Below, one piece after another: positions 1-38,732 of a stretch of 38,732 nucleotides of DNA. The stretch's first letter is position 1. The number at the start of each line of letters is the position of its first letter. The notes beneath the pieces are model-generated. The model had not been told where the DNA came from and ran no database searches. It saw only the letters and a program-made list of their open reading frames with translations. A program made the position numbers and the translations under genes. The stretch comes from Patescibacteria group bacterium (GTDB lineage Bacteria > Patescibacteriota > Patescibacteriia > Buchananbacterales > SURF-54), in the NCBI GenBank assembly GCA_018818885.1, contig JAHIRB010000007.1, positions 82,357 through 121,088 on the forward strand, given 5' to 3'.

Positions 1-1098
1 TGCAAAATCTTGATGTGTCTGTTGTACTCTTAGAATCTCACTTCCTATACTAATTGATTGCATTCCTTCTATGTGAGGAGTAGATGCAAAAAAATTGTAA
101 CCATTAGAATATAAAACTGTTTGTCCTGTTAATTCTTTATAACCTACATCATCAGCTAAATAAATATGATCTTTAAAAACCAGTTTACTCTGAGTTGTTT
201 TGATTTGTCGAATAAAGATATCATCGTTACTTGCTTTAAATTCAATTCTGTATAAACCCTCTGCTAAATCTTTTTCATTGATTGCTAATTTATTTTCAAT
301 TGACATGTTGCCATTATCCGAAATATTTCCATCATCTTTTAAAAATTCTGAAACGACCAAATCTCCACCATCATTATAAACATCAATACTTAAATAATCT
401 TCTCCAACATGACGATTAACATCTTGGACTAAGAATTCAAAATTCAAGGTTTCATTTTTTATATATGTCAAAAGTGTGTGGTTGCCTCGCAGTGAACTAT
501 CAATTGTTTGATTATTTTTTGCTGCATTATATTCAGGCAACACGAACTTACTATCCATGGTAAAATTATATGTAGCAATACTATTTAATGCCGGTGGATT
601 AGTGACAAACTCATCAATACTTATAAATTTCTTTTCTTTTTGAAACAATATTAAATCATTTTCTGCTAGTTGCGACCAATTTAGTTTATCTGCTAATAGA
701 TTGTTTATTTTTGCATTGAATACTGGCCGAAGATCAAAAATAAAATTTTGTTTGTCTGCTAATATACCAAACTCAAATATTTCTTGATCTAAATTATTAT
801 ATGTCAAACTTACTTCAGCAATATCGAAATGCCTTGGTATCCTCATATCAAAATAAATTGGCTCATCGATAATGTTTTGCCAATAATCACCATTAGAGTC
901 CATTACAGGCTCTAACACTCTTCCTTGAGGCCTTAGGGTGGTAATAAAGGGTGAGGGCTTAGAAAAATCATAATTAGCAACTAAATAACCGGACATAACC
1001 AAATCTTTTCCAATAAGCCAAAATATCAAAATAGCCGCTCCTACTATAAAAATAATTTTGAATAGGTATATTATTAATTTTTGCGCTATTTTTGGCAT
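1..1098 (-). CDS. Membrane-anchored extracytoplasmic protein, 3' end outside window
   Basis: The frame is open without a stop from the ATG at 1096-1098 to the window edge (366 codons), so the C-terminus is missing. The start reads MPKIAQKLIIYLFKIIFIVG and is followed by one hydrophobic segment (about residues 8-30). The rest is soluble, rich in Asn, Asp, Phe and Ile, with alternating short hydrophobic stretches that suggest beta-sandwich domains outside the cell. I see no catalytic motif and do not recognise the family. It is preceded by the multi-hairpin repeat at 1117-1340, and a -10-like hexamer lies only 6 nt before the ATG. Its place beside surface-glycan genes suggests an envelope role, which is inference only. 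Confidence 0.8.
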   Translation of the reverse strand, partial: MPKIAQKLIIYLFKIIFIVGAAILIFWLIGKDLVMSGYLVANYDFSKPSPFITTLRPQGRVLEPVMDSNGDYWQNIIDEPIYFDMRIPRHFDIAEVSLTYNNLDQEIFEFGILADKQNFIFDLRPVFNAKINNLLADKLNWSQLAENDLILFQKEKKFISIDEFVTNPPALNSIATYNFTMDSKFVLPEYNAAKNNQTIDSSLRGNHTLLTYIKNETLNFEFLVQDVNRHVGEDYLSIDVYNDGGDLVVSEFLKDDGNISDNGNMSIENKLAINEKDLAEGLYRIEFKASNDDIFIRQIKTTQSKLVFKDHIYLADDVGYKELTGQTVLYSNGYNFFASTPHIEGMQSISIGSEILRVQQTHQDFA

Positions 1099-1104
1099 AA
1101 TGAT

Positions 1105-1110
1105 TTTATA
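1105..1110 (-). promoter_or_regulatory. Possible -10 element of a leaderless promoter for the 1098 start
   Basis: On the minus strand a TATAAA hexamer is followed by 6 nt (ATCATT) and then the ATG. This is the same geometry as the stronger promoters at 4349-4354 and 3345-3350. No good -35 is visible because the repeat element begins at 1117, so the call is weak. Confidence 0.35.
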
Positions 1111-1116
1111 TCTTTA

Positions 1117-1340
1117 TTGTCATCCTGAACGGATGTGGTTATCTTAAAAAATATTCCGACGAAGACATCTCAGCTCACCCGGTGAAGGCTCACCTCGCTG
1201 ACACTTAAGTATAAATTTCGGCGAAGCGATCGTCCTCGCCCCGAATAATGAATTTTCGGGGCTCGCCGAATTTAAAGCCATCCTCGGCGAAGACGCCTTC
1301 GGAGGAAGTAGATACACCAAAACATCAGTCGAAATGACAA
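1117..1340. repeat. Multi-hairpin intergenic repeat with TTGTCAT/ATGACAA ends
   Basis: The 224-bp block is bounded by TTGTCAT (1117-1123) and its exact reverse complement ATGACAA (1334-1340); the similarity continues inward imperfectly (CCTGAACGGATGT against TTCGACTGATGTT). Inside are at least three nested hairpins: 1168-1200 (TCAGC...GCTGA), 1213-1273 (outer arms AAATTTCGGCGA and TCGCCGAATTT, inner arms CCCCGAA and TTCGGGG), and about 1282-1304 (CCTCGGCGAAG and CTTCGGAGG with a bulge). It is visibly GC-richer than its surroundings. Terminal sequences of the type TGTCATCCTGA/TGTCATTTCGAC recur as dispersed intergenic repeats in many bacteria. It lies between the end of the 1345-3033 gene and the start of the 1-1098 gene and may also act as a terminator. 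No protein-coding gene is apparent in it. Confidence 0.7.
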
Positions 1341-1344
1341 AACT

Positions 1345-3033
1345 TCATTTAATTTTTATTTGATACAAGCTTTCGTTTTCAAATATTTTCTGCCTATCGA
1401 CAAATTTTAGCCCGTAATCATTTAAAATTTCTGCTTCCCAAAAAGCCAAATCTTCTTCTGCCCAATATGTATAATAGTAAACCGGCACTTGGTCAATAAC
1501 CCTGGGGAGTAATCTTAGTAAATCTTCGTTTTGCAAGCTTGGCATTACTCTTCTTTGCGGAAAGAAAATTTTATCTGAACGTTCAGAAATTATTATTGAA
1601 TCTTCGGGGGTAATGGCAAAAACTTTTTCTGCCTTTACATAATATTCATCAATTCTTTGTTTGACTGCTATTATACTCTCATCTGTTTTAAACATAACAA
1701 GGTTGATTGAAAAGAAAGCAAAATACAGCAAAAGCAAAACTGCTACAATTGGTTTTAGATATTTTAACTTAGCAAACTTAATAATTTCAGTAATCAAAAA
1801 TCCAATGAATGGTAAAGAAAAAATATAAATAAATAAAAAATATCGTAAGTACGATGTACCCAAAGAAACTACCTTGGGATCTAGCCTATCAATAATACGC
1901 CAGCTACCGTAATAGATAATTAAAAACGCAGAAACAAATATAAATATAAGTAGATATGATCCAAGTATTTGTTTTGAAAATTTTGAATCTTCTTCTTTTT
2001 GAAATAATCTTACAAGATAAATTAATCCTCCAAAACAGGTAGGAATAAAAAACCACCAAAAAAAGAATGGGTAATAAGTATAAAAATTTAAAATCGCACG
2101 TTGCGGATGAAAACCAAATGGTAGTAAGTAACCCTTAAGTAAATTAACAATTGGATTTGAGCTTTGCTGTACAGAAATTGGCGCAGTAACTCCTTCATCA
2201 ACTTCTTCATTGATAACAGATTGAAAAGTAGCAGCAGGGACTTCCTCATAGCCTGTAGCAAATGGTGAAGAATATAAAACTTGATTAATTGTTAAAAGCA
2301 TAATTGCACATAGCGCAAGTACCGCAAAGCTAGAATATATGTATCTGATCTTGATTTGTTTGTAAAAGAAAGCAAAAACTAAAAAATATGCTGGTAACAT
2401 CCAAAGCATTTCCGAAACCCGGCTAATAATAGCTACTCCCAAAAGCGCAGCTGCTATTACCACGTAAATTGTTTTTTGATCTTTGAGTGTTTTAATCAAA
2501 AAATATATCGAGATTATAAAAAGATCAATTACAAAAACATTGTGATACATGGAACGGCTGGTATAAACCCAAAACGCAGGAAAAATAAATAATAGCAAAC
2601 TTGAAAACAGCGCAATATTTTTATTAAATATTTCTTTGAGTAATAAATAAAAAAAGATTACTGTGATTGCAGAAATTAGCGGTGTTAAAAAAATAATTAT
2701 TCCAGTTCCAAATATTTTTCCCAGTAAACCATAGAACAAAGTCATACCCAAAAAACTTACAGGTACTAAGTAAGAATTGATAACCGTAACACTGCGTGGA
2801 TGGACATTACTGTTGGCAACTAAATTTAACGGTTCAAAATATCTAAGAGTACCTTGATCTGCCAACAATTTTGTAAAAAAATAATTCCCTGTTGCATCAG
2901 GAGAATTAAAAATGATCCTACCTCCTTTAGCACCTACAAATTGGTGATATGGTAAGTAGGAATATATAGCAAAAAATACTACAGCCAAAAGTGCTAAAAT
3001 GATTAAATTTTTATCTAAATTAATTGATTTCAT
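1345..3033 (-). CDS. GT-C membrane glycosyltransferase (PMT/ArnT-like, GT39 type)
   Basis: This 562-aa protein has about 11-13 predicted membrane helices and a soluble C-terminal tail (about residues 460-562). The N-terminal helix is followed by an extracytoplasmic loop with D46 in SPDATGNYF, the position where GT-C enzymes keep an acidic catalytic residue. HPRS (about 78-81) and a hydrophilic loop near 265-290 are also typical. Family members transfer sugars from polyprenyl-phosphate donors on the outer face of the membrane; the acceptor here is unknown. The start codon directly abuts the inverted repeat of the GIY-YIG element (3034-3335), and the GIY-YIG frame ends 14 nt inside this gene, so translation is probably coupled. 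GGGG lies immediately before the ATG, too close to serve as a normal Shine-Dalgarno site. Confidence 0.8.
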   Translation of the reverse strand: MKSINLDKNLIILALLAVVFFAIYSYLPYHQFVGAKGGRIIFNSPDATGNYFFTKLLADQGTLRYFEPLNLVANSNVHPRSVTVINSYLVPVSFLGMTLFYGLLGKIFGTGIIIFLTPLISAITVIFFYLLLKEIFNKNIALFSSLLLFIFPAFWVYTSRSMYHNVFVIDLFIISIYFLIKTLKDQKTIYVVIAAALLGVAIISRVSEMLWMLPAYFLVFAFFYKQIKIRYIYSSFAVLALCAIMLLTINQVLYSSPFATGYEEVPAATFQSVINEEVDEGVTAPISVQQSSNPIVNLLKGYLLPFGFHPQRAILNFYTYYPFFFWWFFIPTCFGGLIYLVRLFQKEEDSKFSKQILGSYLLIFIFVSAFLIIYYGSWRIIDRLDPKVVSLGTSYLRYFLFIYIFSLPFIGFLITEIIKFAKLKYLKPIVAVLLLLYFAFFSINLVMFKTDESIIAVKQRIDEYYVKAEKVFAITPEDSIIISERSDKIFFPQRRVMPSLQNEDLLRLLPRVIDQVPVYYYTYWAEEDLAFWEAEILNDYGLKFVDRQKIFENESLYQIKIK

Positions 3034-3304
3034 CCCCGTTAGAAATTTTTATACTCTTTAAATGATTCTTTAATCTATTATTAATATATCTTTTTCCCAT
3101 CCCTGATTTTAAATATTTTTCTCTAGCTTTTGCGTCTTGTTTATTGTAACACACCTCATAATAAATTAATTGTAATGGCCTTCTGGTTTTAGTAGAAAAT
3201 ACTAAACCATTGTCGTGCTGCTTTTTTCTATTTTTTAAATCATTTGTGTAGCCAGTATAAAATTTATTATCTTTCAAACTCAATAGTACATATACATAAT
3301 ACAT
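3020..3304 (-). CDS. Small GIY-YIG nuclease-fold protein (UPF0213/YhbQ-like) carried in an inverted-repeat element
   Basis: This 94-aa protein has the GIY-YIG signature: YVYVLLS (residues 3-9) then FYTGYT (15-20), the catalytic Arg of the LKNRKKQH segment (23-30), and the Glu of AREKYLKSG (60-68). The length fits the free-standing UPF0213 type rather than UvrC. The last residues, KISNG, are encoded by the left terminal repeat itself, and DEIN by the first bases of the downstream gene, which it overlaps by 14 nt. Its own start lies 4 nt after the stop of a nine-residue leader frame (3309-3338). Such proteins are very common in CPR genomes and are often annotated only as excinuclease-like. Here it is the best candidate for the enzyme that mobilises the element (inference). 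Confidence 0.85.
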   Translation of the reverse strand: MYYVYVLLSLKDNKFYTGYTNDLKNRKKQHDNGLVFSTKTRRPLQLIYYEVCYNKQDAKAREKYLKSGMGKRYINNRLKNHLKSIKISNGDEIN

Positions 3305-3335
3305 ATTTTCAAAATTTAAAAATTTCTAACGGGGT
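3034..3335 (-). mobile_element. GIY-YIG inverted-repeat element inserted at a start codon (element A)
   Basis: A perfect 18-bp inverted repeat bounds the block: CCCCGTTAGAAATTTTTA at 3034-3051 and its reverse complement at 3317-3334. CAT lies on both sides (3031-3033 and 3336-3338). The left CAT is the ATG of the downstream glycosyltransferase. The right CAT is an ATG placed 6 nt after a TGCTATAAT promoter, exactly where a leaderless start would be. The simplest reading is an insertion that duplicated the ATG. Read on the minus strand, the duplicated ATG opens a nine-residue frame, the GIY-YIG gene starts 4 nt after that frame's stop, and the GIY-YIG frame exits through the other repeat and overlaps the displaced ATG. 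Three smaller elements in the window share this design. Confidence 0.7.
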
Positions 3336-3338
3336 CAT
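3309..3338 (-). CDS. Nine-residue leader frame of element A
   Basis: ATG followed by codons for TPLEIFKF and then TGA. The ATG is the outer duplicated start codon, 6 nt downstream of the -10 at 3345-3350, so the transcript would begin at or next to it. The next ATG (GIY-YIG) lies 4 nt after the stop, which permits termination-reinitiation. There is no evidence that it makes a functional peptide; its likely role is relaying ribosomes. Confidence 0.35.
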   Translation of the reverse strand: MTPLEIFKF

Positions 3339-3344
3339 ACAGAT

Positions 3345-3353
3345 ATTATAGCA
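3345..3353 (-). promoter_or_regulatory. Extended -10 promoter TGCTATAAT, probably leaderless
   Basis: On the minus strand TGC plus TATAAT is followed by ATCTGT and then ATG (3336-3338). A transcript would start at the A of that ATG. No convincing -35 is visible; the region upstream holds the U-tract of the dapB terminator. Before insertion of element A this promoter would have served the glycosyltransferase at 1345-3033 directly. Confidence 0.6.
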
Positions 3354-3365
3354 GGGTTATTGCTA

Positions 3366-3410
3366 TTTAAAAAGAAGAGTCGCCGAGACACACGAATGTG
3401 CCCCGACGAC
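3366..3410 (-). terminator. dapB: Strong intrinsic terminator of dapB
   Basis: On the minus strand a 14-bp stem (3379-3392 with 3397-3410; three G-U pairs) closes a UUCG tetraloop and is followed by TCTTCTTTTT. It starts 11 nt after the dapB stop codon. It is far stronger and more GC-rich than other terminators in the window, in keeping with the foreign look of dapB. Confidence 0.85.
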
Positions 3411-3421
3411 TGTATAAACGG

Positions 3422-4249
3422 CTAGATCTTAAAGCCACAAACATCGAACTGTGTGTACATGCCATTGGGGTTTTCCGCCGCAAACATTGCTGCTTGCAAA
3501 AACCCGTCGGCATAGTTTTCCCATGCCTGAGCAGAGTGTGTGATTACAAACTTTTCAGGCAAGTCGGGATGGTAGAAACGAAATTCGTGTTCAGCCAGAA
3601 ATGATTTCCCGGCTCTAAGGGCATGAACTGCTATTTCTTCGAACGTTCGCGGTCCAAGTTTGCCATGGCGGCCGAAGATTACTACGTCGACACAACGACC
3701 TGCCACCAAACAGATCATTTCGTATAATGTCACCGCGGTCCCGCTGGGTGAGTCGGGCTTGTTACCGTGGTGGACATCAATGATCTCCAGTAGCACATTC
3801 TTGCCGAAGAGTTTCATAAAATTGACTGCCGTGCCGATAGCGAATATCACCCAAGCGTTCATATTGGTGCTATACACGAGGGGGATGTGCTTCGAGGCTG
3901 CTTTCAGTGTTTCTTGTTCGATATCATCGAGCCCAGTTGTTCCGCAGACATATGCCACACCGAATTCTGTGCATATTGCTGCATGACCCGCGGCTGTATC
4001 AGCATCGTTGACAGCCGACACCACCACCAGGGCTCTACCCTTTCCGTCGTGATCTTGGTAAGTGGTAAGAGCGTCTCTCAGATCGCTATCGATTTTCTCC
4101 TCGCTCTCATCAGAGTGCGAGGGATGATCAGGATGCTCGACCTCCGCATAAATTGAAAAACGCTCATCGCCGAAGGCAGCATTACTGATCATTTTTCCCA
4201 TTCTACCACGGGAACCTACTAGTATTAAGTCTACCCACTCATGTGTCAT
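3422..4249 (-). CDS. dapB: 4-hydroxy-tetrahydrodipicolinate reductase (DapB)
   Basis: This cytoplasmic 275-aa enzyme would reduce the product of DapA with NAD(P)H in lysine and diaminopimelate synthesis. Seen: the N-terminal Rossmann motif VGSRGRMG (11-18), CGTTG (102-106), and the hallmark EIIDVHHGNKPDSPSGTA (155-172), in which H160/H161 and K164 correspond to the catalytic His and Lys of the family and SGT binds substrate. The C-terminal HSAQAWENYADG block is also present, and the length is normal. Base composition is about 50% GC against about 30% around it. It has a perfect AGGAGG site 8 nt before the ATG, its own promoter and its own terminator. No other lysine-pathway gene is in the window. 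This points to recent horizontal acquisition as a one-gene unit. Confidence 0.92.
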   Translation of the reverse strand: MTHEWVDLILVGSRGRMGKMISNAAFGDERFSIYAEVEHPDHPSHSDESEEKIDSDLRDALTTYQDHDGKGRALVVVSAVNDADTAAGHAAICTEFGVAYVCGTTGLDDIEQETLKAASKHIPLVYSTNMNAWVIFAIGTAVNFMKLFGKNVLLEIIDVHHGNKPDSPSGTAVTLYEMICLVAGRCVDVVIFGRHGKLGPRTFEEIAVHALRAGKSFLAEHEFRFYHPDLPEKFVITHSAQAWENYADGFLQAAMFAAENPNGMYTQFDVCGFKI

Positions 4250-4257
4250 CTTGGAAT

Positions 4258-4332
4258 CCTCCTAAATTGGTTCAAAACCATTTCCCTCACGTTAGTTTTT
4301 GCCAACTTACCATCAAAAGGCTACTTTGTCAA
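4258..4332 (-). promoter_or_regulatory. dapB: dapB promoter, 5' UTR and Shine-Dalgarno site
   Basis: The minus strand has TTGACA (4327-4332), a 17-nt spacer, and TAAGTT (4304-4309) preceded by TGG (extended -10). A roughly 48-nt leader follows, containing a small inverted repeat (TGGTT...AACCA, 4268-4280) and AGGAGG (4258-4263), 8 nt before the ATG. The -35 overlaps the -35 of the divergent promoter for 4361. The inverted repeat could be an operator, but nothing else supports that. Confidence 0.75.
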
Positions 4333-4354
4333 CCCGCATTTCCTATGCTAAAAT
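4326..4354 (+). promoter_or_regulatory. Promoter of the 4361 gene, probably leaderless
   Basis: TTGTCA (4326-4331), 17-nt spacer, TAAAAT (4349-4354) with TGC directly before it, then GATCTT and ATG at 4361. Transcription is predicted to start at the ATG, and no Shine-Dalgarno site is present. The -35 shares bases with that of the divergent dapB promoter. Confidence 0.75.
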
Positions 4355-4360
4355 GATCTT

Positions 4361-6496
4361 ATGTTAAATAAGTTAACTTTAATTAAAACCCTAATCATTT
4401 GGTTTGTATTATCACTAATTTTGGTGATAAATATTTTTTTGTTCCAATCAATATTCATCGGTTTGATTTTTGGGATAGCATATCTGTTATTTTTTGGTTT
4501 TTTGCTAGGACAATTTATTTTAAACAAAGAAGAATTAATCTGGCAGTTTGTTTTTGGACTGCTATTTTTAGTTTCCACAATATCAATAATTGGCGCGATA
4601 GTTTATTTCTTCTTGAATTTGAACAGTCAAGTAGTAGCAATATTAATTACTTTAATTCCATTAGCAATTATTTTTTTACCAAAAAAGAACATTGAGCAAA
4701 CGCCTAATGCTGATGATACCAAGTGGAAAATTAGCACCTTGCTACTTGTTACTTGTTACTTGTTACTTGCCTACGCTTCTTTTAAGCTTTTATTCCAAAG
4801 CCAAACAGTTGAAGCAATCCGCTCTCCATGGTGGGTTGTAGAAAAAGATTTTTTTATTATTTACTTTTTGGCAACTTTTACGCTTCTGACATTACTCTTT
4901 TATAATAAAAAAATCTGGCTTTCTTTGATATTAACCAGTGTGCATACTTTTTTAACACTTTCAGTAGCTATGATAGTTTATAAGCTTGGTTATGGCTTTG
5001 ATCCATTCCTGCACCAGGCCACAGAAAAAGTAATTGCTACTTTAGGACAAATCAATCCTAAGCCGTTGTATTATCTTGGTCAATATTCGTTAGTTGCAAT
5101 GTTTGCTAAATTGTTTCAAATTTCAACTCAAGTAGTTGATAAATTGTTGCTCATTGGGCTTGTTGCAATTTATTTACCTGTGACAATCTATTTTGTATTG
5201 GTAAAAGTATTTGATTCTGATAAAAGGAATTACGTGGTGACTGCATTACTATTTCTATTAATTCCTTTTTCTACCTTCATAGTGACAACCCCCCAAGGAT
5301 TAGCTAATCTTTTTTCAATTTTAGTAATACTTTTTAGCTTTGCTTTAACAATGACCAAAGAAATAAAGTGGTTTATACCTGTTATTATTTTGACAATAAC
5401 AACACTCGCCATACATCCACTTGCTGGCATACCAATCTTAATCTTTGTTGCACTATTAATAATTCTGAATCTGCTAAAAAGTAAAAAAGATTGGTTTAAT
5501 TTTTTTAAAAAAACAATCCTTTTAGAAATCATAATTTTAGCCAGCATTGCTCTGCCTTTAATTTTTGTTTTATTTTCAACAGGTGGTGGTTCACTTACTA
5601 CATCAATTAACAAGGAGTTAATATCAAACCCAAATCTTATTTTAGAAAAATTAAATATTGCCTCTTTGTATTTAAAAAATCATTTTAACCTAATTTTTGA
5701 CCTAATCTATTTATATAACAATAATCTTTACTGGATAATTGTTATTATTTCTTTATTGGGACTTGCTACCTTAATTTACAAAAACAAAAATAAAAAGTTG
5801 CTAGTTTACCCACTAACTTTTTTTATTGTTATAATTAACTTTTGGATACTTAAAAACTTTATTTCTTTTCCAGGATTGATCGAGTATGAAAGAATTAATT
5901 ACCCGCAACGCCTTTTTGAGATTAGTTTTTACTTTTTGCTACCGCTTTTTTTGTACGCTCTGTATATAATAACATCGAAAATCAGATATAGCACAAAATC
6001 TCTCAAGATTGCTTTACTTATATTTTTAAGTTTATTCATTACTACTTCGTTATATTTAGCTTACCCCAGAGATGATGATTATCATTTAGATCGCGGCTAC
6101 AATTTAACGCAAGCAGATATCAATGCAGTGCGTTATATTAATAAAGATGGAGAGAATGATGATTATATTGTACTTGCAAATCAAATGACATCTGCTGCAG
6201 CAATCAAGGAATTTAGTTTTTTTAAATATTTTTATATTAATGGAAACACTTATTTTTATTATCCACTACCAACTGGCGACCCACTTTATCAATACTATTT
6301 AGATATGTCGTATGAACGGCCAAAAAAAGAAACCGCATACGCGGCAATGGAATTAATGGGAGTTAACACTGCTTATTTTGTCATCAATAAATACTGGTGG
6401 CAATATGATATAATTGTAGATATTGCTAAAGTAGAAGCAGATTCGTGGGTAAATATTGACAACGGACGTGTTTATGTTTTCAAATATACTAAATAG
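4361..6496 (+). CDS. Large multi-pass membrane protein, probably GT-C glycosyltransferase
   Basis: This 711-aa protein has about 15 or more hydrophobic helices over residues 10-565 and a soluble C-terminal domain (about 570-711). The loop motif FDPFLHQA (213-220), followed by PKPLYYLGQY, resembles the acidic first-loop and aromatic motifs of GT-C transferases, but I cannot name the family. It stands alone between divergent dapB and a convergent GT4 gene whose stop codon directly abuts its own (6496/6497). A heptanucleotide tandem repeat (4743-4770) lies in the coding sequence at residues 128-137. Transcription is predicted from the leaderless promoter at 4326-4354. Confidence 0.65.
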   Translation: MLNKLTLIKTLIIWFVLSLILVINIFLFQSIFIGLIFGIAYLLFFGFLLGQFILNKEELIWQFVFGLLFLVSTISIIGAIVYFFLNLNSQVVAILITLIPLAIIFLPKKNIEQTPNADDTKWKISTLLLVTCYLLLAYASFKLLFQSQTVEAIRSPWWVVEKDFFIIYFLATFTLLTLLFYNKKIWLSLILTSVHTFLTLSVAMIVYKLGYGFDPFLHQATEKVIATLGQINPKPLYYLGQYSLVAMFAKLFQISTQVVDKLLLIGLVAIYLPVTIYFVLVKVFDSDKRNYVVTALLFLLIPFSTFIVTTPQGLANLFSILVILFSFALTMTKEIKWFIPVIILTITTLAIHPLAGIPILIFVALLIILNLLKSKKDWFNFFKKTILLEIIILASIALPLIFVLFSTGGGSLTTSINKELISNPNLILEKLNIASLYLKNHFNLIFDLIYLYNNNLYWIIVIISLLGLATLIYKNKNKKLLVYPLTFFIVIINFWILKNFISFPGLIEYERINYPQRLFEISFYFLLPLFLYALYIITSKIRYSTKSLKIALLIFLSLFITTSLYLAYPRDDDYHLDRGYNLTQADINAVRYINKDGENDDYIVLANQMTSAAAIKEFSFFKYFYINGNTYFYYPLPTGDPLYQYYLDMSYERPKKETAYAAMELMGVNTAYFVINKYWWQYDIIVDIAKVEADSWVNIDNGRVYVFKYTK
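4743..4770 (+). repeat. Heptanucleotide tandem repeat (TACTTGT)3 TACTTGC inside a gene
   Basis: Four head-to-tail 7-bp units, the last with one substitution, encode residues 128-137 (LLVTCYLLLA) of a membrane segment. Because 7 is not a multiple of 3, gain or loss of one unit would shift the frame early in the protein. Confidence 0.9.
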
Positions 6497-7651
6497 TTAC
6501 TCTAAAACTAAAATTTTATTTAGATAATGTTGTAGGCTGTAATTTTCTACTGACGATCTAGCCTGTTTTTTTAATGATGTGAGCTTGTCCTTATTTATTG
6601 ATTTTAATAGTTCAAGCAATCCTTGTTCATCACCTGGTTCGAACATATAGCCATTCAATCCAGTTTTGATTAATTCTGCTGCCCCGCCAATATTTGTAGC
6701 TATAACCGGTACTCCATGTGACAATGCCTCACCAATCACCATGGGTGAATTTTCATAACAAAGTGAAGGCATAATCAGTAGATCATTTTGACTAAAAGTA
6801 CTTGATAGATCTTCTTGTTGTATTTTGCCTAAAATATGAATATTGTTGTTATGTTTTGTTTTTTGGCCCACTTCCATCACCATACTCCCCTCTCCTGCTA
6901 TGTTTAGATGATATAATTTCGGATCAAGTTTTTTAAAAACTTCAACCAAAAATATAATTCCTTTTTGTTTTTCTACTTGTCCCAAAAATAAAAAGTTTAT
7001 CTTGTTTTGTTCAACATTATTTGATTCGACTTGCTCGGTAGCGACAATTGGGTTTGGTAAAACAATCTTTGTAGATTTTTTAAAAAAACCCATACTTTGA
7101 TAAAAATCCATCAACCACTTTGAAGGCGATATGACTATGCTAGGTGATCCAAATAATATCTTGGTTAAATTTTGATAAAGCCTAATTAAAATAGTCAAAT
7201 TTTCTTGGCCTTTAATCATTAGGCCAGATGGAACTGATAGTTGCACATCGTGTATTGTATGAACATGTTTTATTCCTAACTTTTTAATTGTTCGTGGTAT
7301 TAGATAAGAAAGTCCTTTGATATTGTGTGTAAATACTATTTCTGGATTTTCCTTTTGTAATATCTTTGTGACAGCTCTTGCTGAAAAAATATTTAACATA
7401 TCAATAACATGCCAAGGCAACCTTAACAAAAATGGCTTTGAGTTTATATCAATAAATGAAAAAATATTTCTACTAGCTATTCTATATATTTTGATACCAT
7501 CGATTTCTTCAACTTCATCTTTTACCCCAAGAGTTATCAAAACAACGTGATCACCCTGGTGAGCAAGACCACGTGCAATATTTTCTACAACAACTTCTGC
7601 GCCTCCTCTTAAGAATGGCTTATAAAGGCTGTTTATTAAACAAACTTTCAT
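6497..7651 (-). CDS. GT4-family glycosyltransferase (GT-B fold)
   Basis: This 384-aa cytoplasmic or peripheral enzyme transfers a sugar from a nucleotide-sugar donor. Seen: an N-terminal acceptor domain beginning MKVCLINSLYKPFLRGGAE with the GGAE glycine loop (16-19), and a C-terminal donor domain with INFLFLGQVEKQKG and the EX7E region ENSPMVIGEALSHGVPVIAT followed by GGAAELI. It is the last gene of a leftward run and overlaps the VanZ gene by 32 nt. It ends back-to-back with the rightward gene at 6496, with no gap. Sugar specificity cannot be read from the sequence. Confidence 0.88.
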   Translation of the reverse strand: MKVCLINSLYKPFLRGGAEVVVENIARGLAHQGDHVVLITLGVKDEVEEIDGIKIYRIASRNIFSFIDINSKPFLLRLPWHVIDMLNIFSARAVTKILQKENPEIVFTHNIKGLSYLIPRTIKKLGIKHVHTIHDVQLSVPSGLMIKGQENLTILIRLYQNLTKILFGSPSIVISPSKWLMDFYQSMGFFKKSTKIVLPNPIVATEQVESNNVEQNKINFLFLGQVEKQKGIIFLVEVFKKLDPKLYHLNIAGEGSMVMEVGQKTKHNNNIHILGKIQQEDLSSTFSQNDLLIMPSLCYENSPMVIGEALSHGVPVIATNIGGAAELIKTGLNGYMFEPGDEQGLLELLKSINKDKLTSLKKQARSSVENYSLQHYLNKILVLE

Positions 7652-8009
7652 ATCTTTTTTTAATCATCAGCATTATTAAAATTATTGCACCAACAGAATC
7701 AACTAAAACATCAAAAGCAGATGCAGTACGGCCTGCTATAAATGATTGATGGAATTCATCCATGATAGCAGATAAAATTGTTAGCATTAATGAATAAAGT
7801 AATATTTTATTGAAATTAATTTTGTAGTTATTTAGGGCTTTATAATACAAAAATGTTAAGACAAAATATTCAGCCATGTGAGCAATTTTTCTAAAAACTA
7901 AATCCCAAGCATAGGTTAGTTCTGATTTTAGATGGGGCTGATTAGAAAACCAATAAATAACTCCTAACCATAAAATAACATATAACCAGTTTAGAATTTT
8001 TTTCTTCAT
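7620..8009 (-). CDS. VanZ-like membrane protein
   Basis: This 129-aa protein has about four membrane helices. Seen: WFSNQP (20-25), RKIAHMAEY (41-49), DEFHQSFIAGRTAS (84-97) and the following DVLVDSVGA, all hallmarks of the VanZ-like family. The biochemical role of that family is not settled; VanZ itself gives low-level teicoplanin resistance. The gene overlaps the upstream GT4 gene by 4 nt (ATGA) and the downstream GT4 gene by 32 nt, so the three are translated as one coupled unit and probably act on the same envelope polymer. Confidence 0.85.
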   Translation of the reverse strand: MKKKILNWLYVILWLGVIYWFSNQPHLKSELTYAWDLVFRKIAHMAEYFVLTFLYYKALNNYKINFNKILLYSLMLTILSAIMDEFHQSFIAGRTASAFDVLVDSVGAIILIMLMIKKRYESLFNKQPL

Positions 8010-9157
8010 AATGATTTATAAAGTTGATCTATATTTTGAATAAATTTATCCCAAGCATATTCATCCTCTACTTTCTGACGTCCAGCTTTTCCCTGTTGCA
8101 TAGCCATGTCTGCATTGACGATTAATTGATCTAACTTTTGTGCTAAGTCTTTTTCATTTTTTGGTACTACTAGTAAACCGTTTTGCTTATCATCTATAAC
8201 CGATCTTACTCCTGGCAAATTTGACCCAATTACTGCTTTACCACAAGCCATACCCTCAATTAAGGCCATGCCAAAAGCCTCTGATTGATCAATCGAAGGC
8301 AATACTACCATGTCTGATATGTTGTAGTATTTTGGAAGATCAATTTCTTCTACTTTTCCTGTAAATTTAATATGATCAAATAGATTTAGTTGATGCGCTA
8401 AATCCTCATAATCAGGTCTTAAATCACCTTCTCCTACAATGATGAGCTTGGTTTGCTTGCCAGCCTCTGTATTCTTGATTAATTTGTATGCTTTTATCAA
8501 ATATTCGATACCTTTAAAATAATGTGCCGAATCTAAACCACCAACAAATAGTATTACTCTAGTGAATGGATCAATTTCTAATTGCGACATTAATTCTGTA
8601 TCTTTTGCAGCTGGACTAAATTTTTCAATATCTACACCGTTAGGTATTTCGACGTATTTGTTAGGATTATTTTTTAAATCGTCTTTTAGTAATGAATTTT
8701 TAGCATAATCGTTTGAGGTAACAATAATTTTATGTGCACGTTTTATTATTTTTGGTAAAGCAATCTTTCTATGTAATTTAAAGATTAATCCTTTCCATCC
8801 CCGACCAACTGTGTCCATATGATAATGCAAAACCAATTTTTGGTTTTTTGTAACCTTTACAAATTCTGCGCCACCAAAAAATGGATAATGAAGGTGTACA
8901 ATGTCGTATTTGTTTTTCTTTATCTGTCCTTTGATGCTAGGAACAAAAGCGGCATTTCCAAAAGTATAAGAAGGTGGTATTTTTTTTAAAGTAAATCCAC
9001 TCATTTTTTCAACCTGTAATTTTCTTTCTTTGTAATTAGGAGTCAAAACTTCTACCTCATACCCAAGTTTGGACAAATTCAAAGCTTGATGATATGCGAC
9101 ATTACCTATACCGGCCAAGTATGGAGGAAAAGTTGAAACAATTATTGCTATTTTCAT
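8006..9157 (-). CDS. GT4-family glycosyltransferase (GT-B fold)
   Basis: This 383-aa protein starts MKIAIIVSTFPPYLAGIGNV with the glycine-rich N-terminal loop of GT4 enzymes. The C-terminal half carries VILFVGGLDSAHYFKGIEYL, LIIVGEGDL and the EX7E motif in EAFGMALIEGMACGKAVIGS, which binds the nucleotide-sugar donor. No membrane segment is obvious. No Shine-Dalgarno site precedes the ATG; upstream is a 69-nt gap holding a hairpin (9175-9210). Its 3' end overlaps the VanZ start by 4 nt. Donor and acceptor are unknown. Confidence 0.88.
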   Translation of the reverse strand: MKIAIIVSTFPPYLAGIGNVAYHQALNLSKLGYEVEVLTPNYKERKLQVEKMSGFTLKKIPPSYTFGNAAFVPSIKGQIKKNKYDIVHLHYPFFGGAEFVKVTKNQKLVLHYHMDTVGRGWKGLIFKLHRKIALPKIIKRAHKIIVTSNDYAKNSLLKDDLKNNPNKYVEIPNGVDIEKFSPAAKDTELMSQLEIDPFTRVILFVGGLDSAHYFKGIEYLIKAYKLIKNTEAGKQTKLIIVGEGDLRPDYEDLAHQLNLFDHIKFTGKVEEIDLPKYYNISDMVVLPSIDQSEAFGMALIEGMACGKAVIGSNLPGVRSVIDDKQNGLLVVPKNEKDLAQKLDQLIVNADMAMQQGKAGRQKVEDEYAWDKFIQNIDQLYKSL

Positions 9158-9174
9158 AATACTAATTTTTTAAA

Positions 9175-9210
9175 ACAAATTGAAACGAATCGTATCCGTT
9201 TTAAATTTGT
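9175..9210 (-). terminator. Hairpin between two glycosyltransferase genes, possible weak terminator
   Basis: The arms ACAAATTGAAACG (9175-9187) and CGTTTTAAATTTGT (9197-9210) pair with one bulge around a 9-nt loop. On the minus strand TTTTAAAAAATT follows. It could attenuate read-through from the GT2 gene or protect the mRNA. AT-rich and of modest stability. Confidence 0.45.
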
Positions 9211-9226
9211 CCTTCTTTGGAATTAA

Positions 9227-10273
9227 CTACCACCAAATTATTCTTTTAATTATCTGCCAATAAAAATTAAAGAATGGATTTACTAAATAATCAATTATTG
9301 GATTTTTTATTTCCTGATGTTCAATTTTTCCAGCAAAATGCCTTACCATTTCTCTATCTCCGACTCTTCTCATGCTTTGAATTTTTCTTCTTTTTAAAAA
9401 TATCTTTTCTAAATTCTTACCATTAAGTAAATACTTATAAACTTTTATCTTTTCTTTCCACCAGCCAGATTTTATTGAAAATAAAAATAAACCAATTTCC
9501 ATAATATCCATTGCAGGGCCAATTAAAAATAATGTTGGCCACTTATAATATTGTAGCATAACCATGTAACGATTGCGCTCCATATAATAATATTTTGTAA
9601 TACTTCTTGAAAATTCGTATTTATGGAATACTACAGACTTTGCTGCCAACATTATTTTGTAGCCAAAAATTTTGGCACGCCAGCAAAGTTCTAAATCTTC
9701 GTGATAGCAAAAAAGATCTTTATCTAGCAGGCCAATCTCTTTTAGAATTGTTATTTTTATTAACATGCATGCACCGCTGGCATAATTTATTTCCTTGACA
9801 TCGCATGCATTATCTTCTTCCAGATTGCCATCAGCCCAGCCAAAGCCAAGAAAATGAATTACATTACCCCTGCTATTGATTATTGTTTTGTCGTTATAGT
9901 AAAGTAGTTTTGACTGGATGATTGCTGTCTTTGGAGAATTTTCTGCTAGCTTGACTACTTGATCTAAAAAATTTGGATCAACTACAGTATCTTGATTTAA
10001 TAAATAAATATAATCATAACCTTTATCGATTGCATATTGAATCCCTATATTATTACCTTGGGCAAATCCATAGTTTTCGCTATTTTTAATCAGTTTAACA
10101 TTTTGATAATTCTTTACTATGTAATTTACTGAATCATCAGTAGAAGCATTATCAACAACAATGATTTGATATTGATCCTTAGGATAAGTAATTTTTGTTA
10201 AACTAGACAAACAATCCGGCAAAAATTGCCGGCCATTGTAGACAAGAATAATTATGGCTACTTTTTTATTCAT
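9227..10273 (-). CDS. GT2-family glycosyltransferase (rhamnosyltransferase-like)
   Basis: This 348-aa GT-A fold enzyme shows VAIIILVYNG at the start, VVDNASTDDS (39-48), the metal/nucleotide motif LLNQDT (91-96) in place of a classic DxD, and YHEDLELCWR (about 190-200), which holds the catalytic acidic residue of the family. The C-terminal region has a short hydrophobic or amphipathic stretch that may anchor it to the membrane. The closest functional relatives by motif are O-antigen rhamnosyltransferases (WbbL-like), but the donor cannot be fixed. TATAAT lies 12 nt upstream of the ATG inside an inverted repeat (10286-10326). Confidence 0.85.
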   Translation of the reverse strand: MNKKVAIIILVYNGRQFLPDCLSSLTKITYPKDQYQIIVVDNASTDDSVNYIVKNYQNVKLIKNSENYGFAQGNNIGIQYAIDKGYDYIYLLNQDTVVDPNFLDQVVKLAENSPKTAIIQSKLLYYNDKTIINSRGNVIHFLGFGWADGNLEEDNACDVKEINYASGACMLIKITILKEIGLLDKDLFCYHEDLELCWRAKIFGYKIMLAAKSVVFHKYEFSRSITKYYYMERNRYMVMLQYYKWPTLFLIGPAMDIMEIGLFLFSIKSGWWKEKIKVYKYLLNGKNLEKIFLKRRKIQSMRRVGDREMVRHFAGKIEHQEIKNPIIDYLVNPFFNFYWQIIKRIIWW

Positions 10274-10285
10274 GGTATTTAGTTA

Positions 10286-10326
10286 ATTATAGTTAATTGT
10301 AGCGATAATAGTATGCTAACTATAAT
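10286..10326. repeat. 10-bp perfect inverted repeat before the GT2 gene
   Basis: ATTATAGTTA (10286-10295) and TAACTATAAT (10317-10326) are exact reverse complements separated by 21 nt. On the minus strand the arm nearest the 9227-10273 gene contains a TATAAT 12 nt before its ATG. It could be an operator or a hairpin ending the DUF2304 gene; the sequence does not decide. Confidence 0.5.
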
Positions 10327-10346
10327 AACTCTAATCTCTACAATCA

Positions 10347-10691
10347 CTACTCTTTCTCTTCCTTTCCTTCATCACTTTCCTTTAAAGCAATATGTCGTGT
10401 AATTTTGCTGATACTTCTTTCGATTTTTTCTAACTTAACAATTAGTTTAAATATCAAAAAGAACAGCACAATTATTGAAACGTAAACTAATAGATCAATA
10501 CCTCTACTAACCCCAACAAATTGTGCAATAATATCGGTAGTTTGCGGTGTGATAGCTACTACAGCAACAGCTAACCAAAATACTACCCAAACAATTGCTT
10601 CTCCAATTCGAAGTTCTTGTTTTTTTAGCTTAAGCAGTGTTCGCCAAATAGCAAATATTACAAAAAATACTACTAAGACTTTGATAATCAT
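10347..10691 (-). CDS. DUF2304 small membrane protein
   Basis: This 114-aa protein has three hydrophobic helices (about 3-18, 31-47, 65-85) and a charged C-terminus (KESDEGKEEKE). The pattern matches DUF2304, a family usually encoded directly beside DPM1-like GT2 enzymes, as here (1-nt gap). A role as membrane partner of that transferase is inferred from this linkage; no catalytic residue is known. Confidence 0.8.
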   Translation of the reverse strand: MIIKVLVVFFVIFAIWRTLLKLKKQELRIGEAIVWVVFWLAVAVVAITPQTTDIIAQFVGVSRGIDLLVYVSIIVLFFLIFKLIVKLEKIERSISKITRHIALKESDEGKEEKE

Positions 10692-10692
10692 A

Positions 10693-11370
10693 TTATTTTT
10701 TTGATATTACTTTACTTAAAAATAGATCGGATACTATTTTAATCGAATTAAACACGCTTTGACCTTTTTGTTTTGAATATTCAGTATAGCGCATAGTTAC
10801 TGGTACTTCTTGAAATTTTAATTTATGTTTTTTTATTTCTTGAATCACTTCTGTTGCATGCGCCATTTTATCCTGATTTAATTCTATTAGATTAATTGCT
10901 TTTTTTGAAAATGCTCTAAAACCATTATGTGCATCTGATAATTTTACACCTACAAAAAGTCTCTCAAATAATATTCCACCACGTAATACTATTTTTTTTA
11001 TTAGTGGAACATTAGACTTTCTTTCCATAAATCTAGAACCTAAAGCTACATCTATTTGTCCAATGAGTAAAGGTTCAATAATTTTTGCAACTTCCTCTGG
11101 TTTATTTTGTCCGTCTGCATCAAAAGTTACGACGATATCTGCGCCCACTTTTTTTGCATAATCAAATCCTGTCTGTAAAGCTGCGCCCTGGCCCCTATTT
11201 ATAAAATGCCGTAAGACTACGGCACCAGCATTTTTAGCAATTTGACTTGTATTGTCTTTTGACCCATCATCAACTACCACTACTTCGTAATTAAATTCAT
11301 TTAAACCTTTAACTACTTCACCAACCATTTTTTCCTCGTTATAGGCAGGAACAACAATTAATATAAGCAT
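10693..11370 (-). CDS. GT2-family polyprenyl-phosphate glycosyltransferase (DPM1-like)
   Basis: This 225-aa enzyme would move a hexose from a nucleotide sugar to polyprenyl phosphate, giving a donor for GT-C enzymes. Seen: VVPAYNEE (6-13), VVDDGSKDNT (32-41), the DxD motif in FDADGQ (83-88), and LSDAHNGFRAFSKKA, typical of the DPM1 subfamily. It lacks C-terminal membrane helices; the adjacent DUF2304 protein may supply them. Its ATG (11368-11370) directly abuts the 120-bp inverted-repeat element B, which now separates it from the upstream epimerase gene. A frame from that element overlaps it by 13 nt. Confidence 0.88.
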   Translation of the reverse strand: MLILIVVPAYNEEKMVGEVVKGLNEFNYEVVVVDDGSKDNTSQIAKNAGAVVLRHFINRGQGAALQTGFDYAKKVGADIVVTFDADGQNKPEEVAKIIEPLLIGQIDVALGSRFMERKSNVPLIKKIVLRGGILFERLFVGVKLSDAHNGFRAFSKKAINLIELNQDKMAHATEVIQEIKKHKLKFQEVPVTMRYTEYSKQKGQSVFNSIKIVSDLFLSKVISKK

Positions 11371-11423
11371 ACCCGGTAGTAGTCCCGTAAATGGAATTTA
11401 TAATTTTTATTAACCATACTCAT
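11358..11423 (-). CDS. Second micro-frame of element B, overlapping the next gene
   Basis: Twenty-one codons beginning MSMVNKNYKFHLRDYYRV. The frame runs through the terminal repeat and stops 13 nt inside the GT2 gene. It starts 4 nt after the stop of the first micro-frame and has AAGGAT just upstream as a possible ribosome site. The counterpart in element D begins MINKYNKSHLRDYYRVC. Part of this match is forced by the conserved repeat DNA. Confidence 0.35.
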   Translation of the reverse strand: MSMVNKNYKFHLRDYYRVCLY

Positions 11424-11490
11424 ATCCTTACATATTTGATTTATTTAGTTGTTCAATAGTGATATTAATTTTTATGGGATCACTACCGGG
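11371..11490 (-). mobile_element. 120-bp inverted-repeat element at a start codon (element B)
   Basis: The ends are imperfect inverted repeats: ACCCGGTAGTAGTCCCGTAA from 11371 and, read from the other end, CCCGGTAGTGATCCCATAA from 11490. CAT flanks both sides (11368-11370, the ATG of the GT2 gene, and 11491-11493). Without the element the epimerase stop would be 7 nt from that ATG, a normal operon junction. The element shares both ends and part of its interior with element D (31143-31253). It encodes no transposase, only two 21-codon frames arranged as a relay from the outer ATG to the inner ATG. It looks like a miniature, non-autonomous element. Confidence 0.75.
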
Positions 11491-11493
11491 CAT
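11428..11493 (-). CDS. First micro-frame of element B, starting at the duplicated ATG
   Basis: Twenty-one codons starting MPGSDPIKINITIEQLNK and ending TAA. The ATG is the outer CAT-strand triplet, 7 nt after the epimerase stop. The counterpart in element D starts MPGSDPVKFNITI. Conservation beyond the terminal repeat (NITI) is suggestive, but the peptide may have no function beyond bringing ribosomes to the next frame. Confidence 0.35.
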   Translation of the reverse strand: MPGSDPIKINITIEQLNKSNM

Positions 11494-11500
11494 AACAAAA

Positions 11501-12520
11501 TTATTTTTTAGTTACATCCAGTAAACCCTTAGCTGCTTTAAGGTAATCAATAGTTTTAGATATTCCATCCTCTAATCTTACCACCGGAAACCAACTCAAT
11601 TTTGTTTTTGCAGTGCTGATATTAGGTAAGCCTAAAGGTGACATAAATAAAAGTGGTTTTTCAAATTTAATTTTTGACTTTGATCCAGTCATCTCTATGA
11701 TCTTTTTTGCAACATCAGAAAGTTTATATTCAATATCACTTCCTAAATTTACTGGGTCTGAAACAGTAGAAGACATCATTTTAATTAATCCTGTGATAAT
11801 ATCTGACACATAACACAAGGAAGTTGTAAAATTTTCATCACCATAAATAATAATATCTTGATTGTCAAGTGCGTTATCTACAAAATCAGGTATCATTTGT
11901 CCATCATCTAATTTTAGTCTTGGGCCATAAGTTCTAAAAATTCTGGCAATTTTTGCATCAATATTGTATACATCGCGATATGTAGAAACCATGGTTTCTG
12001 CAAAACGTTTACCTTCGTCGTAACATGCACGTGGTGAAAGCAAATCAACATTACCAATATGATCTTCTGTAAAATTTTTCTGTTCTTCGCCTCTTGGACC
12101 ATAAACAACAGAAGATGATGTAAATAATATTTTTGCTTTGTATTTTACTGCCAAATCTAACGCATGTTTTGTTGCCAAACAACTACTTAGTAAAGTTTCA
12201 ATTTTTGTTTTTTCAAAATTCTTAGCAGATGTTGGACAAGCTAAATGATAAATTTCTTGTATACCTTGAAACTTAACTTTAAATACCTCTAATTCGGAAA
12301 AACTTTCAAGATCGATATCTTCAATTAAATCATGTTTAATAAATTTAAAATCTGGATCTTGCAGCAAATTATCAATATTTTTTTCATCACCAGAAATAAA
12401 ATTATCGATACATATCACCTTGCTAGTTTTTAGTAATTCTTCGCACAAATGAGAGCCCACAAAGCCAGCTCCACCAGTTACAATCACATTTTTTTTATCA
12501 AATATTGCTTTTTTTGCCAT
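11501..12520 (-). CDS. NAD-dependent epimerase/dehydratase, UDP-glucuronate decarboxylase-like
   Basis: This 339-aa extended short-chain dehydrogenase has the NAD motif GGAGFVG (16-22), the catalytic serine region TSSSVVYG (134-141), and Tyr167/Lys171 in CYDEGKR. The CYDEGKRxAE and RIFxTYGPR motifs are characteristic of UDP-glucuronate decarboxylases (UXS), which make UDP-xylose. Other nucleotide-sugar epimerases of this family remain possible; for example, the usual RIFNTYGPR is RIFRTYGPR here. It has its own promoter (12543-12572). Its stop is followed by element B, which separates it from the GT2 gene it was probably coupled to. Confidence 0.82.
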   Translation of the reverse strand: MAKKAIFDKKNVIVTGGAGFVGSHLCEELLKTSKVICIDNFISGDEKNIDNLLQDPDFKFIKHDLIEDIDLESFSELEVFKVKFQGIQEIYHLACPTSAKNFEKTKIETLLSSCLATKHALDLAVKYKAKILFTSSSVVYGPRGEEQKNFTEDHIGNVDLLSPRACYDEGKRFAETMVSTYRDVYNIDAKIARIFRTYGPRLKLDDGQMIPDFVDNALDNQDIIIYGDENFTTSLCYVSDIITGLIKMMSSTVSDPVNLGSDIEYKLSDVAKKIIEMTGSKSKIKFEKPLLFMSPLGLPNISTAKTKLSWFPVVRLEDGISKTIDYLKAAKGLLDVTKK

Positions 12521-12542
12521 ATTTTGTAAGTTAATTTCTTTT

Positions 12543-12572
12543 ATTATAGCCTAATTTTGTCTATTTTGGCAA
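12543..12572 (-). promoter_or_regulatory. Promoter of the epimerase gene
   Basis: On the minus strand TTGCCA (12567-12572), an 18-nt spacer and TATAAT (12543-12548). The predicted start is about 15 nt before the ATG. No Shine-Dalgarno site is visible. It separates this unit from the upstream HD-protein gene. Confidence 0.7.
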
Positions 12573-12580
12573 ACTCTTCT

Positions 12581-13180
12581 TTAATTATATTTAACTAAGT
12601 TTTTGAAAAAATCTACAGTATACAGATAATCCTTTCTGTACTCTCTTTGTATTTCAGAAAATTCAATTGAATCCCATTTACTCTGTAATTTTTTTCCTGT
12701 TCCAAACCATCTGACTATTGTATCAATATTATATCCCCGTATTGTCATGGGTGTTATTATTCTGTAAACACCAATTGCACCAAAAGCATCCACCTTATCA
12801 AAACTGCTCATGATTTTTCCTTCCAATCCACCTAACTGCTTTTTTATACTGGTATGGCTTGAGATTGCTTGATAAACTATATTAATTTTTTCTGGTGGAT
12901 ATTTTATTTCTTTTAATATCTTTTTAGCAATTTTAGCAGATGCGACATCGTGATTTTTAATTGGAGTTTTATTAAAAGCAACGATATCGTGTAATAGACA
13001 GCAAGCAACTAAAATTTCCAGATCTGCCTTTTTCTTTAATCCAAACTTTTCTGCCATTTTCCAAACCCTGATATGATGCGTGGGGCCATGGCAAGGTAAA
13101 AATTTATCACTTCTTTCCCAGAGCTTGTTAATTTCTTTGATTATCTTTCTCTCCCAAAATTTATAATTTTCCTTCTTCAT
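12581..13180 (-). CDS. HD-domain phosphohydrolase-like protein
   Basis: This 199-aa soluble protein has the metal-binding HD pattern: THHIRVW with H35/H36, CCLLHDI with H64/D65, KNHDVASA with H77/D78, and a late acidic residue in SFDKVDAFG. The layout fits small HD hydrolases of the YedJ type, which act on nucleotides or other phosphate esters; the substrate is unknown. It overlaps the GtrA gene by 20 nt and is the last gene of the O-antigen-ligase/subtilisin/GtrA run, so it is co-translated with envelope genes, though its role there is unclear. Confidence 0.8.
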   Translation of the reverse strand: MKKENYKFWERKIIKEINKLWERSDKFLPCHGPTHHIRVWKMAEKFGLKKKADLEILVACCLLHDIVAFNKTPIKNHDVASAKIAKKILKEIKYPPEKINIVYQAISSHTSIKKQLGGLEGKIMSSFDKVDAFGAIGVYRIITPMTIRGYNIDTIVRWFGTGKKLQSKWDSIEFSEIQREYRKDYLYTVDFFKNLVKYN

Positions 13181-13592
13181 GCTTGTGTGGTTTAAATGTC
13201 CAAAATTTATTTACAAAAAAATTCCATAGCAACACAACAGCTGTTGCTATTATTTTGCTAACATAGAACCAATATTGATCAAAGAGCTGTACGGAAGAAA
13301 GTAAATATATAACTAAGTTATTTATTAATACTCCTGTAGCATTCACGAGCAAGAATTTTATAAATTTTGTATGCTCTTTAGATTTATTACTATCTGCTGC
13401 TTCTTTAAATACCCAATAACGATGTAGGAAAAATTTCGAAAATATTGCAGTTGTTAAAGCAACGGTATTAGACAAGTATTGATTAATTTCAAAAACATCC
13501 TTTAACAAAAATGTTAATCCAAAATCAACAACCGCTATTGATGCTCCTACCACAGTAAAATACAAAAATTGTTTTAGATTTTGTTTTAACAT
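13161..13592 (-). CDS. GtrA-family membrane protein
   Basis: This 143-aa protein has four membrane helices (about 10-30, 38-58, 80-100, 108-128). The N-terminal QFLYFTVVGASIAVVDFGL and the C-terminal NFFVNKFWTF are GtrA signatures. Members are thought to move polyprenyl-phosphate-linked sugars across the membrane or to assist GT2 partners. It starts 2 nt after the subtilisin stop and overlaps the HD gene by 20 nt. Confidence 0.88.
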   Translation of the reverse strand: MLKQNLKQFLYFTVVGASIAVVDFGLTFLLKDVFEINQYLSNTVALTTAIFSKFFLHRYWVFKEAADSNKSKEHTKFIKFLLVNATGVLINNLVIYLLSSVQLFDQYWFYVSKIIATAVVLLWNFFVNKFWTFKPHKHEEGKL

Positions 13593-13594
13593 GG

Positions 13595-15844
13595 CTATTT
13601 TAAGATTGCAGGTCGAACACCACCGAGATATGTTGCGCTATGCAGTATCATTTGCTTATTTTTTACACCACGTTGATTAAAAAATATTACTTCTGAATTT
13701 CCACCCTTATTTTTTGCTACAATAATTTCTTCTGTATCATCACCATTGATATCAGCAGACGTGATGTTTAAACCATTATTGAAATCATGAAAAGCGTAAA
13801 AATCATATAGTAAATTTCCGCTAAAAGTAAAAATCTTAACATGGGGAGAGCCCTGTGATGCTGTAACTGTAATAACCTCGTTGATACCAACACCATCTAC
13901 GTCTCCAGACGCAACTTTTACACCACCAGTAAAATTATTTTGATAAGCAAAGAATTGTCTCTTAATATTTCCGTATTGATCAAACACTCTAACGTGAGGT
14001 CCACCACCTGGTCCTGCACCTGTGATTATTTCATTTTTTTTATCACCATCTACATCTCCGACCGCTACGTTAACACCACCTACAAAACCTGGCACATAAG
14101 CAAAAAATTCTGATTTTAGATTACCTTTATTATCAAACACTCTAACGTGAGGTCCACCACCTGGTCCTGCACCCGTAATTATTTCATCAACATTATCTTT
14201 ATTGATGTCACCAACAGCAATATTTACTCCTCCCTTAAAGTAACGATTATACGCAAAAAAATTATTTTCTAAATTACCAAATTCATCAAAAACTTTTATT
14301 TGTGATACACCACCTTCTCCCATACTTGTAATAATTTCTGATTTACCATCACCATCCACATCTCCTGTTGCAACATTGACTGCACCATTAAAATTTACTG
14401 CGTATGGATAAAAACCTCTTAGATATTCGTTTTGTAAATTGAATATTTTTACCTGTGGTACAGAACCAAAACCTAAACCAGCTACAATGCGTACATCTTG
14501 ATCTGCTTTCTTGGGATCACCGTCATTGCCAGAAGAGGCATACGATGACAGTGCATTAACTGCGCGATATATATTTAATCTACCTAATCCTAACTTTCCA
14601 ATATATTCAAGATTTAAAGTATTTATATTATCTGCATTATCAAGAACTAACTTCTCTAAATCAGTATTTATCAAATTAGCATTGAGAGATTTTAAAATTG
14701 CCATTGTACCTGCTACTAGTGGCGCAGAAACAGATGTGCCCGACCAATTGCCATCGTAAAAATTACTGTATCCATATTCTTTTGGATTATACACACTTAA
14801 ACCAAAAAAGTTCTCTCCAGGAGCAGAAATATCAATACAACTATTTCCATAATTAGAAAATCCTGCTTTAAGATCCTGATCATCAACTGAAGCAACACCA
14901 ATTACCATATTTTCACCATTTTCTCCATCGTAGCAAACTGGGTAACTTTTTGTTTCGTCAAGATTAATTCCCTGAATAGATGAATCAGTGTTACCAGCGG
15001 CTGCAACAATTACTATGCCATCGTCATAAGCTTTCTTTATTTCATCATAAAGTGCTTGGCTATAATCTAAACCAACAAAACTCATATTAATGATATCTGC
15101 ACCATTTTCCCTGGCGTAAGCAACTGCCAAAGAAACATCATAAAGATTACCTCTACCCACACTATCTAATGCTCTTAGGGCCATAATTTCTGCATCCCAA
15201 CTTATACCAGCAACGCCTTCGTTATTATTCCCAGCTGCTGCGGCAATACCTGCTACCAATGTGCCATGGTTAATGCCGTCTTTGGTATAGCGCAATCCAA
15301 ACTTAGGATTAGGATCAGGGATTTTGTTTACAAAATCCCAACCAAAAATATCATCAACATAACCATTGGAATCGTCATCTCTATTGTTTCCTGCAATTTC
15401 TTTATTATTTTGCCACATCTGGTTTTTTAGATCAGGATGATCTGTATCAACACCTGTATCGATTACAGCTATCACAACTTTATTATTAATACCATGAAGT
15501 TGTTTTTCTAATAGTTCCTTAGACCATGCACTTTTTGCATTAATCTTTCTTAAATAAATTTGATTATTATAATATTCGTCGTTAGGAAAAGCTGTGATGT
15601 TGTATTGGTAATTAGGTTCAACATAATCTACGTTCGGATCGTTTAGATATGACGAAATAATTGTATCTAATTCAATATCATTTTCAAATGAAATTTTATA
15701 CAAGCTACCAGTTTTTAATCTTACAATTAATTCATTATTTAGATCTGAATCATGCTTACTTTGAGCAACTACAAAATTTAACGATAAAAAAAAGAAGCTT
15801 ATCACAAAAATTATAACTATGCTTCTATATTTATACAAACTCAT
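13595..15844 (-). CDS. Secreted subtilisin-family (S8) protease with FG-GAP/VCBS repeats
   Basis: This 749-aa exported protein has an N-terminal signal segment (about 7-28), a short propeptide-like region (30-90), and a complete S8 catalytic domain: D129 in VIDTGVD, H193 in INHGTLVAG, the oxyanion Asn in AAAGN (285) and S371 in SGTSVSAP. From about 450 to the end there are five or six repeats of about 55-60 residues with DVDGDGKSEIIT-type loops (DxDxDG, calcium binding) and GAGPGGGPHVRVFD, the FG-GAP beta-propeller type. No LPXTG or other anchor is seen at the C-terminus. It probably processes or displays surface proteins. It lies 11 nt after the O-antigen-ligase gene and 2 nt before gtrA. 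Confidence 0.93.
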   Translation of the reverse strand: MSLYKYRSIVIIFVISFFFLSLNFVVAQSKHDSDLNNELIVRLKTGSLYKISFENDIELDTIISSYLNDPNVDYVEPNYQYNITAFPNDEYYNNQIYLRKINAKSAWSKELLEKQLHGINNKVVIAVIDTGVDTDHPDLKNQMWQNNKEIAGNNRDDDSNGYVDDIFGWDFVNKIPDPNPKFGLRYTKDGINHGTLVAGIAAAAGNNNEGVAGISWDAEIMALRALDSVGRGNLYDVSLAVAYARENGADIINMSFVGLDYSQALYDEIKKAYDDGIVIVAAAGNTDSSIQGINLDETKSYPVCYDGENGENMVIGVASVDDQDLKAGFSNYGNSCIDISAPGENFFGLSVYNPKEYGYSNFYDGNWSGTSVSAPLVAGTMAILKSLNANLINTDLEKLVLDNADNINTLNLEYIGKLGLGRLNIYRAVNALSSYASSGNDGDPKKADQDVRIVAGLGFGSVPQVKIFNLQNEYLRGFYPYAVNFNGAVNVATGDVDGDGKSEIITSMGEGGVSQIKVFDEFGNLENNFFAYNRYFKGGVNIAVGDINKDNVDEIITGAGPGGGPHVRVFDNKGNLKSEFFAYVPGFVGGVNVAVGDVDGDKKNEIITGAGPGGGPHVRVFDQYGNIKRQFFAYQNNFTGGVKVASGDVDGVGINEVITVTASQGSPHVKIFTFSGNLLYDFYAFHDFNNGLNITSADINGDDTEEIIVAKNKGGNSEVIFFNQRGVKNKQMILHSATYLGGVRPAILK

Positions 15845-15855
15845 AATTGCTTAAA

Positions 15856-18591
15856 TTAGTTTGAATCAGATAGCGTGTTAAAAAAAGCTTCAACCTGATC
15901 TTTTGCCATTGGATCAATTTCGATTATTTTATTTGCAGTTTCTTTTGCTTTTTCAATTTCGCCTGTTTGAGCGTAGAGTTGTGTAAGGCTAGATAAATAA
16001 TCAAGGTTAGTTGGTGCCCAAAAGAACAATTCTTCTATTATGGTAATAGCTTCATTTTTCTTGTCTTTTCTAATAAACATTTCTGCAATTTTAAATAATT
16101 GCGCTTGCACAGAGGTAATATCGTTATTGCCAAAACTCTGTCTGACTATATCAATTTCTGAAAGTGCTTGTTCATATTTTTCACTAATAATATACACTTC
16201 CGCCATTGTTAAGTGTGAATCAACTACCCAAGTAGCAAGATCAACGCCTTTTTTAAAATTTATAATTGCGTTTTCAAAATCACTTAAAAACAAATAAGCT
16301 TGGCCTAGTTCAAAATAGACTGATGTCCTGTTTGGGCTTAGATAGATTACATCTTCTAGCAAATCGATTGTTTTTTCGGGATGGCTATTATCATATTCTA
16401 CAGATCCATTATATAAATTGGCCAAATATAAATAAGCTCTTATGTCGTTAGACCGGTCATCAATTGTTTTTTTTGCTTCAATTATTGCTATTTCTAAACC
16501 TTCTAAAACATCTTCTTTAGCAATATTTTCACTACGAAGCAAACTATTGATATAAGTAATCAGTTGTTCTCGTATCTCATATTTACCAATAGGTACAATT
16601 TCGGATGCATCAATTAGTTTGATGATTATATCTTTTTTATATACTACTTGATCATTTTCTTTCTGTGCTATGATTGATTCAAATACCATATGATTAGCTT
16701 GCAGGGTTCTGATGTTTACTCCATAAATGAGTATTAATAAAGGTGTGAAAACTAAAATGATTAATAATAAATTTACTTTTTTTGGCTTGACTTGTTCTAA
16801 AATTTCAGTTTGATGTGAATTTTGACTAACTAGAAAAACAATAAAAGCTAATATTAAATATATAATGATTTCTGAATTTAGCGTATCAAAAACAAACAAA
16901 TTCTGTAAAAAATATGCAAACAAAAGTACAATCAAAAATAAACTAGTACTTACATCACGTTCTTTTTTGTATTTCTTTAATAAATAATATATGGCGATAA
17001 TAAATATAGAAAGATAGCTAATCAATCCTACAATTCCAGTAGTTGCCGTAACATCAAAAATAATATTATGAGCACGGTCAAACCAGACTCTCGATCCATT
17101 ATCTTTAAAAATCTCTACTGGAAAATATTTGTTAAATAAAATTTCGTAGTTTTCTAACCCCCAACCAAAAACCGGGCGATCCATTATCCCCTCCCAACTT
17201 GTTCGCCAAGTCAAAAGGCGAGATTCAATGGTAATAGCTTTTGTCGATGTAATATTAGCAAACGTATCAAGTACTGGCACACCCTGCACCCAACTGGCAT
17301 CACGAGCTAAAAATAAAAAAATCGGAGATGCCACAATTAAAAAAATCAATCCAGCCAACACAATCTTAAACGATTTTACTTTTTCAAAATAGAAACTAAT
17401 AATCAAGATAAAAAATACTGAAAGATAAAAAGCAATTAAAGTTACAAAGGAAGACAATCTTGATAAAGTTCTTTCAGTTGGAACAAACGAAGTATCCTTA
17501 ACTAAATATAATAAAACTTGGCTAAAAAGTACTATCACGATCAATACTGCTAATAACACTTTTTGCTTCCTCTTATCTTTATTTACTAAACCCAATGTTA
17601 AAATAGAAAATAATGTTTTCGATTTATTGTCGGACACGGTATAAAAACCAATTGTTAATAATACTACAGCTGATACCCAAATAGATAATAAGGCGCCACG
17701 AGTCTGTGTATTATAAATCACATAAAGGAATATTGAAACAATAATAACTAAAGGAGTGTTGGCAATTAGATACTTTCCAACTTTGTTTTTTATTTTTGAA
17801 ACAATATCATAATAATCAACTAGAAATAGATAAATAGCGATCACATCAAATATTATAAAAAATGTTAAAAGCTTGCCATGAGAAAATATTACAGTTAAAA
17901 AACTATACTGGCCGATTGCTCTTTTATAAATTTCAAATACTACAAAGAATACATTAAAAGCTAAAACGTTATAAGCATAAAACTTTGCTGGGAAACGACC
18001 TCGCTTAAACAGAAAATACAAGGCTAAAAAAACATGTAATAGAAGATAGCCGGCAAAGAATGCTGCATTACCAATAGGCCCAGTTAAACGTGCTCCACCG
18101 GATGATTTAATTAATTGTTTAACTTCCCATTTTTGCGAAAGACCTAAACCGCAAGCCACCATTGCTATCATGACGGTAAAGGCAAAAAATTGATACCAAT
18201 CTTTTTTTTGTTTAAAAACATTTATCAGTATAAAAAAATATGCCAGAAGATGGAGATTATGAAATATCCCACCCATTCTTTCGTAATCACCCCAAAAACT
18301 GTAAGAAAAATCTACTCCAAATATACTAGCTATAAAAGTTACTGCAAAAAATATTATTACGCTTATGGTTAATTTATTAAATCTAGGCTTGTACGAAGAA
18401 TCCACCATCATCAAAATAAAATACAATCCAAGCGCAACTTCAACAAATAATCGAAAAGCAACGTTTTTTGGCACAATAAACGGAAAGAAAAACTGACTAT
18501 GCAAAAATAAAGGTAAAAACAAAACAGCCATCATTAGGGCCTTGATTGCGAACACCAAGCTAGGTACAAGTTTTAATTTAGGAATGCGCAT
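15856..18591 (-). CDS. O-antigen ligase/polymerase-like membrane protein with C-terminal TPR repeats
   Basis: This 911-aa protein has about 12-14 membrane helices up to residue 640. Seen: TQTRGALL (295-302), the large periplasmic-loop motifs RLLTWRTSWEGIMDRPVFGW (458-477), and RAHNIIFD (506-513), whose His is conserved in WaaL/PglL-type enzymes of the Wzy_C family. Residues about 690-905 form TPR-like repeats (for example YLYLANLYNG, VYFELGQAYLFL), which may bind partners. Such enzymes join polyprenyl-linked glycans to lipid or protein acceptors; the acceptor is unknown here. It is the first gene of the leftward unit and has a well-formed promoter (18601-18629). Confidence 0.88.
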   Translation of the reverse strand: MRIPKLKLVPSLVFAIKALMMAVLFLPLFLHSQFFFPFIVPKNVAFRLFVEVALGLYFILMMVDSSYKPRFNKLTISVIIFFAVTFIASIFGVDFSYSFWGDYERMGGIFHNLHLLAYFFILINVFKQKKDWYQFFAFTVMIAMVACGLGLSQKWEVKQLIKSSGGARLTGPIGNAAFFAGYLLLHVFLALYFLFKRGRFPAKFYAYNVLAFNVFFVVFEIYKRAIGQYSFLTVIFSHGKLLTFFIIFDVIAIYLFLVDYYDIVSKIKNKVGKYLIANTPLVIIVSIFLYVIYNTQTRGALLSIWVSAVVLLTIGFYTVSDNKSKTLFSILTLGLVNKDKRKQKVLLAVLIVIVLFSQVLLYLVKDTSFVPTERTLSRLSSFVTLIAFYLSVFFILIISFYFEKVKSFKIVLAGLIFLIVASPIFLFLARDASWVQGVPVLDTFANITSTKAITIESRLLTWRTSWEGIMDRPVFGWGLENYEILFNKYFPVEIFKDNGSRVWFDRAHNIIFDVTATTGIVGLISYLSIFIIAIYYLLKKYKKERDVSTSLFLIVLLFAYFLQNLFVFDTLNSEIIIYLILAFIVFLVSQNSHQTEILEQVKPKKVNLLLIILVFTPLLILIYGVNIRTLQANHMVFESIIAQKENDQVVYKKDIIIKLIDASEIVPIGKYEIREQLITYINSLLRSENIAKEDVLEGLEIAIIEAKKTIDDRSNDIRAYLYLANLYNGSVEYDNSHPEKTIDLLEDVIYLSPNRTSVYFELGQAYLFLSDFENAIINFKKGVDLATWVVDSHLTMAEVYIISEKYEQALSEIDIVRQSFGNNDITSVQAQLFKIAEMFIRKDKKNEAITIIEELFFWAPTNLDYLSSLTQLYAQTGEIEKAKETANKIIEIDPMAKDQVEAFFNTLSDSN

Positions 18592-18600
18592 AATGATTAT

Positions 18601-18629
18601 ATTTTACAAGAATTTAGCTCCCTTGTCAA
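18601..18629 (-). promoter_or_regulatory. Promoter of the O-antigen-ligase unit, nearly leaderless
   Basis: On the minus strand TTGACA (18624-18629), a 17-nt spacer, and TAAAAT (18601-18606), then 9 nt and the ATG at 18589-18591. The leader would be only 2-3 nt. The -35 lies inside a 27-bp sequence repeated at 20783-20809. Confidence 0.75.
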
Positions 18630-18648
18630 AACTGCTAAAATAAGATAT
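18622..18648. repeat. 27-bp direct repeat, copy 1
   Basis: The 27 bases, which contain CAAAACTGCTAAAATAAG, match 20783-20809 at 26 of 27 positions in the same orientation. The two copies bracket the two secreted-protein genes (18824-20616). This copy provides the -35 of the leftward promoter. Confidence 0.85.
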
Positions 18649-18775
18649 CTAAACACAGTTAACCGCACGAAACACGATAAAATATGCTAACTGAATACGC
18701 CATTCCATTGATCATTAATTGACATAACTCAATCAAAAATTTATCGTTAATCAAATTATACAAATATTTATTATT

Positions 18776-18811
18776 AAATAAAACCATGCTTATAATTGCA
18801 TGGTTTTATTT
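18776..18811 (-). terminator. Perfect 14-bp stem terminator, possibly bidirectional
   Basis: AAATAAAACCATGC (18776-18789) pairs perfectly with 18798-18811 around the 8-nt loop TTATAATT. It lies 12 nt past the stop of the 18824-20116 gene. U-rich stretches are part of the stem in both orientations, so it could also end a rightward transcript from the region 18650-18775. That gap (18592-18823) holds no gene. Confidence 0.8.
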
Positions 18812-18823
18812 TAAGTATGTTTG

Positions 18824-20116
18824 TTAGTTAATATTCATTCCGTTGTCGTAAGTTTCAGTTACATCAATTTCAATGATCAAGGACCAGTCATACCCTGCAC
18901 TGTTAAAAGCATTCTCTGTTGTTATCCAGCGCTTCAAACCATTTTCTAGTCTGTATACATTATTAGCAGTTGAATACTTTACTAAGCTCCCGTCAGGGTG
19001 ACTATTAGTTGATATTATATCATCACCTAATCCATATGTAGCTAATTGTTGATCAGAAATATTGTGTACATTGTAAAATTGATAGCCTAAACCAGTAAAA
19101 ACTGCTTCAGTTTTTATCCATCTTCTTAATCCGTTAGATACGGCGTACACTTTAGCATCACTTCCTTTTACTAACATACCATCAATAAAATTATAATTTT
19201 CCGGATAACCAAGGTCTTCTCCCACACTGTATGAACTTAAATTAATTTCGGTAATATCTTCCCATCCATATCCATTTGCTCCAAAAACTTTTGAATTTGG
19301 TATTGGCCTTAATACTCCATTAACTAAAAGGTAGACGCTAGATTGGCCAGGTCCTTTTACTAAACTACCCACTATTGGTGTAATATTTTCCTCCACTGGT
19401 TGCTCTGGCGTTTGTTCTTCTTCAGCAGGCATACTATAGGTGATGGTATCACTAACGGTAGATGAATCACCACCACTTGAACTTCTAAACTTAGCGTAAA
19501 CTGTTTTAGTCCCTTCGCCTGCATTTAAGGCCCAACTTTTACTTATAGCGTAATCTTCCCAAGTACTAACATCAACAAAATTTGGGTCGTTAGATATCAT
19601 CATCAAACTAGCATCATTTGCTGCTAGACTTAAAGTAACATTATGCGAATCTGTTGTCTCTGCATCATCATTTATTACTACAGTGGTATTTGTTGGTGTT
19701 ACAACTGTTGGACTACTTCCACTACTGCCTCCACCACTTGAACTAGTGCAGACTTCAAATGCATCGGGTGTAATCACTACGGTTTGATCAGTATTGATTG
19801 TCATCCAAGATTTACTACTGTCACATAGTAAATTTGGATTTTGTGACAAATCGGTTGTCATTATTCTTCTTGATGTTGTTTCTACTACAACTTCACAACC
19901 CGCACACATATCTAACGTAACATATGCATTTGAATCAGAAACCTCAATTGAGTCTGCAGTACCGTATATAGTTAACGTAATATCAAGAGCTGCTAAATAC
20001 ACATTAGTAGTATACGAAAACGTAACATTCGCCGCGGATACAGGGGCAGATATCGTAAAAGTAAAAGCCAGAGAAAATAATAGCAGAATAAAAATTTTAG
20101 TAATTCTCTTTCTCAT
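18824..20116 (-). CDS. Secreted surface protein with Ig-like domain and three GxLVK...RWI repeats
   Basis: This 430-aa protein has a signal peptide (1-28, cleavage after APVSA). An N-terminal domain (30-125) has four cysteines (C71, C74, C98, C123). A Ser/Gly/Thr-rich linker follows, then a domain with SNDPNF and GTKTVYAKFRSSSG (about 158-228) of the beta-sandwich type common in bacterial surface proteins. Residues 250-430 form three repeats of about 60 residues with the pattern GxLVKxxxxxxVYxxxNGxxRxI...F...GYxW..I. These repeats are frequent in secreted CPR proteins and have no known function. It follows the 20143-20616 gene by 26 nt and ends at a terminator. Confidence 0.8.
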   Translation of the reverse strand: MRKRITKIFILLLFSLAFTFTISAPVSAANVTFSYTTNVYLAALDITLTIYGTADSIEVSDSNAYVTLDMCAGCEVVVETTSRRIMTTDLSQNPNLLCDSSKSWMTINTDQTVVITPDAFEVCTSSSGGGSSGSSPTVVTPTNTTVVINDDAETTDSHNVTLSLAANDASLMMISNDPNFVDVSTWEDYAISKSWALNAGEGTKTVYAKFRSSSGGDSSTVSDTITYSMPAEEEQTPEQPVEENITPIVGSLVKGPGQSSVYLLVNGVLRPIPNSKVFGANGYGWEDITEINLSSYSVGEDLGYPENYNFIDGMLVKGSDAKVYAVSNGLRRWIKTEAVFTGLGYQFYNVHNISDQQLATYGLGDDIISTNSHPDGSLVKYSTANNVYRLENGLKRWITTENAFNSAGYDWSLIIEIDVTETYDNGMNIN

Positions 20117-20142
20117 AGCAATTTTTTATTAATAATTACAAA

Positions 20143-20616
20143 TTATTCAGTACACCTTCCTACCGAACAACTAATGCCATCAGCAGCATCATTGATATAA
20201 CAGAAAAATATTTGACCGCCGTTGTCAACCAGCTCAATGCAGCCAATTACTACAGTGCCGTCTGAGGTAACTCCGCCAACGCCAAGAGTCGAGGTAGCAT
20301 AAGTATTATCACGGACAAATAGTCCAGTAGTTGTTGTTGCAGTTGATGTAGTCAAATCAAAAGTTCCACCACTTACATATAGATTACCAGTGGTCGAGGC
20401 ATGTCCACCAAGCTCTATTAATCCATTGACACCATTTCCGATTGTTTCATCATTTTGTAAAGTAATGTCACCGCCGGCAACATCTAAAGTACCGCCAGTA
20501 ACGATATTATTATCAATAGTGGTTGCTGCACCAACGACCATAGTGACAGCAAATACTGAGATAAATGCTACAAGTGCACTTCTTTTTAATGAAGTTGATT
20601 TTTTAACTTTCTCCAT
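20143..20616 (-). CDS. Small secreted protein of unknown function
   Basis: This 157-aa protein has a basic N-terminus and a hydrophobic export signal (about 13-31, ending VVGAATT). The rest is rich in Thr, Gly, Val and Asn in a beta-like pattern (IVTGGTLDVAGGDITL, TGNLYVSGGTFDL) resembling repeats of bacterial surface adhesins and fibres. The C-terminus has four cysteines (CIELV, FFCYI, GISCS, GRCTE). It is the first gene of a two-gene unit with the repeat protein downstream. I do not recognise the family. Confidence 0.7.
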   Translation of the reverse strand: MEKVKKSTSLKRSALVAFISVFAVTMVVGAATTIDNNIVTGGTLDVAGGDITLQNDETIGNGVNGLIELGGHASTTGNLYVSGGTFDLTTSTATTTTGLFVRDNTYATSTLGVGGVTSDGTVVIGCIELVDNGGQIFFCYINDAADGISCSVGRCTE

Positions 20617-20686
20617 AGTTTTTACTTAATTTTGGGTTATTTTTAATATATCAATGTAATAAATTTATACTTAATTTTACACTTAA

Positions 20687-20695
20687 ATTATAACA
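20687..20695 (-). promoter_or_regulatory. Extended -10 promoter of the secreted-protein pair
   Basis: On the minus strand TGT plus TATAAT, 70 nt upstream of the ATG at 20616. No convincing -35 is seen. The leader is longer than for other genes in the window. The gap 20617-20831 otherwise holds only the rightward promoter. Confidence 0.5.
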
Positions 20696-20782
20696 TACAT
20701 TTAAAAAACATGGGATATGTCTCAATCCCCCACTGTGGATAAAAACTATTATTTTCAGCAATCTGCGGGTACACATTGTAAT

Positions 20783-20812
20783 CTTGCCAAAACTGCTAAA
20801 ATAAGATATTAT
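20783..20812 (+). promoter_or_regulatory. Promoter of the six-gene rightward operon, within direct-repeat copy 2
   Basis: TTGCCA (20784-20789), 17-nt spacer, TATTAT (20807-20812), with the ATG at 20832. An alternative -10 (TGCTAAAAT at 20795-20803) lies inside the spacer. Bases 20783-20809 repeat 18622-18648 with one mismatch. No Shine-Dalgarno site precedes the ATG. Confidence 0.65.
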
Positions 20813-20831
20813 AACTTTGTTTTAACTATTT

Positions 20832-22169
20832 ATGACTAAAAATTTAAGAAAAGTTACATTGCTTATAGGTGATATAATATTACTCTATTTTTCTTTATGG
20901 TTAGCTTTATTTTTACGATATTTTGAACAACCTAGCAATGACCTCTATCAAACACATCTAATACCTTTTTCAATTGTTTTTATCTTTTGGTTAGTGATAA
21001 TGTTTATTGATGGGTGGTACGAACTTAAACCAATTAATAAACAAAGTTTTTATTCTAGGATTTATAGAGATTTTTTGATAAGCATCTTGATTGCAGTTGC
21101 GGTTTTCTATTTTGCTATTGATCGCTTTGCTGTAATTCGACCACAGACCATCTTAGTTTTGGATATAGTGATATTTACTGTTTTATTTATTTTGTGGCGA
21201 AGAAGTTTTGCAAAATTTGTAAGATTACAAAAAATATTAAATCGTGTAATTATTGTAGGTGAAAATGATGCCTCCGCAGAACTAGCAGAAGAAATTTCTA
21301 AAAATACTGATCTTGGATTTGAGCTTGTTGGAACTTACCAAACATCAAATTCACAGCATAAAAATTTATTTGAAATTATTCAAAGCAAAAAAATAAATAC
21401 AGTGATCACTGCCATAGATCCAGAATCAAACCCCAAGCTGGCTAAGTCATTATTTTCTTGTATAAAACTAAAAGTAAACTTTTATAATTTAGCCAGTTTT
21501 TACGAAAGCATCACAGGCAAAATTCCCGTTACAACCATAAAGCATAATTGGTTTTTAGAAAACCTAACTGAAGGGGGTAAAAAAAGTTATGATAGTATAA
21601 AAAGACTTGCTGATTTGATACTTTCGCTAGTTGGGTTGGCTGTAACTTTACCTCTATGGGTAATTATTACGGTCATTATAAAAATTGAAAGTAAAGGGCC
21701 AGCCATTTATATGCAGGAGCGAGTTGGACTTGGAGGAAACAATTTTGTGTTAATTAAATTCCGATCTATGGTTAACAACGCAGAAGATAATGGCGCTGTT
21801 TGGGCTCAAAAAAATGATTTGAGAGTTACAAGGTTTGGAAATTTTTTAAGAAGAGCTCGTCTTGATGAACTACCACAGTTTATTAATGTTTTAAAAGGAG
21901 AAATGAGTTTTATTGGACCAAGGCCAGAAAGGCCGCAATTTGTAGAAGAACTTTCTGAACAAATTCCATTTTATAAAGAAAGATTATTAATCAAGCCAGG
22001 ATTAACAGGTTGGGCACAAACAGTTGGACCAGCTTATGGCGGATCTAAAGAAGAAAGTCTGCAAAAACTTCAATACGATTTGTACTATATCAAAAATAGA
22101 TCACTAATATTAGATTTAAGCATACTACTTAAAACAATAAAAATTGTGATTAGTAGGAAAGGAAGATAA
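20832..22169 (+). CDS. Polyprenyl-phosphate sugar-1-phosphate transferase (WbaP/EpsE-like initiating enzyme)
   Basis: This 445-aa enzyme would start glycan assembly by placing a sugar-1-phosphate on undecaprenyl phosphate. Seen: four N-terminal helices (about 8-125), a nucleotide-binding-like central domain (VIIVGENDASAELA, 139-152), a membrane segment at 260-285, and the C-terminal bacterial sugar transferase domain with ERVG (296-299), KFRSM (309-313), LDELPQ (344-349) and the GEMSFIGPRPERP signature. The Asp-Glu of LDELPQ is the catalytic pair in the family. It is first in a tight operon, followed 2 nt later by a GT2 gene. Confidence 0.93.
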   Translation: MTKNLRKVTLLIGDIILLYFSLWLALFLRYFEQPSNDLYQTHLIPFSIVFIFWLVIMFIDGWYELKPINKQSFYSRIYRDFLISILIAVAVFYFAIDRFAVIRPQTILVLDIVIFTVLFILWRRSFAKFVRLQKILNRVIIVGENDASAELAEEISKNTDLGFELVGTYQTSNSQHKNLFEIIQSKKINTVITAIDPESNPKLAKSLFSCIKLKVNFYNLASFYESITGKIPVTTIKHNWFLENLTEGGKKSYDSIKRLADLILSLVGLAVTLPLWVIITVIIKIESKGPAIYMQERVGLGGNNFVLIKFRSMVNNAEDNGAVWAQKNDLRVTRFGNFLRRARLDELPQFINVLKGEMSFIGPRPERPQFVEELSEQIPFYKERLLIKPGLTGWAQTVGPAYGGSKEESLQKLQYDLYYIKNRSLILDLSILLKTIKIVISRKGR

Positions 22170-22171
22170 CT

Positions 22172-23038
22172 ATGGAAAATACAAAAACTTATTCAATTAT
22201 TATTCCAGCTTATAACGAAGCTGATACCATTGCAAAAACATTAAACGGTTTAAAGGTATATATTGAAAACAATAATTTAGATTGTAATATCGTTGTTGTT
22301 AACGATGGTTCCACTGATGATACCCAAAATATTTTAAAACAAATTCCCGGAATTTTATTTATTAACCATCCATACAATAAAGGTTATGGAGCTTCTGTTA
22401 AAACAGGTGTAGCTGCCGTTAATTCGGAATGGATCATAACTTTTGATTCGGATGGACAACACAAGCTTGAAGATATCAAAAGACTAATAGATGCTAAGCA
22501 AGATTTTGATATGGTAGTAGGTGCAAGAAAGGGATATCAAGGACCAGCTATTAGACAACCAGGTAAAAAAGTACTACACAAGGTAGCAGAATTTTTAGTT
22601 GAGAAAAAAATTGATGATTTAAATTCGGGACTTCGCCTTCTTAGAAAAGAACACTTTCAAAAATACGCCCGAATTTTACCCAATGCATTTTCTTGGACAT
22701 CCACAATTACTTTGGCATTCTTTAAAGATAACCTAAACGTTAAATACATCCCCATTGAGATCAATAAACGTCAAGGTGGTAAAAGCATGGTTAAAACTTC
22801 TGATGCAGTAAAAACTCTCATGTTGATACTCCGTATTATTATGCTTTTTTCTCCTTTACGTATTTTTTTACCTGCAAGCGTTATTTTATTTACCCTTGGT
22901 TGTGCTTCTACTGTATATGATTTATGGATGTTTAATATTTCCGATACCACGATTTTACTCTTTATCTCTTCAATATTAATTTTCTTTTTTGGCTTATTAG
23001 CAGACCAAATTGCTGCGATTAGAAGAGAACTCAAATAA
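22172..23038 (+). CDS. GT2 polyprenyl-phosphate glycosyltransferase with C-terminal membrane helices (GtrB/DPM-like)
   Basis: This 288-aa protein has YSIIIPAYNEAD (7-18), VVNDGSTDD (42-50), the DxD motif in FDSDGQHK (91-98), and DLNSGLRLLRK. Two hydrophobic helices at the C-terminus (about 232-250 and 260-278) anchor it to the membrane, as in GtrB. It would charge polyprenyl phosphate with a sugar on the inner face. AGGAAG stands before its ATG, one of the few clear ribosome sites in this operon; it follows the initiating transferase by 2 nt. Confidence 0.88.
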   Translation: MENTKTYSIIIPAYNEADTIAKTLNGLKVYIENNNLDCNIVVVNDGSTDDTQNILKQIPGILFINHPYNKGYGASVKTGVAAVNSEWIITFDSDGQHKLEDIKRLIDAKQDFDMVVGARKGYQGPAIRQPGKKVLHKVAEFLVEKKIDDLNSGLRLLRKEHFQKYARILPNAFSWTSTITLAFFKDNLNVKYIPIEINKRQGGKSMVKTSDAVKTLMLILRIIMLFSPLRIFLPASVILFTLGCASTVYDLWMFNISDTTILLFISSILIFFFGLLADQIAAIRRELK

Positions 23039-23045
23039 AAAATTT

Positions 23046-24998
23046 ATGTGCGGGATAATAGGTGTACTGCAATCTCAAAATTCTAAAATATCTCCAGAAC
23101 TATCTAAGCAATTAACAGATAGTTTGTTTAAATTATCTGAATCACGAGGTAAAGAAGCTGCGGGAATTTCTATAAAAACTAAGCAAAATATTTATACTTT
23201 TAAACAAGCGATTCCAGCTACACGATTGATTAAATCAAAACAATATCAAGAAAATTTTAAAGAAGCTACAGCTGACAACCCTCCACTATCAATAATCGGG
23301 CATTCGAGACTAGTAACTGACGGCCTGCAAACAAATAATGACAATAATCAACCAGTTATTAAAAGTGATGACGTAATAGTACATAATGGAATAATAGTTA
23401 ATACCAAACCACTGTGGAATTATTTTTCTGATTTAAAACGCGATTACGACGTGGACACAGAAATTATTTTAAGCTTGATCCAGAAAAATCTTCAAGAAAA
23501 TAGATCCATTGATTCAGCTGTTTCAAAAACCTTTAATCTTTTGGAAGGTGCTGCCTCGATTGCAGTATTGATAAAAGAACTTCCTAAACTGATAATTGCA
23601 ACTAATACCGGGTCTATTTACACTTGCACGGGGATCAATAATGATATATTTATTTTTGCTTCAGAAAAATACATATTAAAAGAATTAGCCTCTAATAAAT
23701 TCAAGGGTATCTTAAACGCAGATTCTATCAAACAAGTTAAAGCCGGCTTGGGACAAATAATTGATTTGAACGATCTGCAAATTACAAAATTTCAATTTCA
23801 AGATCATGTTAATCAAGGTGCACTTGAAGAAATAAAAGAAAAAAGATTTACTGTTACCGAAGAAATTGTTTCCACAATTAATAATAATGAAAATCTGCTT
23901 AAATATAATGAAAACTTAGATCTCAAACGATGTACGAGATGTATTCTGCCAGAAACCTTCCCAGGCATTAAATTTGACAGTAACGGGGCATGCAACATAT
24001 GTAATAATTTTAAAAAGAAACCATTGCTAAGTTTGGAAAAACTAAAGCAAGAAGTTGCTCCTTACAGAAATAAAAGTTGTAGACCAGACGTCTTAGTTGC
24101 TTTTAGCGGAGGAAGAGATAGTGCCTATGGTCTTCATTATATTAAAAAAGTATTAAAAATGAACCCCATTGCCTATACTTACGACTGGGGTATGGTAACA
24201 GATCTTGCTAGGAGAAACCAAGCACGAATTTGTGGTAAGCTAGGCATTGAGCATATTATAGTTTCTGCAGACATTAAGAAAAAACGTGAATATATTAGAA
24301 AAAATGTTTCTGCATGGTTAAAGCGACCCAATCTAGGTACTGTTCCTTTGTTTATGGCAGGTGATAAACAATTTTTTTATTACGCAAATCGATTGATGAA
24401 ACAAAATGACATTGATTTAATGATATTTTGTGAAAATTCCAGGCTCGAAAAAACAAGTTTCAAAACAGGTTTTTGTGGTGTAGATGAAGGTAACAAAAGA
24501 TGGGTTGATATGACGACAACTCAAAAAGCTAAACTTGCGACATATTACGCTAAGGAGTTCATAAAAAATCCCGCCTACATTAATGCCTCTTTATTTGATA
24601 CATTATTTGCATTTTTTTCTACATACTTGATGAAGCATGATTATGTATTTTTATACAAATACATAGATTGGGACGAAGAAAAAATAATTTCTACCCTGAT
24701 TGATGGATACAACTGGGAAACCTCCCTAGATACAAAATCCACCTGGCGTATTGGCGATGGCACTGCACCATTTTATAATTACATTTATCATACCTTAGCA
24801 GGTTTTACCGAAAACGATACTTTTAGATCAAATCAAATTAGAGAAGGTATGATCACCCGAGAACAAGCATTAAATTTTATTAAAGATGATAACAGACCAC
24901 GATACGATTCGTTTAAATGGTATACAGATCAAATTAGTATTGATACTGTTAAAGCAATAAATATTATTAATTCTGCTCCAAAAATTTATCAAAACTAG
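23046..24998 (+). CDS. Fused class II glutaminase and N-acetyl-sugar amidotransferase (WbpG-like)
   Basis: I place the start at the ATG of MCGIIGVLQ (23046), because class II glutaminases need Cys at position 2; an in-frame ATG at 23010 would add 12 residues and bury it. The 650-aa protein has a GlmS/PurF-type Ntn domain (C2, GHSRLVT 85-91, VHNGII 112-117, DTEII 137-141). After a linker come a zinc-type knuckle (C296, C299, C316, C319, in CTRCILPETFPG...CNIC) and an ATP-PPase loop AFSGGRDS (352-359), the WbpG/PseA/LegF amidotransferase arrangement. Those enzymes convert a sugar N-acetyl group to an acetamidino group using ammonia from a separate HisH-type glutaminase; here the ammonia source seems fused. 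The exact sugar is unknown. Confidence 0.88.
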   Translation: MCGIIGVLQSQNSKISPELSKQLTDSLFKLSESRGKEAAGISIKTKQNIYTFKQAIPATRLIKSKQYQENFKEATADNPPLSIIGHSRLVTDGLQTNNDNNQPVIKSDDVIVHNGIIVNTKPLWNYFSDLKRDYDVDTEIILSLIQKNLQENRSIDSAVSKTFNLLEGAASIAVLIKELPKLIIATNTGSIYTCTGINNDIFIFASEKYILKELASNKFKGILNADSIKQVKAGLGQIIDLNDLQITKFQFQDHVNQGALEEIKEKRFTVTEEIVSTINNNENLLKYNENLDLKRCTRCILPETFPGIKFDSNGACNICNNFKKKPLLSLEKLKQEVAPYRNKSCRPDVLVAFSGGRDSAYGLHYIKKVLKMNPIAYTYDWGMVTDLARRNQARICGKLGIEHIIVSADIKKKREYIRKNVSAWLKRPNLGTVPLFMAGDKQFFYYANRLMKQNDIDLMIFCENSRLEKTSFKTGFCGVDEGNKRWVDMTTTQKAKLATYYAKEFIKNPAYINASLFDTLFAFFSTYLMKHDYVFLYKYIDWDEEKIISTLIDGYNWETSLDTKSTWRIGDGTAPFYNYIYHTLAGFTENDTFRSNQIREGMITREQALNFIKDDNRPRYDSFKWYTDQISIDTVKAINIINSAPKIYQN

Positions 24999-25001
24999 AA
25001 A

Positions 25002-26414
25002 ATGAAAATACTTTTAATTAATCCTCCAATATTCAATGTAATTGACCCAAGCCTTCCTGCAGTACTTTTAGAAGAAGAAGATCCAATGCCTCCTTTAGGC
25101 TTGATGTATTTAGCTTCATATCTAGAAAAAAATAGTAGTCATGACGTAAAGATACTGGATTGCCAGATCGAAAAATTGAGTTTAGAGCAAATGGTACAAA
25201 GAGTAGAAGAACAAAAACCTGACGCAGTTGGAATTACCACAATGACTTTTACGTTAATTGACGTGATAAACGCAATTAATGCTATCAAAAAGAATAACGA
25301 TGACATCAAAATAATTTTGGGAGGACCACATGTACATATTTACCCAGAAGAAACAGCTAAACTACCCGGAGTAGATTTTGTAGTGATTGGTGAGGGTGAA
25401 TTACCGCTAAAAGGTCTCTTAGAAAATTTTAATGATAAAGACAAGCTAAAAAATATTAAGGGTTTGTTCTTTTTAGAAAATGAACAAATAGTCCGTACTG
25501 GGCTCCAAGATCTAATACAAAATCTTGACGATCTCCCCTTTCCTGCTAGACATCTCCTGCCATACAAAAAGTATGGCTCAGCTATTGGTAAAAGATTTCC
25601 AGTCACAACAATGTTTACTAGCCGTGGCTGCCCCTACAAATGCTTATTTTGTGACAGACCTCATCTGGGTAAATCTTTTAGAGCCAGGTCCGCAAAAAAC
25701 GTAGTTGATGAAATGCAAGTTTGTACGGAAATTGGTATTAAAGAAATTTTTATTTACGACGACACCTTTGGTGCAGATAGACAACGAGTGCTAGATATCT
25801 GTTCTGATCTAATAAAACGAAAGCTTGACTTGACTTGGGACATCAGAACACGTGTAAATACTGTTGACAAAGAAGTGCTAAAAGCACTAAAAGAAGCAGG
25901 CTGCCAAAGAATTCACTTTGGTGTTGAAGCTGGAACACAGAGAATCTTAAACGTTTTAAGAAAAGGCATTACCATAGAAATGGCAAAAAAAGCATTCAAG
26001 TTGACCAGAGAGGTAGGCATCCAAACTTTAGGATATTTTATGATAGGTTCTCCAACTGAAACCAAAGAAGATATAGAAAAAACTATAAAACTTGCTAAAA
26101 CTTTAAAACCAGAATTTGCACATTTTACTATCACCACCCCCTACCCTGCTACTGATCTATATCGAATGGGTCTAGAATCTGGTGTTCTCCCAAATGACTA
26201 CTGGCAAGAATTTGCTAAAAATCCCACCAAAGACTTTAAGCCATTAATTTGGGAAGAAAACCTAAAAAAAGATGAGCTGGTTAGCTTACTAAAAAAAGCC
26301 TATAGAACTTTTTACTATAGACCACTATATATCTTAAAAAGAATTATCAGCGTTAGCTCGTGGGGTGAATTTAAGGCCAAAGCAAAGGTTGGCTTAAGCC
26401 TATTAAAAATTTAA
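25002..26414 (+). CDS. B12-binding-type radical SAM enzyme
   Basis: This 470-aa protein has an N-terminal Rossmann-like domain of the cobalamin-binding type (1-140: KILLINPP, PPLGLMYLASYL, VGITTMT, IILGGPH, VVIGEGE). The radical SAM core has a CX3CX2C cluster motif (C210, C214, C217 in TSRGCPYKCLFCDRP), followed by FIYDDTFG and HFGVEAGTQ. Such enzymes often methylate or rearrange unactivated carbons. In this operon, between a sugar amidotransferase and a flippase-like protein, the substrate may be a polyprenyl-linked sugar or lipid (inference). The C-terminal tail YRTFYYRPLYILKRI recurs in the truncated gene at 38471. Confidence 0.9.
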   Translation: MKILLINPPIFNVIDPSLPAVLLEEEDPMPPLGLMYLASYLEKNSSHDVKILDCQIEKLSLEQMVQRVEEQKPDAVGITTMTFTLIDVINAINAIKKNNDDIKIILGGPHVHIYPEETAKLPGVDFVVIGEGELPLKGLLENFNDKDKLKNIKGLFFLENEQIVRTGLQDLIQNLDDLPFPARHLLPYKKYGSAIGKRFPVTTMFTSRGCPYKCLFCDRPHLGKSFRARSAKNVVDEMQVCTEIGIKEIFIYDDTFGADRQRVLDICSDLIKRKLDLTWDIRTRVNTVDKEVLKALKEAGCQRIHFGVEAGTQRILNVLRKGITIEMAKKAFKLTREVGIQTLGYFMIGSPTETKEDIEKTIKLAKTLKPEFAHFTITTPYPATDLYRMGLESGVLPNDYWQEFAKNPTKDFKPLIWEENLKKDELVSLLKKAYRTFYYRPLYILKRIISVSSWGEFKAKAKVGLSLLKI

Positions 26415-26425
26415 TTAATCTTGAG

Positions 26426-27376
26426 ATGAAAAATAAAAAATTATTCAAATACCTTTTTTCGTTATTAGGTGTTTTTTTGTTTTTGTATATTATTATCTAC
26501 ATAGTAGATTTAGATAAATTACTCAAAAACATTGCCAATATCAAAATAATCTATTTTGTTCCTATCTTTGGCTTGTCTTTTATCCTGGTCGGACTTAAAG
26601 CTTATCGGTGGCAATTGATAATGAGAAAGATTGATATCACCTACTCTCTATATTCGTCGTTTTCGATGTATGCAGTAGGTGCATTTTTAAGTTTAGTTAC
26701 CCCAGGAAAAATTGGTGAACTAGCTAAGATTTTTTACTTGAATAAAGATCAACACTCAATAAAAAAATCGCTTGTTACGATTATCGTAGATCGCATGGCT
26801 GATTTAGTCTTTTTGATACTTCTGGTAATACTGGGCTTTGCAATCTTTTTTGAATATTTTGCTCAGCCATTTTATTATTTGATATTTATTCTACTTCTTA
26901 CAGTTGTTGGACTATACATTACATTCAAATATAAATTATATTTAATTTTGATTAAAATAATATCACCAAAAAAATATAAGCAAGTAATATTCGAAAACAC
27001 CAATGAATTTTTTGCCTTGTTTAAAACCTATAGTTTACGTGATTACATTACTGCATTAATAATCACTAGCTTTTCTTGGATAACATATATTATTCAGATT
27101 TATCTACTTACGTTAGCATTAAATATTAATATTAACTTTTTGTATCTAATACCAATGATTGCTGTAGCTAATGCGGCAGACATGCTACCAATAAGCATAA
27201 GTGGTATAGGAACACGAGAATTAATCTTTATCTTTTTTTTCAGCCTGATTGGTTTATCAGCAGAAAAAGCAACTGCCTTAGGTATCCTACAACTTTCTAT
27301 AGTAGTCTTTACTGCTCTTATTGGGCTGGCATATTGTCTTAAATATCCGCTAAGTCTAAAACAAAACAATGAATGA
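26426..27376 (+). CDS. LPG-synthase-TM/UPF0104 family membrane protein, flippase-like
   Basis: This 316-aa protein has seven or eight membrane helices and the family motifs ALVxRW-like KAYRWQLIM (58-66), GAFLSLVTPGKIGELAKIFYL (about 90-110), IIVDRMADL and PISISGIGTRE. The family corresponds to the membrane domain of lysylphosphatidylglycerol synthase without the aminoacyl-transferase part; family members are proposed lipid or polyprenyl-lipid translocators. The operon context supports moving a polyprenyl-linked product. A relative lies at 33432-34391. It overlaps the methyltransferase gene by 8 nt. Confidence 0.87.
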   Translation: MKNKKLFKYLFSLLGVFLFLYIIIYIVDLDKLLKNIANIKIIYFVPIFGLSFILVGLKAYRWQLIMRKIDITYSLYSSFSMYAVGAFLSLVTPGKIGELAKIFYLNKDQHSIKKSLVTIIVDRMADLVFLILLVILGFAIFFEYFAQPFYYLIFILLLTVVGLYITFKYKLYLILIKIISPKKYKQVIFENTNEFFALFKTYSLRDYITALIITSFSWITYIIQIYLLTLALNININFLYLIPMIAVANAADMLPISISGIGTRELIFIFFFSLIGLSAEKATALGILQLSIVVFTALIGLAYCLKYPLSLKQNNE

Positions 27377-28040
27377 AATTTTTCAAAATAAATATTGGGA
27401 ACGAGATAAACTAAAAACAAGAAGAAGTCCACAACATCCAGTTGTAAGTGCATTTGTTTTGTCAAAAATAAAGGAAATACAAAAGTATATTAAAATAGAC
27501 GAGAATACGAAACTTTTAGATGTAGGCACAGGCAATGGCTTTTATTCTTTTCAATTTGAAAAATTATGCGATGTATTTGCGATTGACTATTCTGACCAAA
27601 TGATTAGCGCAAACCCAGCAAAAAATAAAAAAGTAATGGATGCAAACAACCTTGAATTTCCTGATAATGAGTTTGACGTGGTCTTTGAATCTTGTTTGCT
27701 GCATCACGTAGAAGATATTGATAAAGTAATTGCAGAGATGAAGCGAGTAGCTAAAAAATATGTAGTTATCGCAGAACCAAACAGAAACAATCCCCTACAA
27801 TTCTTATTTAGCCTAAAAAAAGAAGAAAGGAAATCATTAAAATTCTCTCTTTCATACTTAAGAAAAATTTTAGAAAAACATAATTTAAATATTATATCTT
27901 CATTTACTCATGGTGTGATTGCGCCAAACAAAATTCCTAGTTTTTTACTACCTCTCATAAAAATCTTCGACAAAAAAATCCCCATTCTGGGGCTTGATAA
28001 TATCGTGATTTGTGAAAAAACTATCTTACCAAGTTCATAA
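27369..28040 (+). CDS. Class I SAM-dependent methyltransferase
   Basis: This 223-aa protein has motif I LLDVGTGNGFYS (49-60), the acidic end of strand 2 in FAIDYSDQM, a motif near LEFPDNEFDVVFES, and LLHHVEDIDKVI, the Methyltransf_11 layout. It is last in the rightward operon, overlapping the flippase-like gene by 8 nt. Its 3' end overlaps the convergent glycosyltransferase gene by 20 nt (28021-28040). Substrate unknown; probably a sugar or lipid intermediate. Confidence 0.88.
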   Translation: MNEIFQNKYWERDKLKTRRSPQHPVVSAFVLSKIKEIQKYIKIDENTKLLDVGTGNGFYSFQFEKLCDVFAIDYSDQMISANPAKNKKVMDANNLEFPDNEFDVVFESCLLHHVEDIDKVIAEMKRVAKKYVVIAEPNRNNPLQFLFSLKKEERKSLKFSLSYLRKILEKHNLNIISSFTHGVIAPNKIPSFLLPLIKIFDKKIPILGLDNIVICEKTILPSS

Positions 28041-29766
28041 ACCAACCCTTATTGCTTAAGGAATAATCCTCGTAATTGACTTCTATGGTAGAATCCGCGA
28101 TTATTCCTACCTCGGCTTGATCTAATATCCTTGCTGAAATATCCGGTGTGTATCCTAAGATATATTTTACATCAAATTTTTCTAAAGCATCTGAAACCTT
28201 ATTTTGCTCAATAAGATTTTGCATTGTTGCTTGCTTAAAAACTACCAGCGACTTATCAGTATATAGATTGATGTAGTAGGCATCATCTGGATGATCAAAT
28301 GGCACAGCAATAATTTGGTCATCTGCTATATTTGAGTTTTTGATTTCTTCAATATACGTATCCAAAATCGGGATTGGACTGTTATCATATTTTAATCCCC
28401 ACATAACATGGCTGGAAACAACTAAGTTGTAAATTACAATAAGCCCTAAACAAATGAGTATTATGTTTTGATATTTATTTTGAAAAAGTGTCGAAGATAT
28501 TGCTTTTGACAATATATAGATGCCTAAGCCAGCACAACTGGCTATTACCCAGCCAAAATCCATAAGATGATTCCTGCCTCCCAGTATTACAAACGACAAT
28601 AAAAACATTGTTGCGATTATCCATAAGACATCAAAATAAAACCATTCTTTCTTATATTTATACAAGTAGACTAGCCCCAGCGCCATTAAAATAAATATCA
28701 GTGGGCCCCCTATTTCTGGAATTGATAAGAATCTGAATGAATGTTTGGCAAACAGACCTGTACCAATTTTAACGCGTTCAAACAATGTTACATCGGCAAA
28801 ACCTACCAGCTTCATAGCTCTTTTGATACCGTCTGCTCTGATAGAGCTTACACTTTGTGCTAAATCAGTACGTTCATTTAAGTATTCTTCTTGATTAAAA
28901 TGATATGTGTATGGATCTGGAAAAAATTCTGCATAATAACTAAAATCAGAAGTTTTTAATTCTTCTGGTGCATCTTTAGTAAAAGAAAGAAGATATATAT
29001 TTTCTCCGGCAACAAAGCCTGGGAGCCAAAAGATTGCCACAACTAAGACAACTGGAATAAATATATACAACAAATAACGCCACTGTTTATATACTAATAG
29101 AAACAAAAACAATATAGGTAAAAATATTAAAAGCGCTTCTTTTGTTAAGCATGCCATAGCTAAACTAGCTCCAGAAAATACTAGTAACGCTGTATTATAA
29201 CTTATAATTTTTGTATCTTCGCTTTTTTTATTAAGTGAAAGCTTATTGGTACCTATGGTAAACAAAAGAAAAAATATTACCAGAAAAAAAAGAGAAAATT
29301 CGTACTCAGCAAATGATTGTGGTAATAACCAAATAGTAGGAATAAAAATATAAATCGCAGCAAACAATATCGTTATAGTTAAATTAAATAAATAGTAGAC
29401 AGTAATAGCAAATAAAACTAAAGTTAGAGCTAGTATAACAATATTAGATAAAATTAATTTACTATTGGTTTGTTCACCAGTAAATTTGATTAGGTATGAA
29501 TGCAAATAACCGTTAATCTTGCCACCTTGAAGCGATTCATGCCCCTCCTGCTCTATAAGACTAGAAGACATTATCACATTCAAATCATTTTCACTACCAT
29601 AAATACCAGTCTGGTTGTAATTTTTTGCTTTAACTATTACGTTGCTACCATCAGAAAGTAAGTTATAGCCTTTAAAAATAACGGGTGAATACCAAACAAC
29701 ACCAGCTGAAATAAATATTGCAACTAATAATAAACCAAAAATTATGTTTTGCTTTGCTTTATGCAT
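28021..29766 (-). CDS. GT-C membrane glycosyltransferase (GT39/ArnT-like)
   Basis: This 581-aa protein has an N-terminal helix, a first extracytoplasmic loop of about 60 residues (LLSDGSNVIVKAKNYNQTGIY with several acidic residues), then about 10 helices up to residue 430 and a soluble C-terminal domain. The overall plan is that of GT-C enzymes that use polyprenyl-phosphate sugars. The catalytic acidic residue is not certain. It overlaps the upstream GT4 gene by 8 nt and, tail to tail, the methyltransferase gene by 20 nt. Confidence 0.72.
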   Translation of the reverse strand: MHKAKQNIIFGLLLVAIFISAGVVWYSPVIFKGYNLLSDGSNVIVKAKNYNQTGIYGSENDLNVIMSSSLIEQEGHESLQGGKINGYLHSYLIKFTGEQTNSKLILSNIVILALTLVLFAITVYYLFNLTITILFAAIYIFIPTIWLLPQSFAEYEFSLFFLVIFFLLFTIGTNKLSLNKKSEDTKIISYNTALLVFSGASLAMACLTKEALLIFLPILFLFLLVYKQWRYLLYIFIPVVLVVAIFWLPGFVAGENIYLLSFTKDAPEELKTSDFSYYAEFFPDPYTYHFNQEEYLNERTDLAQSVSSIRADGIKRAMKLVGFADVTLFERVKIGTGLFAKHSFRFLSIPEIGGPLIFILMALGLVYLYKYKKEWFYFDVLWIIATMFLLSFVILGGRNHLMDFGWVIASCAGLGIYILSKAISSTLFQNKYQNIILICLGLIVIYNLVVSSHVMWGLKYDNSPIPILDTYIEEIKNSNIADDQIIAVPFDHPDDAYYINLYTDKSLVVFKQATMQNLIEQNKVSDALEKFDVKYILGYTPDISARILDQAEVGIIADSTIEVNYEDYSLSNKGWFMNLVR

Positions 29767-31006
29767 TATTTTTATTATACCATTCTAAGATTTTTTTTGC
29801 TTGATTGTTTAATGTAAAAACTTCCTCAACTCGTTTTTTACCCGCCTCCCCCATCTTGGCTGCCAGCTCATTATTTGAAAGTATATCGACGATCTTATCT
29901 GCAAATTTTTCTACATTATTTGGATTTACTATATATCCAGTTTCTTGATCAACCACAGCTTCTTTAGTGCCTCCAAATATTGTACCTACAACTGGCTTGC
30001 TATTGACCATGGCTTCCAAGTTTACTGTAGGAAAAGGATCTAAGTATAGTGATGGCACAACAACCACGTCACAACTTGAATATGCAATTGACATATCATT
30101 TTTCTGCAACCAGCCAGTAAACTCAATATTTTTACTAACTTCTAATTGTTCCGCTAAATTGCTAATAATATTAGCATAACCAGATTTTTCACCAGCAATC
30201 AATAAAACTGCATTATTGACCTTTTGTTTGACCAGTGAAAGTGACTTAACAATTACTGCCCCTCCTTTTGAGCCCGAAAGTCTGCCAGCATAAAATATCA
30301 CTTTCTTGCCCTGGAGATTATATTTATTCTTAAAATCTTCTATTTGACTTTGGTCATGGTTTGTGACTGCTTCTATTCCGTTATGAATAGTAACTGTATT
30401 TTTAATATTGTTTGCGTTTAAAGCTTTTTCCAGTTCATGGCTTACACAGAATATCTTATCAATATATTTCAAATAATGTTTAATTAAAATTCTTCTTAAA
30501 GGATTAAAACGCTTTTTAGCTGATCTAAACAATTGCCAACTTGATATTTTGTAATTGAGTTTGGGGCTATCTGATTTATCGTTGGCTTGCACGTACTCTC
30601 TAAACTTATCGTGATGTACTAGCATCATATCGTGCGCTGTTAAAAAAACTTTTTTACTATATTTTTTTGCTACCTTAAAGCAAGCATAAGAAAGATAAAG
30701 ATGGACGATATGGAAATGAACGACGTCTGGTTTTATTTTTCTGACAATTTGCCTTACTTTTTTTACAGTCTCTGGATTATATACTGCAACATAGTTTCTA
30801 ACCTTTAAATCATAATCCGTATATATCTGATGTATTTTTAAACCTTCGTATTCGATTTCTTTTTCTTCATTTTTATCCTGAACTGTCGAAATTACATATA
30901 TTTCATAGCCAAGTTGCATCATCTTTTTCGCCAAAATAAAAGCAACATTATCTGCTCCCCCACTTGAGTAAGGAGGAAAAATATCAGTTATGTATAATAT
31001 CTTCAT
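29759..31006 (-). CDS. GT4-family glycosyltransferase (GT-B fold)
   Basis: This 415-aa protein starts MKILYITDIFPPYSSGGADN with the GGAD loop. The C-terminal half has KVIFYAGRLSGSKGG, LLIAGEKSG and the donor-binding region DPFPTVNLEAMVNSKPVVGT followed by FGGTKEAV. Its ATG (31004-31006) directly abuts element C, and element D lies just beyond, so about 250 bp now separate it from the upstream gene. Without the elements, the upstream stop would be 3 nt from the ATG (TAAATTATG). Translation is probably kept going by the micro-frames of the elements, the last of which overlaps the ATG by 4 nt. Confidence 0.88.
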   Translation of the reverse strand: MKILYITDIFPPYSSGGADNVAFILAKKMMQLGYEIYVISTVQDKNEEKEIEYEGLKIHQIYTDYDLKVRNYVAVYNPETVKKVRQIVRKIKPDVVHFHIVHLYLSYACFKVAKKYSKKVFLTAHDMMLVHHDKFREYVQANDKSDSPKLNYKISSWQLFRSAKKRFNPLRRILIKHYLKYIDKIFCVSHELEKALNANNIKNTVTIHNGIEAVTNHDQSQIEDFKNKYNLQGKKVIFYAGRLSGSKGGAVIVKSLSLVKQKVNNAVLLIAGEKSGYANIISNLAEQLEVSKNIEFTGWLQKNDMSIAYSSCDVVVVPSLYLDPFPTVNLEAMVNSKPVVGTIFGGTKEAVVDQETGYIVNPNNVEKFADKIVDILSNNELAAKMGEAGKKRVEEVFTLNNQAKKILEWYNKNNA

Positions 31007-31041
31007 ACCGGGCAGTGAAAATTCAAAAAATATTTGTTCAT
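31003..31041 (-). CDS. Last micro-frame of element C, overlapping the GT4 start by ATGA
   Basis: Twelve codons, MNKYFLNFHCPV, then TGA overlapping the ATG of the GT4 gene. A tiny frame (MNEI) ends in the same ATGA manner at its own start, and a ten-codon frame (MDNFLNVYHS) lies just upstream. GAG in ACGAGAT is a weak ribosome site. The likely role is translational coupling. Confidence 0.35.
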   Translation of the reverse strand: MNKYFLNFHCPV

Positions 31042-31139
31042 ATCTCGTTCATATTAAGAGTGGTAAACATTCAAAAAATTATCCATAAAAAAAATTATTA
31101 TTATAAAATATACTTACTATTTGAATTTCTACTGCCCGG
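31007..31139 (-). mobile_element. 133-bp inverted-repeat element at a start codon (element C)
   Basis: The ends CCGGGCAGTGAAAATTCAAA (31008-31027) and, read from the other end, CCGGGCAGTAGAAATTCAAA (31139-31120) match at 18 of 20 positions; the only difference is GA against AG after the 9-bp core. CAT flanks both sides (31004-31006, the GT4 start codon, and 31140-31142). The first frame from the outer ATG reads MPGSRNSNSKYIL. The interior is AT-rich and unrelated to elements B and D, so this is a second family with the same plan. Confidence 0.72.
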
Positions 31140-31189
31140 CATACCCGGTAGTAGTCCCGTAAATGGGATTTGTTATATTTATTAATCAT
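31079..31189 (-). CDS. Second micro-frame of element D, reading into element C
   Basis: Thirty-six codons beginning MINKYNKSHLRDYYRVC. The first part matches the second frame of element B. It passes through the terminal repeat of D and the shared CAT and ends inside C. Probably it once overlapped the GT4 ATG before C was inserted. Confidence 0.3.
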   Translation of the reverse strand: MINKYNKSHLRDYYRVCRAVEIQIVSIFYNNNFFYG

Positions 31190-31253
31190 ACTTATATTTA
31201 TGTTTATTACATTACCTTATAGTGATATTAAATTTTACGGGATCACTACCGGG
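31143..31253 (-). mobile_element. 111-bp inverted-repeat element, same family as B (element D)
   Basis: The ends ACCCGGTAGTAGTCCCGTAA (from 31143) and CCCGGTAGTGATCCCGTAAA (read from 31253) are those of element B, again with AG against GA after the 9-bp core CCCGGTAGT. CAT flanks both sides (31140-31142, shared with element C, and 31254-31256). Interior similarity to B (GTGATATTA next to the right end; AGTATG(G/A)TTAATAAA on the minus strand) shows common origin. C and D stacked at one site imply two successive insertions at the same ATG. Confidence 0.75.
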
Positions 31254-31256
31254 CAT
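31212..31256 (-). CDS. First micro-frame of element D, starting at the outer ATG
   Basis: Fourteen codons, MPGSDPVKFNITIR, then TAA. The ATG lies 3 nt after the stop of the upstream glycosyltransferase gene, so ribosomes ending there could restart here. It matches the first frame of element B over 13 positions with two changes. Confidence 0.35.
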   Translation of the reverse strand: MPGSDPVKFNITIR

Positions 31257-31259
31257 AAT

Positions 31260-33299
31260 TTAATAAATTTGGTAAAGATAAAAAAATCCATACTCTTTGT
31301 ACTTTTCTACAAACACCTCTTTAAATAAATCTGGTTTTTCTCTGATTTTTTCCAATAGATTTGCTAAGCTTTGCGGTAAAATGTAATTATTAACTGCTAT
31401 GTACTTTATTTTACTTGCGATGAAAATTGAATGGATTTCTTCTGCAGAAAGATTTTCGTTATACCTTAAGCCTGTTAAATGATTAAATTCTGGATGATTG
31501 ATCCTCATCGCTTGATAATTTTTATACCATATTAAATAATCAACATCTCTGGCAATAATATAAAAACTATCTTTGGGGGAAGTTTCATTTTCTTCTAAAT
31601 ACTTTACAATACCATGATTGCCATTATAAACATGCGAAACAGGTAAATTAATATTTCCTTGATTTATATAATAAACTATTGCCATGCCCCATGAATTCAA
31701 CAATAAAATTATTATTACTACTGGTATCAAAATCTTTTTTACGTTGACATCCTTATACTTACTAATAATTGCATAACATGCAATAAACAACAAAATAAAC
31801 AAAATTGGCAGCCAAGTATTAACCCAACTTTTATTAAATATCCAAGTCAGAGTGAGAATGTATAAACAATAAATTGAAAGTAGAATAATCTTTGATTGTT
31901 CAAATTTCTTATATACAATGTACAATAAAAAAGGAAACATAATTATTAAGACTGCCAAAGGGTTGTTATGCATAAAATCAACTATAAACAAAAATGGACT
32001 AAATAAACCTTCGACTCCTAATATAAACTGGCTAGTAGATCTTGTCAAAGGAGTTTTAAGTAATACTCCCAAAGCTAGCAAGTGAAGTAGCAATAAGAAT
32101 AACTTTGATTTTAATTTCTCTAAACCTAATACTGCATAAATTATTAACACACCTAAAAACAAATAATGTCTTCTATCTGCATTCAAAGGAGCATACATTA
32201 CTGTTTCTTGTATTATAAAAAACAAAAATAAAGTGAAAAGAATTCCATATTTTCTATATTTCCACAACCCCCATAGCGCTAATAAAATAAATGGGTATGC
32301 TGTCATCATCAAATTGATATCGTGGACCGTACGTTTATGTATTGAATTTTCAAGTTCTGGAACACCAAATAATTTAAAATCTAAATTTTCTGTCATGTAT
32401 TGATCGTATGGACCGACAAAAACTCCTTTTAAGACTGGGAAAACTGGATTATTAAAAATTATAAAATTCCTTAATAGCCATATCAGTAGTGGTAAAGAAA
32501 TAATTACAACAATAATGATAAAATATTTTCTGGTTTTTTTACTTTTTAAAAATGCAAAAAATAATGGTATAACTAAAAAGAAACCAGTAACTTTTGACAA
32601 CGTAGCTAGAATAAAACTTATGGCTAGAAAAAACAAATTATGATTAGTCTTTTCCTCTAAATATTTATCATAATAATAGAAGAAGGCAGTAGCAAAAAAC
32701 AAAATTATTGATTCCTGCATCAGGTTCCATCCCCAGTAAGCTACTAATCTATTACATAAAACCAATAAGGGTATAAAGATTAAATACTCTTTTTTAATAC
32801 CCTTTTCTTTGGCCCACTTAAATAACAATACAGCAGTTAAGCCAGAAAATAATAAAGGAATCCACAAAGCAGTAAATGCCTGAAATGTATTAAATAAACT
32901 AAATGTGCTAGCAATTAATAAATAAAAAATTGGCTGTCTTGTTAGAGGTATCCATCTCCAATCTGAAACAGAGGTTGAGATTTCACCAATCTGCGCTAAT
33001 GTTCTGGAAATGGGCAGCCAAAACCAGGTAGCGTCACCTGCGATATAACCGCGCAACAGACCAAAACCAATTAGCGAAAATACTGCTAATGCTAATGCTA
33101 TGAAATGATATTTTTTTACTTTAATTTTTATCCTCAATAACGCGAAAGCAACAACAAAGACTGCTAAGTCAAAAAGTAACAACCATCTATTAAAGTATCC
33201 TAACAAACCTAGCAATAAAGCTACTGATACAATGTAATAAAAAAATAATAGTACCACTTCGATAAAATCTAGCTCTTTTTTAATCAATTTATTTAACAT
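31260..33299 (-). CDS. GT-C membrane glycosyltransferase (PMT/GT39-like)
   Basis: This 679-aa protein has about 14 membrane helices. The first extracytoplasmic loop holds GDATWFWLPISRTL with D89, followed by WRWIPLTRQPIFYLLIAS, the acidic and Arg-rich signature of dolichyl/polyprenyl-phosphate-sugar-dependent GT-C enzymes. A soluble C-terminal domain (about 570-679) follows. It is the first gene of a leftward unit with GT4 and GT-C genes; its stop lies 3 nt from the outer ATG of element D. Promoter at 33345-33374. Confidence 0.78.
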   Translation of the reverse strand: MLNKLIKKELDFIEVVLLFFYYIVSVALLLGLLGYFNRWLLLFDLAVFVVAFALLRIKIKVKKYHFIALALAVFSLIGFGLLRGYIAGDATWFWLPISRTLAQIGEISTSVSDWRWIPLTRQPIFYLLIASTFSLFNTFQAFTALWIPLLFSGLTAVLLFKWAKEKGIKKEYLIFIPLLVLCNRLVAYWGWNLMQESIILFFATAFFYYYDKYLEEKTNHNLFFLAISFILATLSKVTGFFLVIPLFFAFLKSKKTRKYFIIIVVIISLPLLIWLLRNFIIFNNPVFPVLKGVFVGPYDQYMTENLDFKLFGVPELENSIHKRTVHDINLMMTAYPFILLALWGLWKYRKYGILFTLFLFFIIQETVMYAPLNADRRHYLFLGVLIIYAVLGLEKLKSKLFLLLLHLLALGVLLKTPLTRSTSQFILGVEGLFSPFLFIVDFMHNNPLAVLIIMFPFLLYIVYKKFEQSKIILLSIYCLYILTLTWIFNKSWVNTWLPILFILLFIACYAIISKYKDVNVKKILIPVVIIILLLNSWGMAIVYYINQGNINLPVSHVYNGNHGIVKYLEENETSPKDSFYIIARDVDYLIWYKNYQAMRINHPEFNHLTGLRYNENLSAEEIHSIFIASKIKYIAVNNYILPQSLANLLEKIREKPDLFKEVFVEKYKEYGFFYLYQIY

Positions 33300-33318
33300 G
33301 AAATTTAATTTAAAAATA

Positions 33319-33332
33319 AGCTTTTAAAAGCT
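33319..33332. promoter_or_regulatory. 14-bp perfect palindrome in the leader of the 33299 gene
   Basis: AGCTTTTAAAAGCT lies between the predicted transcription start (about 33338) and the ATG. It could be an operator; AT-rich palindromes also arise by chance. Confidence 0.4.
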
Positions 33333-33344
33333 AATATTAATTGT

Positions 33345-33374
33345 ATTTTAGCAGAAAAATCTTAATTTATGCAA
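33345..33374 (-). promoter_or_regulatory. Leftward promoter for the 33299 gene
   Basis: On the minus strand TTGCAT (33369-33374), an 18-nt spacer, TAAAAT (33345-33350) with TGC directly before it (extended -10). The leader is about 40 nt. Confidence 0.65.
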
Positions 33375-33375
33375 A

Positions 33376-33404
33376 TTGACCCTTGCATTGAATTATTATA
33401 TAAT
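33376..33404 (+). promoter_or_regulatory. Rightward promoter for the 33432 gene
   Basis: TTGACC (33376-33381), a 17-nt spacer and a perfect TATAAT (33399-33404). It is back-to-back with the leftward promoter, only one base between the -35 boxes. Confidence 0.75.
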
Positions 33405-33431
33405 TAACGATAATAATCATAATTTTATAGT

Positions 33432-34391
33432 GTGAAACGAGTAATCAATATAAAAAAATTAATTAAAATTGTTGGTCTTTTTTTATTTATCGTAATCATC
33501 ATTAAGAAGATTGATTTTGAAAAATTTTACCAGACAGTGATCAGTTTAAATATTGCAATTTTAGTATTAGCCAGTTTAATTGCACAATTACCAATTTTTA
33601 TTAAAATAAATAGATGGAAATACATACTAAACAAATTGAATATTCGCGAAAGCTACTACAAAATTACAAAAATTTGGTTTATTAGTTTACTGCTTGGGGT
33701 CGTAACCCCTTTAAATATTGGCGATGTATTTGGTAAAGTAGCCTTTTTAAAACATCATGACAATAAAATAAGTACGCCACTAATCAGCATAATAATAGAT
33801 AGGCTAAGTGATATTTTTGTTTTATTGATCCTTGCTATTATCGGGATAGTATTATTTATTCCTTTTCATAAAATAATAACTCTGACTATTGCCTTTGCAC
33901 TTTTAGTTAGTATGATACTAGTTTTTTTGATGATTCGGATAAACTTTTTTAAAAAAATATTTAAAAAAACTTTTTTAATTATTGTCCCTAAAAAATTACA
34001 AAAAAATAGTGAAAAAAACTTAAAAGAACTTTATACTACACTTGTGCAAATGAAAGTTAATGATTTCTTAACTATATTTGGCTTAACCATCATCGCTTTA
34101 TTTTTTCGATTACTATTTTTATCTACTATAGCTTACATCCTGGGTATCACCCAAATTCCATATTTTTACCTTATTCTAATATATGCGATTAGCGTATTTG
34201 TAATGATGATACCTATCACCATTGCTGGATTTGGAACCCGAGAGCTTTCAATGCTCGCTCTATTTTCGTTATTTTCTGTATCCAGCGAAACTGCAATTGT
34301 GTTTTCTTTATTAATGTTCTTTGTAAGCCTTATACCTACACTTTTAATAGGATTCTATTTTTGGCTCACAGAACCACTTCTATCTACATAA
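33432..34391 (+). CDS. LPG-synthase-TM/UPF0104 family membrane protein, second copy
   Basis: This 319-aa protein has seven or eight membrane helices and a GTG start (MKRVINIKKLIKI). Family motifs: INRWKYILNK, SLLLGVVTPLNIGDVFGKVAFL (compare SLVTPGKIGELAKIFYL in the 26426 protein), IIIDRLSD and PITIAGFGTRELSM. The likely role is translocation of a lipid or polyprenyl-linked intermediate, as for the paralogue, but it stands alone with its own promoter between two leftward units. Overall identity to the first copy looks low. Confidence 0.85.
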   Translation: MKRVINIKKLIKIVGLFLFIVIIIKKIDFEKFYQTVISLNIAILVLASLIAQLPIFIKINRWKYILNKLNIRESYYKITKIWFISLLLGVVTPLNIGDVFGKVAFLKHHDNKISTPLISIIIDRLSDIFVLLILAIIGIVLFIPFHKIITLTIAFALLVSMILVFLMIRINFFKKIFKKTFLIIVPKKLQKNSEKNLKELYTTLVQMKVNDFLTIFGLTIIALFFRLLFLSTIAYILGITQIPYFYLILIYAISVFVMMIPITIAGFGTRELSMLALFSLFSVSSETAIVFSLLMFFVSLIPTLLIGFYFWLTEPLLST

Positions 34392-34394
34392 CAA

Positions 34395-34451
34395 AAATCT
34401 CAACTATAACTTAGTTAGCTTAAAAAAAACTACAAGTTTAATGGTTGAGAT
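34395..34451. terminator. Possible bidirectional terminator between convergent genes
   Basis: ATCTCAAC (34395-34402) pairs with GTTGAGAT (34444-34451), with a loop of about 40 nt. A T-run follows on the plus side and an A-run precedes on the other. The large loop makes it a weak candidate. Confidence 0.35.
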
Positions 34452-35484
34452 ATTTTTTAATTTTTACAACTATATTTTTTGAAATTCTTAGCAACATTAT
34501 TGTTGCCCCAAAAGCCCAAGCAATCGGTCTAATAAAAAAAATTACTATTACAAAATAAGCTGTAATATCTTTATATTTAATAACTAGTCTAGTACTTCCA
34601 TATAAATAACCTAAAAATAACATTAGGGGTGGGACAAAAATTAATTGCCAGGGCCAACCAAATATCAACCACAAAAGTAAAAATAATAAACTCACACAAT
34701 AATATAGCGGTTGAGTTATTATGCGCAATTTAGCTAATTCATCACCACGTGCAAATTTAATTTTTTCTAAATATCTAATAATTCCGTATTGTCCGTATTC
34801 AAATTGTTGTTTAGTATATTTAATTAGATTTTCTCTATGATGATGATATACTATTGCATCCTGGATTAATATTATCTTATGTCCTGAATCATTTATTCTG
34901 TGACCAATTTCGCAATCATAACCAGTTTTTAAATTTTCTTTAAAGCCACCAATTTCTAATAGCACTGATTTTTTGTAAATTATATGCATAGTAGCGGCAC
35001 GTTTGATTGCTCGTGGCATTCTTTCGTATCTATCTTGCAGCTCATAACCAATTGTACGTGGAATCAATTTATCTGTATTCCAAGTTTTGATCACTCCAGT
35101 TGCACCAGCTACCTTACGATCAGACAAAGGTTTTATTACTTTTTCTAACCAATTTTTGTCTACAATTGCGTCTCCATCAACAAAACCAATTACCTCTCCT
35201 CTAACTTGCGGGATAATTTTGTTATATTTTATTGGTGGTGAATCTATCCCAATTTGTATAATTTTAACCTTGGGATTGTTATAGTTGTTGACTATTTCGA
35301 TTGTTCCGTCATCAGAATTATTATCTAATATTAAAACTTCAAACAAATCTGCTGGATAAGTTTGATCCATCAAAGCATCTAAAACATCTTTAATAAAACG
35401 CGCAACGTTTTTAACTGGAATTAGAATCGTTACGAAAGGTTGATATTCTATTGTTTCTTCATGATAATGCATTGTTCTACACAC
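34438..35484 (-). CDS. GT2-family glycosyltransferase with C-terminal membrane helices
   Basis: This 348-aa protein has VTILIPVKNVARFI (18-31), LILDNNSDDGT (51-61), the DxD motif in GFVDGDAIVD (100-109), and GGFKENLKTGYDCEIGHRI with the acidic catalytic region. About four hydrophobic helices lie at 255-335. The plan matches processive or membrane-bound GT2 enzymes. The ATG at 35484 gives a 37-nt overlap with the methyltransferase gene; the ATG at 35472 (MHYHEET) is an equally good start with a 25-nt overlap. Confidence 0.85.
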   Translation of the reverse strand: MCRTMHYHEETIEYQPFVTILIPVKNVARFIKDVLDALMDQTYPADLFEVLILDNNSDDGTIEIVNNYNNPKVKIIQIGIDSPPIKYNKIIPQVRGEVIGFVDGDAIVDKNWLEKVIKPLSDRKVAGATGVIKTWNTDKLIPRTIGYELQDRYERMPRAIKRAATMHIIYKKSVLLEIGGFKENLKTGYDCEIGHRINDSGHKIILIQDAIVYHHHRENLIKYTKQQFEYGQYGIIRYLEKIKFARGDELAKLRIITQPLYYCVSLLFLLLWLIFGWPWQLIFVPPLMLFLGYLYGSTRLVIKYKDITAYFVIVIFFIRPIAWAFGATIMLLRISKNIVVKIKKYLNH

Positions 35485-36209
35485 AAAAATTTAAATGAAA
35501 ATATTTTTTCAACTACCATTGCAAGTGGCATAGAAATCCTTTGTACTATTATAGCAGCTTTTGCTCCAAATAAATACTGAAAAATGTTTGTAAGTATAAT
35601 CATCGATTGAAAGAATATATTAATTAAATACATTCTTTTTTCAATTTTAAAACCGTGACTGATAATTTTTTCAATATCTGATTCTAAGAATTGGACTTCG
35701 TTAGTTGTGCTACACGTTGATTTGGGTTTATGTATTAATTTCAATGGTTGACGAACATAAAACATCAGTTTAGGTACTAAGTTTGGGGCTCTATCAAAAA
35801 TACATAATTTGCCACTAGGTTTTAATACTCTAAAAAATTCATCGCAAGTTTTATCAAGTAAACCTTGCACTTTAATATGATGAAACAATCCATTAGCTAC
35901 AACCACATCAAAACTATTATTTTCAAATGGCAGGTCATGTACGCTTCCTTGCACACATTTTTCTGCCTGGTTTATTGATTTACAACCTTCAATCATCTTA
36001 GTAGAAAAATCAATCAATACTGAATTTTTTAGTAATTTGACTATTCCACCACCAGCCTCTAAGACTGCTTGACTTTTATCAATATTATAAAACTTATACA
36101 TTTTCTTTCTAACAATCTTTTCCTGATAAGGCATAAAATTTTCATTAACATAGAATTTGGCATTAGCGTCCCAGTCTTTAATTTCCTGATTGTAAATATC
36201 TTGTTTCAT
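35448..36209 (-). CDS. Class I SAM methyltransferase with a shortened motif I region
   Basis: This 253-aa protein shows VLEAGGGIVKLLKNSVLIDFS (49-69), where strand 1, the glycine loop and the acidic end of strand 2 are separated by noticeably fewer residues than usual. It is followed by VHDLPFENNSFDVVVANGLFHH and FRVLKPSGKLCIFD (Methyltransf_11 pattern). The C-terminal part is rather hydrophobic (FFQSMIILTNIFQYLFG). The short SAM-binding region could mean altered cofactor binding, or an assembly or ancestral deletion. It overlaps its neighbours on both sides (4 nt and 37 nt). Confidence 0.8.
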   Translation of the reverse strand: MKQDIYNQEIKDWDANAKFYVNENFMPYQEKIVRKKMYKFYNIDKSQAVLEAGGGIVKLLKNSVLIDFSTKMIEGCKSINQAEKCVQGSVHDLPFENNSFDVVVANGLFHHIKVQGLLDKTCDEFFRVLKPSGKLCIFDRAPNLVPKLMFYVRQPLKLIHKPKSTCSTTNEVQFLESDIEKIISHGFKIEKRMYLINIFFQSMIILTNIFQYLFGAKAAIIVQRISMPLAMVVEKIFSFKFLCVEQCIIMKKQ

Positions 36210-37009
36210 TTTCGTAGCTTATATACAAAACGAGGAATTATTAATTTATTTAAACACCCAAGCACTTTATACAGCTTAGTTTTTTCAATTATTTTTTCGG
36301 TTACTACAGTAAGCTTTATAAATATTTTTGAGCATTTCTTCAAAACTTTTATTATTGCTAGTTGTACATAATATTGTTCGACACTACTAAATTCATTCTT
36401 TAGTAATTTATTTAGTTCTTTTGTATTGTATACCTTTAAGTGTAAATCGCATCTAGATTGTGCTAGTTTTGGTGGTAGATAAAGTAAATGAATACCATTA
36501 TTTTTTAACACTCTTTTTACTTCATAAAAATATTTTTTATGTTGATCTGAGGGTAGATGTTCTAGAACGTCTTTTGATATTGCTACATCAAACGATTCAT
36601 TGACAAATTTTATATCTCTTGCATCACCCCACAAAAACTCTAAATCTAGATCACCTTCTAATTTTTTCGCTCTTCCTACAGCAATAGTCGAAACATCAAT
36701 TGATTTGACACTACATTGTTTATTCTTAGCTAATTGGTAAGACAATCTGGCATCACCAAAACCAATCTCCAAAACTTTTGATTTCTTTGGTGTTAGACGA
36801 TAAATAATTTCTGCAACGTAATTTTTATATTTTTTAGAGACATACAAAAAATTACCGGGTTTCCTATTTTCAAGCGGATAACCTTTTTTTAAAATAAAAC
36901 TATGCAATTTATCATAAACTCGCCTGTATTGTTCTGAGGAGCTATCTTTTTTCAAATCAATTTTAAGTTGTGTCAGCAGTTCAATCTGCTGTTCCTTGTC
37001 ATTTTCCAT
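36206..37009 (-). CDS. Class I SAM-dependent methyltransferase
   Basis: This 267-aa protein has motif I VLEIGFGDARLSYQLA (79-94), KSIDVSTIAVGRAKK with the acidic end of strand 2, WGDARDIKF, FDVAISKDVLEHLP and RVLKNNGIHLLYLP. The full set suggests an active enzyme. The start is 2 nt after the radical SAM stop, and its stop overlaps the next gene by 4 nt (ATGA). Substrate unknown; the neighbours suggest a glycan or lipid-linked sugar. Confidence 0.87.
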   Translation of the reverse strand: MENDKEQQIELLTQLKIDLKKDSSSEQYRRVYDKLHSFILKKGYPLENRKPGNFLYVSKKYKNYVAEIIYRLTPKKSKVLEIGFGDARLSYQLAKNKQCSVKSIDVSTIAVGRAKKLEGDLDLEFLWGDARDIKFVNESFDVAISKDVLEHLPSDQHKKYFYEVKRVLKNNGIHLLYLPPKLAQSRCDLHLKVYNTKELNKLLKNEFSSVEQYYVQLAIIKVLKKCSKIFIKLTVVTEKIIEKTKLYKVLGCLNKLIIPRFVYKLRK

Positions 37010-37011
37010 AT

Positions 37012-38430
37012 TTATGCTTTTCTAAATTTTACTAAAGCTTTAACAAGCTTTGGGAAACCACGCCAAGCTACTTTAAAAAGACGAGCAAACTCTGCCTTAT
37101 CATTCCACGAACCTAAAACGTGTGTGACTACATACTTTGGATTAAGATAAATTTTCTTGTAAGCTTCAAAACGCCAATGTTCGAGTTGATCAATGGTTAA
37201 GTGAGGATAATTAGGTTTTCCATCTTCTGTTAGCAGTCCCTTTCCATCCAACTCTTTATACATGCAGGTTGCTGGATGTGGTTGTGGTACAACAAATTGA
37301 TAATCTGAGATATTTAATTTCTTTGCCCACGCAATGGTTTTTTGAATTGTTTCTTTAGTTTCACCTGGTAAGCCAAAAATAAAATCTCCATGTATTTTAA
37401 CTCCAGCATTTTTTGCATCTTTAGTAAACTCTTCCATTTTTTCAACTATCTCTCCTTTGTCTACATTATTAAGTATTTGCTGATCCCCTGTTTCGTAACC
37501 AACGTGCAAAAATCTGCAACCAGATTTTTTTGCCAACTTTAATATATCGTAAGTTAAGTTTGTTTTTGCATAACCAGACCATTCCATCTTAATATTGTTA
37601 TCTATTATTGCTTGCGCAATGTCTTTTAGTCTACCTGGTGGCAACATATCATCTTGAAAAAATACTTCCTTGATGTCTGGCATTTCGTTTTTGATAAATT
37701 TAAGTTCTTCTATTACGCTTTCAATGCTGCGCATTCTAAACATAGCATCTTTGTGAATAGTTTGTGGCCAAAGACAAAAAGTGCATTTACCCCAAGCACA
37801 ACCACGTGATGTCAATGTATCAACAAAAGGATAAGCTAAGCTTGACTGTTTATAATCTTTGATATTTAGATGACGACGGTATACATCTGCTGCAAACGGC
37901 AGACTATCAAGCTGTTCTGTATTCATAAATCCACCGTCTTGATTTGTTACTATTTGACCACTTTCGTTGCGCCAGACAAGCCAACCTATATCTTTTATAT
38001 TCTGATCCTGACAAATTTGATGCAATGGCCATTCAAATTCACGTCTGATTAATATGTCAATTACTGGATATTTTTCCATCATTTTTTCTGGTTCTATTGC
38101 ACACCATGGTCCGACAAACACAATCTTGGTTTTTGCTTTTTCTTTGATTGATTTGGCAACTTTAACATCACTTTCTAAACTATCTAATGATATATAGACT
38201 ACCGTGATATCTGGTTCAAACTCTTTAACATCATTGAGTATTTTATCCAAATTCCAATCTCCTACTGTACCATCTACTAACTTAGCTTTGTGTCCATTTT
38301 TTTCTAATAGACCTGTTGCATACGCTAAAAAAATTGGCGGCCAAGAGCTGCCTGCGATAGGTATCCAAGTGCATCGAGATGACCTGACAAAATTTTTAAC
38401 AAATGGTGGATTAAGTAAGTAAATTTTCAT
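37012..38430 (-). CDS. B12-binding-type radical SAM enzyme
   Basis: This 472-aa protein has an N-terminal cobalamin-binding-like domain (KIYLLNPP, PPIFLAYATGLL, ITVVYIS, IVFVGPW). The radical SAM motif is CX4CX2C (C211, C216, C219 in SRGCAWGKCTFCLWP), the GCxWGxCxFC form found in several B12-type subfamilies, followed by VFFQDDMLP and FLHVGYETGDQ. AGGAG lies just 2 nt before the ATG and a possible -10 (TAAAAT) 9 nt before it. Together with the two methyltransferases it forms a coupled modification unit. Confidence 0.9.
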   Translation of the reverse strand: MKIYLLNPPFVKNFVRSSRCTWIPIAGSSWPPIFLAYATGLLEKNGHKAKLVDGTVGDWNLDKILNDVKEFEPDITVVYISLDSLESDVKVAKSIKEKAKTKIVFVGPWCAIEPEKMMEKYPVIDILIRREFEWPLHQICQDQNIKDIGWLVWRNESGQIVTNQDGGFMNTEQLDSLPFAADVYRRHLNIKDYKQSSLAYPFVDTLTSRGCAWGKCTFCLWPQTIHKDAMFRMRSIESVIEELKFIKNEMPDIKEVFFQDDMLPPGRLKDIAQAIIDNNIKMEWSGYAKTNLTYDILKLAKKSGCRFLHVGYETGDQQILNNVDKGEIVEKMEEFTKDAKNAGVKIHGDFIFGLPGETKETIQKTIAWAKKLNISDYQFVVPQPHPATCMYKELDGKGLLTEDGKPNYPHLTIDQLEHWRFEAYKKIYLNPKYVVTHVLGSWNDKAEFARLFKVAWRGFPKLVKALVKFRKA

Positions 38431-38470
38431 AACTCCTAGATTTTATCGAAAAAGAATAAAAATAATTAAT

Positions 38471-38732
38471 CTATTTGGTATATTTATGTAGCTGATGTTT
38501 TAATATTGCCTGCAATCCTCTAAAACCCTGTTTGAAATCTTCAGGATTTTTAAGTTTAAGAATCTTTTTAAATATATATTTTGGTCTGAAATAAAACTTG
38601 CGATAACCTAGTTTTTGATAAAAAACTAATTCATCAGAAGTTAACTCACTCAGAGGTAATACTGGTTTTTGATTAGAAAGTGCTGTATATCTATCATAAT
38701 TTTTATCGTCTATTAAACCTTTTTCCTTTGCA
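38471..38732 (-). CDS. C-terminal part of a B12-type radical SAM enzyme, 5' end outside window
   Basis: Eighty-six codons and a TAG stop are visible. The stretch LTSDELVFYQKLGYRKFYFR followed by PKYIFKKI matches the C-terminal tail of the 25002-26414 enzyme (DELVSLLKKAYRTFYYRPLY). The catalytic part lies beyond the window. It is upstream of, and in line with, the radical SAM gene at 37012-38430 (40-nt gap). Confidence 0.75.
   Translation of the reverse strand, partial: AKEKGLIDDKNYDRYTALSNQKPVLPLSELTSDELVFYQKLGYRKFYFRPKYIFKKILKLKNPEDFKQGFRGLQAILKHQLHKYTK

Follow-up and report, generated by a model that had tools for sequence, protein, structure and literature searches.

A GIY-YIG nuclease gene enclosed by terminal inverted repeats looks like a mobile element of about 300 bp, with relatives across bacterial phyla

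The DNA analysed here (the window) is a stretch of 38,732 nucleotides on contig C34 of a 1.35 Mb patescibacterial genome (G000). It contains a small unit, bounded by terminal inverted repeats (TIRs) and encoding a GIY-YIG nuclease, at the start of a glycosyltransferase gene, with the following layout.

3034–3334, minus strand: the whole GIY-YIG element, 301 bp, with perfect TIRs and a flanking 4 bp direct repeat
3317–3334, minus strand: left (5') TIR in the orientation of the element, CCCCGTTAGAAATTTTTA
3034–3051, minus strand: right (3') TIR, TAAAAATTTCTAACGGGG, doubling as codons for ISNG
3335–3338, no strand: target-site duplication, copy 1, TCAT (ATGA on the minus strand)
3030–3033, no strand: target-site duplication, copy 2, TCAT, which gives the glycosyltransferase its start codon
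3020–3304, minus strand: GIY-YIG nuclease ORF, 94 aa (PF01541, E 4.9e-16)
3345–3350, minus strand: TATAAT box belonging to the glycosyltransferase gene that was invaded, read from the sequence; the element now lies between this box and the ATG
1345–3033, minus strand: invaded gene, encoding a PMT_2-type glycosyltransferase; the CDS is intact, its start codon kept via the duplication

The two TIR arms (CCCCGTTAGAAATTTTTA) are complementary at 18 of 18 positions, which confirms the perfect 18 bp inverted repeat that an earlier note had placed around the GIY-YIG gene, and they are nested in a 30 bp imperfect pair of arms with 83% complementarity. The ORF fills the interior of the element and reads on into the right TIR, and the sequence also bears out the claim that the repeat encodes the last codons of the gene before others are borrowed from the invaded gene: the protein ends in K-I-S-N-G-D-E-I-N-stop, the ISNG codons are supplied by the TIR, and GAT GAA ATC AAT TAA corresponds to the last TIR base plus the start of the glycosyltransferase gene, ATGAAATCAATTAA. 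The final codons and the stop lie outside the element, and the two genes overlap by 14 bp. The 4 bp TCAT direct repeat, absent from the earlier description, is positioned directly outside both TIRs; the duplicated bases are ATGA on the minus strand, and the glycosyltransferase therefore keeps its start. From the ORF list and a domain search, GIY-YIG is the sole ORF within the unit, which encodes no recognised transposase of the DDE, HUH, serine or tyrosine types; the domain search likewise returned no HUH/Y1 transposase, the criterion for RAYT/REP systems, in this unit. Adjoining the element is a DapB-like gene (3422–4249; PF05173, PF01113) with a GC content of 49% compared with 32% for the window, which is probably a recent import, and elsewhere in the window a subtilase-like gene (13595–15844) carries three 153 bp direct repeats at 13943–14386.

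The 94-aa protein consists of a single domain and contains the conserved Y, Y, R, E and N of the GIY-YIG domain, with Y5, Y16, G18, R26, H30, E62 and N76 invariant across 21 members. An AlphaFold model (mean pLDDT 89) has the GIY-YIG fold, and the nearest solved folds are those of the UPF0213 protein BH0048 and the branched-DNA nuclease Slx1, followed by I-TevI, albeit with weak E-values; with phmmer, the protein matches 1zg2 (UPF0213/COG2827) over the domain with an E-value of 4.8e-6. A match to TIGR01453 is weak (E 0.001, below the cut-off), and an additional DNA-binding domain (NUMOD, zinc finger) is absent.

We examined the glycosyltransferase locus in other genomes and found a match to the protein in 31 of the 35 genomes searched, counting the source genome, with no GIY-YIG neighbour at any of the 29 loci retrieved in addition to the window. 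At two of these (L053, L063) a TATAAT motif precedes the ATG by about 10 and 5 nt, respectively, with nothing inserted. These relatives are distant, the best having 37–40% protein identity, and the comparison demonstrates absence of the insert rather than a base-exact empty site. The source genome itself has 16 GIY-YIG matches, one of which is UvrC-like by length and 15 of which are small copies; only one copy has a TIR of the window type.

To place this element among its relatives, we assembled 114 small GIY-YIG genes with both flanks from the source genome and 34 related genomes; frameshifted or short forms (L185, L186, L191, L198, L129) were excluded from the intact-gene counts. A high-scoring inverted repeat spans the gene in 32 of the 114, where 1.4 are expected from permuted flank pairs, and no gene among the 166 others taken from these loci reaches that score (Fisher p 1.7e-14). 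Flanking repeats around related genes, as the earlier note had foreseen, are therefore present in a sizeable part of the sample, and the CCCCGTTAG...CTAACGGGG pair occurs preferentially around GIY-YIG genes, which for the most part argues against its occurring at random sites. CCCCGTTAG is not universal, and each protein clade has a TIR sequence of its own, the families including CCCCGTTAGAAA, CCCCGCACCTTTT and its variants, CCCCGCCCAAATTTT and CCCCGTAGTAG. Three loci with large inverted-repeat scores (L126, L038, L161) were set aside as GC-rich local palindromes that do not form clean TIRs. A second class of repeat around small GIY-YIG genes resembles TGTCATTGCGAGGAG: genes of clade B (for example L092, L096, L114, L024 and L035) are embedded in REP-like repeats, TGTCATTGCGAGGAG / TGTCATCCTGAGC, and clade B may be the mover of this widespread repeat. 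The REP-like string GTCATTGCGAGGAG had no match in the papers searched. At another locus (L012), tandem GC-rich palindromes, CGCCTCTGGCGGACAAAGCCGGAGGCG, lie upstream of the GIY-YIG gene within a damaged tRNA copy.

We then scanned 84,980 species genomes using the TIR pair alone, as CCCCGTTAGAAA-N231..291-TTTCTAACGGGG with 12+12 fixed bases. This blind scan returned 38 other stretches in about ten phyla, including Patescibacteria, Omnitrophota, Bacteroidota, deltaproteobacteria, Planctomycetota, Cloacimonadota and Nitrospirae, compared with an estimated 0.06 or so chance matches (equal frequencies of the four bases assumed, with 24 fixed bases and 61 spacings over 257 Gb). A GIY-YIG gene is enclosed in 26 of the 38 (E below 1e-14); 12 are without one, among them several runs of solo hairpins that share these ends. 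The elements with TIRs of the window type sit in unrelated flanks across phyla, and the cultured carriers, all Bacteroidota, are Flavobacterium segetis DSM 19741, Brumimicrobium mesophilum and Fodinibius salsisoli. Within 380 genomes of the phylum, the window TIR pair is found in two and its reversed control in none, and the second family, CCCCGCACCTTTT, gave three matches, all three with a GIY-YIG gene, and none with the reversed pattern. A tblastn search gave no matches in phages and two weak matches in plasmids, and on this basis phages and plasmids are not, as far as sequence searching can tell, the main carriers.

We compared the TIRs with the nucleases using a tree that comprises 135 small GIY-YIG proteins, on which the TTAG-type TIR requires only two changes (shuffled mean 22.3, with 0 of 500 shuffles as low), a figure to be read with the few alignment columns, the many unresolved forks and the preselection of the blind-scan members by TIR in mind. 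This TIR type is confined to one protein clade, which spans phyla, and the three TTAG members found by protein (the window, L130 and L136, the last being the L192 locus) place in that same clade. The GCCC and TAGT types each lie on one side of a branch. The two TIR arms also covary beyond the searched letters, agreeing at position 13 in 100% of cases compared with 65% when permuted, and at position 14 in 63% compared with 34%. In six members the right TIR is translated as ...LTG, with the stop coming from the first target bases. Taken at the level of sequence, each nuclease clade is shown to have its own TIR, and this co-evolution of TIR and protein clade supports recognition of the TIRs by the nuclease.

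Direct repeats of at least 4 bp are present immediately outside the ends of 15 of 38 elements (ends taken as CCCCG...CGGGG, with the window included and one element at a contig end left out), whereas permuted right flanks give a mean of 1.96 and a maximum of 7 in 2,000 permutations. Examples are TAAG, TATG, TGAA, TAAA, TTGA and TTCG, with further instances at L244 (TTGA) and L245 (TCAA), and at L192 the duplicated bases are TGCTAA, at a CIRCE-like repeat that precedes a gene taken, from its sequence, to be hrcA. The length is not strictly fixed, as the duplication is below 3 bp in about half of the elements, with others having 2–3 bp or none. Four insertions in Bacteroidota (L165, L167, L189, L196) have a 2 bp duplication only, and none is visible at L129, which takes the place of the h6 hairpin in a 16S rRNA gene where relatives have a short hairpin (e.g. 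CGTGTAGCAATACACG), or at L243, within the 5' portion of a gene for RNase P RNA (rnpB).

Gene starts are one class of target, with 19 of 52 insertions within 8 nt of one compared with 16% of random positions, and the gene is mostly downstream and in the same orientation. The earlier suggestion that the nuclease cuts at sites containing a start codon is upheld to this extent, although not as a general rule, since -35 boxes, 16S rRNA h6, rnpB and recombinase genes are also hit: TTGA is duplicated at a -35-like TTGAC in four cases (L025, L144, L169, L244), and other targets are IS91-type or integrase genes. The common denominator of the targets is a short sequence, often starting with T.

Removal of the inserts gives a further view of the target sites. 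In L165, L167, L189 and L196, deletion of the element plus the 2 bp duplicate yields a continuous reading frame, presumably that of an IS91-type transposase as judged from its motifs, and in L195 deletion of the element together with TAA restores a frame that we recognise from motifs as presumably integrase-like. One insertion (L194), at the ATG of a gene for an ABC-transporter-type ATPase, is missing from a genome of the same genus; the nearest empty sites are at the level of genus or farther, no fresh insertion was seen in one strain relative to another, the L192 family offered no relative close enough for such a comparison, and a search for an empty site within the same Brumimicrobium genome returned occupied copies only. 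In that genome the element together with the surrounding transposase-like gene is present twice (L167 and L196) with flanks 97–100% identical, as if the element were hitch-hiking with its host transposon.

Hairpins with the ends of the element and no gene are found alongside the nucleases. In the source genome, a 71 bp solo unit (C35:27775–27845; L020) has the same ends as the element and a TCAA duplication, and another genome (G007) has 14 perfect 28 bp palindromes together with the TTAG-clade nuclease L130. The 14 palindromes do not count as independent insertions, as 12 are in one larger repeat, leaving about three independent contexts, and duplications at these palindromes are not above chance. 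In these loci (L215–L228), a repeat of about 100 bp, GCGGATTWA...TAGACGCGG, has the perfect 28 bp CCCCGTTAG palindrome in its middle, so that the repeats are nested. We conclude that the solo hairpins are, from their sequences, probable non-autonomous counterparts of the GIY-YIG elements. The window itself has two gene-less units of about 110–120 bp (11367–11507 and 31139–31270) which share imperfect TIRs, CCCGGTAGTNNTCCCGTAAA, where shuffling expects none; CATA flanks both and one abuts a start codon. By appearance, both are non-autonomous units related to the TAGT-type GIY-YIG elements.

A different arrangement is seen in the approximately 42 clade-A genes that have no TIR, 35 of which have a tRNA or tmRNA gene no more than 150 bp away, always on the same strand. 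In several of these cases the 5' part of the tRNA is repeated on the opposite side of the GIY-YIG gene, the copy ending at nucleotide 35–36, in the anticodon loop. At seven loci (L002, L040, L120, L158, L006, L032, L147), small GIY-YIG genes next to tRNA genes accompany tRNA copies that are partial or interrupted by a hairpin, with the break close to the anticodon loop.

We interpret the unit as an autonomous mobile element of about 300 bp, composed of TIRs and one single-domain GIY-YIG nuclease gene, a reading to which we would assign a probability of roughly three in four from the sequence comparisons. The idea of a mobile unit with the GIY-YIG nuclease as its sole protein, raised in the earlier note, gains support from the flanking repeats (32/114 versus 0/166), the blind scan (26/38), the duplications and the tracking of TIR and clade, and the same TIR and duplication counts favour its use as an explanation for many of the orphan GIY-YIG genes of CPR genomes. 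An unlikely alternative is a free-standing homing endonuclease that cuts an element-free allele and is copied in by homologous repair, with the repeats incidental or part of its recognition site. GIY-YIG is a classic homing nuclease domain, the sub-threshold TIGR01453 match points the same way, and the TIR-less clade-A members beside tRNA genes with partial tRNA copies resemble a site-specific invasion. However, the TIR-bounded members of one clade are at unrelated sites with no single allele, homing does not predict 4 bp duplications, and what is conserved along with the protein is the TIR and not the flank. Slightly less probable is that the gene is cargo in MITE- or REP-like TIR hairpins moved by some other transposase, as could be proposed from the solo hairpins (28 bp, 14 times in G007; 71 bp in the source genome) and the 12 of 38 TIR pairs without a gene; against this, the element encodes no other protein, the TIR class follows the GIY-YIG clade across phyla, and the 26/38 and 3/3 blind matches hold this one gene.

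We regard it as very improbable that these are ordinary host DNA-repair nuclease genes flanked by terminator-like or RNA-stabilising repeats. The usual annotation of the domain is repair-like and the nearest solved structures are UPF0213 proteins, but other genes in the same loci have no such repeats (0/166), unrelated flanks carry the same TIR, and insertions are found in rRNA, rnpB and recombinase-type genes. The letters CTAAC/GTTAG in the TIR, and some insertions within integrase-like genes, could suggest an integron-cassette-like unit in which an integron integrase acts on an attC-type core to move it, although we give this almost no credence: the core is absent from the sister TIR families CCCCGCACC and CCCCGCCC, the repeats are on both sides of the gene and not 3' only, the window has no integron, and 4 bp duplications are a misfit.

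For an autonomous GIY-YIG element, a plausible mechanism has the TIRs, possibly extruded as a hairpin, recognised by the element's own nuclease and the element ends cut by it, such that the element would be cut out or copied. A staggered break, made or used by the nuclease, would lie in a short target sequence (TTGA, TATG, TAAA, TGAA or similar), and filling of the stagger by host repair would give the target duplication. We know of no GIY-YIG enzyme that joins DNA ends, and the ligation step would therefore probably be supplied by the host, or else represent a new activity. Insertions may survive where the duplication rebuilds the interrupted signal (a start codon or -35 box) or, alternatively, where the TIR stem stands in for an RNA hairpin (16S h6, RNase P RNA). 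An ORF that, as is often the case, runs through the right TIR and borrows the stop codon of its target could provide a functional gene within about 300 bp, and the same nuclease may mobilise solo hairpins in trans.

The best neighbours in both sequence and fold are the UPF0213/COG2827 proteins (BH0048, 1zg2; EF2693, 1ywl), which are likewise single-domain GIY-YIG proteins of about 90 aa; to our knowledge, no TIR-bounded unit or target duplication has been linked to them. GIY-YIG homing endonucleases (I-TevI and the T4 Seg proteins) share the catalytic domain, a selfish DNA role and invasion of conserved genes, but the elements here have no extra DNA-binding domain and occupy many unrelated sites, with TIRs and short duplications, rather than one allele. 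REP/REPIN sequences with RAYT, and IS200/IS605, are similar in having palindromic ends, and also solo hairpins that a single small nuclease presumably mobilises in trans; the enzyme there is an HUH tyrosine nuclease rather than GIY-YIG, and the short target duplications seen here are not made by the IS200/IS605 type. Classical DDE insertion sequences with MITEs share TIRs, short duplications and non-autonomous copies, but the nuclease fold is different here and there is no DDE protein; the GIY-YIG element is also smaller than any insertion sequence known to us. Penelope-like retroelements contain a GIY-YIG domain within a mobile element, although the elements here have no reverse transcriptase. 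In CPR rRNA genes, non-intron inserts with a GIY-YIG ORF, mostly at stem-loops, have been described and judged to be outside spread by homing (PMC11270868). L129 is a case of such an insert, but that study (PMC11270868) mentions no inverted repeats, whereas the inserts here are TIR-bounded and extend beyond rRNA. We found no prior description of a TIR-bounded GIY-YIG element in the searchable open literature, a scope that excludes preprints and most subscription papers, and the unit seems to be a jumping gene of a previously undescribed and extremely compact kind.

We lean slightly towards a broader reading. In it, single-domain GIY-YIG nucleases from across bacterial phyla would provide the mobility function for a superfamily of minimal ~300 bp DNA transposons and for REP-like hairpins, sister lineages would invade tRNA genes close to the anticodon loop, and the cut-and-insert chemistry would be new for the fold. 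The cultured carriers, F. segetis DSM 19741, B. mesophilum and F. salsisoli, make the idea of a GIY-YIG element directly testable. If true, it would provide a function for one of the commonest types of orphan gene in CPR genomes, account for the non-intron inserts with GIY-YIG genes in CPR rRNA genes, and offer a candidate mover for hairpin repeats with no known transposase; the element might then be smaller than any other autonomous DNA element, and its nuclease has a fold with no known role in transposition.
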